Positions 1-64,000 of a DNA stretch of 64,000 nucleotides are shown here, one piece after another. The DNA is from an uncultured Lachnospiraceae bacterium (GTDB taxonomy: Bacteria > Bacillota > Clostridia > Lachnospirales > Lachnospiraceae), in assembly GCA_947588995.1 (NCBI GenBank), contig CANPZI010000007.1:62001-126000 (forward strand). The letters run 5' to 3'. Both the position numbers and the translations under genes were made by a program. Numbering within the stretch: position 1 is the first letter of the stretch; every line of letters begins with the position of its first letter. A model generated the notes under the pieces. That model was not told where the DNA came from, searched no databases, and saw nothing but the letters and a program-made list of their open reading frames with translations.

Positions 1-111
1 GATATGGATCAGGTTGTAGACGGTAGGCCCGCAGACATACATGCTGACCTGACCGTCCTTAAGCGGCACGAACTCTTCTTTTCTCTTAGACAACGTATTG
101 TATACTTTCAT
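1..111 (-). CDS. cysS: Cysteinyl-tRNA synthetase, N-terminal fragment (continues past the window start)
   Basis: Reverse complement translates [37 protein letters not shown], the typical CysS start; not in the ORF list because truncated. Confidence 0.9.
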
Positions 112-143
112 GCTCTCCTCCAAACCGAAGTCTCTCCGGCCGA

Positions 144-815
144 TTACTCTCTGCTTTTCTTCAGTTCTTTCATCTCCCGCTCCAGATCGAGCAGGCGGTT
201 GGTCAGCTCCGCGTTGGCGCGCTGCAGCCCGGCGATATCCTCCCGCACGGGATCCGGCAGATTGATCTGGTCCAGTTCCTCCTGCGGCAGCATTTCATTG
301 TTGCGCTTCACCACCCTGCCGGGCACGCCGACCACGGTGGAATTGGGCGGCACTTCCTCCAGCACCACGCTGCCCGCGCCGATCTTGCTGTTGTCGCCGA
401 TCTTAAACGAGCCGAGCACTTTCGCGCCCGTGCTGATCATCACGTTGTTGCCGACGGTGGGATGCCGCTTGCCCTGCTCCTTGCCGGTACCGCCCAGCGT
501 CACGCCCTGATACAGTGTCACGTTGTCGCCGATCACGGTAGTCTCGCCTATGATGACGCCGTTGCCGTGGTCGATGAAAAAACCCCTGCCGATCTGCGCG
601 CCGGGATGAATCTCGATCCCCGTCCTGCGGACCGCTTTCTGGGAGATCCATCTGGCGAGGAAGTAATGTTTCTTCAAGTACAGCCTGTGCGCCATCCGAT
701 AATAGATCATCACCTTGAAGCTGGGGTACAGAAACACTTCCATATTGGAGTGTATCGCGGGATCACGCTCACGTATCAGTCTGATTTCCTCTTGGATATT
801 CCTGATAAAACCCAT
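144..815 (-). CDS. cysE: Serine O-acetyltransferase
   Basis: Hexapeptide-repeat protein with the CysE core ([46 protein letters not shown]); next to cysS. Confidence 0.95.
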
Positions 816-884
816 GTCCGATTCCTTCTCAAAAAGGTTTGTGCTTCTCTCACTACTATAAAATATGAAAAAAATGTTTGTTTG

Positions 885-1430
885 TCAATTCGATTTTGCC
901 GGACAGCCGCCGCAGTTCTCACAGCCGCGCGCCGCAACGTCCTCACTGTACAGCTCCCTGGGCGTGGCGAGCATACAGATGGCCTGTGCCGAGATGCCCT
1001 CGCCGCTCCCCGTAAAGCCCAGGCCTTCCTCGGTGGTCGCCTTGACGCTGACCTGCGCGGTCTCAATCTCCAGAGCCCGCGCGATATTGCGGCGCATCTC
1101 GTCGATGTACGACCGCATCTTAGGGGCCTGCGCGATAATCGTCGCGTCGATATTCTCGATCAGGAAACCGTTCTCAGTCAGCAGTTCTCCCACATGCCCG
1201 AGCAGTTTCAGCGAGGATATCCCCTCGTACGCGGGGTCCGTATCCGGAAAGTGCTTTCCGATGTCGCCCAGAGCCGCCGCGCCAAGCAGCGCATCCATAA
1301 CGGCGTGCAGAAGCACATCCGCGTCGGAGTGCCCGAGCAATCCCTTTTCATAGGGAATCTCCACTCCTCCCATGATCAACTTTCTGTTCTCCACCAGACG
1401 GTGGACGTCATATCCCATTCCGATCCGCAT
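885..1430 (-). CDS. ispF: 2-C-methyl-D-erythritol 2,4-cyclodiphosphate synthase
   Basis: [60 protein letters not shown] motifs. Confidence 0.95.
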
Positions 1431-1542
1431 ATGATCCGCCTTTCCCGCTCCGCGATTTTCTCCCGGTTCTCAATCTTCCTGTTTCTCTTCACATCTTAAA
1501 AGCACTTCCCGCGCCGCGCTTACGACAGATCTGCCGAACCGC

Positions 1543-2919
1543 TCACCGGCCCTGTCCGCCCTCGATTCTGTCCGTCGTCCTGAGGTAAAACAGGAGCGAC
1601 AGCGCCGTCGCCACACCCCAGCCAACCGGCCACGAGAGCCAGATACCGGAAGCGCCGAAAGGCCCCGACAGGATGTAGGCCAAAATCACCCTGAGGATCA
1701 GGTCGGTGAACGTCGATACCATAAAGCACCGCATGGCCTCCGCGCCCCGCAGCACACCATCCGCGATCAGCTTCAGGGAGACGACGAGATAGAAAGGCGC
1801 CACGATCTTCAGGAAAAGTAAGCCTGTGCGCATCGCCGTCCCCGACGCATCCTCCAGAAACAGCCGCATCATCGCCCCGCCGGCACAAAAGTACAGCAGT
1901 CCGAAGCACACCGCCACCGTAAGCGCTATCTTTACTCCCGCGCGGAAACACTCCCTGATCCGCTTCGTCTGCCCCGCGCCGAGATTCTGCGCCACAAAGC
2001 CGGAGACACCGTTGCCGAAAGTGGTGAAGCCCGTAATGACAAACGTGTTGAGCTTCACCGCCGCGGAATAGCCCGCGATCACATCCGAGCCGTAGGAATT
2101 GACGAGACTCTGGATGAAAATATTGCCCACGGAGACAAAACTCTGCTGCAGGATGCTCGGCACCGCCACCAGCGCAATCTTATATAGCATCGCCCCGGAA
2201 AAGAGCGGTGTCTTCGGCTGCGTACCGTCCTGTCCCGGCATATCGTTCCGCGCCCGGCCGTCCACCTCCCGCAGTCTGACACGAAAGGCCAAAAGCGCCA
2301 GGACGCACGCTGCGCCCTGCGCGATAAAAGTCGCCCATGCCACGCCGGCCACACCCCAGTGAAAAACCGCCACAAACAGCAAATCCAGCAGGATGTTGCC
2401 CACCGAGGAGCCGATCAGGAAATAGAGCGGCGTCCTGGAGTCGCCCAGCGAATTGAACATGCCCGTCACCACGTTGTAGAGGAACAGAAATACAAATCCG
2501 CCGATATAGATCCGCAGATAGAGTGCCCCGTCGGCAAAAATATTATCCGGCGTCCGGATCGCACGCATCATGGGCACAGTCGTCGCAAGTCCCGCCACAG
2601 TGAGAAAGGCGGACAGGAAAAAGCCAACGCACAGGACCGTGGACACCGCTGTCTTGAGTTCCCTGTAACGTCTCGCGCCAAACAGCTGGGAGATGACAAC
2701 GGAGCAGCCGATGTTGCAGCCCACCGCAACCGCCATGAAGATCATGGTGATCGGATAGGAGGCGCCCACCGCCGCCAGCGCGTCCTCCCCCGCAAACCTG
2801 CCGGCGATCATGCTGTCCGCTATGTTGTAGATCTGCTGAAATGCCACGCTGATGAACATGGGAACCGTATAGCCAAGCAATACTTTGCCGGAATCTCCCG
2901 TCGTCAGATCCTGTATCAC
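1543..2919 (-). CDS. MATE family efflux transporter
   Basis: 458 aa multi-TM protein; MFISVAFQQIYNIADSMIAGRFAGEDALAAVGASYPIT is MATE-like. Confidence 0.9.
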   Translation of the reverse strand: MIQDLTTGDSGKVLLGYTVPMFISVAFQQIYNIADSMIAGRFAGEDALAAVGASYPITMIFMAVAVGCNIGCSVVISQLFGARRYRELKTAVSTVLCVGFFLSAFLTVAGLATTVPMMRAIRTPDNIFADGALYLRIYIGGFVFLFLYNVVTGMFNSLGDSRTPLYFLIGSSVGNILLDLLFVAVFHWGVAGVAWATFIAQGAACVLALLAFRVRLREVDGRARNDMPGQDGTQPKTPLFSGAMLYKIALVAVPSILQQSFVSVGNIFIQSLVNSYGSDVIAGYSAAVKLNTFVITGFTTFGNGVSGFVAQNLGAGQTKRIRECFRAGVKIALTVAVCFGLLYFCAGGAMMRLFLEDASGTAMRTGLLFLKIVAPFYLVVSLKLIADGVLRGAEAMRCFMVSTFTDLILRVILAYILSGPFGASGIWLSWPVGWGVATALSLLFYLRTTDRIEGGQGR

Positions 2920-3009
2920 GCCCCTGCGCCTCTTTTCCTCTTATGATGCCTGCCTGCTTGTGCCTCAATACGCACCGCGCTGTTCCCCGCTCTCTCCCCG
3001 GATGAGGGC

Positions 3010-4203
3010 TCACGATGACCTGCGCGCCAGAATATTGTCCAGCAGCCGGTCCGCCACATCCTCCTTGCTCATCAGCGGCAGTTCCGTGGTCTCGTCTTCC
3101 GTCAGGATTGTCACCGCGTTCGTGTCCGTCCCGAAACCGGCGCCGTCCTGCTTCAGGTTGTTGGCGACGATCATGTCGATCTTCTTCTTCCGAAGCTTCG
3201 CCCGGGAGTTTTCCAGCATGTGCTCCGTCTCCATGGAGAAACCGCACAGGAACTGTCCCGCTCTGCGGTGCGCGCCGAGCCAGGCCAGAATATCCTCCGT
3301 GCGCGCAAGCGCAAGCGACAACTCTCCGTCGCCTTTCTTCAGTTTCTCATCCGCGGTCTGCGCCGGCCGGTAATCCGCCACCGCCGCCGCCTTGACGATG
3401 ATATCCTGCTCCGGTGCGGCCTCCTTGACCGCCGCCGCCATGTCCGCCGCGGACAGAACCGGCACGGTGTGCACGCCTACGGGCGGCTGCAGGCTCGTCC
3501 TGCCCGAAATCAAGGTCACCTCCGCGCCGCGCAGCATCGCCGCGCGGGCGACGGCATAGCCCATCTTGCCCGTAGAGTGATTGCTGATATAGCGCACGGG
3601 ATCGATCTTCTCCTGCGTCGGCCCCGCCGTGACAAGCACCTTCAGGCCCGCCATGTCTTTCGGGGTCAGAGCTTTCACGAGATACTCACAGAGCGTCTCC
3701 GGCTCCGGCATCTTGCCCTCACCCGTATCGCCGCAGGCCAGATAACCCTCTGCCGGGTCGATCACTTCCATGCCGTAGCGCACGAGCGTCCGCAGATTGT
3801 CCTGCACGATGGGATTTCGGTACATGCGGGTATTCATCGCCGGCGCAAAGAGTTTCGGGCAGGTGCAGGCGAGCAGTGTCGTCGTGAGCATATCGTCCGC
3901 GAGACCGTGCACGGCTTTGGCAATCACATCCGCAGACGCGGGCGCAACCAGAAATGCGTCCGCCTGTTTGGCCAGCGACACATGTTCCACCTGAAATTCA
4001 AAATTCCTGTCGAAAGTGTCTACCAGACACCTGTTCCCCGTCAGCGTCTCAAACGTGATCGGGTTGATGAAATTGACGGCGTTCTTGGTCATGATGACGG
4101 TCACATCCGCCCTCTGCTTCTTCAGCATACTGGCGAGGGACGCGATCTTGTATGCCGCGATGGACCCCGTCACGCCGAGAAGAATCTTTTTCCCCTGTAA
4201 CAT
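3010..4203 (-). CDS. coaBC: Bifunctional phosphopantothenoylcysteine decarboxylase/phosphopantothenate--cysteine ligase
   Basis: MLQGKKILLGVTGSIAAYKIASL, FAPAMNTRMY, VLVTAGPTQEKIDPVRYISNHSTGKMGYA; ATG at 4203 preceded by GGAG, shorter than the listed ORF. Confidence 0.93.
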   Translation of the reverse strand: MLQGKKILLGVTGSIAAYKIASLASMLKKQRADVTVIMTKNAVNFINPITFETLTGNRCLVDTFDRNFEFQVEHVSLAKQADAFLVAPASADVIAKAVHGLADDMLTTTLLACTCPKLFAPAMNTRMYRNPIVQDNLRTLVRYGMEVIDPAEGYLACGDTGEGKMPEPETLCEYLVKALTPKDMAGLKVLVTAGPTQEKIDPVRYISNHSTGKMGYAVARAAMLRGAEVTLISGRTSLQPPVGVHTVPVLSAADMAAAVKEAAPEQDIIVKAAAVADYRPAQTADEKLKKGDGELSLALARTEDILAWLGAHRRAGQFLCGFSMETEHMLENSRAKLRKKKIDMIVANNLKQDGAGFGTDTNAVTILTEDETTELPLMSKEDVADRLLDNILARRSS

Positions 4204-4294
4204 AATCTCACTCCGTTTTTGTTTCCCTTTTCCCTGTTTTCCGCCATCTTCGTATAAAACTGTGACATTACGGCACAGTTTTGCGTGTCTCCCT

Positions 4295-5065
4295 TTATTC
4301 TTCGATATTCTTGTGATAAATGATGCCAAGCCCTTTCAGGGTCAGCTCATTGTCATAGATAATGTTCTGTTTGCAGTGCGGCACGATGCTGCCGGAGAGC
4401 CCGCCCGTCGCCACCACCGGCGCCTCATAGCCCAGTTCGTCGAAGATACGCTCGATCATGCCGTCCAGACAGGCCGCCTGTCCCATCACGATACCGCTCT
4501 TCATGCACTCGATGGTATTCTTGCCGATCACCCTCCTCGGCGCTTCCAGACTGATGCGCGGCAGCTGAGAGGTGCGGTTTACGAGCGACTCCAGAGAGAC
4601 TTTGACTCCCGGCAGAATCATGCCGCCGATATAGTTCTTCTTATCGTCCACCACGCTGATGGTGGTCGCCGTCCCCATATCGATCATGATGATGGGCGCG
4701 CCGTAATAGTGCAGGCCGGCGACCGCGTTGACCACCAGATCAGAGCCGAGCTGTCCCGGATTGTCCATCAGGATATTTAAGCCCGTCTTCACGCCGGGGC
4801 CGACTAAGAGCGGCGTCCTGTGGAACAGCTTCTGCAGAGCCGCTTTCACAATATTGTTGAGCGGCGGCACCACCGAGGAAATGATGCTGCCGTCTATATC
4901 TTCTATACTGATGCGGTACAGATCGAAGAGCGTCCGGAATTCCACCACATACTCCAGTTCCGTCTTGGAGAGGTTCGTGGAGACGCGCTCCACGAACCGT
5001 ACCTGCTCTTTCTCGATACAGCCGATCACAATGTTGGTGTTGCCGATGTCGATTGCCAGAATCAT
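4295..5065 (-). CDS. coaX: Type III pantothenate kinase
   Basis: MILAIDIGNTNIVIG, PGQLGSDLVVNAVAGLHYYGAPIIMIDMGTATTISVV. Confidence 0.95.
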   Translation of the reverse strand: MILAIDIGNTNIVIGCIEKEQVRFVERVSTNLSKTELEYVVEFRTLFDLYRISIEDIDGSIISSVVPPLNNIVKAALQKLFHRTPLLVGPGVKTGLNILMDNPGQLGSDLVVNAVAGLHYYGAPIIMIDMGTATTISVVDDKKNYIGGMILPGVKVSLESLVNRTSQLPRISLEAPRRVIGKNTIECMKSGIVMGQAACLDGMIERIFDELGYEAPVVATGGLSGSIVPHCKQNIIYDNELTLKGLGIIYHKNIEE

Positions 5066-5113
5066 ATAAATCTCCTTGTATTGTTGTATTGTATCCTGAT
5101 TGTGCGCTTCAAC

Positions 5114-5938
5114 CTACTTCTTCATAGCATACACCGGCTTGACCCGCGTCAGCGCGAAACCGACACCGGCCACGATGATCGCCGCGACGACCGCCTCCAC
5201 GATACCGTTGAACGTCACCACACCCATGATGACATCGAGCACGGCCTCTCCGGCCACGCCGACCGCCTGCGCGTAGGCCTCCTTATACAGGATAAAGATG
5301 CCGCTCATGACGAAGAGCGTGTTCGTATACGCCCCCGCGAGCCCCGCATAGGCGAGCGCCACACTGGCGTTCTCCCTCTTGCTGCCGCTGAGCGTGAGCA
5401 CGATCATCAGCACGATGCCGGCGATCAGCCCGATCACCGTACACACGGCCGCGCTCAGTGCCTCCGGGAACAGACGAATCAAAAATGCCCTGACCGAGAC
5501 AAACAGAATCAAAGACGCCGCTGCATTCACGACAATCTTGCCTCTTCCCTGTCCGCCGCCGAGTGCTCTGCGGATCAAAAGATAGACAAAATAGGGGACA
5601 ATGCCCACCAGAATCCTCGGTACAAAGCAGATGTAGAGGCTCTTGAAGATGCCGGACACGCCGACCATATTGTAGGCGAGAACGGGCGAAAATACGAACG
5701 CCGACGCCGTCGCCGCCTTGAATGTGTTGTTGATAAAACTGGTGAATCCAAATACGAATCCCAAAAATGCACCTTTCTTCGGTCCGAGAAATAGCGCTCC
5801 CAGGATGACCGGGATATGAATGATCGTCGCGTTGATCACGACAAGCGGGATATACCCCAGCGGTGTGAATGCCATAATCACAATTATGGCGGTGAACAGT
5901 GCCGTAAGCACGAGTTCGTAGGTCTTTTCATTTTTCAT
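5114..5938 (-). CDS. ECF transporter S component, possibly pantothenate-specific
   Basis: Multi-TM protein (MKNEKTYELVLTALFTAIIVIMAFTPLGYIPLVVINATIIHIPVILGALFLGPKKGAFLGFVFG); ATG at 5938 after AGGAGGATC. Substrate inferred only from neighbouring coaX/coaBC. Confidence 0.8.
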   Translation of the reverse strand: MKNEKTYELVLTALFTAIIVIMAFTPLGYIPLVVINATIIHIPVILGALFLGPKKGAFLGFVFGFTSFINNTFKAATASAFVFSPVLAYNMVGVSGIFKSLYICFVPRILVGIVPYFVYLLIRRALGGGQGRGKIVVNAAASLILFVSVRAFLIRLFPEALSAAVCTVIGLIAGIVLMIVLTLSGSKRENASVALAYAGLAGAYTNTLFVMSGIFILYKEAYAQAVGVAGEAVLDVIMGVVTFNGIVEAVVAAIIVAGVGFALTRVKPVYAMKK

Positions 5939-6194
5939 GGTACTGATCCTCCTGTTATTATTCTCATAAATGAGATACAATACGCTGATATAGTACCACA
6001 TGGCTATTTTGTTGACAATATGTTTTTTTGCAGTAAACAGCTGCCTGACCGAGACGTTTCCCCGCAGGCGGAGCATACCTTTCCTCCTCCGGCACTTGTC
6101 AACCGGAGACACTTATGATATATTTGACGCAGACCAAACCGCCTGCGGCCGCGCCGCCGGCGCAGAATATGACAACGATATGACGGAGGCGCTT

Positions 6195-7064
6195 ATGAGC
6201 GAATTAAAACCAATCAAAGAAGGCAAGGTACGCGAAATCTACGACAACGGCGACAGCCTGATCATGGTGGCCACGGACCGCATCAGCTGCTTCGACGTGA
6301 TCCTGCACAATCAGGTGACGAAAAAAGGAACCGTGCTGACCCAGATGTCCAGATTCTGGTTTGACATGACGCAGGACATCATCCCCAACCACATGATCTC
6401 CGTGGATGTCAATGATATGCCCGCGTTCTTCAGACAGGACCGATTCAACGGCAACAGTATGCTGTGCCGCAAACTGAATATGCTGCCGGTCGAGTGCATT
6501 GTGCGCGGCTACATCACGGGCAGCGGCTGGGCGAGCTATGTCAAAGACGGGACGGTCTGCGGCATCAGGCTGCCTGAGGGTCTGCGGGAATCGGACAAGC
6601 TGCCGGAACCCATCTACACCCCCTCCACCAAGGCGGAGATCGGCGACCACGACGAGAACATCTCCTACGAGCAGAGCATCGATTATCTGGAAAAGCGCTT
6701 CCCCGGAAAGGGTGAGGAATATGCCGCCAAACTCCGCGACTATACCATCGCCCTCTACAAAAAATGCGCGGATTACGCGCTGAAGCGCGGCATCATCATC
6801 GCGGACACGAAGTTCGAGTTCGGCCTGGACGATGAGGGCAATATCGTCCTCGGCGACGAGATGCTCACCCCGGACAGCTCCCGCTTCTGGCCCGCAGAGG
6901 GGTATGAACCCGGGCACGCACAGCCCTCCTTTGACAAACAGTTCGCGAGAGACTGGCTGAAAGCCAACGAGGGGCATAACTGGACGCTCCCCGACGACAT
7001 CGTGCAAAAGACCATCGACAAATATCTGCAGGGGTACGAACTCCTGACCGGGAAAAAATTATAG
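6195..7064 (+). CDS. purC: Phosphoribosylaminoimidazole-succinocarboxamide synthase
   Basis: MSELKPIKEGKVREIYDNGDSLIMVATDRISCFDVIL; ATG at 6195 after GGAGG. Confidence 0.95.
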   Translation: MSELKPIKEGKVREIYDNGDSLIMVATDRISCFDVILHNQVTKKGTVLTQMSRFWFDMTQDIIPNHMISVDVNDMPAFFRQDRFNGNSMLCRKLNMLPVECIVRGYITGSGWASYVKDGTVCGIRLPEGLRESDKLPEPIYTPSTKAEIGDHDENISYEQSIDYLEKRFPGKGEEYAAKLRDYTIALYKKCADYALKRGIIIADTKFEFGLDDEGNIVLGDEMLTPDSSRFWPAEGYEPGHAQPSFDKQFARDWLKANEGHNWTLPDDIVQKTIDKYLQGYELLTGKKL

Positions 7065-7072
7065 ACAGCCAA

Positions 7073-7097
7073 AAAGGGAGCGTTCACCGCTCCCTTT
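7073..7097. terminator. Intrinsic terminator after purC
   Basis: AAAGGGAGCG-TTCAC-CGCTCCCTTT inverted repeat; may serve both strands. Confidence 0.75.
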
Positions 7098-7128
7098 CGC
7101 TTTTCCTCTATATCTGCCGCCTGCCGTC

Positions 7129-10100
7129 CTATCCCTGCAGTTTCCGTATCATCTCGTCCGTGATGTTCATGACTTCCTCCATCATCACATCCACCACGGC
7201 CACGCGCAGTGACTCCATCAGCTCCATACAGTCATCCGGAATCCGCAGCTTTTCCAGTTCCTGCATGGCGTCGTCCACGCCGTCCAAATCAAAGCCGTCC
7301 ATGGCATCGTGCATGTTCTGAAGAATCTCTGTCAATTCTTCTTTCGTCGCCTCGCGCTTACTCTGGTTGCCGGCCTCCCCGTAGGGTTTCAGGATTTCCT
7401 TGTAGCTTCTGAGTTCCGCCAGCAGATCCGGCGTCTCGGCCATGATCGTCTCCACATCGCCCGCGTTGCCGCAGTCCTCCATGCGGTGGAACCACTCGGA
7501 CAGCCCCGCGGCACCGGCCATGCGGGCCGTATTTTTCAGGGCGTGCACTTCTATCGTATAATCGCGGATCAGGCCGTCCGCCAGGCACTTCTCCAATTTG
7601 TTCGCCTTGGCGTCGATCAGCTTGTAGAAGTCTCCCAGCAGCTTATACCACATCTTCTCACCGCCGGAGTATTTGATGCCGTCCGCCGCGTTGATGCCGG
7701 GCAGCTGCGGCAGAGCGGCATCCTGCGCCTGCTGCGGCGCCGTATGGGGCTGCTCTCCCGGCGTCCCTGCCGCGGCATCGCCGCTCTTGTCCCTCTGCGC
7801 ATTCGGATCCGCCGCAACAATCAGCTCAGGCGGCAGCCATTTCCTGAGACATTTGCAGATCTCTTTCATCTCGATGGGCTTCGCGACGAAATCGTTCATG
7901 CCCGCTTTCGCGAATTTCTCGCGCGCGTCCATGAGGGCGTTCGCCGTCAGCGCGATGATCGGCACGGTCTGGTGATATTCGTCCTCCGTCCGCCGGATCC
8001 GCTCGGTCGTCTCGATGCCGTCCATGACGGGCATCATGTGATCCATGAAGATGAGATGATACTTTTTCTTCTCCATCATCTGGATCGCCCGCTTGCCGCT
8101 GTCCGCCGTGTCGATCTGCATCTGCAGCGGCTCTAAGAGGCCGTCCGTGACCTCCAGATTGATCTCGTTGTCGTCCACCACGAGAATGGAGGCGTCCGGC
8201 GCGATAAAGTTCATATAGTCTTCCGCCTCCGGCCCGACATACATGGACTCGTGGTTGATCGTCCGGCAGAAATTCAGGCTGTAGAGCGGTTTGTTGACGG
8301 CGGTGACGCCCGCGGCGTTACACTCCTCCAGAAGCGGGTTGTGCAGCACATAGATCTCGCCCATCAGCGAGCTGTAGTTGTCCAGATCGCCCGCCAGCTT
8401 GTCATAGGACTGCTTATCCATGTAGAAACAGTCGAGCTGCTGTCTCGCCTCGCTCCACTCCTCATAGGGCACGCAGGTGACCCCATACTGCGCCGTCAGC
8501 GTCTCCAGCGCATCCCAGAGATACTTCTTGCTGAAATATCCGCCGACTTTCAGCCGTTTTCTGACCTCCTCGTCGTGAATCTCCGCCGCAGGCGTCTCAT
8601 CCGACACTTTCTGGATAATATTGAAGTAGAACTCGCTGCCCTCTCCGTAGGTACTCCTGACGCCGATGTTTCCTCCCATCATCTCCACGAGCTGTTTGGA
8701 GATGGAAAGGCCGAGCCCGGTGCCCTCCTTGCCCCGGTTCTTCTTGCTGTCCACCTGCTGGAACGCCCCGAACAGTTTATCCAGATCCTCCTCCCTGATG
8801 CCCTGGCCGGTATCCTTGACAGACACCAGAAGCTCCATATTGCCGCCGGTCACCTTGCCCACGCGGATCTGGAGCCTGACGAAGCCGCTCTCGGTAAACT
8901 TGATGGCGTTGTTGACGATATTGATGATAATCTGCCTGATGCGCAGGCCGTCGCCGCAGAGTCTGCGCGGCAGCTTTTCATCAATGTCAAAAAGGATCTC
9001 CACATCCTTGCTCCCGATCCTCGTCAAAAAGATCATGCTCAGATCGCTCAGCATGAGCATCGGATCATACTCATCCTCCACCAGCTCCAACTTGCCGGAT
9101 TCCATCTTGGAGAAGTCCAGAATATCATTCACGATATTGAGCAGGGCGTTGCCGGAATTCTTGATGTTCATCAGATAGCCCTTGTCCTGCTCCGACAGCT
9201 CCTCCCTGAGCAGAATCTCCGTCATGCCGACGATGGCGTTCATGGGGGTTCGGATCTCGTGAGTGATGTTGGAGACGAAAGTGGACTTCGCCTGATTCGC
9301 CGCCTCGGCCCGCTCCTTGAGCCCTTTCATGATATCCGCCTGCTCTTTCGCGTTTCTGGCATGATGGAAACTCTCCGTGATATCATTGAACACATACATC
9401 TTGCCGAAGTAAATGTTCTGTTTCGTGAGCAGACGGCTGCCCACCTCGTAGACGCGGTTGTCCCGCTCGATATTGGTCTTGTTGATGATACAGTCGTCCA
9501 GTTCCCCGATGATGGCGGGCAGGGAGGCATTGTTCTCCAGCGGATAGAGTTCCGCCGCTTTCTTATTTCTGTAGATCAGCGCATTGTCGTGATCCAGTAC
9601 CACCAGACCGTCGGAGAGCTCATCGATCGCCTGATCCTGCGCCAGGGACAGGGTATCCAGTACCTTGTCCTTGTAGAGGTAGGACGAGAGAATCATCACG
9701 GAGATCAGCTCCGCCACCAGCGTCGGATCATAGCCGCCGAACCAGTTGAAGATATGGCCCGCCCAGCCTAAGAGCGTGATGCCGATGATGCCATAGAACG
9801 CCAGGATTCTGTGCCGCTCCGCCTCGTTGACCCACTGGCTGTATCTGTGTATGCAGGCAAGCACCATCACAGCCGCATAGAGCGCGACGCAGCTATAATA
9901 GATCATGCACACCGGCCCCGCTTTCAGGAGCAGATGCGGGAACAGCCCGCTCTCCGTATACTCGATGCTGCTGTAATACAGGCTGTGCCTGTCGCAGGTC
10001 AAAAGCAGCATAATGGAGGCAAGATGAAAGGCGCCCAGCGCCGCCGGCACCCACTTGGGCAATCTCACCTTGCAGTACTCCATCACGAACAGGAACATGG

Positions 10101-10332
10101 TCAGCACGCCGATCGGCCTGCCCAGATAGGCAAACTTCAGCGCCTGCAGGGACTGCTCCGGCGTGGCCGCCTGCATGATGAACAAGTGCCCCGTAAAATC
10201 AATGATAAGCGCCACCATAAACAACAGCAGCCTGATCTGCTGTCGCGACGGCCTCTGGTTCACCAGATAAAGCGCCTCCGCAAACAGTATCACAAGACCC
10301 ACAAATTGGATAACGATCAGAAATGTCAGCAT
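7129..10332 (-). CDS. Hybrid sensor histidine kinase (7TM N-terminus, PAS-like region, HisKA, HATPase, REC, Hpt)
   Basis: H-box FVSNITHEIRTPMNAIVGMTEILL; GTGLGLSISKQLVEMMGG; REC ILVVDDNEINLEV...LIFMDHMMPVMDG; C-terminal Hpt-like VHALKNTARMAGA. Confidence 0.93.
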   Translation of the reverse strand: MLTFLIVIQFVGLVILFAEALYLVNQRPSRQQIRLLLFMVALIIDFTGHLFIMQAATPEQSLQALKFAYLGRPIGVLTMFLFVMEYCKVRLPKWVPAALGAFHLASIMLLLTCDRHSLYYSSIEYTESGLFPHLLLKAGPVCMIYYSCVALYAAVMVLACIHRYSQWVNEAERHRILAFYGIIGITLLGWAGHIFNWFGGYDPTLVAELISVMILSSYLYKDKVLDTLSLAQDQAIDELSDGLVVLDHDNALIYRNKKAAELYPLENNASLPAIIGELDDCIINKTNIERDNRVYEVGSRLLTKQNIYFGKMYVFNDITESFHHARNAKEQADIMKGLKERAEAANQAKSTFVSNITHEIRTPMNAIVGMTEILLREELSEQDKGYLMNIKNSGNALLNIVNDILDFSKMESGKLELVEDEYDPMLMLSDLSMIFLTRIGSKDVEILFDIDEKLPRRLCGDGLRIRQIIINIVNNAIKFTESGFVRLQIRVGKVTGGNMELLVSVKDTGQGIREEDLDKLFGAFQQVDSKKNRGKEGTGLGLSISKQLVEMMGGNIGVRSTYGEGSEFYFNIIQKVSDETPAAEIHDEEVRKRLKVGGYFSKKYLWDALETLTAQYGVTCVPYEEWSEARQQLDCFYMDKQSYDKLAGDLDNYSSLMGEIYVLHNPLLEECNAAGVTAVNKPLYSLNFCRTINHESMYVGPEAEDYMNFIAPDASILVVDDNEINLEVTDGLLEPLQMQIDTADSGKRAIQMMEKKKYHLIFMDHMMPVMDGIETTERIRRTEDEYHQTVPIIALTANALMDAREKFAKAGMNDFVAKPIEMKEICKCLRKWLPPELIVAADPNAQRDKSGDAAAGTPGEQPHTAPQQAQDAALPQLPGINAADGIKYSGGEKMWYKLLGDFYKLIDAKANKLEKCLADGLIRDYTIEVHALKNTARMAGAAGLSEWFHRMEDCGNAGDVETIMAETPDLLAELRSYKEILKPYGEAGNQSKREATKEELTEILQNMHDAMDGFDLDGVDDAMQELEKLRIPDDCMELMESLRVAVVDVMMEEVMNITDEMIRKLQG

Positions 10333-10334
10333 CG

Positions 10335-12386
10335 CTACGCGTCCTCTTCCACTTTCTTCTCAAATTCCTCAACCGGCATAGGCTTCGCATAGTAAAAACC
10401 CTGTATCATGTCGCAGCCCTGTCTGGCCAGGAAATCCACCTGCTCTTTCTTCTCGATTCCTTCCGCGACCACGCACATGTTGAGATCCCTGGCCAGCCGG
10501 ATCGCCTCCCTGACCACAATCTCACCTCTCCGCGCTCCCTCCTCGTCGCCCTGGAAGAACTCGCCGTCCAGCTTCAGCACATCCAGCGGAATGTCTTTCA
10601 GCGAATTTAGCGAAGAATAGCCCGCGCCGAAATCGTCCATCGACACGCGGAAACCGTATGCTTTGAGCTGCCTGACCGTCTCCACCAGAATATCCTTGTC
10701 GTCGAAGAAAGCGCTCTCCGTCACTTCCAGTTCGATCAGCTCATGGTTCGGCCCGTAGGCGTCCACCAGCTCACAGATATGCTCCGCCAGTCCTTCCTGC
10801 GCGAAATGCGCCCGCGACACGTTGACGGACACCGGAATCATCTTCCGGCCCTGAATCATCCACTCCGCCTGCAGCCTGGCGACGCGGGAGATCATGTAAT
10901 CATCCAGCTGTGTGATGAAGCCGGTCCGCTCGAAGATCGGGATGAAGTGGCTCGGCGTGATCAGTCCCGTGGAGAGGCTCACCCAGCGCACCAGCGCCTC
11001 CGCCCCCACCATCTTGCCGCTGGCAGGGCTGTATTTGGGCTGCAGATACACCTGAAACTCCCCGTTGTGCAGCGCCGTCTCCATGTTGTCCTCCACCCAG
11101 CGTTCCCACTTCTGCCTGCCCAGCATATCCTGGTCAAAGAAAGAGATGCGCTGCTCCTCCATGCCGTTCGCTTCCAGCCTGGCAGCGTTGGCATAGGTGT
11201 AGAGTTGTTCGATGTCCGCGTCCCTGCGCCGATGATACCATTTGCCGTCCTGATCCGCGTAGGGCGGTATCATATCGATTCCCGCGTGGAAGTGAATCTT
11301 CTGATTCGGCCGAAGCCCGGTCAGCTCCGCCAGCAGCGAGCGCACCCGCTTCCTGCAGTTCTCCTGCCGCTCCTTATCATCCTCGCCCGCGCAGGTAAGC
11401 AGCAGCCCGAAATCCGCGCCCTCGTAGCGGGCAAAGGACTCGTTTTTTCCGACCCGCGCATTTAAGAAACCGCTCATCGCCTCCAAAAGCTCGTCGCCCG
11501 CCTTGACGCCGTAGCAGGCCCGATAGTTCTGGTAGCGCTCCAGATGCAGATTCACCAGCGCAAAGGCTTTCCTGTTGTTCCATATCCTGCACAGGACGCG
11601 ATGCGCATAATTCTGAAAATACAGCCAGTTCCTGCCGCCCGTCACCGTATCCAGATAGATCAGGCCGCTCATCTTGCGCTGCATGAGAGCCGTGCGGATC
11701 GTGTTGACAAAGAGCAAGACCATCGGAATCATCAGAAGCGCCATCACACCGAAGCCGAAGAGATAGACATAGACGATATCCTGCCGCTGCGCCTGCAGAC
11801 TGCACTTGACATACAGCGTATACGACTGTCCTCTGAAAGGCACCCACAGCCAGTAATCCTGACGAATCACCGTCTCATCCAGCCACTGCGCCCGCGTCTC
11901 CCCCCGCTTCATCGGGTCGAGCACGCTGCCGACAATATCCCTGACGGGTATGGCCTGGATCGTGCGCAGCCCCTCGTCGGCGGCGATAAAACTCTTACTG
12001 TCCGCCACCGCGGTAAACTCGCGTCCCACCGTAAACTGCAGCCGCATCCCGAACTCCGGCTCCGAGTCGCCCGTGAGAAGCACGATGTTCCTGTCCCTGT
12101 CCAGGACGCAGATATCCCGGTCAGCCAGGATGTAGTCGTGCATCTCCTCCGCGGCTTCCTCCACCGTGTCGCCGCCGTCCATGAGCGCGCTTAAGATCCC
12201 GCTCACCTGCTGCGCATCCTCATAATGTCCCACGACTTTCGTCCCCATGATGCACATGACAAACAGGTACAGAAAAACCGCAAAAGTCGCCACACAGGCT
12301 GCGCCGAAAAACACCAGAATAAAAATCGACGGCCATACCCGCTTTCTGTACAGCTTTCCCAGCCGCTTCTCTCCCACGCTGTTCAT
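10335..12386 (-). CDS. EAL-domain protein with degenerate GGDEF (putative c-di-GMP phosphodiesterase)
   Basis: N-terminal TM; EGADF replaces GGDEF; EAL residues present (GAEALVRW, LIELEVTESAF, VSMDDFGAGYSSLNSL, LDVLKLDGEFF, CVVAEGIE). ATG at 12386 has GAGGAG upstream. Confidence 0.9.
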   Translation of the reverse strand: MNSVGEKRLGKLYRKRVWPSIFILVFFGAACVATFAVFLYLFVMCIMGTKVVGHYEDAQQVSGILSALMDGGDTVEEAAEEMHDYILADRDICVLDRDRNIVLLTGDSEPEFGMRLQFTVGREFTAVADSKSFIAADEGLRTIQAIPVRDIVGSVLDPMKRGETRAQWLDETVIRQDYWLWVPFRGQSYTLYVKCSLQAQRQDIVYVYLFGFGVMALLMIPMVLLFVNTIRTALMQRKMSGLIYLDTVTGGRNWLYFQNYAHRVLCRIWNNRKAFALVNLHLERYQNYRACYGVKAGDELLEAMSGFLNARVGKNESFARYEGADFGLLLTCAGEDDKERQENCRKRVRSLLAELTGLRPNQKIHFHAGIDMIPPYADQDGKWYHRRRDADIEQLYTYANAARLEANGMEEQRISFFDQDMLGRQKWERWVEDNMETALHNGEFQVYLQPKYSPASGKMVGAEALVRWVSLSTGLITPSHFIPIFERTGFITQLDDYMISRVARLQAEWMIQGRKMIPVSVNVSRAHFAQEGLAEHICELVDAYGPNHELIELEVTESAFFDDKDILVETVRQLKAYGFRVSMDDFGAGYSSLNSLKDIPLDVLKLDGEFFQGDEEGARRGEIVVREAIRLARDLNMCVVAEGIEKKEQVDFLARQGCDMIQGFYYAKPMPVEEFEKKVEEDA

Positions 12387-12589
12387 GGAATGTCTCCTCA
12401 CTTTCCTCATATTCTCCCGCGATGCAAAGACGGACACCGCGGGAGAACACTCTCCCACAATGCCCGTATATTATAACACACTATTCTGTAAATGTCTCGA
12501 AATTCTTGCGATAGGAAATGGACGAATCCGAAAGGAGTTATCGCCTTCCATACTTCGAGCCGCTGCTTCCCCGCCTTCGGCCGTCCCAC

Positions 12590-13602
12590 TCAGCAGAGCG
12601 CCATATAAACTTTACAGATCTGCCCTGCATCGTAACTGCCGACCTGCCTCTGTGCCTCAATAACCCTCTCGATCACCGTAAATTCCTCCTCCAGTTCCTC
12701 GGCGATCACCGCCGCAGGCTTACACTTCTGTAATTTCCGGCAGACAAGCTGAATCAGCTGTTCTGCTCTACCCTCCTGCCTGCCTTCTTCCTTCCCTTCC
12801 AGCCGATAATCCTCAAACGCCTTACACATATTGTATCTCCTCCTTTCCACTCCGTTTTCTCTTTCCGTCCCGCAATATTTCTCCGGTATCTTTATATCTG
12901 CCACCACTTCCAGCAGTTCTTTCGTCTCCCGGTCAATGAGGCTGTATGCCTCCCGGTTTTCCTCCATTACCCTGCTCAGTTCTTCCTTGTCCTTGCCATA
13001 GCGTACCACCTCGAACAGCTGCCTGAGTCCTGTCCGATACTCATCAAACGTATCATGCGCATGGCAGTCATACAAATTCAGCGTGTAGTTCGTAACATAC
13101 TGTTTCAGCCTCTCATCGATCTCCAGCAAATCGTGCAGGCATTTCGCTCCGTCCCAGCCGTGTTCCGTCCCGCAGTACACCACCAGCGTGATAATCGGAA
13201 TGAACTTTTCGTCCCGCTCCATACCGGAAAAAAAGCATCCGTCCCGGGCGCCAAGTCCCCCACCCTCTCATGCACGGCTTTCCTGCGCCGCCACTGCTTG
13301 TGGTATCCAATGCTCTCCGAGAGCATGTTTCTTAATACCATACGATAGTCCGCATAACTCTGGTTCTGCAGGGATATGATATGAAGCAGGCCGCCCCGCC
13401 ACATCCGCGTCTTGTCCGAGATCGTCTTATAGTTCTCTCGTCTGCCGGCCTCCCTGCCCAAATACACGCTCTGCATATCCGCAGGCTCCAACTCGTCCGC
13501 TTTCACCACCTGTACACCATGGAACAGCGCACCGTTGATCTGATCCGCAAATCTCTCGTTGTCGTCCAGATAATCATACTGGTATTCATCTTTCCTGCTC
13601 AT
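12590..13602 (-). pseudogene. Rpn family recombination-promoting nuclease/PD-(D/E)XK putative transposase, split by a -1 frameshift
   Basis: ORFs 13105..13602 and 12590..13222 are the N- and C-terminal parts of one Rpn-like protein; the join falls on a homopolymer A7 (13228..13234). Confidence 0.8.
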
Positions 13603-13870
13603 CTTATTCCTCCCTTATCCGTATTCTTTCCATATAAGGGATTCCTGTCGGGACAGACGTGCGAGAAGATGTGCTGTCAGAACTGAAGACCTCCCAGATA
13701 TGTGTACTTATACTATCATATCCGGGAGGAAATTACAATAGGTTTTCGGAAATTATATAAACGGTTTTTCGCATTTCTTCTCTGCTTACATACCTCTCAA
13801 TAAGCGTTCCTCATTGACGGATCATGAATCTTTTATCCATGAAAACGGTATCCCCTGCTGTCCCGCCCTG

Positions 13871-15358
13871 TCACTCATACAGCCCGTGGATCACTGTGCG
13901 CGGCCTGGCAAGACAGTGATAGAATATGCCCGTCGTCTCACCCGAAAAATTGCCTCCCGTCAAGAGTCTGCTCTCTATGTCAGCCTCCGAGGTTCGGACC
14001 GACTGCCCGTATGTGGCTCTCCAGAAAGTCTCTTTCACGCTCCGGTGCATCTCATTAAATGGCGTGATCGCACCGATCAGCAGCACTGCGCAGTATGCCG
14101 CAAAAAGATACTTTCTGCCCTCGGCGCGCAGCCTCTCCCATGTCTCCATGCACAGAAGCATCAGAATCATAAGCGCCGGCACGGAAGCCCGCATACAGAA
14201 ATCGTGCCCTTTTCCCACCTTGATCAGGGGACAGAGCAGCAAAATGCAGACAAGCAGCCGCACCAGCGGATCTTTCCTGCGGTATCTGCACACAAAATAC
14301 AGATAAACACCAAACTCGAGAAAATAAAACAGCAGATATCGCAGAAGCTCGGCGCCCGGCTCCGATACCGTCGTTCCCTGTGCCACGACCGCCCCTGCGG
14401 CATTGTCCCGAGTGATCATCCTGCCGGACACGTTGCCGATCAGATAGAGAAAAGACACGCCGCCAACCACGATGATTCCTACAGCGTTCTGAAACGTAAA
14501 CGCCTCTCTCCACCGCTTTCTGTCCTCTGCGACACGCCGCGTATACAGATAGACCGCGATCGGGATCATCCCCACGAAAGGAATCGTCGAGGGCAGCATC
14601 ATGAGCGACAGTATGAACGGCGTGCTTCTGCTGTTCTTCTGCACCATGATCAGCATGACGGCCACCCAGGCGGGAACGGACTGGTTAAACACCCAGAACA
14701 GCTGTGAAGTCATGGAAGTATACTGAAAAGTCCAGGCCCACCACTCCAGATGATAGGATTGGACAAGATCGGCACCTTTCTGCGCCAGCAGCCAGGTGCC
14801 GGCATAATCCAGCCCGCTGAACAGGATCAGGAACGCCAGCGGCAGCATACTGACTTTTCGTTGATAGACGCAGATCAGGTAATATACAATGAAAATACCG
14901 AACACCGCCCAGACATACTGTGCCGCGTATCCCGCCGCCAGCCCGAACAACTTCCCGACACAGGCCGCCGGAAGCCAGAAGCCTATATAATAGATCAGCC
15001 CTCTGTCCCCGCCCCGGGACAGCACCGGCCAATCGTATTCCACCAGAGCGCGGAAAATCGCATTTCTGATCTCATGATCGCTGTTCTGAAAACAGTAGCC
15101 GCCTATGCCGGACAGGTACACCCACACCGCAATGACGCTGAGAGCCTGTATCAATCGTCTGCCGTCCTCTTTTCTCAGGGCGATGAAACACTCCTCCGCC
15201 GGCTCTCCGATGCTCTTGACGCACGCGAGCGATATCAGCACGCCGCAGGGCAGCGCCCAGTACCATCTCAGCCAGCCCACACAAAAGATGAGTACCGGCA
15301 GAACCAGATACATATAGATAACCGCACGTGACAACAGTTCCAGTCTACTCTGTCTCAT
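13871..15358 (-). CDS. Polytopic membrane protein, glycosyltransferase-like
   Basis: Multiple TM segments; ATG at 15358 (MRQSRLELLSRAVIY) overlaps the end of the SH3 gene, so the longer ORF start at 15460 is unlikely. Confidence 0.7.
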   Translation of the reverse strand: MRQSRLELLSRAVIYMYLVLPVLIFCVGWLRWYWALPCGVLISLACVKSIGEPAEECFIALRKEDGRRLIQALSVIAVWVYLSGIGGYCFQNSDHEIRNAIFRALVEYDWPVLSRGGDRGLIYYIGFWLPAACVGKLFGLAAGYAAQYVWAVFGIFIVYYLICVYQRKVSMLPLAFLILFSGLDYAGTWLLAQKGADLVQSYHLEWWAWTFQYTSMTSQLFWVFNQSVPAWVAVMLIMVQKNSRSTPFILSLMMLPSTIPFVGMIPIAVYLYTRRVAEDRKRWREAFTFQNAVGIIVVGGVSFLYLIGNVSGRMITRDNAAGAVVAQGTTVSEPGAELLRYLLFYFLEFGVYLYFVCRYRRKDPLVRLLVCILLLCPLIKVGKGHDFCMRASVPALMILMLLCMETWERLRAEGRKYLFAAYCAVLLIGAITPFNEMHRSVKETFWRATYGQSVRTSEADIESRLLTGGNFSGETTGIFYHCLARPRTVIHGLYE

Positions 15359-15872
15359 CTTTCCTGCCCGAACGGCTCTCAGCTTTCCGTTCTTCCCCTT
15401 TCGCACTTCTGAGCGCCGTGACCGCGCTGACGCCGAAGATCGCTGCCAGCAGCACGGCAATCACGATCTCCCATATTGCCGAGTTTCTTCTCTCCCTCTC
15501 GGCCAGATCAATCTCCTCCAGAAAGCGCTGCTCCGCCTCCGCGACATCGTTCATCTCCCGCGTCAGTTCCTCCGCTTCGCCGCCGGCATACAGCCCCAAA
15601 GCCTTATTCGGGACATATCCCTCTGTCTCCTGATAGACGACTCTGCTCCACGCGCCGTCAGTCTCCTCCACGATGACGGCCGTTCCGGCCTCCAGAGTCC
15701 CCACCAGCGCAGCATTTTCATCCGCCTCTTCCCTCACCTCGGCCGTTTCCACCATCACCTGCAGCGTGCCGACCACAGAATCGCCCGCTGCGCATACACA
15801 CAGCCCCGCCGACGCAAACAGGCACAGAAACAGCACGACAAGCGCCAGACTTCTGCATTTTTTCTCTTTCAT
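15345..15872 (-). CDS. SH3-domain protein with signal peptide and C-terminal TM segment
   Basis: Signal peptide, bacterial SH3-like VETAEVREEADENAALVGTLEAGTAVIVEETDGAWSRVVYQETEGYVPNKAL, then a TM helix. Confidence 0.85.
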   Translation of the reverse strand: MKEKKCRSLALVVLFLCLFASAGLCVCAAGDSVVGTLQVMVETAEVREEADENAALVGTLEAGTAVIVEETDGAWSRVVYQETEGYVPNKALGLYAGGEAEELTREMNDVAEAEQRFLEEIDLAERERRNSAIWEIVIAVLLAAIFGVSAVTALRSAKGEERKAESRSGRKDETE

Positions 15873-15888
15873 ATCTTCTTCCTGCCTC

Positions 15889-17685
15889 TCAGTTATTGTA
15901 TAAAATTGTAAAATGTCCGTATGTATCCTTGTAGGAATAGAACTTCACCCATTTCTCCGCATATCCGTCGTCAAAGGCAAAGACCAGGACATCTCTCTCC
16001 GATACCGCACCACCGCAGTGCTCCGGTTCCTCCGGGCATTCCATCACACGAATATCCACATCCCTCGCCATAAACTGCAGGATGTCGGCAAACTCCAGCC
16101 CACCGTGATCCATATAGACTGCCTGCCCGCCGTTCTCACACAGTTCTGTAACCTTGTCCGCCACGCGCGTGTCCCGAAACGCCGCTTTCTTGAAAGACGT
16201 CAGATACAGGCTGTCGGCGCGGACTGCCAGCGCCAGCTCCACAGCGGCAAACAGAGCGAGCAGGCGTCTTCTGCCTGCACAGCTCCTGCACAGCAGCACC
16301 AGCGTACACACTCCCAGAGTGAGCAGTTCGCACAGAAGCCAGACGCCGGCATAGAAGCGTTCCACCGTATAATCCTGCTCCCGGTACAGATAGCTGATGC
16401 CAACCATAAAATAGCCCATGAATCGCTCCGTGCCCGTGTGGGCGATCTGACGCGCGACCAGCGCAAGCCCCGCCGCGTGCACCGCCGCCAGGACGGCTGT
16501 CACAGCCAGCGCCCTGCGCGCCCTCACCCTCCACAGAACCGCCAGCCCCACGACCATCACAAAAGGCACGATCATCTCACTGAATCTGCCATAGGTATAG
16601 TCGTCCACTTCCCCACAGCCGGTCAGATGGACCGAGGCGACCGCCACCTGGGCCGCCACAGTCAGCAGGAGATAACAGGCCATCTCTCCGCGCACGATCC
16701 GGGCCGTCTCCTCCGGCACCGCCGCCGTGCGCCGCCGCACCGCCCTGAATTCGCGTAAGAACCCGGCCGCACTGCGCAGCAGCCCATAGATCCCCCAGTA
16801 AAAAAGCCCAAAGGTGGCGAGCCCCAGATACAAAATCCCGCCGAACGCCGTGACCGCCAGATCACGCAGTCCTTCCGCCGTAAGTATCACGCGAAGTTTC
16901 GTAAACTGTCCGCTGTAGTCGTTGTCCGCAGCCAGCACGGGATCGATGCCTCTGTATACCGTCGCGAAAGCACGGTCCTTAAGCAGCTGGGACAGGGCAA
17001 ACAGCAAGAGGGCCGTCCCGACAGCCACCGCAAGATGCCATCTTCTCTCCCCGCGAAACAGAATGTGGACACTCAACAACAGCAGAGCCGACAGCAGAAT
17101 CCCCACGGTGCGCATATGAACCGTATAAGAATACAGAAGCGTCAGCATCAGCAGGAACAATGTCCGCAGTCTGCCGCTCTCCAGATAACGGGACATGAGG
17201 CTGCCCGCCGCGATATACAGGAACACCAGCAGCGACTCCGTCATCGTCATCTGCGCGTAAAACAGGTTCCACGGGACGAGAATCGCGAATGCGGCGAACA
17301 GCGGCACCGGCATGTTCCGATCTGGCAGGAGTCTCCGCACCGTGGAGACGAGCAGCGCATAGGATGCAAGCAGCAGCAGACAATTCAGGCTCACGGCAAC
17401 CCGATAGGCTGTCACCGCATCCCCGCACAGCATGAATACGGGTGTCAGAATCAGGCTGTACCCGTATGAGAAATAGGCTCCCAGCGAGGTGATATCCGAC
17501 CAATCATAGCCGGCGGCCCAAGCCGCATACGACCAGTACGCGAACTCATCCGGAAATATCAGGAATCCGTAGATGTCCCCTAATTGGAAAATGAGAAAGC
17601 CAAAAAGCAGCGCCGAGACGAGAATCGCCCCTCTGCCTGCCGGGGTTATGCTCCCCATGTCCATCCTCTTTTGCCTCTCTCCCAT
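15889..17685 (-). CDS. GT-C/PMT-like membrane glycosyltransferase-type protein
   Basis: Polytopic, with FLIFPDEFAYWSYAAWAAGYDW acidic loop; start chosen at MGERQ. Confidence 0.65.
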   Translation of the reverse strand: MGERQKRMDMGSITPAGRGAILVSALLFGFLIFQLGDIYGFLIFPDEFAYWSYAAWAAGYDWSDITSLGAYFSYGYSLILTPVFMLCGDAVTAYRVAVSLNCLLLLASYALLVSTVRRLLPDRNMPVPLFAAFAILVPWNLFYAQMTMTESLLVFLYIAAGSLMSRYLESGRLRTLFLLMLTLLYSYTVHMRTVGILLSALLLLSVHILFRGERRWHLAVAVGTALLLFALSQLLKDRAFATVYRGIDPVLAADNDYSGQFTKLRVILTAEGLRDLAVTAFGGILYLGLATFGLFYWGIYGLLRSAAGFLREFRAVRRRTAAVPEETARIVRGEMACYLLLTVAAQVAVASVHLTGCGEVDDYTYGRFSEMIVPFVMVVGLAVLWRVRARRALAVTAVLAAVHAAGLALVARQIAHTGTERFMGYFMVGISYLYREQDYTVERFYAGVWLLCELLTLGVCTLVLLCRSCAGRRRLLALFAAVELALAVRADSLYLTSFKKAAFRDTRVADKVTELCENGGQAVYMDHGGLEFADILQFMARDVDIRVMECPEEPEHCGGAVSERDVLVFAFDDGYAEKWVKFYSYKDTYGHFTILYNN

Positions 17686-17777
17686 GTGTCCCGCCTTTCG
17701 CCGTCCCCACACCAATACGAGGGGGCAGTATGCCCCCTCCGTCTGTTAAATCCAATCTTTCTCCGGTCGCAAGACCT

Positions 17778-18575
17778 TTACTTCGCCACGATACCGTAGG
17801 TGCCAAGACCCGCTTTTACGGCGAAAGTAACCGTCGCCGGATTGCTGTCCTGATCGCTCAGAATCGTGATAACGCCGCCCGGCTGTACACATACGACAGA
17901 GTATGTCCTGGCGGTGTCCGCATTTTTCGGGAGTCCAACCACCATGCCGGCACTGCCGTTGGTCAGGGAGATGATCTTGCCTTTCTCCTTCGCGCCGAGC
18001 GTGACATTGATTGCCGACACAACCTGTCCGCCCAGGGACTCCGCCGCCGCGTTGACACAGTTCATCGCCAGGTTGCTCTTCTTGGCGTTGGTGTCAAAGA
18101 CGATGACATACGGTGTCTGGCTGCCGCTTAAGCCCAAACTTGCTTTCACCTCCGCGAGAGGCGTCGTAACCGCTACGCCCCGAAGCGTGTCAACTTTGAT
18201 CGCACCGGCTACGGTACTCTTAACCGCCGTCCCTGCTACGGAGACATTGCCGCCCGCGGACACGAAATTCGCTGCCGGCACTTCGGGAACGCTCTCGCTC
18301 GTGCCTGCCGTCTCGGCCGGCTGCTCCGCCGCCACACTCACCTCAGCCCTGATCTCCTCGGAGTCGTCGGAGTCGTCGGAGTCGACAGAGTTGTCGGAAA
18401 CGGAAGACGTCTCCACGACAGGATCCTTGCCGGAAGATTCCTCGCTGACAGTCGGCCCCGGCTCAGTTCCGCCGGAACTGCCGGAACTCTCAGCGGCAAC
18501 CGTCAGCGTGGAACCGATCAGCATTGTCACGACCAGCATCGCCGTCAGCAGTTTCTTGATACTTTTGCTTTTCAT
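17778..18575 (-). CDS. Secreted Ser/Glu-rich protein of unknown function
   Basis: Signal peptide MKSKSIKKLLTAMLVVTMLIGSTLTVAAES after AGGAGGAGAG; low-complexity DSDDSDDSEE segment; globular C-terminal domain. Confidence 0.75.
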   Translation of the reverse strand: MKSKSIKKLLTAMLVVTMLIGSTLTVAAESSGSSGGTEPGPTVSEESSGKDPVVETSSVSDNSVDSDDSDDSEEIRAEVSVAAEQPAETAGTSESVPEVPAANFVSAGGNVSVAGTAVKSTVAGAIKVDTLRGVAVTTPLAEVKASLGLSGSQTPYVIVFDTNAKKSNLAMNCVNAAAESLGGQVVSAINVTLGAKEKGKIISLTNGSAGMVVGLPKNADTARTYSVVCVQPGGVITILSDQDSNPATVTFAVKAGLGTYGIVAK

Positions 18576-18640
18576 ACTCTTTCTCTCCTCCTTGTGGAAT
18601 TTTTTCATCCATCATTATACTCTCCGCTTCTCCGAATTGC

Positions 18641-18680
18641 AACTATTAGTTATTATTTTCAATAACTATTAGTTAGTTAT
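18641..18680. promoter_or_regulatory. Two direct copies of a near-palindrome AACTATTAGTTA, candidate operator
   Basis: AACTATTAGTTA at 18641 and 18664, 23 bp apart, between a secreted-protein gene (-) and an XRE regulator (+). Confidence 0.55.
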
Positions 18681-18734
18681 CTTCTCATGCTGATACGGGT
18701 AGAATAAAGGCATAACCAAACGATAGGAGCGCTT

Positions 18735-19064
18735 ATGGACAGAAAAGTATTGGGAAAACGCATCCGCGAAGAACGCCTGCGCGTCGGCCTCACGCAGGAA
18801 CAGGTTGCGGAACGTATCGATGTCTCGACCACCTACATCGGTTTTGTCGAACGCGGCGAGCGTTCCGTCACGCTGGAAAAGCTTGCCTGTCTGGCAGAAT
18901 GTTTTCATGTGCCGATCGATTCCCTGATCAGCGAATCCACCGCTTCTGTTTCCGACGAAGCGCAGTTTGAAAAGCTGCGTATGCTCTGGAATATGGCTGC
19001 CGCCGAGGATCGTTCCCTTATCCTGTCCATCGCCGACGTGATCGCGAGACGTCAGACTCCGTAA
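18735..19064 (+). CDS. XRE-family helix-turn-helix regulator
   Basis: LGKRIREERLRVGLTQEQVAERIDVSTTYIGFVERGERSVTLEKLACLAECFHVPIDSLI. Confidence 0.92.
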   Translation: MDRKVLGKRIREERLRVGLTQEQVAERIDVSTTYIGFVERGERSVTLEKLACLAECFHVPIDSLISESTASVSDEAQFEKLRMLWNMAAAEDRSLILSIADVIARRQTP

Positions 19065-19070
19065 CCCAAA

Positions 19071-19137
19071 CTTTCTCTCCGGCTCCCTCCAGATCTTCCA
19101 TAAAGAGCGCGTCAAACTTCCCGTAAGTCAGATGCAG
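19071..19137 (-). pseudogene. Decayed fragment of comEC
   Basis: 67 bp, 61 matching by eye, to 20960..21026 in comEC; decodes LHLTYGKFDALFMEDLEGAGEK versus comEC LHLTYGEFDALFTGDLEGAGEK. Confidence 0.8.
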
Positions 19138-19196
19138 GCCTGTCTGAACGTTCTTTTTTCATATATAATGGCAAAATAATTTGATTCCCAATTCAT

Positions 19197-20555
19197 CTAT
19201 AATGAAATCCCCTGCCTCTTGCACAGAAAAGGTGTCAGATAAACCGGCAGATACCTGAGCCCGTCAGCTCTGTCAATATCCTTCTGAGAAAGGATGACGC
19301 ACTCGCCGGCATGACTCGAGTATTTCTTCCTGAATTCCATCAGAGATTCATGTCTGCCTGTCCCTGCGGACTTGACTTCCAGCGCTGTAATCTTCGTCCC
19401 CCGGGCCAGAAGAAAATCTATCTCATAGCAATGTGTACTGCCCGCCTTTTCCCAAGTATGATAATACAGTTCCCTTCCCGACGACGCTATGAGCTGGGCG
19501 ACGAGATTTTCATACAAATATCCCAGATTGGCCGGCAGCTTATCCGAGAGGAGTTTGACATAAATCTCATTTTCAGCCGCCGGTCTGTCGATAAACATCA
19601 GCGTGATAAACAATCCCGTGTCCGCAACATACAGTTTGTAGCTGTCCGCATCTTTCGTGAGCGGCAGGCTGACTCTCGGGTCCGTGACATTGTAGGATGG
19701 CAATACCGTTCCGGAATCGATCAGATCATAGACAAGCGCCTCATCCTTTGACGTTTTCCTGTGTCCGACCGCCTGGGTCAGCCGGTAACGCCTGCTCCCT
19801 CTGGAAAGCTGCGCCGGTATGGAATGATAGATCGCCGCCAGCCGGCCCGACGGGTCCAGTCGCTTGAAGTCATCCTCATAGAGCCTGATGATCTGTCGCT
19901 TAATCTGGTCTATCATCGCAAAGTTTTCACCGTTCACATAGGCCTCGACCGCCTGCGGCATACCGCCTACCGCCATATACAGTCTAAGATCGCGCATGAG
20001 TTTTCGGTTCGTCTGCTGGCCGATGCTCCTGTTCTTTTCATATATCCCGCCAAGCACCTCATAGCTGTTTCCCGCCGCCTGACAGAATTCCTCATAATCC
20101 ATCGGATATACGTGAATCTTCATTTCCTCGGATGGAATCAGAATATTCCTGACATTCTTTTTAATCGAGATCAGCGATCCCGTCTCCAGATAATGATATC
20201 TCCCGTCTTTCACCAGATGCTTGATCGCCTGCCTGGCCTTTGGAAACAGCTGCACTTCGTCAAAGATCACCAGTGATTCATGCTCATACAGATTGACGCC
20301 GCGCACCGCCTGCAGCCTTAAGAAAAACATATCAGGGTCATGAATATCGTCAAAGCAGGCGAGTTCTTCGTTCGACGCCCGGGAAAAATCCACCAGAATA
20401 TAAGATCTGTACTCATTCGCGGCGAACCGCTCTGCAATCGTGGATTTTCCAACCCGCCTTGCACCCTCCAGCAGTACGGCGTATCTGTCGGCGTATTTTG
20501 TCTTCCACTGTAGCAGTTCGTCATATACCTTTCTCCAAAAAAACATGCCGTCCAC
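19197..20555 (-). CDS. AAA ATPase with DUF4143-type C-terminus
   Basis: Walker A VLLEGARRVGKSTIAERFA, Walker B LVIFDEVQLFPKARQAIKHLVKDGRYHYLETGS, C-terminal FLLARGTKITALEVKSAG. Confidence 0.9.
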   Translation of the reverse strand: MDGMFFWRKVYDELLQWKTKYADRYAVLLEGARRVGKSTIAERFAANEYRSYILVDFSRASNEELACFDDIHDPDMFFLRLQAVRGVNLYEHESLVIFDEVQLFPKARQAIKHLVKDGRYHYLETGSLISIKKNVRNILIPSEEMKIHVYPMDYEEFCQAAGNSYEVLGGIYEKNRSIGQQTNRKLMRDLRLYMAVGGMPQAVEAYVNGENFAMIDQIKRQIIRLYEDDFKRLDPSGRLAAIYHSIPAQLSRGSRRYRLTQAVGHRKTSKDEALVYDLIDSGTVLPSYNVTDPRVSLPLTKDADSYKLYVADTGLFITLMFIDRPAAENEIYVKLLSDKLPANLGYLYENLVAQLIASSGRELYYHTWEKAGSTHCYEIDFLLARGTKITALEVKSAGTGRHESLMEFRKKYSSHAGECVILSQKDIDRADGLRYLPVYLTPFLCKRQGISL

Positions 20556-20572
20556 CCTCCTTCAAATGCAGT

Positions 20573-20661
20573 ATTTGCATTTCTTCAAAATTATAATATT
20601 GTATTTTGTGCAATTCTTCAAGATTTATTTATCTCATTTCATGCATTTCTTCAAAATTTTG
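20573..20661 (-). promoter_or_regulatory. Promoter region with three iterons TTGAAGAAATGCA upstream of the DUF4143 ATPase
   Basis: Minus strand: TTGAAGAAATGCA, TTGAAGAATTGCA, TTGAAGAAATGCA, about 32 bp apart; the middle copy supplies TTGAAG-17-TATTAT. Confidence 0.5.
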
Positions 20662-20666
20662 TTTGC

Positions 20667-22964
20667 TTATCTGCAGTACTCCTCCACCTGCACCCTGTCA
20701 TTCTTCACGCGCACCGTCACCGCGCCGCTCTCCTGCGTGCCCAGAACCCGGCAGCCGGCCTCCCTCAATCTCTGAAGCAGTTCTTCGTGAGGATGTCCGT
20801 AGTGGTTGTTGTGTCCCGATGAGATCAGGGCAAGTTTCGGGCTGACCGCCCGCAGGAAAGCTTCGCTCGTGGACCCGGACGAGCCGTGATGCGCCACCTT
20901 GAGCAGTTCTATGTTATGTAAACCCATAGCCTGTATTTCCTGTATCCGCGCGGTCACTTCTTTCTCTCCGGCCCCCTCCAGATCCCCCGTAAACAGCGCG
21001 TCAAACTCCCCGTAAGTCAGATGCAGCACGGCAGAGTAGGCGTTCGGCTCCGTCTCTTCGGAATCTTTCTGCGGGTGCAGACAAGTTAACATAATGTCTC
21101 CGCACCGCAGCGCGTCGCCGACACTCAGATACCGCACGGCAGCACCCGCCGCCTCGGCCAGACGTTCCAGTTCATGATAGGCCTCATTCCGTCCCGCCTC
21201 TCCCACATCGGGCAGACAGAGCGTCCCCACGCTGATGCCGCTTTCCCCTCTCTCTTCCAACAGGTCGGCGACACCGTTTATATGGTCGCTGTCGGGATGG
21301 GTGACGACGAGGGCATCCAGATACGCCGCTCCCTCATGTTTCAGATAAGGCATGATCTGATAACGCCAGACGTCGCTCTTATCCGAACTGCCGCCGTCGA
21401 TCAGCATGTGTACGCCGCTCTCTTCAGCCAGATAAATACAGTCTCCCTGTCCCACGTCCACCATCGTGATCTGCAGGCCCCGCGGCAGCCTGATCGTCAG
21501 CGCGAGCATCGCGCACAGCACCCCCTGCCAGAACAGCAGTCTCGGAAGCCTGCGATTCCACAGCGCCAGTCCGACCAGGACAGCGGAAAAAAGTACCGCC
21601 TGCCATAGCTTCGGACAGCCCGTGATCCAGCTGCTGTCCGGCAGCCTCAGACAGAAATCGCAGCATTTCTCATAGAACAGCAGGAGAAGATGCACCGGAC
21701 AGGCAGCCACCGGGCCGAGCGGCAGATACAGCGCGGCCGCCGCCAGCGTGACCAGCCCGCCCATGAGCACGAAAGTCATGCAGGGAATCACCAGCAGATT
21801 CAGCAGGACGGAGTAGGGCGGGAACTCATAGTAGAAGCACAGGTACACCGGCAGCGTAGAGAGGGAGACCGCCAGCCCCGACACAAACGCCCGCTCCGCC
21901 CTGCCTCTCCCGAAGCGGTTGTCCTGCGCTGCCGGCAGGAAAATCCCGATGCCGCATATCGCCCCGAAAGAGAAGAGAAACCCGCTGTGCTGCAGGTACA
22001 GAGGCTGCTGCACGAGAACGGCAAGCGCCGCCGCAGTCACGGCTGTCAGCAGATCGTAGGTCCTCCCGATCAGCTCCGCACACAGGCGGATGCCGAACAT
22101 GATATAGGCGCGCAGCATGGAGACGCCCATGCCCGTCATCGTCCCGTAACAGTACATCAGCCCGATTGTCGCCGTGATGTAAACCGCTTTCGGCAGGCGC
22201 AGCTTTTTCAGCAGACGATAGACCAACATCCCCAGCACGGACAGGTGCAGGCCGCTGATCGCCAGGATATGGCTGATGCCGTTCTGCCTGTACAGTTCTT
22301 TCAGACCGGCGTCCAGCGTCCCTTTCTCACCCAGCAGCATCGCTTTCACCACGGAAGCGTCCCTCTGCGTAAAACTCGCGTCCGCGAGCAGAGACAGATA
22401 CTCTCTGAGGCGGTACATGGCGTCCCGAAAAACATCATACCCGACGCTCTCGTACACGATGCGGCAGTCCATGATCCGCCCCTGCTGCCCCATCATACGA
22501 TAATAATCCGCCGCGTCAAACTCGCCCGGGTTGGTGGCGTGCAGGAAAGCCCGGAAGTTTCCCTCTACCGTCACCAGGCTTCCCATGCGGGGCACGCTCT
22601 TTTGCTCCGTATAACACAGAACGCCAGTCACCCCGCCGGCATCGGCCCACCGAAACTCTTTTCTTTTTTCTTTCCAGAACTGTTTTTGTCTGTATGGTGA
22701 GATCTTCTCGGAATCCGATAAGAATTTCTCCAGAACAGGAATTTGACTTTTCTCAAGAATCGCTGTGTCAGAAAGCGTCAGCACAATCTGCGCGCCGCCC
22801 TCAGACTGCCTGCGTTCGATCTGTTCCACAAACCCGACGGCCGTCACATGCTCCCGATCCAGGTTGGCCGCGGTCGGCGCCCCTCGGGCGGACAGGCAGA
22901 GAACCAACGCCACCGCCGCCGCATAGACCAGGCCGGCCGCGCATAATGGTCTTCGTATTTTCAT
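20667..22964 (-). CDS. comEC: DNA internalization competence protein ComEC/Rec2
   Basis: Competence-domain motif NGISHILAISGLHLSVLGMLVYRLLKKL; metallo-beta-lactamase part MVDVGQGDCIYL, VVTHPDSDHING, KVAHHGSSGSTSE. Confidence 0.95.
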   Translation of the reverse strand: MKIRRPLCAAGLVYAAAVALVLCLSARGAPTAANLDREHVTAVGFVEQIERRQSEGGAQIVLTLSDTAILEKSQIPVLEKFLSDSEKISPYRQKQFWKEKRKEFRWADAGGVTGVLCYTEQKSVPRMGSLVTVEGNFRAFLHATNPGEFDAADYYRMMGQQGRIMDCRIVYESVGYDVFRDAMYRLREYLSLLADASFTQRDASVVKAMLLGEKGTLDAGLKELYRQNGISHILAISGLHLSVLGMLVYRLLKKLRLPKAVYITATIGLMYCYGTMTGMGVSMLRAYIMFGIRLCAELIGRTYDLLTAVTAAALAVLVQQPLYLQHSGFLFSFGAICGIGIFLPAAQDNRFGRGRAERAFVSGLAVSLSTLPVYLCFYYEFPPYSVLLNLLVIPCMTFVLMGGLVTLAAAALYLPLGPVAACPVHLLLLFYEKCCDFCLRLPDSSWITGCPKLWQAVLFSAVLVGLALWNRRLPRLLFWQGVLCAMLALTIRLPRGLQITMVDVGQGDCIYLAEESGVHMLIDGGSSDKSDVWRYQIMPYLKHEGAAYLDALVVTHPDSDHINGVADLLEERGESGISVGTLCLPDVGEAGRNEAYHELERLAEAAGAAVRYLSVGDALRCGDIMLTCLHPQKDSEETEPNAYSAVLHLTYGEFDALFTGDLEGAGEKEVTARIQEIQAMGLHNIELLKVAHHGSSGSTSEAFLRAVSPKLALISSGHNNHYGHPHEELLQRLREAGCRVLGTQESGAVTVRVKNDRVQVEEYCR

Positions 22965-23009
22965 ATATCCTCTCATTCCGGAGCATCCGCCCTCAGAAAA
23001 CAGACGCCC

Positions 23010-23936
23010 CTACTGTGTGACGAGCAGATCCAGATTCCGCTCATAGACATCGCTGAAATTGAATTTCTCGCGGTAGGAGATATTCGTCTCGCCGCCGATG
23101 GAGATCTGTACCCTGTTGACATTGGAGAGTTCCACCAGCGAATTGACAATGGAGTAGATCGTCGCCTCCGCGCTTACATTGTATGGCTGGCTCATAAAAG
23201 CTTCATCTAGGTTTACATAACAAGTTCCGTCCCGAACCGTCACGCCGATGATTTTGGTCTGCGGATTGATCGTCGGATAAGCGCCCGCCGCCTCCGGCCC
23301 GGCAATCAGTTTTTCCACCACCAGTTTTTCCAGAGAAATATTGCTGCTGTACACCACGTTCCTGCGGTTTTCCTCCACCAGCCCCGCACCGGACGCGTCG
23401 GCGAAATACAGCTTGAGATTCACTTTCTCATAGGCGTTGATCTCGTTGCCCGCATTGTCGATAAACATATCAGACGACATCGTTCCGATGGCGGCACCGC
23501 TACTGTCGGTCAGCAGCTCTCCCTGCACCGTAAAGATTACATAGGTGATGCCGGGAATCTGGGTCAGTGTCCTGACAATCGCCGCCCTCACGAGCACTTC
23601 TTTGACAGTGTCCATCTCTCTGTAATATCCGTCAAAGTCCAGAGTCAGCGTCCCGTTGTCCAGCGTGTAGCCGAGGAGGCTGAAACCGCCCGCCAGGGGC
23701 GCCTTGTACTCAAACTTGGCGGGGACCTGCGCCAGCTGCCCCAAAAGCTCTGTAAGGAGCGCCTCCGTATCCTGCGTCCCACTGACATATTCCGCCGTGA
23801 GCGTCTTCGTCTCCTCATTGTTTACATAATATATCTGATAACGATTCCCGTCTTCGGGCTGCGCCTGCCCGGCGCACGCTGCGCACAGTATCGCCGCCAA
23901 CAGACAGCCGGCCCACATCCATACCTTTTTTTTCAT
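23010..23936 (-). CDS. GerMN-domain lipoprotein
   Basis: Lipobox LCAACAG; two GerMN-like repeats ending CYVNLDEAFMSQ and VNRVQISIGGE. Confidence 0.85.
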   Translation of the reverse strand: MKKKVWMWAGCLLAAILCAACAGQAQPEDGNRYQIYYVNNEETKTLTAEYVSGTQDTEALLTELLGQLAQVPAKFEYKAPLAGGFSLLGYTLDNGTLTLDFDGYYREMDTVKEVLVRAAIVRTLTQIPGITYVIFTVQGELLTDSSGAAIGTMSSDMFIDNAGNEINAYEKVNLKLYFADASGAGLVEENRRNVVYSSNISLEKLVVEKLIAGPEAAGAYPTINPQTKIIGVTVRDGTCYVNLDEAFMSQPYNVSAEATIYSIVNSLVELSNVNRVQISIGGETNISYREKFNFSDVYERNLDLLVTQ

Positions 23937-23964
23937 AAGCTCTCTTCTCTCCGGGAGGCGGCAG

Positions 23965-25455
23965 CTATGCCGGAATATAGGAAAGCGGTATCTTCACCGT
24001 GAAAGTCGTGCCCTCGTCTACCTTGCTCTCCACTTTGACAGAACCTCTGTGCATCAGGATCGCGCTCTTAGCGATCGAGAGTCCCAGGCCCGTCCCGCCG
24101 ATCTCGCGGGAACGCGACTTGTCCACGCGGTAGAACCGCTCATAGATCTGGTCGAGGGAATCTTCCGGAATGCCGATACCCGAATCCGCCACCACCACGG
24201 TAAAGAACTGGTGGTCCGCGTCCAGCGTCACTTTGACCCAGCCGTGCTCCCTGTTATATTTGATGGCATTCTCTATCAGGTTGGAGATGACGAGGGTAAT
24301 CTTCACCTCATCCACCGCCGCCGTCACCGGACGCAGGCTCTCATACACCAGCTCCACATCCCGCTTCTGCGCGATAGGCCGCAGCCTGCGCATGATCAGC
24401 TCCACCAGCACGTTGATGTCGACCTCCGCGATATTTAAGTCCGCCGCGGTCCGATCCATCTTGACCAGGGACAGCAGATCGCTGATAATCTTATCCTCCC
24501 GCTCGATCTCCCCCGCGATATCAGACATAAAATCCTGATACACCTCAATTGGCACGTCGTTCTGCGCAAGCAGGGAGTCCGCCAGCACTTTCATGGAGGT
24601 GATCGGCGTTTTCAGTTCGTGGGAAACGTTGGAGACAAACTCCTGCCGGGAATCGTCCAGCACTTTCATCCTGCCCAGCACTCTGTTGAAAGCGTCCCCG
24701 ATATGTTCCGTCTCGATACAGTCTCTCACCGAGATCGGATCGTCAGTATAGCCCTCCTGCGCCTTGTCGAGCGCCGCGGTAATTTTTTCAAACGGATGGA
24801 TCAGCATCTTCGCCGCGAGGACGGAAGCTACCAGAATCGCAAGCATGACGATCACTTCAATGATCAGCGCCTGTCTGTTCAGGGTGTCCATCGTGGCCAT
24901 GATACTGTCCGTGGAAGCGCTGACCAGCATGACGCCCCGCACGATCTCCCTTTTTTCAGGCTCGGCGTTCCCGCTGAACGTGACCGTCTCGGTGATGGGG
25001 ATCGTCATCTCAATATAACCGTTGTCACGGTCGTACTTGCTGTCGCTCTCCCCCTTGATGCAGCGCACCACTTCCTCGGAGATGATCGTCTTGTTCTCGC
25101 TGATGCCGTAGGTATCCTTGACAATGCGCAGATCACTGTTGATGACCATGACCCGTCCGTCATAGAGACCGGAAAGCTGGCTCAGCTCCGCATTGATCAC
25201 CTCCGACGAGGTGTCCTGCATATAGTGATAAGTGAGCAGATGATTGGCCAGAATCCGCAGCTGCGCGGTAATATCGGATGTCCTGATATTGACCGCGCGC
25301 CGCTCGTAACTCTGCAGAATCGCATAACGCATACTGACACAGGGAATCAGTCCGACGATCAGAAGAATCAGAAAAATTCTCGTCTTAAGACTTCTCAGAC
25401 ATATGATTTTGCGCAATTTATCTCCAAGCACTTTAAGCAAAGTAATAACCCACAC
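23965..25455 (-). CDS. Two-component sensor histidine kinase (HAMP, HisKA, HATPase)
   Basis: FVSNVSHELKTPITSMKVLADSLL; GGTGLGLSIAKSAILMHRG; start uncertain (GTG at 25455 or TTG/GTG further in), overlapping the response-regulator gene. Confidence 0.9.
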   Translation of the reverse strand: MWVITLLKVLGDKLRKIICLRSLKTRIFLILLIVGLIPCVSMRYAILQSYERRAVNIRTSDITAQLRILANHLLTYHYMQDTSSEVINAELSQLSGLYDGRVMVINSDLRIVKDTYGISENKTIISEEVVRCIKGESDSKYDRDNGYIEMTIPITETVTFSGNAEPEKREIVRGVMLVSASTDSIMATMDTLNRQALIIEVIVMLAILVASVLAAKMLIHPFEKITAALDKAQEGYTDDPISVRDCIETEHIGDAFNRVLGRMKVLDDSRQEFVSNVSHELKTPITSMKVLADSLLAQNDVPIEVYQDFMSDIAGEIEREDKIISDLLSLVKMDRTAADLNIAEVDINVLVELIMRRLRPIAQKRDVELVYESLRPVTAAVDEVKITLVISNLIENAIKYNREHGWVKVTLDADHQFFTVVVADSGIGIPEDSLDQIYERFYRVDKSRSREIGGTGLGLSIAKSAILMHRGSVKVESKVDEGTTFTVKIPLSYIPA

Positions 25456-26119
25456 CCCATTTAGTCCGCACATAGACCGGCTCGCCGGGAACGCTCTCAA
25501 TCTTCTCACGCAGTCTCCTGATATGTACGTCCACGGTCCTGACATCGCCCGGATAGTCGCTGCCCCAGATCATCTGCAGCAGTTTCTCCCTGCTGTAGAC
25601 CTTGCCCGGATTCTTCATCAGAAGTTCCAGCACTTCAAATTCCTTGGCGGTCAGGTTGATCTCCCTGCCGTCGATGGAGACTCTTCTGCCGTCGCAGTCC
25701 AGGCGCATACCGCCTTTCTCCAGCATCCGCCCGCGCTCTTTCTCTTCCCTGCCGCGGCCGGTTCTTCTGATGATCGCCTTGATGCGCGCCTTGACTTCCA
25801 GAATATTAAACGGTTTCGTGATATAGTCGTCCGCGCCGTAATCCAGTCCGAGGATCTTGTCCATATCGTCGCCTTTTGCGGTCAGCATCACAATCGGGAC
25901 GGCGGAGAACTCACGGATCTGCTGGCACACTTCAAACCCCGTCATCTTCGGCAGCATCACATCGAGCAGAACCATATCGTAGCGGTTCTGCTTCGCCAGT
26001 GCCAGCGCTTCTTCGCCGTCGTAGGCGCAGTCCACCTCCATACCGTCCTGTTCCAGGCTGAAGCGGATGCCTTTTACGATCGCTTTCTCGTCGTCAACTA
26101 CCAAGATCCTCTGTCCCAT
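25433..26119 (-). CDS. OmpR/PhoB-family response regulator
   Basis: ILVVDDEKAIVKGIRFSLEQDG, VLLDVMLPKMTGFEVC, winged-helix WGSDYPGDVRTVDVHIRRLREKIE. Confidence 0.95.
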   Translation of the reverse strand: MGQRILVVDDEKAIVKGIRFSLEQDGMEVDCAYDGEEALALAKQNRYDMVLLDVMLPKMTGFEVCQQIREFSAVPIVMLTAKGDDMDKILGLDYGADDYITKPFNILEVKARIKAIIRRTGRGREEKERGRMLEKGGMRLDCDGRRVSIDGREINLTAKEFEVLELLMKNPGKVYSREKLLQMIWGSDYPGDVRTVDVHIRRLREKIESVPGEPVYVRTKWGVGYYFA

Positions 26120-26167
26120 ATCCCTGCCCCTGTCTTCTATCTTCTCTGATTCTCTGCATCACTTCTC

Positions 26168-26902
26168 CTAATGCCCGGATACCGTGATGAATTCCCTGAT
26201 CTTCGCGTAAGTTCCTTCCTTGATGCCGCTCACGTTCATGATTTCCTCTGCAGAGCGAAAAGCGCCGTTCTCCTGCCTGTACGCCACAATCGCCGCCGCG
26301 CGCGTCTCACCGATGCCGGGAATACTGCACAGCTCAGCCGCGGACGCCGTGTTGATATCGATCCTGCCGTCCGCCGCGGACGCAGACGTTCCGCTGCCCG
26401 CTGTGTCCGCATTCTCCGCTCCCTGCGGCGTCTCCACGCCCGCTATGCCGGCCGCCGCCACATCCTCCGTCTGTGCCGCCAGCTCCGCCGTCTGCTCCAG
26501 CGTGGGAATGATCAGTTTCGCGCCGTCCGAAAGCTTCTGCGCTTGGTTTACATAACTTTGATCCGCATCCGCCGAAAATCCGCCCGATGCCTGCACCGCT
26601 TCATAGACCCTGCTGCCTGCCGGAAGCTCATAGACGCCCGGTGTCTGCACCGCCCCGCAGACATGCACCCAGATCGTCTGCGCTTCTCCGGCGTTCTCCG
26701 CATCCGCCGCAATCTCCCTCTCGCCCGTCTCCTCATCGACGGGCACAGAGACTTCGTTCGCCGCCAGAGCGTCCCCGCCGTCCTGACAGGAATCCGCCGC
26801 GGCGATATTCTCCATCTCCACGAGCTGCTCCCTGCGGGTACAGCCGCACAGCGTCAGACAGATCAGCCATAATACCATATTGATTTTTCTTTTTCCGTAC
26901 AT
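26168..26902 (-). CDS. comEA: ComEA-like protein (SLBB plus helix-hairpin-helix)
   Basis: Lipobox-like LTLCGCT; SLBB VHVCGAVQTPGVYELPAGSRVYEAVQASGG; HhH GRIDINTASAAELCSIPGIGETRAAAIVAYRQ. Confidence 0.9.
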   Translation of the reverse strand: MYGKRKINMVLWLICLTLCGCTRREQLVEMENIAAADSCQDGGDALAANEVSVPVDEETGEREIAADAENAGEAQTIWVHVCGAVQTPGVYELPAGSRVYEAVQASGGFSADADQSYVNQAQKLSDGAKLIIPTLEQTAELAAQTEDVAAAGIAGVETPQGAENADTAGSGTSASAADGRIDINTASAAELCSIPGIGETRAAAIVAYRQENGAFRSAEEIMNVSGIKEGTYAKIREFITVSGH

Positions 26903-27036
26903 AGTTTCCTCTCCGAACCCCGCAGGCCTTCAAGGAAGTTCCCGCCATGCACCGTATTTTTATTGTAGTGGAAAAAAGAGGCCGTGTCTACTTAATTTTT
27001 CTTAAGAAGCAACGAAATTGTCCGCAGGCCTGCGCT

Positions 27037-27468
27037 TCAGTTCCACTTAAAAATCACGATTCCCGCGATCGCAACGCCCATACCGACAATCCTGCGCAGC
27101 TCAAGCGGCTGCTTCTCCACGCCAAACATACCGGCCAGCTCGATCAGATAGGCGACAATGAGCTGAGAGATCACAATGATCATGACGGCTCTCGCGGGCC
27201 CCAGCATCTCCATGCTCTTGATAACCGTGTAGGTGATAAAGGCGCCGATCGCGCCGCCGAGAAGCATATATTTCGGCTCCACCCTCCACAGCGTCCCGAA
27301 AGACGCGCGGTCCGTCACCAGCCATGCCGCCAGACAGACAAGCAGCGCGCTGAACTGCACAAAAGCACTGGCCACCCAGACGCCGGAAGTCTTCGTCACC
27401 TGTGTATTAAACACCCCCTGCACGCTCATAAGCGCGCCCGACAACAGCGCAACGACAAATCCAAACAT
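27037..27468 (-). CDS. DMT-type (DUF606/YdcZ-like) transporter
   Basis: Small TM protein MFGFVVALLSGALMSVQGVFNTQV...; ATG at 27468 after AGGGG. Confidence 0.8.
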   Translation of the reverse strand: MFGFVVALLSGALMSVQGVFNTQVTKTSGVWVASAFVQFSALLVCLAAWLVTDRASFGTLWRVEPKYMLLGGAIGAFITYTVIKSMEMLGPARAVMIIVISQLIVAYLIELAGMFGVEKQPLELRRIVGMGVAIAGIVIFKWN

Positions 27469-27524
27469 ACCGTAACCCCTTTCCGTGTATGAGCCGCCCG
27501 CGATGCGGACGCCCCATACAAAAC

Positions 27525-27555
27525 ATAAGACAAGGCATCCCCTGCCTTGTCTTAT
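27525..27555. terminator. Intrinsic terminator downstream of the solute-binding protein gene
   Basis: Perfect 13-bp inverted repeat ATAAGACAAGGCA-TCCCC-TGCCTTGTCTTAT, T-rich on the minus strand. Confidence 0.8.
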
Positions 27556-27600
27556 CATATCCTTTCCGTGCGTAAAATATGCGCTGCGGCATCTGTCTCC

Positions 27601-29160
27601 TTATTCCTCCTGCGCCGCATCTTCCACCGCCTCCGCGGTATCTTCGTCCACGTACTCACCCTCGTCCGTCTCCTCGACCTCCTCCGGCACGTCGAGATAC
27701 TCCTCCTCATACGCCTCACCGGTCACCTGGCCCATGATCTTCTCGGACAGGGCTTTTAAGTCGCTGTTGGCGTCCTCACCGTCCCAGATCTTGGCGAACG
27801 CGATTTCCAGTTCCACCCAGAAGTTGCTCGTCTCAATCATCTTCGGCATGGGGATCGAGCACATGTACTCCTGCCGGAAAGCCTCCTTGTTCGGATCGCT
27901 GTAGGTGTCCCCGCTGTCACAGACAGGCAGTTTGCCGGTTCTGTCGTACAGCGTATCCGTAGCCTGTTCTGTCAGGTAGGCGCAGAAATCGTTGGCCATG
28001 TCTTTTTTGGCGCTGTAGCCGTTCACCACCACACACTGCGTCACGGAGAGCGAGGCGCTGTGCAGATCTTCGCTCACATCCGGCATCATGGAGATGCCGT
28101 ACTCATAGGAGAAAGTTCCCTCTGCCCGGGCCGCCTCGATCTTGGAGAGCGCATCCGTGGTCGCCACCGTATAGAGGATCTTGCCGTCCATAAAATCCTG
28201 CAGGACACCGTCGTAGCTGATCTCCTTGGTGTCGATGGAGAAGAACTGATTCAGGTTCTGATACACCCGCAGACACCGAATCGCATCCTCTGTGTAGATG
28301 TGGATCGAGTCCGCCCGGTCGCCGTCCGCGCCGCCCACATCGATCGAATCTCCGACGAAAAAGTAGGTGTAGAAAATATCGGAAACATCCCACTTGAAGA
28401 TCGCCTCCACCTGCTCCGGCGCGTCGTACATGTCCGCAAAAGACAGGATATCGTCGATCGTCTCGGGGAGCGCCTGTGCTGCCCGCTCCTCCACTTCCTC
28501 CTCAGAGACGCCCTGCTCCGCCTGCGTCTCCTCTGCCGCGGCCGTCTCCTCCGTGCCCTCCTCGGGCTCGGCGCCGCCATCTAACTGAGCCTGCGCCTCC
28601 TCGCCCTCGACGGCGTCGCGCTCCGCCTCCAGCTGCGCTCTCGCCCAGTCTTTCAGATAAGTCTCATTGTACAGAAAACAACTCGTCTCGAAGTAAAAAG
28701 GATAGGCGATCTGCTTGTCATGGTAGGTGACGGCCCGTATCGCCGTCTCCGGAAAAGTTTCCGCCAGAGGCATATCCGCCGCCGGGCGGACCTCGGAAGC
28801 CAGTCCCGCCAGATAGGCTTTTTCCAGCGAATCATTGCTGACAATGTACATATCCGGCACCTCGTCCGTGTGCAGGGAGGCCTGGTTGATCGTTTCCAGA
28901 TACTCCCGCCCCGGCGTATAGACCGGTATGACGCGCACCTCATCCTGACAGTCGTTGTAAGAGACTGCCACACTGTTCAGATAGTCTGTCAGCGCCTCGT
29001 CCGCATACCACAAGTACAGAGTTTCCCTATGTCCGAAGAGCGAGTCGTCCTCCGCCGCACTCTCCTCGTTATGCCGCATCGTAATGCCAAGTCTGCCGAC
29101 CCCATAGACCGCGCCCAGGCAGAGCGCGATCACCAGGATCGTGATCAATCTTTTTCTCAT
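27601..29160 (-). CDS. Extracellular solute-binding protein with acidic low-complexity insert and tail
   Basis: Membrane-anchor N-terminus, SBP-type regions (KKDMANDFCAYLTEQATDTLYDRTGKLPV); Glu/Ala-rich insert and Glu/Asp-rich C-terminus. Confidence 0.8.
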   Translation of the reverse strand: MRKRLITILVIALCLGAVYGVGRLGITMRHNEESAAEDDSLFGHRETLYLWYADEALTDYLNSVAVSYNDCQDEVRVIPVYTPGREYLETINQASLHTDEVPDMYIVSNDSLEKAYLAGLASEVRPAADMPLAETFPETAIRAVTYHDKQIAYPFYFETSCFLYNETYLKDWARAQLEAERDAVEGEEAQAQLDGGAEPEEGTEETAAAEETQAEQGVSEEEVEERAAQALPETIDDILSFADMYDAPEQVEAIFKWDVSDIFYTYFFVGDSIDVGGADGDRADSIHIYTEDAIRCLRVYQNLNQFFSIDTKEISYDGVLQDFMDGKILYTVATTDALSKIEAARAEGTFSYEYGISMMPDVSEDLHSASLSVTQCVVVNGYSAKKDMANDFCAYLTEQATDTLYDRTGKLPVCDSGDTYSDPNKEAFRQEYMCSIPMPKMIETSNFWVELEIAFAKIWDGEDANSDLKALSEKIMGQVTGEAYEEEYLDVPEEVEETDEGEYVDEDTAEAVEDAAQEE

Positions 29161-29179
29161 ATCGTCCGTTTTGTACCCT

Positions 29180-30391
29180 CTAACAACCGCCGCACACTTC
29201 CCGTATACTCTCCGTGAGAATCGCGGCCATGTCGTCCACGTTCTGCCTGTCGATGATCAACGGCGGCACGAATCTGATAATGTCCGTCCCCGCATTGATC
29301 AGGACAAGCCCCTTGTCCATCGCCCTCGTGATGATATCGCCGACCGGCCTGTCGAACACAAGTCCCTGCATGAGCCCGACGCCGCGCCGCGCCCTGACGC
29401 AGGCAAACTGCTCCGCGACGCTGTCAAGACGGCTCTCCAGATACGCCCCGACCTCTCTCACATGAGCGGTAATCTCCATCTTTTCATACAGTTCCAGCAC
29501 TTTGCAGACCGCGGCGCAGGCCAGCGGATTGCCACCGTAGGTGGTGCCGTGATCGCCCGCCTTTAACGAGTTCTGCCCCACTCTCTCCGTCATCAGGAAT
29601 GCGCCCACCGGCACGCCGCATCCCAGCGCTTTCGCCGTCGTCATCACATCCGGCTTCACACCGAATCGCTGCCAGGCAAACATCTCTCCGGTGCGCCCCA
29701 TGCCGCACTGAATCTCGTCCAGAATCAGGAGAATGTCACGCTCGTCGCAGAGCGCGCGCACCCTGTGCATAAACTCCTCCGTCGCCGGCCATATGCCTCC
29801 CTCGCCCTGCACCGTCTCGAAGAGGATGGCGCAGGTGCGGTCCGTCGTCTGCCGCAGCACGCTGTCGAAATCGTTCAGATCGGCAAACCTGATATTGCCG
29901 ATCATGGGCTCAAAAGCCTCTCTGTAATGCGGATTGCCCGTCACCGACAGCGCCCCCATCGTCCTGCCGTGAAAAGAATGGTTCATGGCAATGATCTCGT
30001 GGTCCGTCCTGCCGTCTTTCAGATAGGCGTATTTTCTGGCCGTCTTGACGGCGCCCTCCACCGCCTCCGCGCCGCTGTTGGTAAAAAACACCCTGTCCAT
30101 GCCGGAGACGGCTTTCAGCTTCTTCGCCGCCTCAATCGCCGGCACATTATAGTAGTAATTGGAGGTGTGGATGATCCTGTCGATCTGATTTTTCAGCGCG
30201 TCATTGTACTCCTGATTATGATACCCCAAAGCGAACACCGCGATACCCGCCACGAAATCCAGGTACTTCTTTCCGTCCATGTCATAGAGATACACGCCGT
30301 CGCCTCTCTCAAAGACCACCTGATAGCGATTGTAGGTGTGTAACAGCGCCTGCTCCGCCTCGTCGATATAATTCCGCATTGTCTGACTCAT
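29180..30391 (-). CDS. argD: Acetylornithine aminotransferase
   Basis: Class III aminotransferase: [54 protein letters not shown] overlap with argB. Confidence 0.93.
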
Positions 30392-31356
30392 GCTCTCGTC
30401 CCCGCTTTCACCTGCACAGCCCGGCCGTCTGCCGCAGGATGTTGTACAACAATCTCCTGCTCCTCCAGCATCGCCCTGTCCGCGTCCGCGATAATGGCCG
30501 TGCCGATACCCTTGTCCGTAAAGATTTCGAGAAGAAGACAGTGGGCAATCCGCCCGTCCAGAATATGGACCCTGTTGACCCCTTCTTTGATGGCATCCGT
30601 GCAGTTGCTCAGCTTCGGCAGCATTCCGCCGCCGATACAGCCGCTGCCGATCAGTTCGTCCGCCTGGGACGCCGTCAGCCTGGAGATAAAACTGGATTTA
30701 TCGTTGATGTCCCGATACAGCCCCTCGATATCCGTCAGGAAGACCAGCTTGTCCGCGCCCACCGCCTTGGCGATCGCGCACGCCGCGTCGTCGGCGTTGA
30801 TATTGTAGGTCATAAAATGATCGTCCAGACCGATCGGCGCCACAATCGGCAGGAAATCTTTCTCCAGCAGATCGTAGAGCACTTTCGGATCGACGCCTGT
30901 GATCTCGCCCACATAGCCGATGTCCTCTCCGTCCGGACACTTCTTCGCACACTGCAGAAGCCCCGCGTCCTTGCCGCTGATGCCGACCGCCCGAACGCCC
31001 AGCTCCTCCACCATCCTGACCAGATTCTTGTTCACCTTATTGAGGACCATCTCGGCGATCTCCATGGTCTCTTCGTCGGTCACGCGCAGGCCGTTCACGA
31101 ATCGGGCCTCCTTGCCGACCTTGCCGACCCAGCGGCTGATCTCCTTGCCGCCGCCGTGCACAATGATCGGCTTGAACCCGACCAGCTTCAGAAGCGTCAC
31201 GTCCTTGACGACATTCTTCTGCAGCTCTTCATTGCTCATGGCGCTTCCGCCGTACTTGACGACGATAATCTTGCGGTTGAATTTTTGGATATAGGGGAGC
31301 GCCTCGATGAGGACCTCCGCTTTCTCCATAATCTTGTCCATTTCTTTCTGTTCCAT
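30388..31356 (-). CDS. argB: Acetylglutamate kinase
   Basis: [43 protein letters not shown] at 31356. Confidence 0.94.
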
Positions 31357-31427
31357 GTATCTTTCCCTCACGCTTTCGTTCCGCCGTCCGCGCAGACTGC
31401 CATTGCCATGCGGACGCGGACGATTGA

Positions 31428-32651
31428 TCAGCTCCTGTAATCCGCGTTGATCTTCACATAATCATAGCTTAAGTCACAGCCCCAGGCGGCGGCCTCCGCG
31501 TCGCCCATGTGCATATCCACCAGCACCCTGACTTCCGGGGAAGAGAGAATCGCGGTGGCTTCCTCCTCACTGTAGTCCACGGCTGCGCCGTCCCGATAGA
31601 TGAGCATGCTCTTTTCCCCGCTCTCGAAATAAAGTTCGATCTTCTCCGGGTCGAAGTCCACGCCGGCATAGCCCAGAGCGCACAGGAATCTGCCGAAATT
31701 GGCGTCGTGCCCGTAGATCGCCGCCTTGCACAGATTGGAAGAAATCACGGAACGGCTCAAACGCCGCGCATCCTGCTTGGTGGCCGCGTGGATCACTTTC
31801 GTCTCGAAGAGCGCCGTCGCGCCCTCCCCGTCGCCGGCCATCTTCTTAGCCAGCGCTGTATTCACACAGTTCAGAGCCTGCCTGAACCTGTCATAGTCCT
31901 CATTTTTCTCCGTGATCTCCGGGTTGCCCGCCAGACCGTTGGCCAGCACCACCAGCGTGTCGTTGGTGGAGGTGTCGCCGTCCACGGAGATCATGTTGAA
32001 AGTATCCGCCACGTCCTCCCGCAGCGCCTCCTGCAAAAGTTCCCTGGAGATCGCGATATCCGTGGTGATGAAGCCCAGCATGGTACACATATTCGGATGG
32101 ATCATGCCCGCGCCCTTGCTCATGCCGCCCACGGTCACGGTCCTGCCGCCGATCTCAAACTGTACCGCCGCCTGTTTGGATACCGTGTCGGTAGTCATGA
32201 TAGCTTCCGCCGCATCCGATGCCGCCGCCGCCGTGTCCGTCTTCGCCGCCGCCAGCTTCTCCACGCCCGCCAGAATGCGCTCTATGGGGAGTTGGTTGCC
32301 GATGACGCCGGTAGAGCCCACAAGCACCGCATCCACAGGGATGCCGAGAAGTTCCGCTGTCTTTTCCGCGGTCTGACGGCAGTACGCGTAGCCCTGTCTG
32401 CCCGTCGCCGCGTTGGCGATGCCGGTGTTGACGACAGCCGCCTGCACATAGGGGGAATGAGCCACCACTTCTCTGTCCCAGAGTACGGGAGCCGCTTTCA
32501 CCACATTGCTCGTGAATACGCCCGCCGCCCTGCACGGCACACGGCTGTACACGATGGCCATATCTTTCCTGTTCTCATATTTGATCGCCGCCTCTACGCC
32601 CGCGGCCTCAAAGCCCTGCGCCGCGGTGACGCCTCCCTCTGTCATTCTCAT
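31428..32651 (-). CDS. argJ: Bifunctional glutamate N-acetyltransferase/amino-acid acetyltransferase
   Basis: [24 protein letters not shown] with the ArgJ processing region; [16 protein letters not shown]. Confidence 0.95.
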
Positions 32652-32755
32652 CTGTCCGGCACCATACCTTTCTTATCTGACACCGGCGCGCGCACGCGGC
32701 GCGGCCGGATTCATACGCTTTTCCTATTCTAATACATTTGTCCGCCCATGGGAAG

Positions 32756-33211
32756 TCATATTTTGTTAAAAGCCGTAATATTCTCCGCATTCAGCGTGAA
32801 ATCGTAGTAGTTCAGATCTTCTCTCCCGGTCCAGCCGATCTGCCGCCAGAACGCGTTGCCGATGTCGTTGGCCGTAAAAGCGATGAGGGAAACTTTGTTG
32901 ATCTTCTCCGCTTTCAGCGCCTCCATGCAGAAGACCACCATCGCCTTGCCGATGCCCCGCATACGGTATTCTTCCGCCACGCACACATGATACAGGCAGC
33001 CGCGCCTGCCGTCGTGACCGCACAGGATCGCGCCCACAATCTTCCCATCCTCCTCCGCCACCGCGCTGGTGTTCGGATTCCGCAGCAGAAAACGCTCCAC
33101 GCCCTCCCTGGAATCGTCTATGCTTCTGATGGCAAACCCTTTGATGGTAAGCCACAGTGCTTTCACGCCGTCATAGTCCTCTGCCGTCATCGGCCGAATC
33201 AGTGCTGCCAT
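32756..33211 (-). CDS. GNAT family N-acetyltransferase
   Basis: YHVCVAEEYRMRGIGKAMVVFCMEAL acetyl-CoA motif; ATG at 33211. Confidence 0.88.
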   Translation of the reverse strand: MAALIRPMTAEDYDGVKALWLTIKGFAIRSIDDSREGVERFLLRNPNTSAVAEEDGKIVGAILCGHDGRRGCLYHVCVAEEYRMRGIGKAMVVFCMEALKAEKINKVSLIAFTANDIGNAFWRQIGWTGREDLNYYDFTLNAENITAFNKI

Positions 33212-33333
33212 GTCGTCTCTCTCCCGTCTCTGTTGCCTGTCTGCGGACGCCGCCCGCCATACGAACGCCGTCGCGCAGTACCATTCCACTATAGCACGCG
33301 CGCCGCCCCGGCGCAAATCCTTTCTTACTATAT

Positions 33334-33460
33334 TGCATAATCATACGCTGTTTCTGCATAATATGCAACCATTTTTTGTTTTTGTGCATAAAAATAAATA
33401 ATATTCATGATTTTATGCATAAATTTACACTTGCATTCCGGCATATCTTGATGTATATTG
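33334..33460. promoter_or_regulatory. Divergent promoters with ARG-box-like palindromes
   Basis: Plus: TTGCAT (33431)-17-TATATT (33454). Minus: TTGCAT (33368..33363)-17-TATGAT (33345..33340). TGCATAATATGCA at 33355..33367 and TATTCATGATTTTATGCATA at 33402..33421. Confidence 0.6.
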
Positions 33461-33515
33461 TTATACAGCAATGCGTGATGCAACAAAAGTACAGACAAAA
33501 ACGGAGGAAATCATC

Positions 33516-34739
33516 ATGAAAGAAAAAGTAGTTCTCGCTTATTCCGGCGGACTGGATACGACCGTTATCATTCCGTGGCTGAAAGAAAATTTTGACTACG
33601 AGGTCATCTGCGTGTGCGGCAACTGCGGCCAGGGAAATGAACTGGACGGCCTGGAGGAGAGAGCTCTCTCCAGCGGCGCGTCCAAGCTCTACATCGAAGA
33701 CCTCACGGACGAATTCTGTGAAGACTTTATCGTACCCTGCGTACAGGCGCACGCGGTATACGAAAACAAATATCTGCTCGGCACATCCATGGCAAGGCCC
33801 GTCATCGCCAAGAAGCTTGTGGAAATCGCCCGCAAGGAAGGGGCGACGGCAATCTGCCACGGCGCGACCGGCAAAGGCAACGACCAGATCCGTTTCGAGC
33901 TGGCAATCAAAGCCCTCGCTCCCGACTTAAAGATCATCGCCGCATGGAGAAATGAAAAGTGGACGCTGAACTCCCGCGAGGAGGAGATCGAATACTGCAG
34001 ACAGCACGGCATCAACCTGCCTTTCTCCGCGGATTCCAGCTACAGCCGCGACCGCAATCTCTGGCACATCAGCCACGAGGGTCTGGAGCTGGAGGATCCC
34101 GCCAACGAGCCCAACTTCGAGCATCTGCTCGTGCTCGGCGTAACGCCTGAGAAAGCGCCGGATGAGGGCGAGTATGTGACCATGACCTTCGAGAAAGGCG
34201 TACCCACTTCCGTCAACGGCAAAAAGATGAAAGTGGCGGACATCATCTCCACACTGAACGAGCTGGGCGGCAAGCACGGCATCGGTATCGTGGATATCGT
34301 AGAGAACCGCGTGGTCGGCATGAAGTCGCGCGGCGTGTACGAGACGCCCGGCGGAACAATCCTCTACGAGGCGCACCAGCAGCTTGAAGAGTTGATTCTC
34401 GACCGTGACACCTACGCCCTGAAAGCGGATCTCGGCAGCAAGTTCGCCCAGATCGTCTACGAGGGTAAGTGGTTCACCCCGCTGCGCGAGGCGGTGCAGG
34501 CATTCATCGAATCCACGCAGCGCTACGTGACGGGTGAAGTGAAATTCAAACTGTACAAAGGAAACATCATCAAGGCCGGCACGACGTCACCGTACACGCT
34601 CTACAATGAAAGTATCGCCTCTTTCACAACGGGCGACCTGTACGACCACCATGATGCGGAGGGCTTCATCAACCTGTTCGGCCTCTCCTGCAAAGTCCGT
34701 GCCATGAAGATGCAGGAGAACGGCGAGAAGCTGATCTGA
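33516..34739 (+). CDS. argG: Argininosuccinate synthase
   Basis: [40 protein letters not shown] at 33516 after GGAGG. Confidence 0.96.
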
Positions 34740-34776
34740 GCGTATCGCCGGAACCACAAAAGGGTATGCTGATCTT

Positions 34777-35070
34777 ATGAACGCTGTTAGCTTGATACTC
34801 GTGTATCTGTTTGCGATCAATTTCATCAGTTTTGTGACAATGGGAGTGGACAAAGCGAGAGCCCGGAAACGCCTGTGGCGCATTCCGGAGTCCACTCTCT
34901 TTGTGCTGGCCCTGATCGGCGGCAGTATCGGCTCCATCGCCGGCATGTACTTTTTCCGCCACAAGACCAGACACTGGTATTTTGTGTACGGGATGCCCGC
35001 CATCCTGATCGTGCAGATCCTGATCGTGATTCTCCTCGCCACGTCGCCGATCGAATTTCTGGTGATGTGA
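34777..35070 (+). CDS. DUF1294 membrane protein
   Basis: NFISFVTMGVDKARARKRLWRIPESTLFVLALIGGSIGSIAGMYFFRHKTRHWYF is typical DUF1294. Confidence 0.9.
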   Translation: MNAVSLILVYLFAINFISFVTMGVDKARARKRLWRIPESTLFVLALIGGSIGSIAGMYFFRHKTRHWYFVYGMPAILIVQILIVILLATSPIEFLVM

Positions 35071-35146
35071 AACGTACTTTGACCCGAGAGGGCAGACATG
35101 CTGTCCGCATTAGGAAAACGGGTTCTGCAAGCGAAAACTCCGAGGA

Positions 35147-35983
35147 TTACAGCGTCACAATCACGCCGCCGTCGTTGGCATACATACTGCTGACCCCGGC
35201 GGTGTCCATGATGACGACATCCCTGTAGGAGGCGCGCTTCTCCATCAGCTCCCGCATGTATTCGGCCCGCTCGGGACAGTTACAGTGGCTGATCATGAGC
35301 GTCCGCTCCTCCGTATCCGCCACATCCGCCACGAGACAATCCGCCATTCTGGCCAGAGCCTTATTCGTGCCGATGGCCTGCCCTTTCTGCTCAATCTCTC
35401 CGAATGTTCCCACCATCACCGGCTTGATATTGAGCGCCGAAGCCATCAGCGCCTTGACGCCGGTGAGTCTGCCGTTCTTGCGCAGCGTCTCCAGATTGTC
35501 CAGCACGAAATAAGTGCGCATCCTGCGCTTGAAAATCTCGATCTTCTTCACTGTCTCCTCGAAAGACAGGCCGGCCTCCCGGTACTGCATGATGCGCATG
35601 GCCAGCTGCGTCTCTCCGCAGCTGGCAGACTCCGAATCGACCACATGGATTTTCCGCCCGCCGCACTTCTCAAGATACATATCCTTTCCCGCCACAGCGC
35701 TGTTGTAGCTGCCGCTCAAATGGGAGGACAGCGTCACCACGTACACCTCCTCCGCGTCAGCGCCGTATGCCTCCAGATACTTTTCCGGCGACGGGCAGGC
35801 GGATTTCGGGCACTGCGGACAGGCGGCCACCTGCGCCAGAAATTCTTTCTGGTCAAAATGCTCGTCGTCCATCACCTGATAATCACCCACCTCGAGGCGA
35901 AGCGGCACGACGCGGAATCTGTCGTCTTTTTTATACTCTTCCTGAAGCTCGCAGCAGCTGTCCACTACAATTTTGTAACTCAT
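35147..35983 (-). CDS. DegV family protein
   Basis: MSYKIVVDSCCELQEE, VVTLSSHLSGSYNSAV, DNLETLRKNGRLTGVKAL. Confidence 0.93.
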   Translation of the reverse strand: MSYKIVVDSCCELQEEYKKDDRFRVVPLRLEVGDYQVMDDEHFDQKEFLAQVAACPQCPKSACPSPEKYLEAYGADAEEVYVVTLSSHLSGSYNSAVAGKDMYLEKCGGRKIHVVDSESASCGETQLAMRIMQYREAGLSFEETVKKIEIFKRRMRTYFVLDNLETLRKNGRLTGVKALMASALNIKPVMVGTFGEIEQKGQAIGTNKALARMADCLVADVADTEERTLMISHCNCPERAEYMRELMEKRASYRDVVIMDTAGVSSMYANDGGVIVTL

Positions 35984-36083
35984 AAAGCCTCCATAACCAT
36001 TCTACATAGTTTTTATTACCACATATAATAACATGAGGGTTCTGCTTTGTAAATAGCGGATCAGAAAAATATAGCCGGAACGC

Positions 36084-36121
36084 TGTATTTGCCGAATAGG
36101 ATATGGTATAATATCCGCGAA
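36084..36121 (+). promoter_or_regulatory. Putative promoter for the repeat leader/DUF5721 gene
   Basis: TGTATT-17-TATAAT, the -10 lying inside GGATAT-GGTATA-ATATCC. Confidence 0.5.
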
Positions 36122-36192
36122 AGCAATGAGCCGTGCGAAGACGGCGAACGGAGAAGCGGCTGCTTGCAGACGTATTCTCCGGACGACGGATT

Positions 36193-36393
36193 CATAGGGC
36201 GAATGCCCGTGACCGAGAGAACACGAAGAGTTCTCGAGGGAGGCACGGCTATTTACACGAAACGAGCCATAGGGCGAATGCCCGTGACCGAGAGAACACG
36301 AAGAGTTCTCGAGGGAGGCACGGCTATTTACACGAAACGAGCCATAGGGCGAATGCCCGTGACCGAGAGAACACGAAGAGTTCTCGAGGGAGG
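36193..36393 (+). repeat. Tandem repeat, 75-bp unit, two complete copies plus a 51-bp partial
   Basis: CATAGGGCGAATGCCCGTGACCGAGAGAACACGAAGAGTTCTCGAGGGAGGCACGGCTATTTACACGAAACGAGC at 36193 and 36268, partial from 36343; the two full copies look identical. Confidence 0.95.
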
Positions 36394-36436
36394 TACGACT
36401 GATCAGAGTACAGGATACAAGACACGGAGGCAGATT

Positions 36437-36940
36437 ATGGTCGCACTGAAAATCACGAATGTCAGACAATTCATGGAGAAATTTCTGAAAGGCGGAGACT
36501 TCGACTCTTTTCTTCTGGAGGAGGCGGTCGTCAGCACCTACAACACCTTTCACATAGACGGCCGCCAGAACAGAGCGTTCTACACGGCCGAGGAGTGGGA
36601 CGACCACGAGATCCGTCCCTACGACTTCTCCCTGTGGAAAACCATGCGCCCGCTCTGCTTCGACCTGATCAAGGGTACACACACGCCCACCGCTTTTCGC
36701 TTTGTGCTGCACCTGATGCCCGACTACGCGGACTCAATCCTGCGCGGCGGCGAGACGAATGTGACGGCCGAACAGGTGAAAGCTTTCGTCCTGACCGTCA
36801 AATACGACGGCGCCGGCCTCACGCTCGTGACCGGCACCGCTTTCCACACTTTCCTGCCAGACAGGACGCCGGACGCCCTGTGGGACGCTGCGCTCAAACA
36901 GTTCCTCTCGAGAAAGGAAATTGCGTTTGAAGAATTGTAA
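36437..36940 (+). CDS. DUF5721 family protein
   Basis: MVALKITNVRQFMEKFLKGGDFDSFLLEEAVVSTYNTFHIDGRQN; ATG at 36437 after GGAGG. Confidence 0.85.
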   Translation: MVALKITNVRQFMEKFLKGGDFDSFLLEEAVVSTYNTFHIDGRQNRAFYTAEEWDDHEIRPYDFSLWKTMRPLCFDLIKGTHTPTAFRFVLHLMPDYADSILRGGETNVTAEQVKAFVLTVKYDGAGLTLVTGTAFHTFLPDRTPDALWDAALKQFLSRKEIAFEEL

Positions 36941-36978
36941 TATCTGAGTGGAAAACCGTGCGGCGCCAGACACGCCTT

Positions 36979-37308
36979 TCATCTGTAAGACGCCGCACAG
37001 CGCATACTCATATCCGCCGCCGCCATGACCATCGCAAAGAGCAGCATAAGCGCCAGCATGATCACGGCGGCGAAGTCATAGACCACCTTGCTCTCCTGTC
37101 TTGCAGAACTGCGGCTCTCCCACAGGATCTCGCAGCCAAGTACGATGAAGACCACGGGCCAGCATCGGAAGATGTATTCATACCGCAATGAGGGCACGAA
37201 AATGTGGATCAGAAAGAGAACGCCATAGCAAAGCAGCGTAATCCCGAAAGTCACAGTGCCGACTCTGCGGACACGATAAGTCTTAGTCTCTTCTCCCACA
37301 GCCCTCAC
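36979..37308 (-). CDS. Small membrane protein (LiaI/LiaF-like TM region)
   Basis: GTG at 37308 just after the upstream stop (TGAGGTGAGG); several TM helices. Confidence 0.65.
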   Translation of the reverse strand: MRAVGEETKTYRVRRVGTVTFGITLLCYGVLFLIHIFVPSLRYEYIFRCWPVVFIVLGCEILWESRSSARQESKVVYDFAAVIMLALMLLFAMVMAAADMSMRCAASYR

Positions 37309-37309
37309 C

Positions 37310-37963
37310 TCACTCTCCCGCCGTATCGTTCGGAGCCGTCTGTTCCTGTTCCTTCTCCGTCCCGGATATATGCCGCTCCTGCGCTGCCCTGTCCGGCACG
37401 GTTTCCACGCGCGCCGCATCTTCCATATTTCTCATATCTTCCATATCTATCACTTTCCCGCCGCGTATCAGCCTGAGGCCGATCCAGATGACGGCGAACG
37501 CGAAGATCAGACGGGGCAGATCATTATTTACAAAGTAGCTGATCTCCCTCAGGAAGACATTGTCGGCTCCGAATATCCCGAACAGCCAGCCAAACGCCAC
37601 ATTCCACAGCATGATAACGCCAATCACGATCATCACGACAGCCGCCGCCTTTTTCTTTCCCGCAAGGACGCCTTTGATCTCCTCCATGTCATTCCCCAGC
37701 CCGTAGAAATACCGGTCCGGCATATTCGCAAAATCTTCGTCGCTCATCGCGCCCAGATGATTCGCGTGAAAGAAGCTGTAGACATACATGACGACCGGAA
37801 AAATCGCAAACACGCCGATCTCCATAATCGCCACCAAAGCTGTCAGGATCGCAAAACCCAGCATCAGGCTTACGCCCATCTTCATAAATCCCAGATACAT
37901 CTCGCCCATCCCGGGGACGAACGAACATAAAAACAACAAAAAACGGTTCCTTTTTCTTTTCAT
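37310..37963 (-). CDS. TM2-like multi-TM membrane protein
   Basis: FLCSFVPGMGEMYLGFMKMGVSLML is TM2-like; ATG at 37963 after GGAGGAAG. Confidence 0.7.
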   Translation of the reverse strand: MKRKRNRFLLFLCSFVPGMGEMYLGFMKMGVSLMLGFAILTALVAIMEIGVFAIFPVVMYVYSFFHANHLGAMSDEDFANMPDRYFYGLGNDMEEIKGVLAGKKKAAAVVMIVIGVIMLWNVAFGWLFGIFGADNVFLREISYFVNNDLPRLIFAFAVIWIGLRLIRGGKVIDMEDMRNMEDAARVETVPDRAAQERHISGTEKEQEQTAPNDTAGE

Positions 37964-38036
37964 ATTCCGTCTTCCTCCATTCTGAAATGTCACAGCTTTG
38001 CCGCGCGCGGCGCAAACGCAAAGCCTCCCGAGCCGT

Positions 38037-38510
38037 CTACCGCGCGTCCGTCTTCCCCGACAGACTCTCGCCGATAGCCGCGATCCTCTCTTTCATCTTC
38101 CCATAGAACCCTTCCGGCCCGCCGCGCTCCTGTCTCGCAAGATAGCGCTCCCACTCGGCCTCAACGCTCATCCGGCGCTCGGCCGCCATTTCCTCCTGCT
38201 CCTCCTGCTCCCGCTGCAGATTGTAAGACAGCTCCGCGCCAGCCGCCCTGTCTGCCGGCATAAAGAGCAGGACCGCCAACGCCGCCGCCATCCCTGCAAG
38301 CACTTTCGCGCGATATATAAAGAGCTGTCTGTCCGCCGCACGCCGCCGCTCGCGCCTCACCCGCGCCAGAGTCTCTTCTCTCAGACAGGCGGGCGCATGC
38401 AGCAGTCCTCCCGCCTCGACACTCTCCATCAGTCTTTGGAACGCCTCCTCGGAGAAGCTGCCGCTGTCCTGTGCGAAATTTCCCCGCTCTTTTTCTCTCT
38501 CCCGCATCAT
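38037..38510 (-). CDS. Single-TM protein, possible anti-sigma partner
   Basis: ATGA overlap with a sigma factor gene; central TM segment (VLAGMAAALAVLLFMPADRA). Role inferred from gene order. Confidence 0.55.
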   Translation of the reverse strand: MMREREKERGNFAQDSGSFSEEAFQRLMESVEAGGLLHAPACLREETLARVRRERRRAADRQLFIYRAKVLAGMAAALAVLLFMPADRAAGAELSYNLQREQEEQEEMAAERRMSVEAEWERYLARQERGGPEGFYGKMKERIAAIGESLSGKTDAR

Positions 38511-39019
38511 GCGCCGTCCTCCTTCCCCATGTACATCTTCCTTAGCATCGCCCGCGCGCGGTAGATCTGCGTCTGCACCGTCTTCCGCTTCATATTCCTC
38601 TGCGCCGCGATCTCGGCCGCATCCAGTTCATCATAGTAATACGCTTTGGCGATCTCATCATAAGGCGGTTTCAGCAATCTGCACCTGTCAAGCAGCGTCT
38701 GCCTGACCTCCCGCTCCAGCACGACGCTCTCCGGCGACTGCTCCGGGGCGTTTCGCGCGTCTTCGCCCGCATTCTCCGTCGGAACACTCCTCCTGCCCGC
38801 GCTCTGCAGATAGTCGATGCACTTGTTCGCGGCGATCCTGCACAGCCACGCTTTCTCATGCGCGCCGTCGAACTGTTCCAGATGCCTGTACGCCGCAAGG
38901 AAAGTCTCCTGCGTCAGATCCTCGGAGGCAAAGTAATCCGCCGTCATCCGATAACAGATGGTAAAGACCAGATGTTGGTAGGAATCGATCAGCGCCGCTA
39001 ATTGTTCTTCCCGATTGAT
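38507..39019 (-). CDS. Sigma-70 family (ECF-type) RNA polymerase sigma factor
   Basis: ASEDLTQETFLAAYRHLEQFDGAHEKAWLCRIAANKCIDYLQ and IAAQRNMKRKTVQTQIYRARAMLRK. First in-frame ATG (38947) is inside region 2; homology extends upstream to ATC 39019. Confidence 0.8.
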   Translation of the reverse strand: MNREEQLAALIDSYQHLVFTICYRMTADYFASEDLTQETFLAAYRHLEQFDGAHEKAWLCRIAANKCIDYLQSAGRRSVPTENAGEDARNAPEQSPESVVLEREVRQTLLDRCRLLKPPYDEIAKAYYYDELDAAEIAAQRNMKRKTVQTQIYRARAMLRKMYMGKEDGA

Positions 39020-39108
39020 ATGCTCTGCCCCCTTCCTGCATCGATCTGTCTATTATAACGAGACAGCTTTCGGATCGTCTTCGGATTTTGCAATTTTTCC
39101 TGTCAATT

Positions 39109-40800
39109 CTATATATCGAAAGACACTCTCATCATCTCCGGTATGGAGGTGATTCCCTCGAGCACATACTTGGTCGCGCTCATGCGCAGGGTATTCATCC
39201 CCTCCTCGAGCGCCTTATTTTTGATGTCCTCCGCGGTGCCGTTTTTGCTGATGATCGTTTTCAGCGGCTGTGTCACTTCCATGATCTCATAGACGCCGAT
39301 ACGGCCCTTGAAGCCCGTGTTGTCACACCGCGGACAGCCGCAGGGTTCATAGACGGTCACATCCGCGTCAGGCTCCAGCATCAGAAGTTCCAGATCATCC
39401 GCCGTCGCTTTCTTCGCTTTCTTGCATTCCGGGCAGAGACGACGCACCAGACGCTGGGCAATCACGCCGATGGTCGCGTCCGCGATCAGATAGGGCTCGA
39501 TTCCCATATCCGCCAGACGGGTGATCGTGCTCGCCGCCGAGTTCGTGTGCAGCGTGGACACCACCAGATGACCCGTGATCGAGGCCTGTACCGCGATGGA
39601 CGCCGTCTCCTGATCACGGATCTCACCGATCATGATGATATCCGGGTCCTGACGCAGGATGGAGCGAAGCGCCGATGCGAAAGTCAGGTTCGCCTTGTTG
39701 TTGACCTGCACCTGATTGATACCGTCGATGTTCGCCTCCACAGGATCCTCGACGGTGATGATATTCACGTCCTCCTTGTTCAGCTCGCTGAGCGCGGTGT
39801 ACAGCGTCGTGGATTTACCGCTTCCGGTAGGCCCTGTAACCAGCAGGATACCGTGCGGGTTCATCAGGATATGGTCGAATTTCTTCAGTTCCTCCGGCCG
39901 CAGGCCGAGCTGGCTCTTCTCCCTGGACAGAGCGTTCTTCGAGGTGAGACGCATAACGATCTTCTCGCCATAGACGGTGGGCAGGATAGATACACGGATA
40001 TCGTACTCTCTTCTGTCCACGACCTGCGTGATACGACCGTCCTGCGGCTTTCTCTTCTCAGAGATATCCATGCCGCCGATGATCTTGATACGGGCCACCA
40101 TGGCGGGCAGCAGGCGCACGTTGTAGGTCGCTTTCTCATACAGCGCGCCGTCGATACGATAGCGGATGCGCACCTGACGCTCCATCGGCTCAATATGGAT
40201 ATCGGAGGCTCTCTGTCTGACCGCCTGTTCGATCATACCCTTGACCAGCTGCACGATCGGGGAGTTGTTGACGTCCTCGCTGTAGAGGTCCTCCTGCTCC
40301 TCCATCTGGCTTTCTTTTTCCCTGGTGTACTCCTCCAGCGCGGAATTCACCTCAGCCTGCCCGTAATAGCGGTCCAGAGCCAGCATGACGCTGCTCGTCG
40401 TCGCCACCACCGGTTCTACCTGCATGTTGGTGATGATATTGATATCGTCCAGAGCCGCCATATCCATCGGGTCGGACATCGCGACACGCAGCATCATCGT
40501 CTCCGGAGAATACTCAAAAGGCAGACACTTGTACTTCTTGAGCACATTGACGGGCACCAGCTTGAGCACTTCCTCGTCGATCTCTACATTCTGCAGCTCC
40601 ACCATATCGTAGCGCAGCTGGCTGCTCAAGGCTTTCGCGATGTTCTCCTCCGTCACGAACCCCTCGTCCACCAGCACCTCGCCAAGCTTGCGCCCCGTGC
40701 CTTTCTGGCGCGCCAATCCCTTTTCCAAATCTGCTTCGGTGAGTACGCCGCTGTTTACCAGAACGTCGCCGAGACGCATCTTTTTTCTGTTGACATCCAT
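39109..40800 (-). CDS. pilB: Type IV pilus/type II secretion assembly ATPase (GspE/PilB)
   Basis: Walker A VTGPTGSGKSTTLYTAL; IITVEDPVEANIDGINQVQVN; CPEC/CGCPRCDNTGFKGR zinc site; N-terminal MshEN-like repeats. Confidence 0.93.
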   Translation of the reverse strand: MDVNRKKMRLGDVLVNSGVLTEADLEKGLARQKGTGRKLGEVLVDEGFVTEENIAKALSSQLRYDMVELQNVEIDEEVLKLVPVNVLKKYKCLPFEYSPETMMLRVAMSDPMDMAALDDINIITNMQVEPVVATTSSVMLALDRYYGQAEVNSALEEYTREKESQMEEQEDLYSEDVNNSPIVQLVKGMIEQAVRQRASDIHIEPMERQVRIRYRIDGALYEKATYNVRLLPAMVARIKIIGGMDISEKRKPQDGRITQVVDRREYDIRVSILPTVYGEKIVMRLTSKNALSREKSQLGLRPEELKKFDHILMNPHGILLVTGPTGSGKSTTLYTALSELNKEDVNIITVEDPVEANIDGINQVQVNNKANLTFASALRSILRQDPDIIMIGEIRDQETASIAVQASITGHLVVSTLHTNSAASTITRLADMGIEPYLIADATIGVIAQRLVRRLCPECKKAKKATADDLELLMLEPDADVTVYEPCGCPRCDNTGFKGRIGVYEIMEVTQPLKTIISKNGTAEDIKNKALEEGMNTLRMSATKYVLEGITSIPEMMRVSFDI

Positions 40801-40956
40801 AGTCACAAACACCTTCCCTAATCTGTATGACCTCAAACCGCTTATGTCATTTTTATTTTATCACAGAAGGCCGCTGTATGCCAAGAAATATTCTGTTTTT
40901 CGTCCTCCAAATTATCTTTTCCCTGCCGCCGCATGCCGGCGCCGGACTCTGCCCTA

Positions 40957-42081
40957 TCACTGCCTGACATAGAGGCCGCCGGTCTGCCTTGCATAACCGT
41001 CGGCGCACAGCTTCAAAAGTTCCAGGCACAACTCGGAGATCGTCAGGGCATCCCCGTAGGCATCCGCATATCTTTGGCGCAGTTCTTCCGTCGTCTGCGG
41101 CCGGTAGTCCAGCAGTTTCCCGACCCTGCCCTGCCTGCCGCCCGGAAGAATGCCCGCGCGCTTTGTCCGCTCTGCGGATACGCCCTCGCCCGCCTCCACA
41201 CCCAACTCCCGCAGCAGTTCCTCCGGCGATTCGACAAGCGCCGCCCCCTGCCTGATCAGTCTGTTGCAGCCCCGGCTGAGCGGATCCGTCACCCGCCCCG
41301 GCACGGCATAGACCTCCCGCCCCTGTTCCAGCGCCATATCCACGGTGATCAGCGTGCCGCTGCGCTCTTTTGCCTCCACCACGAGCACGCCGTCGCACAG
41401 TCCGCTGATAATACGGTTTCTGGGCGGAAAAAGCAGAGAACGTGGCTCAATCCCCGGCGGATACTCGGAACAGATTCCGCCCTGCGCGATCAGTTGCTCA
41501 TAGAGCCGCCTGTTCTCCGGCGGATAGCAGATATCCACGCCGCAGCCCAGCACCCCCAGCGAATAGCCGCCGGCATCGAGCGCCGCCTGCTGCCCGATTC
41601 CGTCCACACCCCGCGCCATGCCGCTCACGATCTGCACATCCGACTCCGCCAGCGCCGCCGCAAACTCTCCGGCCACGGCTCTGCCGTATGCCGAACAGTT
41701 TCTCGCCCCGATCAGCGCCAGCGTTTTCCTCCCGTGCTCCGGCAGCCTGCCCACATAGTATAACGCGCACGGCGCGTCGGGGATCGCCGCCAGCTTCTTA
41801 GGATACTCCTCCTCTCCCAGCGAGACGAAAGAGATGCCTCTCTCCCGCAGTTTCCCGTACTCTTTCTCCACGTCGAACACCGGCGCAGACGCCTCCAGCG
41901 CGACAGCTTTCTCCCGATACCGCCCAGTCAGCTTCTCCGCCAGATGTCCCGAAAGCGCCAGCCTGTAGATTTCCTCCGGCGTGCCGGTCTGCAGAAGCGC
42001 CCTGACCAATCCCCTGCTCCCCATACCGGAACCCTGAAAAAGCCAGTGCATATACGCCTTGCCCGTTTCCCGTTCCGTCAT
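40957..42081 (-). CDS. dprA: DNA-processing protein DprA
   Basis: LALIGARNCSAYGRAVA, IVSGMARGVDGIGQQAALDAGGYSLGVLGCGVDICYPPEN, FPPRNRIISGLCDGVLVVEA; ATGA overlap with comM. Confidence 0.94.
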   Translation of the reverse strand: MTERETGKAYMHWLFQGSGMGSRGLVRALLQTGTPEEIYRLALSGHLAEKLTGRYREKAVALEASAPVFDVEKEYGKLRERGISFVSLGEEEYPKKLAAIPDAPCALYYVGRLPEHGRKTLALIGARNCSAYGRAVAGEFAAALAESDVQIVSGMARGVDGIGQQAALDAGGYSLGVLGCGVDICYPPENRRLYEQLIAQGGICSEYPPGIEPRSLLFPPRNRIISGLCDGVLVVEAKERSGTLITVDMALEQGREVYAVPGRVTDPLSRGCNRLIRQGAALVESPEELLRELGVEAGEGVSAERTKRAGILPGGRQGRVGKLLDYRPQTTEELRQRYADAYGDALTISELCLELLKLCADGYARQTGGLYVRQ

Positions 42082-43649
42082 TGAAACACCTCCATATTCC
42101 TGTAGCAGACCGCCTCCGCCAGATGCGTCTCCCCGACACGCTCGCTGCCCTCCAGATCCGCGATCGTCCGCGCCACCTTGACGACTCTGTGATAGCCTCG
42201 GGCGGAGAGCTGCAGGGAGGCGAACATTTTCTCCATAAACCGTCTCTCTTTTCCGCCAAGAGGACAATATTTGTCCACATCGGCGGCTTTCATATCCGCA
42301 TTGAAGCGTATCTTCGTGCCTGCGAAACGCTCCGTCTGCCGTCTTCTGGCCTCCAGGACCTGCGCACGCATCCGCGCGCTGTCCTCCCCCGTCTCATGCC
42401 GCGCGATATCGCAAAAAGGCAGCGGTTTGGCCTCCACGCAGATATCCATCCTGTCCAGAATCGGCCCGGACACCCGCCGCAGATAACGCCTGATCTCGCC
42501 GGGTGTGCAGCGGCAGCGCCCCATATCCGGATAATATCCGCAGGGGCAGGGATTCATCGCACCCACCAGCATAAAATCCGCGGGATACTCATAGGTGGCG
42601 CGGCTGCGCGCGATCTGCACCCGCCTGTCCTCCAGCGGCTGCCTGAGGATATCGAGTGTCTCCCTCTTAAACTCCGGCAGTTCATCCAGAAAAAGAACTC
42701 CTCTGTGCGCGAGACTGACAATCCCCGGCGCCGGTATCCTGCCGCCGCCCACAAGTGCCTGTCCCGTAACCGTGTGATGGGGACTCATAAATGGCCGATC
42801 AATCATAAGTCTGTGATCCGTCGTGCGCCATTTCGGTTTCAGCATTCCCCTGATACTGTAGACCGAAGCCACCTCGAGCGTCTCCTCAGGAGACAGGGGC
42901 GGCAGAATCGCAGGGATGCGGCGCGCCAGCATCGTCTTGCCTGACCCCGGCGTCCCGACCACCAGCAGGTTATGAAATCCGGCCGCCGCCACTTTCGCCG
43001 CCCGCTTCAGGCTCTCCTGTCCCCTCATGTCCGCAAAATCTTCCCTGCTCCCGCTCTCCTCTACGGCCTCTCCCGCTCCAAAGCGCGGCGGCACGGCGTC
43101 TTCGCTGCCCTGTCCGGCGCACGCCTTTCCCTGTCTGCCCGCGCCGTTCAACACTTCTATCGTCTCCTGCAGGCTCGATACGCCGATGCTTTCCGTGCTC
43201 TCCACCAACATACCTTCCCACGCATTTTCCGCCGGCAGAATACAGCGTTTCACCCCGTGTGCGGCCGCCTCCCGCACGATAGGCAGAACGCCTTTCACGG
43301 GCTTGATCTCCCCGGACAGCCCCAGTTCTCCGATCAGCAGTGTGTTTTCCGCCGCTCCCGGCGCCAGCCTGGACAGCGCCGCCATGATGCCTACCGCCAC
43401 CGGCAGATCAAACATCGTTCCGCTCTTGTGGATATCTGCCGGCGACAGGTTCACGTTGACACAGGACGGCGGCAGGGATATGCCCGCATTCTTAAGCGCC
43501 ACCTTGACGCGCTCCCTGGCTTCCCGCACCTCCGAGCCCGGCAGACCCACGATCTGAAAACACGGCAGCCCCTGGGAGATATCCACCTCCACCTGCACCA
43601 TACAGCTGCGGATGCCGCAGATCGTCCCTGATGTAATTGTACTGAACAA
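42078..43649 (-). CDS. comM: YifB/ComM family Mg-chelatase-like AAA ATPase
   Basis: LFSTITSGTICGIRSCMVQVEVDISQGLPCFQIVGLPGSEVREARERV; TTG start at 43649 after AAAGGAGGG. Confidence 0.92.
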   Translation of the reverse strand: MFSTITSGTICGIRSCMVQVEVDISQGLPCFQIVGLPGSEVREARERVKVALKNAGISLPPSCVNVNLSPADIHKSGTMFDLPVAVGIMAALSRLAPGAAENTLLIGELGLSGEIKPVKGVLPIVREAAAHGVKRCILPAENAWEGMLVESTESIGVSSLQETIEVLNGAGRQGKACAGQGSEDAVPPRFGAGEAVEESGSREDFADMRGQESLKRAAKVAAAGFHNLLVVGTPGSGKTMLARRIPAILPPLSPEETLEVASVYSIRGMLKPKWRTTDHRLMIDRPFMSPHHTVTGQALVGGGRIPAPGIVSLAHRGVLFLDELPEFKRETLDILRQPLEDRRVQIARSRATYEYPADFMLVGAMNPCPCGYYPDMGRCRCTPGEIRRYLRRVSGPILDRMDICVEAKPLPFCDIARHETGEDSARMRAQVLEARRRQTERFAGTKIRFNADMKAADVDKYCPLGGKERRFMEKMFASLQLSARGYHRVVKVARTIADLEGSERVGETHLAEAVCYRNMEVFQ

Positions 43650-43812
43650 ATTTTTCCCTCCTTTTTGGCAGCTACAGACTCCCGTGATGTCCCTGCCCCT
43701 GTTTGTTCGCTGTCTCTGAATCACTGGCGATACGCCGGAATAACAGATATCGCAGACTGCGGCGGTTGTGCGCCCGCTGCGATATATTCAGAATGACGTT
43801 TATGTTGTTTAC

Positions 43813-43849
43813 ATCATAAAAGGACTTGGCAGGGTTGTCAAGTCCTTTT
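43813..43849 (-). promoter_or_regulatory. SigA-type promoter for comM-dprA embedded in an inverted repeat
   Basis: Minus strand TTGACA (43841..43836)-17-TATGAT (43818..43813); AAAAGGACTTG (43818..43828)/CAAGTCCTTTT (43839..43849) flanks it. Confidence 0.65.
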
Positions 43850-43905
43850 TGTTTGGGTTATGCAAATATTTGCAGAAACTATTGCAAGAAGCAATTACCG
43901 CTCCA

Positions 43906-43934
43906 TTGACGGATGTGTAAAAAATGTGTATAAT
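43906..43934 (+). promoter_or_regulatory. Promoter of hicAB
   Basis: TTGACG-17-TATAAT, followed by AAAGGAGGAG and ATG at 43963. Confidence 0.75.
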
Positions 43935-43962
43935 GATAATATAAATCCGAAAGGAGGAGATA

Positions 43963-44142
43963 ATGAAACAGAGAGATTTGGTAAAACAGCTTGAAAAAGC
44001 GGGATTTGTATTTTACAGGCACGACGGCAGCCATGATATATACAGACGCGGAGATGACATAGAACAAGTACCGCGGCACCGTGAAATAAACGAAAAGTTA
44101 AGCAAAGCGATATTACAAAAATGGGGCTTACAGAATATCTGA
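43963..44142 (+). CDS. hicA: HicA family mRNA interferase toxin (59 aa)
   Basis: MKQRDLVKQLEKAGFVFYRHDGSHDIYRRGDDIEQVPRHREINEKLSKAILQKWGLQNI; below the ORF-track length cut-off. Confidence 0.9.
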   Translation: MKQRDLVKQLEKAGFVFYRHDGSHDIYRRGDDIEQVPRHREINEKLSKAILQKWGLQNI

Positions 44143-44189
44143 TGACTAATCGGTATATAAAAAATAAAAGCGGAAAAAGGAGAAAAAAG

Positions 44190-44612
44190 ATGAAATATGT
44201 ATATCCGGTTATTTTTACCCAGCTTCATGATGACAAAGATACGGTTTTGATAGAAGTTCCCGATTTGGAAATATTAACGGAAGGCTTTGGCATGGCGGGC
44301 GCTGTCTGTATGGCAAGAGACGCGATCGGCTTGAAGGGCATCAGCATGGAAGATGCGGGAATGAATATTCCCACCCCACGTGAATATGACAGTATTGATG
44401 CAACCGCGGGCACTTTTGCAGAAGACGGCACAGGATGCGTTTCTCTGGTGGATATTGATTTTGCGGAATATCGACGGCGGGCAGACAATAAAACGGTGCG
44501 TCGAAATGTTACTCTTCCAAATTGGTTGAATCAGGAGGCTGAGAACGCGCATATCAATGTCTCCAGAGTCTTGCAGGAAGCGCTTATGGTAAAGTTAAAT
44601 GTATCAAGATAA
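44190..44612 (+). CDS. hicB: HicB family antitoxin
   Basis: MKYVYPVIFTQLHDDKDTVLIEVPDLEILTEGFGMAGAVCMARDAIGL; C-terminal RHH-like NVTLPNWLNQEAENAHINVSRVLQEAL. Confidence 0.9.
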   Translation: MKYVYPVIFTQLHDDKDTVLIEVPDLEILTEGFGMAGAVCMARDAIGLKGISMEDAGMNIPTPREYDSIDATAGTFAEDGTGCVSLVDIDFAEYRRRADNKTVRRNVTLPNWLNQEAENAHINVSRVLQEALMVKLNVSR

Positions 44613-44619
44613 ATCCTCT

Positions 44620-45003
44620 TACAAGAAAGCCATGCCATTCATAAGCCGACTCTGTCGGCTTATTTCATGCCGGGCGTGCGAACTGCTCTTACAGTTCACC
44701 CGCGCCTATTCGCAAAATCGCCCCTGCGTGCTCCTCGCTGCTGTCGCAGCTTATTTTGCTCATAAGCGGGCGCTCTCTCCGTCAAAATATCCCCGTCCGG
44801 CTTCTTATCTCTACAAGAAAGCCATGCCATTCATAAGCCGACTCCGTCGCCTTATTTCATGCCGGGCGTGCGAACTGCTCTTACAGTTCACCCGCGCCTA
44901 TTCGCAAAATCGCCCCTGCGGGCTCCTCGCTGCTGTCGCAGCTTATTTTGCTCATAAGCGGGCGCTCCCTCCGTCAAAATATCCCCGTCCGGCTTCTTAT
45001 GCA
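44620..45003. repeat. Two tandem copies of a 192-bp hairpin-rich repeat
   Basis: TACAAGAAAGCCATGCCATTCATAAGCCGACTC... starts at 44620 and 44812; the copies differ at only a few positions. Confidence 0.93.
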
Positions 45004-45044
45004 AGCATAAAGCCGTCCGGGGATATTTGACGGGTGAACTGTAA
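44972..45044. repeat. Large imperfect inverted repeat closing the 192-bp array next to the pilT stop
   Basis: CCGTCAAAATATCCCCGTCCGGCTT... and ...AAGCCGTCCGGGGATATTTGACGG, followed by GTGAACTGTAAGA, inverted copy of TCTTACAGTTCAC in the repeats. Confidence 0.75.
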
Positions 45045-45046
45045 GA

Positions 45047-46114
45047 TTACATCACCTTATTCTGCATCGCGTCGGGATCCTGGGCGAACTGGATCGCCAT
45101 ATCCCGGTCTATTTTGCCTTCGTAGAAGAGCTGCACGAGCGCGTCGTCCATCGTGATCATACCCATCTTGCGGTTGGTCTGCATGACGGTCGCGAGCTGA
45201 TGGGATTTGCCCTCGCGGATCAGGTTGCGGACGGCGTGGTTGGCGTGCATGACCTCAAATGCCGCCACACGCCCATGTCCGTCCATCGTCGGTACGAGCT
45301 GCTGGGAAATAACCGCCTCCAGCACGTTGGCGAACTGCACTCTGATCTGCTGCTGCTGATGGGGCGGAAAGACGTCGATGACACGATCCACGGTGCTGGC
45401 CGCGCCGATGGTGTGCAGGGTGGAGAGTACGAGGTGGCCCGTCTCTGCCGCCGTGATCGCGACGCTGATCGTCTCGAAGTCGCGCATCTCACCCACGAGG
45501 ATGACATCCGGGTCCTCACGCAGCGCGGCGCGCAGCGCGTTGGCGTAATTCTGGGAATCCAGACCGATCTCTCTCTGATTGACCATCGCCATCTTGTGCT
45601 GATGCAGGTACTCGATGGGGTCCTCCAGCGTGATGACGTGCGCATCGCGGTTGTTGTTGATCTTGTCGATGATCGCCGCCAGCGTGGTGGACTTACCGCT
45701 TCCGGTAGGGCCTGTCACGAGGATCAGGCCGCGTTTTCTCTCATACAGGTTGATAACGGACTCCGGCACGCCCAGCACTTCCGGGGACGGCACCTGGGTG
45801 CCGACCAGACGCAGCGCCAGCGCCGCGGAACCCCTCTGTTTGTACACATTGACACGGTAGCGGCCCAGTTCCGCTATGGAGAATGACATATCGTATTCGC
45901 CCCGCTCCTCGAAGCGCTCTTTCTGCACGTCGTTCATGATCGAGTAAGCGATGGCCTGCGTATCGGCAGGCATCAGGCGGGGAAAATCCATCGTGATAAG
46001 CGCGCCGTTCACACGCATCTTGGGCGGGATTCCCACCGTGATATGTACATCCGACGCTCCCGCGTCACAGGCAACTTTCATAATCTCTTCTATGGTTGGC
46101 ATTGTCGTCTTCAC
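45047..46114 (-). CDS. pilT: Type IV pilus retraction ATPase PilT
   Basis: ASDVHITVGIPPKMRVNG, LVTGPTGSGKSTTLAAIIDKIN, HVITLEDPIEYLHQHKMAMVNQREIG. Confidence 0.95.
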   Translation of the reverse strand: MKTTMPTIEEIMKVACDAGASDVHITVGIPPKMRVNGALITMDFPRLMPADTQAIAYSIMNDVQKERFEERGEYDMSFSIAELGRYRVNVYKQRGSAALALRLVGTQVPSPEVLGVPESVINLYERKRGLILVTGPTGSGKSTTLAAIIDKINNNRDAHVITLEDPIEYLHQHKMAMVNQREIGLDSQNYANALRAALREDPDVILVGEMRDFETISVAITAAETGHLVLSTLHTIGAASTVDRVIDVFPPHQQQQIRVQFANVLEAVISQQLVPTMDGHGRVAAFEVMHANHAVRNLIREGKSHQLATVMQTNRKMGMITMDDALVQLFYEGKIDRDMAIQFAQDPDAMQNKVM

Positions 46115-46124
46115 CCCTTTTTTT

Positions 46125-47252
46125 CTAAGATACCGGCACGTACTCCGGCTCTTCCACCTGAATCCCCTGTTTTTTCAGCAATTCCATATCCATCACATGG
46201 CGGTTGTCCATCGTCTTCATGATGTCCTTGATCTCCAGATCGCCGTATGTGACGCGGTTGCTCAGATCCACGATGCTGTTGTCGCCGAACATCAGGATCA
46301 TGGGCTCCAGGATATTCTCTTCGTTGGCGGTAATCACCAGCGCTTTCTCGCCCGTGTTGAGTTCCACGCTGACCCCCGGATACAGGATATTGACAGCGTG
46401 TATCAGACCGTCCACAATCTCCCTGTCAAAGGCCTGCGGATTGTCCAGCAGATGCTTCAGCGCCGCCACTTCGGACTCCGGCGCTTTCTCCGCCTGCATG
46501 GCCGTCATCGTGTCGAAAGCATCCGCCACGGCAAGCACCCTGGCGCCGTTCACCATCTTCATGGCCGAGATATCGTCGCCGGTTTCCACGCTCTCCAGCG
46601 CCCGCTGCGCCTGCGAGCAGATGCGCTTGATATTCGGGCTGGAGGAAAAGACCAGATCGATCAGGTCAAACCCCTGTATCTGTGCCGAGCGGACGGCCTC
46701 CTGCTCCTCCGAGGTTAAGACATCCTTATCCGCTATGCTCTTCGGCACCGTCAGCTTGCCGATATCGTGGATGACCGCCGCCTGCACCGCCTCCAGCTGC
46801 TCATCGACCCTCATATTCAGAACATGTGTGATCATGGCGCACAGAATCGAGACATTCAGGGAATGTTTATAGATATAGTCTTCTTTGCTTCTGAGATTTT
46901 GGACAAAATTGATTTTCTTGTCGAGATGCCCGTAGTTTTTGATGATGTTCGCCGCAATCGTCGGCAGTTTGGCAAGCCGCTTCGTCTGCAGGATTTTCTC
47001 CATCTCCTCCTGAATGGAGAAGACATTCATCGTCTGAAAACGCTCAAAATCGATATCCGCCTGCGTCATGGGCGGAACAGGTTCCGCCGGTTCCAGCACA
47101 AAAATACCGATCAGCCCGAAATTCTTGATGCTCTCGATGCCCTGTGTCGTCAGCTTTGAGTTCCGCTCATACAACAGGACGCCGTCCTTGTTGTAGATCG
47201 GCCGAGCCAGCCGCATCCCTGTCTTTAAGTCCGTCTGCTTTACAAAAAGCAT
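46125..47252 (-). CDS. HD-domain protein related to HD-GYP but lacking a clear GYP motif
   Basis: YKHSLNVSILCAMI, AVIHDIGKLTVPKSI, ARVLAVADAFDTMTAM; no HHE..DGSGYP; ATG at 47252 after AAAGGAGG. Confidence 0.8.
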   Translation of the reverse strand: MLFVKQTDLKTGMRLARPIYNKDGVLLYERNSKLTTQGIESIKNFGLIGIFVLEPAEPVPPMTQADIDFERFQTMNVFSIQEEMEKILQTKRLAKLPTIAANIIKNYGHLDKKINFVQNLRSKEDYIYKHSLNVSILCAMITHVLNMRVDEQLEAVQAAVIHDIGKLTVPKSIADKDVLTSEEQEAVRSAQIQGFDLIDLVFSSSPNIKRICSQAQRALESVETGDDISAMKMVNGARVLAVADAFDTMTAMQAEKAPESEVAALKHLLDNPQAFDREIVDGLIHAVNILYPGVSVELNTGEKALVITANEENILEPMILMFGDNSIVDLSNRVTYGDLEIKDIMKTMDNRHVMDMELLKKQGIQVEEPEYVPVS

Positions 47253-47283
47253 TTCTTGTTTTCCTCCTTTGTCGGCCTGCTGT

Positions 47284-47919
47284 TCACAGCGTCTCGTAAG
47301 CTGCCTTAAGCTTCTCAAGAGCTCTTTTTTCTATTCTGGACACATAACTTCTGGAAATGCCGAGTCTGTGTCCGATCTCCCGCTGGGTCGCCTCGCGCCC
47401 GTCCACCAGCCCGTATCGCAGAGTGATGATCTCGCGCTCCCTGTCGCTCAGCGTCTCATGGATCAGGCCGGCGAGTCTGCTCAGTCTGTCCGCCGTCTCC
47501 ATCCTGTCCACCACGTCGTCCTGGTCCTGCTCGATAATGTCCAACAGGTTAATCTCGTTCCCCTCCCTGTCCGTGCCGATCGGCTCATAGAGGGAAACCT
47601 CCCTGGAAATCTTCTTGCGGGCGCGCAGGAACATCAGCAATTCATTGTCTATGCAGCGGGAAGCGTAGGTGCTCAGTTTGCCCTTGCCCGCATCGAAAGA
47701 ATCGATCGCCTTGATCAGCCCGATCGTGCCGATGGAGATCATGTCTTCCATCTCTTCGTCCACATTCTGATACTTCTTGGCGATATGGGCGACCAGACGC
47801 AGATTGTGTTCCGTCAGAACCCTCTTGGCCCGCGCCCGCTCGGCCTCACCGCCCGTCTCCAACAGACTTAAGTATACCGCTTCTTCCTTCGCAGTCAACG
47901 GTTGCTCAAATGTTTTCAA
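47284..47919 (-). CDS. sigK: RNA polymerase sporulation sigma factor SigK
   Basis: LTEHNLRLVAHIAKKYQNVDEEMEDMISIGTIGLIKAIDSFDAGKGKLSTYASRCIDNELLMFLR; contiguous, no intervening element. Confidence 0.9.
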   Translation of the reverse strand: MKTFEQPLTAKEEAVYLSLLETGGEAERARAKRVLTEHNLRLVAHIAKKYQNVDEEMEDMISIGTIGLIKAIDSFDAGKGKLSTYASRCIDNELLMFLRARKKISREVSLYEPIGTDREGNEINLLDIIEQDQDDVVDRMETADRLSRLAGLIHETLSDREREIITLRYGLVDGREATQREIGHRLGISRSYVSRIEKRALEKLKAAYETL

Positions 47920-48195
47920 AGGAAGCCCCCAAAGTCCATTTACTCTATTCTATGAACCGGCGGCGTTCCGAGTGCCTTTCCACCCGAAAAAGGACCATGC
48001 CCGCTCCAGGCACGGAGCCGGGAACGGTTTCCATAAGTTCATTATACAAACACAACTTGCAAAATACAATATAAATATACGCACATTTGTACGCTTTTCA
48101 GGTAATGTACATAAAATACCCGCATTTCAGCCAAACAAACTGTTCTCGCGGCATTCGCCAAACGGACCGGCAGGCTTGTCAGCCCGGCTCATTGC

Positions 48196-49464
48196 TCACG
48201 CAAACAAAAACTGCGCCATGACATAATTGCTCACGTCGATGCCCCGCTCTGTCAGCCGGACGCGGTCATGTTCCCGGGTGAGAAGACGCTGCGCGCAAAG
48301 CTTCCCGATAAGCTCACCGTAAATCTCCTCCAGGCTGACGCCGAAAGCGGCATTAAACGCCTGTCCGCTCACCCCACACATCATGCGCAGGCCCAGAAAC
48401 ATAAATTCTTCCATCTGCTCCGGCACGCTGAGGTGTGCCACGGCAAAGGCATCCGCGTCTTTCTCCCTGACCGCCGCGGCTGTCCCACAGTCCGGCCCGC
48501 GCCCGATCTGCCCCGCATAGTCCCGGTATCGCTCCATCGCCTGCGGATTGCTCCATCTGACATTCCCGACCATGGAAGAAGCTCCAAGGCCGAATCCTAC
48601 ATAATTCCCGCGCTGCCAGTATACCTTGTTGTGTCTGCACTCATAGCCGCCGCGGGCATAGTTGGAGATCTCGTAGCGATGATAGCCGAGGGAAGCGAGA
48701 TACTTCCCTGTCAGCGCATACATCTCCCTCTCCTCCTCGTCCGTCGGAAAACGGAACTCCTGCTGCCGCGCAAACAACGGCGTGTGCTCTTCCAGCGTGA
48801 GGCTGTAGGCTGAGATATGTTCCGGCGAGAGCGCCGCCACCCGCCGCAGCGTCCGCTCATAATCGGCTATATCCTGATCCGGCAGCGCCGCCATCACATC
48901 GATATTGATATTGCCAAAGCCGGCCCTGCGCGACATCTCATAAGCGCGCACAAACGTCCCGTAGTCGTGTACCCTGCCGATCCTCGCAAGCTCCGCGTCG
49001 TCCGCGGACTGCAGACCGATGCTGAGCCGGTTCACACCGGATGTGATGTATTTCTCCAGCTTCTCCTCCGTCACGGTGTCCGGATTCATCTCCACAGTGA
49101 TCTCGACGTCATCTGCCAGGCGATAGCCGCTTCGGATCGAATCGAGGACGGCACGCAGCGCGCCTGCCGGCAGCAGAGACGGCGTACCGCCGCCAAAGAA
49201 AATGGATATCACCCGATATTTTTTGTACTCCGGCGCGCTCCGCGTGATTTCCTGCCGCAATAAGTTTACATAACTTTCTATTTCTCCAAATGCCTTATCG
49301 CCAATTCGGTTGACATAACTTGTTTCAGACTGTTCTTTAGCGGGAAGCCTTTCCTTTCCACAGACAGAAAAAGAGAGGAAATCACAGTAGAGACATTTCC
49401 TGACGCAAAACGGTATGTGAATGTAGATGCTCAAATTCTCCACGCCGATCCCCTGTCTTTTCAA
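48196..49464 (-). CDS. hemW: Radical SAM heme chaperone HemW (coproporphyrinogen oxidase-like)
   Basis: LSIYIHIPFCVRKCLYCDFLSF (CxxxCxxC), FFGGGTPSLLP, EVTVEMNPDT-like region, GLQS; next to lepA. Confidence 0.93.
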   Translation of the reverse strand: MKRQGIGVENLSIYIHIPFCVRKCLYCDFLSFSVCGKERLPAKEQSETSYVNRIGDKAFGEIESYVNLLRQEITRSAPEYKKYRVISIFFGGGTPSLLPAGALRAVLDSIRSGYRLADDVEITVEMNPDTVTEEKLEKYITSGVNRLSIGLQSADDAELARIGRVHDYGTFVRAYEMSRRAGFGNINIDVMAALPDQDIADYERTLRRVAALSPEHISAYSLTLEEHTPLFARQQEFRFPTDEEEREMYALTGKYLASLGYHRYEISNYARGGYECRHNKVYWQRGNYVGFGLGASSMVGNVRWSNPQAMERYRDYAGQIGRGPDCGTAAAVREKDADAFAVAHLSVPEQMEEFMFLGLRMMCGVSGQAFNAAFGVSLEEIYGELIGKLCAQRLLTREHDRVRLTERGIDVSNYVMAQFLFA

Positions 49465-49482
49465 TAACGACTGATATTTTTA

Positions 49483-51297
<1,815 letters not shown>

Positions 51298-51431
51298 GCT
51301 TGTCCGTTTCCTCTCCTATTTTGAGCCTGCGCCACCCTGCTTTCACCTCTGAAGCGAACATCCTAAAACCATGCGAAGCAGGCTGCCGAGCCTGCTTCAA
51401 TTGTACTACACTCCGCAGCATCTGTCCACCG

Positions 51432-52733
51432 TCACCGCGCGGGCTCTCTGCCGCTCAGCACCAGATCCAGCACATGCGCCAGCGGTTCGCAGGCATTCAT
51501 CGCCTCCTCCACCGTGTTGTTCTGTGCCCCCAGCTCGATCAGCAGCGTCTTCGGACAGACGTGCATGTTATAGCGGTAGGCTTTCAGATAGATCCGCCGC
51601 GCCAGCCCCGGATAATACTCGTTGCAGGCTGCCTGCATCTGAAAAGAAAAAGCCAGATTATCCGCCAGATACGGGTTTTCAAGATAGGCAATCTCCCCCT
51701 TGGAAGTGCGGCTCAAGCCGTTGAAAAACATAAACTGTGCCGTGGGCCTGCCCTGCAGATCGACGCTGAGCCTCCTGTCCTCGGGAACGGCGTCTCTGTG
51801 CAGGTCTATGACGACCTCCACCGAAGGATATTCCCGAAGCAGCTCCTCGACGGCAGGCAGCGCGTTGCTGTAGGCGTAATCCCTCGATTCTTTGTCATAG
51901 CTGGCGGTGTGGTGCAGCACATTGTAGCCGTACCGCTCTCTGAGAATCGACGCGAGATATTCCCCCACGCCGACGATGCCCGTAGACGGATCCCCCGCCA
52001 CGGAATCGGCGAAAGCCTCCTGCGCATGCGTGTGATAGAGCAGGATCTGCGGTTCATCCGCGCTGCCCTGCACACGCATGTCCGGCGACAGGAGAGCCTC
52101 CACGTTGAGCAGATCTTCCCCCGCCCGCGTCGTACTGTCCACGGCATAAAAAGCCTTGATCAGCATTTCATAGCTCTGCAGTTCGCTCCAGTCATAACTG
52201 AAGCGCTTGGCCTCCGCGGGCTGAAACGGCGCCTCTGCTCCTCCCTGCGCCGTCCCGGACTTTTCCTCCTCCGCCCGCTTTTCTATGTATCCTCCGTTCT
52301 CCGCAAGGAGCGCCTCCTCCAGTCCTCTCTCCAAGTGCATGGCGCTCTCGTCGTACTCCAGACCGTCTTCCGCAATCGCCTTGCGCTCCTCGTCGCTGCC
52401 CTCCATCATCATCAGTCTCGCATAATCGCTCTCCGCCGCCGTGTCTTCCGCCTGTCCCCGTCCCGCGCCATATAACAGTACCGGATATTCCGCAAGGATC
52501 CATCCATTATATATATCACTTGTTATTCTATTCATCTCCCCGCCCTGCATCATGCGTATTGCCGGCAGATAAGGCTCCATCATCATCTCCTGCAGCCACG
52601 CCGCAAGCACTCCCTCTCCGCCCTCTTTCTCCTGCCCGCCTCCCGCGTCCAATATCTCTGCCAGCACAAAGAAAACGGATAATATAACAATTGCTATGAT
52701 AATAAGTCCGGGGATTTTCTTTTTCATGTCCAT
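51432..52733 (-). CDS. spoIIP: Stage II sporulation protein P
   Basis: ILLYHTHAQEAFADS, VVIDLHRDAV, LLIELGAQNNTVEEAMNACEPLA. Confidence 0.93.
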   Translation of the reverse strand: MDMKKKIPGLIIIAIVILSVFFVLAEILDAGGGQEKEGGEGVLAAWLQEMMMEPYLPAIRMMQGGEMNRITSDIYNGWILAEYPVLLYGAGRGQAEDTAAESDYARLMMMEGSDEERKAIAEDGLEYDESAMHLERGLEEALLAENGGYIEKRAEEEKSGTAQGGAEAPFQPAEAKRFSYDWSELQSYEMLIKAFYAVDSTTRAGEDLLNVEALLSPDMRVQGSADEPQILLYHTHAQEAFADSVAGDPSTGIVGVGEYLASILRERYGYNVLHHTASYDKESRDYAYSNALPAVEELLREYPSVEVVIDLHRDAVPEDRRLSVDLQGRPTAQFMFFNGLSRTSKGEIAYLENPYLADNLAFSFQMQAACNEYYPGLARRIYLKAYRYNMHVCPKTLLIELGAQNNTVEEAMNACEPLAHVLDLVLSGREPAR

Positions 52734-52781
52734 ACCAATTCATATATATGCGGCACGGACATGACTTCATGCCATATCGCT

Positions 52782-53681
52782 TCAGCTCTCCTCCGGCCCG
52801 CTCAGCGCCTTGTTGATGCCGTCGCACAGAATATGGCTGATCTGCTGGATCTGCTGGTCCACATCCTTGGTCGTGACGTACATATTGTTCAGTTCTTTCA
52901 GGGCCACAGGCCGCTCGCCCATGGCATCCCCCACAATGGTCGCCGCATCCACCACCGTGGGGACGCCCAGCGCCAGCACGGGGACATGCAGGCTCTCCTG
53001 CGTGATCGCATTGCGGTGGTTTCCCACGCCAGAGCCGGGATGGATGCCCGTGTTCGTGATCTGGATCGTGCGGTTCAGGCGCTTCGTGGAGCGGGCCGCC
53101 AGCGCGTCGATCACGATCACCGTGTCCGGTTTTGTCTCGTTGATCACACCCCTGATGATTTCCGCGGACTCCATGCCCGTCTTGGCCATAACACCCGGTA
53201 TCAGACTGCTGACCTGATGCATGCGGGAACGGTTGTAGGCCAGTTTGCCGTACTCCCGCACGATATGTCGGTTGACCAGCAGATTGTCCACCACATTCGG
53301 CCCGAGGGAATCCGCCGTCACCTCACGATTGCCCAGACCCACCACGAGAATCGAGTGTTCCCTGTCGGGATCCGGCAGGATGCCCCGCAGTTCATCGGCC
53401 AGCACAGTCGATATCTCCTGATGATAATCCTCCTCCGGCTCCGTCATGGTCGGGGCTTCCAGCGTGATGTAGACGCCCTTGGGTTTGCCGAGCATCTTGG
53501 CCCCGTTTTTCGTCTCGACTGTCACTCTCGTGATGTGAACGTTCCCCGTCTCGTCAAACCGCTCTTCCACGGCCACCCCATGCAATTCCTGTGCTTTTTC
53601 CTCAATGCTCTCCCTGGCCTCCAGCGCCAGATCCGTCCTGACTGTCGAACAGCTGTCCATCCTCTGCCCCATTTCCCGCAT
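52782..53681 (-). CDS. gpr: GPR endopeptidase (germination protease)
   Basis: RTDLALEARE near the N-terminus; LVVGLGNREVTADSLGPNVVDNLLVNRH; ALAARSTKRLNRTIQITNTGIHPGSGVGNHR. Confidence 0.95.
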   Translation of the reverse strand: MREMGQRMDSCSTVRTDLALEARESIEEKAQELHGVAVEERFDETGNVHITRVTVETKNGAKMLGKPKGVYITLEAPTMTEPEEDYHQEISTVLADELRGILPDPDREHSILVVGLGNREVTADSLGPNVVDNLLVNRHIVREYGKLAYNRSRMHQVSSLIPGVMAKTGMESAEIIRGVINETKPDTVIVIDALAARSTKRLNRTIQITNTGIHPGSGVGNHRNAITQESLHVPVLALGVPTVVDAATIVGDAMGERPVALKELNNMYVTTKDVDQQIQQISHILCDGINKALSGPEES

Positions 53682-53875
53682 GTTACCTTACTATATGCGT
53701 ATCCGGTTTCGTTGGTTATTTCCTTCCTGTATTTTTTGCAAAAATAAACAAAATATGTATTGACATTGGGAATCCCATAAACTACAATAATATGCGTGTG
53801 TTTCTATTAAGACGTCCGTGTCCGGCTCTAATGAGACACGTCCAAATAAATACAATCGGAATCGGAGGTGTGATC

Positions 53876-54139
53876 ATGGCTAACATTAAATCTGCAAAGA
53901 AGCGTATTCTGGTCAACAAGACCAAGGCTGACAGAAACAAAGCGATCAAGTCCGGCGTCAAGACTGCTGTCAAGAAAGTCTACGCTGCGATCGAGGCTAA
54001 CGATAAAGAAGCTGCCAAGTCAGCGCTTATCGCCGCAACGTCCGCGATCGACAAGGCAACCAGGAAAGGTGTGTACCACAAGAATACTTCTGCGAGAAAG
54101 GTTTCCCGCATGAGCCTTGCCGTAAACAAGATGGCTTAA
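53876..54139 (+). CDS. rpsT: 30S ribosomal protein S20
   Basis: MANIKSAKKRILVNKTKADRNKAIKSGVKTAVKKV; ATG after GGAGG. Confidence 0.97.
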   Translation: MANIKSAKKRILVNKTKADRNKAIKSGVKTAVKKVYAAIEANDKEAAKSALIAATSAIDKATRKGVYHKNTSARKVSRMSLAVNKMA

Positions 54140-54168
54140 AGCGGCGCAAAACCGCGGCAGGTACAGAA

Positions 54169-54213
54169 AGACAGCAAAAAGAGATGGCTGTATGCCATCT
54201 CTTTTTGCTGTCT
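54169..54213. terminator. Bidirectional terminator between convergent rpsT and TPM-domain genes
   Basis: About 20-bp stem AGACAGCAAAAAGAGATGGC-TGTAT-GCCATCTCTTTTTGCTGTCT with an A/T tract on each arm. Confidence 0.88.
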
Positions 54214-54233
54214 CCTGTTTCGGGAAGCCGCCG

Positions 54234-55118
54234 CTACCTGCTGTGGCCGCCCCCGCCATGGCTGCCTCCGCTGTGGCCGCCTCCCCCGCCGCTGTGACCA
54301 CCGCTGCCGCCGCTGCCGCTCGTCTGTATCTTGTGCTGTGTCACGGATTTGCGCAGGAATCTGTCCTCCCGAACCCGGAATGCCGGCTGCCTGCCCTCCA
54401 CATAAGTGACCGCCGTGACAGTCTTATCGCCGCTTTCGGGCCGCCAGTTGCTCAGGATAAAGAACACCGCCGCTATCATTCCCGCAATCCACGGAATCAG
54501 ACCCGACAGGTTCAGACGGACAATGTGCAGTCCCATCATGTCGTGATAAAAATCATTGACGTAAGTCTTATACGCCCGGTAAGGATTCTTCTCCACATAT
54601 CGGTACACCTGATCCAGCAGATGATCGATATCCGCATCGGCATACTCCGCGTGCGCCCGCCCTGTCGTACAGAGCCAGGTATAGATCCTGCCGTCGTCCT
54701 CCCGGTACCAGTTGTCCACCAGGATCACGCCGTCCCCGTTCGGCCCGTCATAGCCGAAGCCCTTACTCTCATAGAACTCCTCCGCGTATACCCTCACGAA
54801 CTCGTCATAATCCGTATCGGGATCGATCCGCCGCGCATAGTCTTTCAGAGATTCATTCAGGGTAACCAGCACGATATCGCACCCGGTCTGTCTCTCCCGT
54901 CTGGCAATCAGCCGGCGCAGCTTCGCTTCCTCCCTGTCCGTCAGCACGTCCCCATAGTCAAACACACGCTCCTTTTCGGTACATTCCGTGTTCGTCCGCT
55001 CATGGTAAGACAGCGAGGCGAGGAGCATATGCCCGGCGCTCAGAACCCCGAAGAGAAAGAGCACAGCCGCCAGTATGATATACAGCCATTTGAAGTAACG
55101 GAAATACGCTTTCATCAT
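54234..55118 (-). CDS. TPM-domain membrane protein with Gly/His/Ser-rich tail
   Basis: RVFDYGDVLTDREEAKLRRLIARRERQTGCDIVLVTL; tail SGGSGGHSGGGGGHSGGSHGGGGHSR. Confidence 0.85.
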   Translation of the reverse strand: MMKAYFRYFKWLYIILAAVLFLFGVLSAGHMLLASLSYHERTNTECTEKERVFDYGDVLTDREEAKLRRLIARRERQTGCDIVLVTLNESLKDYARRIDPDTDYDEFVRVYAEEFYESKGFGYDGPNGDGVILVDNWYREDDGRIYTWLCTTGRAHAEYADADIDHLLDQVYRYVEKNPYRAYKTYVNDFYHDMMGLHIVRLNLSGLIPWIAGMIAAVFFILSNWRPESGDKTVTAVTYVEGRQPAFRVREDRFLRKSVTQHKIQTSGSGGSGGHSGGGGGHSGGSHGGGGHSR

Positions 55119-55128
55119 CGCACCTCTC

Positions 55129-56112
55129 TCACAAAATCTCCAGGAAATTCAGCGCCAGTCTGCAGATTGCCGCCACAATCACAAACACGGACGCCCCGTA
55201 GGCAAGCACCTTGCCCCGCGAGACAGGCGTCGTCCCGACCACCTTGCCCGTCTGTCCATTGATATGGAACGCATAGGTCTTGCCGCGATAGCGGTACAGG
55301 TACTGCCACACGGGCATAAGCGCGTAGTGGACGCCGTCAGCGTGCATCTCCAGCTTCCTGTCAAGCGTCCGCATGCCGGTATACCCCTGCAGGGAGCCGC
55401 GCAGCAGCTCCTCCGAGGCTTCCCTGGCCTTGGCTTTCGCCCTCTCTTCCAGTTCCCGCGCATCCTGATTGTAGATTTCCCCATAAAATCCGGACATATA
55501 TTTCGGCGCGTAGTCTGTGAGCGCCCCGTAATCATACGGCTCCATCAAGTCCATGACGCCGTCCGCCAGCTCATAGGAAGCATCCGCGGGTATCCTGTCA
55601 AAATCCACATCCATCTGCCGTATCACTTCATAATAGGAAGTCTCCACATACTCGGTGTCGCCGCTTGTCCAGCTTCGCACCACCGTACCCTCGCCCGCAA
55701 AGTCATAGTGCGCCTGATAGTCATAGAGCCAGAAAGGCACATACCGCCCCTCCATCTTTTCCAGGCTTTTGGTTGACATAAAATCTGTCGGTGTGAAAAG
55801 CCTCCGCCCGAACTCTCTCTCCATCGCCTCCACGGCGCTGTCCTTGTTCAGGCAGAAAGGCAGGATCCAGCACGGCTCATATTCGCCCTCCACACGCTCA
55901 TTGAACACCAGATAACTGCCGCAGTGTTCACAGCGGCCCGAAGAGGCATACTGCCGCACCGCAAGCGGCGCGCCGCAGACAGCGCACTGTGTAAGCGACC
56001 CGCCCTGCACCGCATCCTCGCTGTCCAGACTTTCACAGTGAGGACAGTACATATGTCCGCGCGACGGCTCATACACGACATTGCCGCCACAGTTTTTACA
56101 TTTAAATACCAT
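55129..56112 (-). CDS. Zinc-ribbon membrane protein
   Basis: Three CxxC-type ribbons (CKNCGG...CPHC; CAVCGA...CEHCGS), long soluble domain, C-terminal TM. Confidence 0.8.
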   Translation of the reverse strand: MVFKCKNCGGNVVYEPSRGHMYCPHCESLDSEDAVQGGSLTQCAVCGAPLAVRQYASSGRCEHCGSYLVFNERVEGEYEPCWILPFCLNKDSAVEAMEREFGRRLFTPTDFMSTKSLEKMEGRYVPFWLYDYQAHYDFAGEGTVVRSWTSGDTEYVETSYYEVIRQMDVDFDRIPADASYELADGVMDLMEPYDYGALTDYAPKYMSGFYGEIYNQDARELEERAKAKAREASEELLRGSLQGYTGMRTLDRKLEMHADGVHYALMPVWQYLYRYRGKTYAFHINGQTGKVVGTTPVSRGKVLAYGASVFVIVAAICRLALNFLEIL

Positions 56113-56146
56113 TTTTCATCCTCATTTTGAAGCGTTCGTCGCTCCT

Positions 56147-57553
56147 CTATTCCTGCCCGTCCCAGCAATAAGTACACAGCCTGCACCTGTCGATGCCGAC
56201 AGAGGCAATCATATCGTCCAGGCGGTGATAGCGCAGGGACGTAAAATTCAGCTTTTCCCTGATCTTTTCCAGCATTTCCCGATACTCTGTGCTGTCGGGA
56301 TCCGCATAGACATGCAGATTCGGATATTTATTCTCCCCCTCCATCTCCCGGATCACACGTCTGGCGATCAGTTCCATCTCGGAGGTGGAACGCGAGAAAT
56401 TCAGGTACTTACAGCCAAACAGAAGCGGCGGACAGGCCGGTCTGATATGTACCTCCCTCGCCCCGCTCCGATAGAGGAACTCCGTCGTCTCCCGAAGCTG
56501 TGTGCCCCGCACGATGGAGTCGTCGATGAGCAGCAGGCTCCTGCCCTTGATCAGATCATGCACGGGAAGCAGTTTCATTCTGGCGATCAGATCCCGCCTG
56601 CTCTGTATGGTAGGCATGAAAGAGCGCGGCCACGTAGGGGTGTACTTGATAAACGGCCTGGAGAAAGGAATGCCGGATTCGTTGGCGTAACCGATGGCAT
56701 GAGCCGTCCCCGAATCGGGAACTCCCGCCACGATATCCGGCCGGACATCATCGCGCTTCGCCAGCATCGCGCCGCAGCGGTAACGCATCTGTTCCACGCT
56801 GATTCCCTCGTAGGAAGACGACGGATAGCCATAATAGATCCACAGGAAAGTGCAGATCTTCATCTCCTTGCCCGGCGCGGCCAGGGACTGCACTCCCTCC
56901 GGCGTGATCACCGCAATCTCACCGGGACCCAGCTCCCTAAACGGCTCATATCCCAGATTCAGATAGGCAAAGCTCTCAAAAGAGACGCAGAAAGCTTCCT
57001 CTTTCCTGCCGAGCGTCACCGGCGTGCGCCCGTATCTGTCCCGCGCCGCATAAATTCCCCTGGGCGTCATCAGCAGCATCGTCATGGAGCCGTCGATCAG
57101 CTCCTGGGCATAGCGCAGCCCCTCAATCAGGTTGTCCCGCTGGTTGATGAGCGCCGCCACCAGTTCCGTGGCATTGATGTCTCCGCCGCTCATCTCCAGG
57201 AAATGCCCATGCCCGCTGCGGAAAAATTCCTCCACAATCTCGTCCTTATTATTGATTCTGCCCACCGTAGTGATGGCGTAGGTGCCGTGATGAGAGCGGA
57301 CAATCAGCGGCTGCGGCTCATAGTCGGAGATGCAGCCGATACCGAGACAGCCGTGCATCGTGTTTGCGTCCTTGTCAAACTTAGTCCGAAAAGGAGCATT
57401 CTCGATATTGTGAATCGCCCTGTCAAACCCCTGCTCTTCGCTGTAAACCGCCATACCCGCACGGCGTGTCCCCAGATGGGAGTGATAATCTGTCCCAAAA
57501 TAAAGATCAAACACACAATCGCTCTTCGATGCCACTCCAAAAAAACCGCCCAT
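56147..57553 (-). CDS. Amidophosphoribosyltransferase-like protein lacking the glutaminase Cys
   Basis: N-terminus MGGFFGVASKSD versus PurF CGVFG; PRPP motif LLLIDDSIVRGTQLRE; C-terminal CRLCTYCWDGQE; ATG at 57553 after GGAGG. Confidence 0.85.
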   Translation of the reverse strand: MGGFFGVASKSDCVFDLYFGTDYHSHLGTRRAGMAVYSEEQGFDRAIHNIENAPFRTKFDKDANTMHGCLGIGCISDYEPQPLIVRSHHGTYAITTVGRINNKDEIVEEFFRSGHGHFLEMSGGDINATELVAALINQRDNLIEGLRYAQELIDGSMTMLLMTPRGIYAARDRYGRTPVTLGRKEEAFCVSFESFAYLNLGYEPFRELGPGEIAVITPEGVQSLAAPGKEMKICTFLWIYYGYPSSSYEGISVEQMRYRCGAMLAKRDDVRPDIVAGVPDSGTAHAIGYANESGIPFSRPFIKYTPTWPRSFMPTIQSRRDLIARMKLLPVHDLIKGRSLLLIDDSIVRGTQLRETTEFLYRSGAREVHIRPACPPLLFGCKYLNFSRSTSEMELIARRVIREMEGENKYPNLHVYADPDSTEYREMLEKIREKLNFTSLRYHRLDDMIASVGIDRCRLCTYCWDGQE

Positions 57554-57587
57554 AGCTGTCCCTCCGTCCTCTCCTCGCACGCGGCGG

Positions 57588-58211
57588 CTACAGCGCCGCC
57601 TCAAACCCGCAGTTTCCGTTGTCTTTGACCTGTCTCAGCGCCTGACGCGCCCTGTCATGGATGCTCTTCACATCATCGCCGGCCCTGCCGAACGCCGCGC
57701 CCGCGCTGACAGACGCCGGCGGCATCTCTCCCGACGGATGTAAGAGCCTGTCGTTGACGATACCGATCCCCCGCCCGATCTCACCCGCGCGTCCGGCGGA
57801 TACCGTAGGCAGCCACAGAGCATACCTGCCGCCCCCGAAACTGCCGGCACAGACATATTCACCGAATATATCCCGGATCACATCCCCGGCATACCCGATG
57901 ACGGCGTCCCCCGCTTCACGCCCGTAGACGGCATTGATCTCCCTGCACCGGTCCACATCGCACAAGAGCAGACAGCCGCCGGTTCGTCCTCCCTTAAGAC
58001 TGTCCGCGACCACGCGCTCAAAAGCGCGCCTGTCGAGCGTCCGAAAATGCCCGGCCTCCCCGGCCGTCTCTTCCCGGTATCCCGCGTCCGCGCTTCCCGC
58101 CTCCCGCGGCCCGGCTGCCGCAGCGTCCGACGGCTCCGCGGCGGGATTATCTCCCCGCCGTCTTCTTTTGGTCAGCCCGCGATACCATCGCGGTATCATA
58201 CTTTCTCTCAT
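57588..58211 (-). CDS. GGDEF-fold protein with degenerate active site
   Basis: LLLCDVDRCREINAVYGREAGDAVIGYAGDVIRDIFGEYVCAGSFGGGRYALWLP; GGGRY replaces GGDEF. Confidence 0.75.
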   Translation of the reverse strand: MRESMIPRWYRGLTKRRRRGDNPAAEPSDAAAAGPREAGSADAGYREETAGEAGHFRTLDRRAFERVVADSLKGGRTGGCLLLCDVDRCREINAVYGREAGDAVIGYAGDVIRDIFGEYVCAGSFGGGRYALWLPTVSAGRAGEIGRGIGIVNDRLLHPSGEMPPASVSAGAAFGRAGDDVKSIHDRARQALRQVKDNGNCGFEAAL

Positions 58212-58241
58212 AACCCTCTTACTTTGTCAAATACGGCAGCC

Positions 58242-61200
58242 TCAACCGAGCGTCACGTCGATCCGCTCCACGGCGCCGTCCCGCACATCCCGCGCCGCCT
58301 GTCCCGCAATCTCTTCGCCGTCCGCGCTCTCTTCTCTTCCGTCGCGGTAACGCAGCCTGTACGACGCAATACGGTATTCGCCGGGAATGTAATCCCTCTT
58401 TTCGCCCAAGTGGTAAACGACTCTCGTGTCCCCCAGAAGCACAGCCTCCACCGTACCGTTCTCCTCGAGCAGATAAGACGGCAGCGCCGGCTCCAGCCCC
58501 AGACGCAGTTCGCCGTCCCGCACCCGAAAAGGCTGCCTGCCGAACATCATGATAATCCACATATTGAGAAATTCCACCGTGGAGCCGCTCAGCCGCGCCA
58601 CAAAGCCCTTGCCGTGCAGCTTTTCGTTAGGATTTCGGCTGCTGGCGATAAAGGAGGAATTCTCATAGATACTCCTGCCGTATGTCTCCCTGTCCAGAAA
58701 AGGAATCGCGGCCTTATGGAAATCCTCAAAAAATTCCCGGTACATCTCCGACTTTAACAGTTCCAGAAGATACTTGTACTCCATGTGCAGCCAGATCGAT
58801 TCATTCTCCAGCCAGCCCGGTGTGAAAGCCCTGGCGCGCCCCAGCTCAAAAGAGGCTTTCTCCAGGGAGGCGTTGACCTTGTACATGGACAGCCTGCCGT
58901 CGTAGAGATCACTCCCTCTGACCTGCTCATACAGTCCGCGCTTCTTTGACATCGACTGATCCAGCTTCAGATACCGCACGGGCCCCTCCAGGAAAAGAGG
59001 AATCCCGCACACCTGAAAATCGAGCGGCATAATGCCGTCCTCACGCTCCTCGTAATCCGTCACCTCGTAGCTAAAGTAAGTAGGACAGATGCCTCCGCTC
59101 ATGGCGCACGCTTTCTCAATACCGCGCAGCACGATCTCATGCCACTGAGTCAGTATGCCGATGAGCTCTTCGGACATAAAAGTATCTGTCTCGCCGCTCA
59201 TCCCCGCATAGACTGTCTCTCTGTATGCCTCCTTGGCATCGTTGATCCTGTTCCAGAACGACATAACTTTCTGCTGCGTCATCAGCGCTTTCTTCTCCTG
59301 CGCCGCAATCTGCGCCGCCTGTCTGATGAAGCCCGCCGGCTCCGCGAGGATCTCCACCTTTCCCGGATGCCGCTTCAGAGCGCCTATGGTGTACTCCAGA
59401 TTTCTGGCCAGCTCGCAGCTCTCCGCCACGGAGGAACCGAAAAGCCCCGGCAGACCGTTCAGCGCGTCATACCAGCCCGGCTTGCCGCCCTCCATCTCCA
59501 CGCCCATACCGTAAGCGTCCAGCGCGGCAAACTTCGTGACGGACAAAAGCAATAGCTTCTCCATCAGCGTGACATACAGCACATCGCCCTCTCCCTGTCC
59601 GGCGCAGACCAGACTGCCGTCCGGCACATCCAGCTCCTCGACGGCGCCGTACTGGCGGATTCCCTTGTCGGTCTTCACGCAGCGCGCGGTGCGCTTTTTC
59701 ACCGCGGCCTGCGGCCTGTAATAGCTGTAGGCTTTCTCGTAGAGCAGTTCCTCCTCTTTCTCCGGATAGACGGAGAGATAGCTTTCCAGCAAATCCAGAT
59801 TATAAGTCCAGTGATCCGACCAGTAACCCTCTCCGAATCTGCCGTTCACGACGCCGTCCGCCGCCTCCATAACCTGTGCGAACAGCCTCTCCGTCTCTTC
59901 CGGCCGTCTGTCCGGCACATCCAGCTCCCGATACAGCATCCCCGGCGTGAACGGTTTCGCCAGCTTCCCGCGCAGCCGCTCTCTCATCTCCTCGCTTTCC
60001 CCGGCAAAGATAGCGTCCGCTTTTCGCTCTTCCAGACGGTAGGTGACTTTCTCCACGCCCAGCGGATTGTAGCCGTCCGGCTGGATCAGGCTGTAAAAAG
60101 TATGGATACTCTCGCGTCCCGTAAAAGGGGCAAAGAAGACGTCGCACCTGCGGTTCTGGTTCACATCGCGGAAATTGCCGTTTCCCTGGGAATAGAACTC
60201 CGGCAGCATACTGAAATAGTTGTAGTCCCTCTCCAGATCGCCGTGCTTTCGGGAATAGACATAGAACACTTTCTCCCCCGGCAGTCTGATGGGATAGCCG
60301 CCCCGCAGCACATTGTCCATGTAGGTGTACTCACAGTAGGCGTCAAAATCCTCGTTGGCCGTCGTCGTGCGGATATGGCGGCAAAGCTCGTGCACCAGCT
60401 CATCGGCGCGCGCCTTTTTCTGCTCAAAATAGGTATCGTCGAGCTTCCTGTCCGCAAAGGCAAGCAGGAGTTCTTTGTTCTCCACCTGCCCGATCAGCTC
60501 GTAGATCGTCACACTCTCCCCCGCCTGCAGCACAGTCTCCGTCCCATAGAAGCTGCAGGGGAAGACATTCTGACGCACCTGCGTCATCTGTTCCAACTCT
60601 TTCAGGCCATGCCCGATAAACCCGACAGGGCGCTCCAGGGATAAATCGTAGGAGAATACCACCTCAGGGTCGGTGATCGCGTACAGCGGCGTGCCGTCCC
60701 CCAGCACCCCGACGGAAAAATTGCCGCCGGTGACCTCCGTCACCGCCGCGGAGTCCACCGTGCTCGCCCGCACGCGCATGAAAGGGTGGCCGCCCACATC
60801 CTCCACCTGCATCCAGGCTTTCATCGTCTGCCCCATCATCTTGATGCTCTCCATATCAATTCCATAGGGGATGCAGGCCGGCATACCGTCGAGGATTTCC
60901 AAAGCGGCCGGCTTATCCTGCGTATTCGTGATACACACCCTGCGCACCAGCGCGCCGATCTTCTCATCCGGCAATGTATAGTAGCTGACGGATGTGCGGA
61001 TTCCCTCGCCGCCGTTGTCTTCCTCGATGGCCAGGCCGTTCATGGAGATTTCCATCGTGTGCGGTATCTCCTCGTCCCGAAAAGGCTCGAACACCCTGCC
61101 GTCTTTCTTGACGAATGTCCGAAAACCTGTCTTCTTCACGGTCTGATAGGCCTGATGCGCCGGCGAAAACTCCATGATCGCGTGATCCTTGTTCTCCACG

Positions 61201-61346
61201 CCAAAGCAGGCGACGCACTGTCCGCGGTTTACATAATAACACCAAATCGGGATGCCCCGAATCCCGCTGATTCCCGGCAGAAAACTGGCGAACGCCGATT
61301 TCCTGCCGTAATTCTCCAATCGATACACTGTCTCTTTCTCTCCCAT
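58242..61346 (-). CDS. GH94-like glycoside phosphorylase-type protein
   Basis: Long beta-sandwich N-terminus and catalytic barrel ([52 protein letters not shown]); ATG at 61346 after GGAGG. Specificity not assignable here. Confidence 0.7.
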
Positions 61347-61392
61347 GCCAACCTCCGTTTCCTGATCCATCCGTTTTCGCAAACTCTTCGTA

Positions 61393-64000
61393 TCACATCG
61401 CGTCCCCGCGCAGCGCCACCCTGACTTCATGCGTCCTGTCCCCGGGCAGCGCCCCGATATGTTCCAGCGGAATCCTCACGCAGTCCGCGCCCGCCTCCAG
61501 CACTTTCCCGTCCAGGGACACACTCCCGATCCGATAGGCGCCATACTCTTTATCCTGTTCGTTGACATACACGACATGCCATCTTCTCCCGCCGAAGTTC
61601 AGGGTGAGTCCGGCCTCTCCGTCCTTAAACTGCTCCCGCAGAAGTCTGGGAGCCAGCACCAGATCGCCGCACTCTCCCCGCACGCCGAACATCTCCGTAA
61701 TCACCGTCAGCATCAGCCAGCTGGCCGCGCCCGTCAGATAATGGTACATCCCCCTGCCTCTATCGTTGAAATACTCGGGAATCCCCGGATAGATCCGGCT
61801 GACCTCAAAGTTCACCGCCTGCTCGTACAGCGTCCCAAGCGCCTTCCAGCCCTCTTTCGCAAAGCCGCGCCTGTAGAGAGCGTTGCCGTACATCGTGGTC
61901 ATGTGGGAGAAAACCGCGCCGTTCTCCTTGTGGCCGTAAGCAAAGCCGAACATCCTGCCCAGATCCGTCTTCAGTTCACCAAAATCCGTATTCAAGCGAT
62001 AGCCGCCGATTTTCTGCTCATACAGATATCTGTCCGCGGCCCTGACGATCTGCGCCGTCTGTTCGTCCGTCGCCGTGCCGGACATCACGGCAAACACCTG
62101 CCCTGTGAGCATCATGCGCGCACCGTCCGCCGTCAGGCCCTCGCACTGACGCCCGTTGTCGTCGTAATAACTGTTGAACCAGCCGCAGCCTTCGCCGTCA
62201 ATCCATTCCGTCCTGCGGATGTGCTCCCTGATCCACGCCGCTTTCTCCCGCAGACTCTCCTGCACCATAGCGCTGTCAAGGCGCACTTTCTTTCCCGAAA
62301 CCCTGTGGAAGCAACTGTCGCAATACTTTGCCAGAAGTTCCTTTTTCTCTTCTATATTCTCATACAACGCCGTGCCCGCCGCAAAAAGCGGCTCCGCCTC
62401 CGCGAGAACCTCCACCGCGTCCATGTGCTCCCGCTCACACAAAAGCCCGATCAGTTCGGCCAGAATCTCCAGATTATCCGCGTAGGCCGCGGTGAATGCC
62501 ACACTTTCTCCTCTCTCCTGCGCCATGTCCAGCGCGTCGTTCCAGTCCGCGCCCCGCAGCCGCATGTGATTGTGCTCGCCCACCTCGTAGAAAACCGTCA
62601 GGTTCTGCACGAGGATATGCTCCAGAATCGTGCCGCTGTAACGCGCGCCGTCCGCCGTCTTCAGGACGGGATCGCCGTCGGGCTCCCATTCCTCATCGAT
62701 GCGGGTGCCCCGCGCCTCCTGCTTATCCTTGAAATAGGTATTCTCTTTTAACAGGATCGACAGATCTCCCGTCTGGTCGATATACAGCCTGGTGGTCATC
62801 AGCGGCCAGAGGCCGTGGTCCATCCATACTCTGGTGATGTTGTTCCTGTCCGCAATGAACTCACCCTGCCCGCTGCCGATGATCGTCGCGTTGCTGCCGT
62901 CAATACGCACCCCGCCGTAGTTGTCGATCAGCATCTGGCCGACATTGTCGGGGTCCATGATCAGCAGCGCCAGACAGTCCTGCCACAGATCGCGCCAGCC
63001 CCGGCCGCCCTTGCCGTAGTCGTGATGGGGCAGGAAAGAACAGCCGTAGATCCTGCGCAGCATCGGCTGGAAACTCACCCAATACATAAAGTTGTCAAAG
63101 CGGGCGTCCGCCGTCTCATAGGAGACGTTGATCCTGTCTGTCCAGCAGCGTTTCGTCTCGTCGAGGGCCCGAAGCACCGCGGCGTCGTCCGCATACTGCG
63201 CGAGCATGGCGTCAATCTGCTCCCGCTCATCCGCCAGACCGATAAATATCGTATAACTCCTGCTCTCCTGCGGCTGCAGGGTCACTTCCGAGAAGCGCAG
63301 CGCGCCCACGATCTCATAGCCGTCATAACACTTCCCGGCTGCATCGTAGGGAAGATGCCGGAAAACACTCTCCGGCTGCTCGAAACTGCCTCCCTCGCCG
63401 ATATAGTCTTCAACCACGGGCATAAATCCGGCCGGAGCCGCACCGTCCTGCTCCATGCCGCACACATAATAGGTGATGTGATTGCGCTGATGCCCGCGCT
63501 CGTCAAAGGACAGCGTCGGTGTGACAAGCACCCCCTTTTCCGTCGTCCGCGCTCTGTGCAGCAGGGAAGTCACATGCCTGTGATCCCGCAGATTATCCGC
63601 GCTCCTGCCGTACAGCGGCACCGCTGCCGTGGGCGTCAGGGTAATCGGCCCCCTGTTCTCATTGATCAGCTCCACACGCATGATCTCCACAGCGTACGCC
63701 GACGCCGGCACGAAAGAAGTGATGCGCGAGCATACGCCGCAGGCCGCCTCCCGGCGCTCGATCTGCTGCCACATCGGCCCCGCCGTGAGCACGCTGTCCG
63801 CCTGCCTGTCCGCAAAACGCATCGCCTCCGCCTGCGCCGACACGCCCGTTGCCGAATAACAGTCTCCGTTCCTGAGCCGGAACCAGAAATTTCTCGTGGA
63901 CTTATTGTTGTGCAGCTCCTCCGCACTGACCGGCTGCAGAACAAACTCGTTCTGGCCGCGTTTTAGGTCTCCGCCCAGCCTCGGCGTGACCGCCCCTTTC
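61393..64000 (-). CDS. GH94 family phosphorylase-like protein (start beyond the window)
   Basis: [33 protein letters not shown] catalytic-Asp motif; reading frame stays open to 64000 ([54 protein letters not shown]). Confidence 0.85.

Follow-up and report, generated by a model that had tools for sequence, protein, structure and literature searches.

Within the window (the whole 64,000-nucleotide stretch of DNA analyzed here), the gene for a DUF5721 protein begins at the ATG at 36437, has a ribosome-binding site, GGAGG, at 36426, and is preceded by a long leader. The promoter ahead of this leader was present exactly as the original prediction gave it, with a -35 hexamer TGTATT (36084-36089), a 17-nt spacer, and a -10 hexamer TATAAT (36107-36112); a TG one base 5' of the hexamer (TGGTATAAT) makes this an extended -10. 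The palindrome proposed around the -10 is also there, but it is not kept in the relatives G005 and G010 and therefore looks incidental; we discarded it as a meaningful feature. Downstream, TRF reported a tandem repeat at 36193-36397 (period 75, 2.7 copies, 99% matches, score 403), which ends about 40 bp 5' of the start codon. As predicted, it consists of two identical 75-bp units lying downstream of the -10; the partial unit behind them, however, measures 55 bp and not 51 bp, and has a degenerate closing arm, GTACGAC (36393) in place of GCACGGC. The open reading frame that begins at 36089 (36089-36940) is a read-through frame, and no terminator-like site was found on the + strand of the leader. 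The features are collected in Table 1.

Table 1. Features of the DUF5721 leader and gene (window coordinates)
Feature	Coordinates	Strand	Basis
DUF5721 transcription unit promoter, TGTATT-17-TATAAT, TG ahead of the -10	36084..36112	+	extended -10
5' CRYG motif, proposed pseudoknot partner	36116..36119	+	covariation between position -6 and linker position 2
Complete structured leader element (model R1)	36123..36252	+	121.8 bits, E 5e-27 (this locus is itself among the 43 sequences used for R1)
Conserved GCAATGAGC	36123..36131	+	identical in 168/180 elements (part of the set was found by a pattern that demands it)
P1 5' strand, GCCGTGC	36130..36136	+	pairs with 36243-36249
P2 long hairpin, CUUG-type loop (GCTTGC)	36137..36193	+	compensatory changes in 22/23 pairs
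Unit 1, 75 bp (P3-P4-P1' module plus spacer)	36193..36267	+	TRF
P3 hairpin GGGC-GAAT-GCCC	36197..36208	+	near-invariant in family
P3-P4 linker GTGA, partner of CRYG in pseudoknot	36209..36212	+	covariation
P4 hairpin, tandem G.A at base	36213..36239	+	compensatory changes in 9/10 pairs
P1 3' strand, GCACGGC	36243..36249	+	covariation, sequence
Unit 2, 75 bp, identical to unit 1	36268..36342	+	TRF
Partial unit 3, 55 bp	36343..36397	+	TRF
DUF5721 gene (PF18988)	36437..36940	+	orthologues use the same start codon

The repeat is not a feature in its own right but a duplication of one half of a larger element, whose first base is 36116. A search of the genome from which the window derives, using this region, returned partial matches elsewhere, and the object common to these matches begins 5' of the repeat, at GCGAAAGCAATGAGCC. 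Further copies were collected by searching relatives' genomes and by a pattern scan of named genomes (records mostly titled Lachnospiraceae), in which the cultured relatives Parablautia muri and Hespellia stercorisuis are examples with intact copies, and 43 copies were aligned (alignment A1) as the basis of a covariance model, R1. Bases 36116-36252 are one full copy of a structured element of about 130 nt that is widespread in Lachnospiraceae and comprises four helices and a probable pseudoknot. In A1, 92.6% of the cells at helix positions are paired, compared to 71.2% in shuffles, a figure favored by the structure having been drawn from A1 itself; this does not apply to the compensatory (two-sided) changes, which were found in 33 of the 44 base pairs. 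The covariation score was 0.536, against at most 0.11 in every slid control, and the fold of the leader is far more stable than that of shuffled sequence (z of -4.9 and -5.8). P1 is paired in 100% of cells, with compensatory changes at two pairs, and P3 has the family-wide form GGGC-GAA(N)-GCCC. The hairpins first noticed at this locus, GGGC-GAAT-GCCC and GAGAAC...GTTCTC, are real helices, kept across the family with strong covariation, but the helix CCGTG...CACGG said to enclose the latter did not hold up: it shows 0 compensatory changes, is 73% paired, and does no better than shuffles. A pairing between the 5' GCAA and UUGC in the P2 loop was also considered and rejected, as the loop varies (CUUG, CUCG, CCAG, CUGG, UUUA) while GCAA stays constant.

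Tandem duplication of the element's P3-P4-P1' module gave rise to the 75-bp units. R1 matches again over units 2 and 3 (36259-36402, 40.6 bits), and since GCACGGC is intact in both full units (36243-36249, with the second copy at 36318-36324), the 5' strand of P1 has two possible partners; the extra units would supply additional P3-P4 hairpins and a second way of closing P1. Tandem duplication, of part of the element or of the adjoining leader, was found in 43 of 180 distinct elements, and its start is most often close to the ATAGGGC that precedes P3. The unit lengths in these 43 cases range from 48 to 217 and leave remainders of 0, 1, and 2 on division by three in 11, 12, and 20 cases, respectively; it follows that the 25-codon length of the unit here is a matter of chance and that the open frame 36089-36940 is a by-product. 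The doubt originally voiced about a coding function was therefore well placed, and a non-coding repeat is supported. Translation of the repeat, or of a short upstream reading frame from the ATG of GCAATGAGC, might still be suspected from the open 25-codon frame at this locus and from the presence of the ATG in 172/180 copies. Apart from the lack of frame in the unit lengths, the upstream reading frames end at scattered positions (median, 17 codons), the peptides inspected have little in common beyond the part dictated by P1, no ribosome-binding site precedes the ATG, and ATT and ATA variants occur. We consider it very improbable that the element encodes peptide, and with neither repeat lengths nor ends of reading frames showing a frame, the coding repeat and the leader peptide were dropped as candidates.

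The proposed pseudoknot joins the 5' CRYG motif to the P3-P4 linker (pairs C116-G211, G117-U210, and C118-G209). CRYG varies at one position, mostly G versus A, and this position covaries with the Y of the linker GYGA, the pair counts being 80 G-C, 33 G-U, 24 A-U, and 1 A-C; none of the other 5'-linker combinations tested for covariation rose above the reporting threshold. Parsimony on the element tree assigns T, already present or newly arisen, to the linker base in 11 of the G-to-A changes, C in 1, and other bases in 2. Across the helices as a whole, G-U cells likewise outnumber A-C cells, by 36 to 18 in an unfitted alignment. An excess of G-U over A-C, both in the pseudoknot pair and in the helices, favors selection on RNA of the sense strand, and judging from these alignments the element probably works as RNA on that strand. 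Two observations do not fit smoothly. G-U pairs are rare overall (1.9% of cells, versus 7.7% in 15 tRNAs of the same loci), which sits poorly with an RNA. In addition, with canonical promoter spacing transcription would begin near 36119, which leaves the pseudoknot bases 36116-36118 immediately 5' of the RNA; either the transcript starts earlier, or the covariation between CRYG and the linker has another cause.

Within the genus, R1 found the element in 53 of 60 genomes, at 1 to 29 copies each, with 8 matches in the window's own genome. Across the family (membership in Lachnospiraceae taken from record names) it was found in 100/200 genomes and 99/199 genera; a class-wide draw yielded it in only 17 of 291 genomes, nine of which belong to the same family, the window's own genome included. 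Two weaker R1 matches elsewhere in the window, at 5338-5461 (24.9 bits) and 48127-48195 (15.4 bits), were not counted as copies.

This distribution bears on the claim that the repeat forms the leader of DUF5721 in particular. A DUF5721 orthologue is present in 57/60 genomes of the genus, and of 30 such loci examined (two of them cut short by contig ends), only that in the window has an R1 match; the other 29 orthologous loci have none and lack an intact element. Relatives of the element stand ahead of hundreds of unrelated genes in gut Lachnospiraceae. The proteins encoded downstream, 114 in number, fall into 121 Pfam families, of which RelA_SpoT is the largest with six members. It is therefore not a DUF5721 regulator. 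That repeat copy number tunes this one gene has in its favor that the element sits in the DUF5721 leader here, but against the 29 element-free loci and the same element ahead of unrelated genes we give this next to no credence. The more general part of the original prediction, a tandem structured leader, presumably of RNA, fared better, as the hairpins covary and the element lies just 3' of the -10.

Orthologous sites also record how the element comes and goes. G005 and G010 have the same -35/-10 context at DUF5721 and no element, and the G019 locus retains an apparent remnant of the element's 3' end. This comparison shows that the promoter is older than the insertion and that the element was added behind it in the window's own lineage. 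Among 30 pfkA leaders, 8 carry an intact element, five genomes (the window's own, G010, G001, G026, and G079) carry apparent decayed pieces, and none was seen in the others. In the window's own genome, the pfkA leader still has its promoter, but of the element it has lost everything beyond the initial ~20 nt; in G005 and G012 the pfkA element is whole. Taken together, presence, decay, and absence at DUF5721 and pfkA indicate that insertion takes place behind a -10 already there and that the element may subsequently be lost, and this presence/absence pattern at orthologous sites is that of an insertion element or MITE. Such ready loss and decay speak against the element mattering much to the host gene. 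No target duplication stands out by eye at the DUF5721 insertion. Separately, a dispersed hairpin, CCATATCAG...CTGATATGG, with a -10 at its 3' end was seen in the window's own genome and in G005, G012, and G019; it lies upstream of the -10 at four loci (L004, L007, L009, and L168), and in G019 it replaces the front of the DUF5721 leader.

We then considered placement in 73 unbiased R1 hits with flanking sequence. With genes called by a simple longest-ORF rule, the downstream gene is in sense in 63 of 68 callable cases (binomial p, 8e-14), and the upstream gene may point either way (50 in sense and 21 in antisense); 3 hits have convergent neighbors. In 48 of the 73 hits a -10, defined as a hexamer with at least 5 positions equal to TATAAT, ends exactly 10 nt 5' of GCAATGAGC; 36 of these 48 also have the TG of an extended -10. 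About ten more hits abut the stop codon of the upstream gene, for example in an apparent pta-ackA gap (genes named by ORF size and surroundings), and in other genera copies lie directly behind terminator T-tracts. At 4 of 16 loci (L289, L292, L296, and L299), a T-box leader lies directly upstream, so that the element stands between T-box and gene.

Such placement could also be expected of a selfish mobile element that inserts where transcription opens the DNA, namely after -10 hexamers, terminator T-tracts, and stop codons, and whose fold serves its own spread through single-stranded DNA hairpins or an RNA intermediate, any effects on the host being incidental. The fixed register to the -10, the up to 29 copies per genome, the pfkA leaders with the element present, decayed, or absent, the DUF5721 genes of close relatives without it, and the downstream genes that share no function are all consistent with this, as is a compact cousin (described below) that is 5'-fixed behind terminators and often 3'-truncated. 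Against it, the strong sense bias and the almost complete lack of A-C combinations in the pseudoknot pair speak for selection acting on RNA, covariation within retained copies is deep, no target duplication was identified, and a blastn search that used a single element returned no copies from phages or plasmids, which led us to set aside mobile DNA carried by either. We regard a purely selfish element as unlikely, yet as the alternative deserving most weight.

The interval between element and gene start has a median of 73 nt, and T-runs of at least 5 occur in only 4 of 45 such intervals; these figures point neither to attenuation nor, as judged by distance, to a masked ribosome-binding site. 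The same figures weigh on the idea of a ligand-binding riboswitch, or of a leader bound by one regulatory protein, for which the many downstream genes would form a regulon. The 5'-leader position, the conserved unpaired residues GCAAUGA, AUA, and GYGA, the tandem G.A, and the pseudoknot would suit either. The intervals reveal no expression platform, the downstream genes have no shared pathway, and the element is frequently lost; two of the features by which a riboswitch or attenuator would be recognized, a platform and functionally coherent downstream genes, were lacking, and we think this explanation quite improbable.

The evidence best supports a folded leader that acts in cis on the fate of the mRNA, and a recurrently inserted, cis-acting 5'-leader RNA is what the element most likely is; we put the probability that the ~130-nt element was added behind a promoter and acts as a folded, sense-strand 5' leader on the fate of the mRNA at roughly 60%. 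At DUF5721 it was added behind the existing promoter in the window's own lineage. As RNA of the sense strand, it would become the folded 5' leader of whatever gene lies downstream, or an intercistronic leader behind stop codons and terminators. With less confidence, we suggest that the effect is on stability, on processing, or on binding of a protein or ligand, and that the element is probably neither an attenuator nor a mask of the ribosome-binding site. A broader formulation, which we offer tentatively and would not count on, is that of a family of RNA-structured elements that insert in a fixed transcription register (10 nt behind the -10 or, in related forms, directly behind terminator T-tracts), give genes a folded 5' leader, and then multiply their modules. 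The element occurs in roughly half of the Lachnospiraceae genera sampled, yet its form is unrecognized by Rfam 15. If it acts on mRNA, it shapes the expression of central genes of dominant gut bacteria, among them those for phosphofructokinase, RelA/SpoT-type synthetases, and response regulators, and many others; if it is mobile, being locked to the -10 would mean that it chooses its targets in an unusual way linked to transcription. In either case, pfkA and DUF5721 provide natural pairs with and without the element in which its effect can be measured directly.

Rfam 15 gave no match for window positions 35900-36600 at E<=5. No paper on the motif was found in the literature; thousands of RNA candidates have been reported from the human microbiome (Fremin and Bhatt 2021, PMC8040213), and an unnamed listing in the supplements of that work is possible. 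The closest known family is Clostridiales-1 RNA, RF01699 (Weinberg et al. 2010, PMC2864571), which is listed as probably not cis-regulatory. Like the element, it is a multicopy structured RNA of Clostridia and is found in the same genomes. Two divergent R1 members, L301 and L297, match RF01699 from end to end with 44.3 and 30.7 bits, the former being the best score of any R1-family member and below the gathering threshold of 48 bits. In the alignments of these two, a similar order of helices can be seen: P1 closing a long P2 with a GCUUGC loop, followed by P3 and by P4 with a GGAG/CGGA internal loop. Conversely, R1 scores no higher than 12.9 bits at those RF01699 sites on which it was tried, RF01699 proper occupies other sites in the same genomes, and in the RF01699 sequences examined, unlike in the element, the 5' GCAATGAGC and the lock to the -10 were not seen. 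We have accordingly filed the element as a relative of RF01699 and not a member.

The window also holds a second tandem repeat, at 44620-45000 (192-bp unit, 2 copies, 97%), which overlaps an RF01699-like RNA at 44882-45043 on the - strand (39 bits, below the cut-off); the 3' part of this RNA is duplicated, as in the DUF5721 leader. The compact cousin, a T-tract followed by ACGCG(A/G)GCAATGAGCC..., lies directly behind apparent intrinsic terminators, at window positions 48127-48195 (- strand) and at loci L356-L372 and L375. One pattern found 33 copies in the window's own genome and none in a reversed control; the 5' end is fixed, truncation is frequent at the 3' end, and the genes on either side of some copies seem to be convergent.

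T-box leaders (RF00230) are likewise structured 5' leaders of Bacillota, but Rfam makes no T-box call on the element, and where the two meet, the T-box is a separate neighboring structure. Compared by description and not by sequence, the BOX elements of Streptococcus pneumoniae (PMC3049150) are also small, dispersed, modular repeats that fold when transcribed; their internal module, boxB, may be absent or present in several copies, and they show no link to gene function (PMC3049150). BOX placement is the opposite, with enrichment between convergent genes and only slight enrichment between divergent ones (PMC3049150), whereas our element lies upstream, in sense (63/68), and locked to the -10. 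The variable copy number of an internal module is common to both (43/180 here), and for such modular growth BOX is the best functional parallel.
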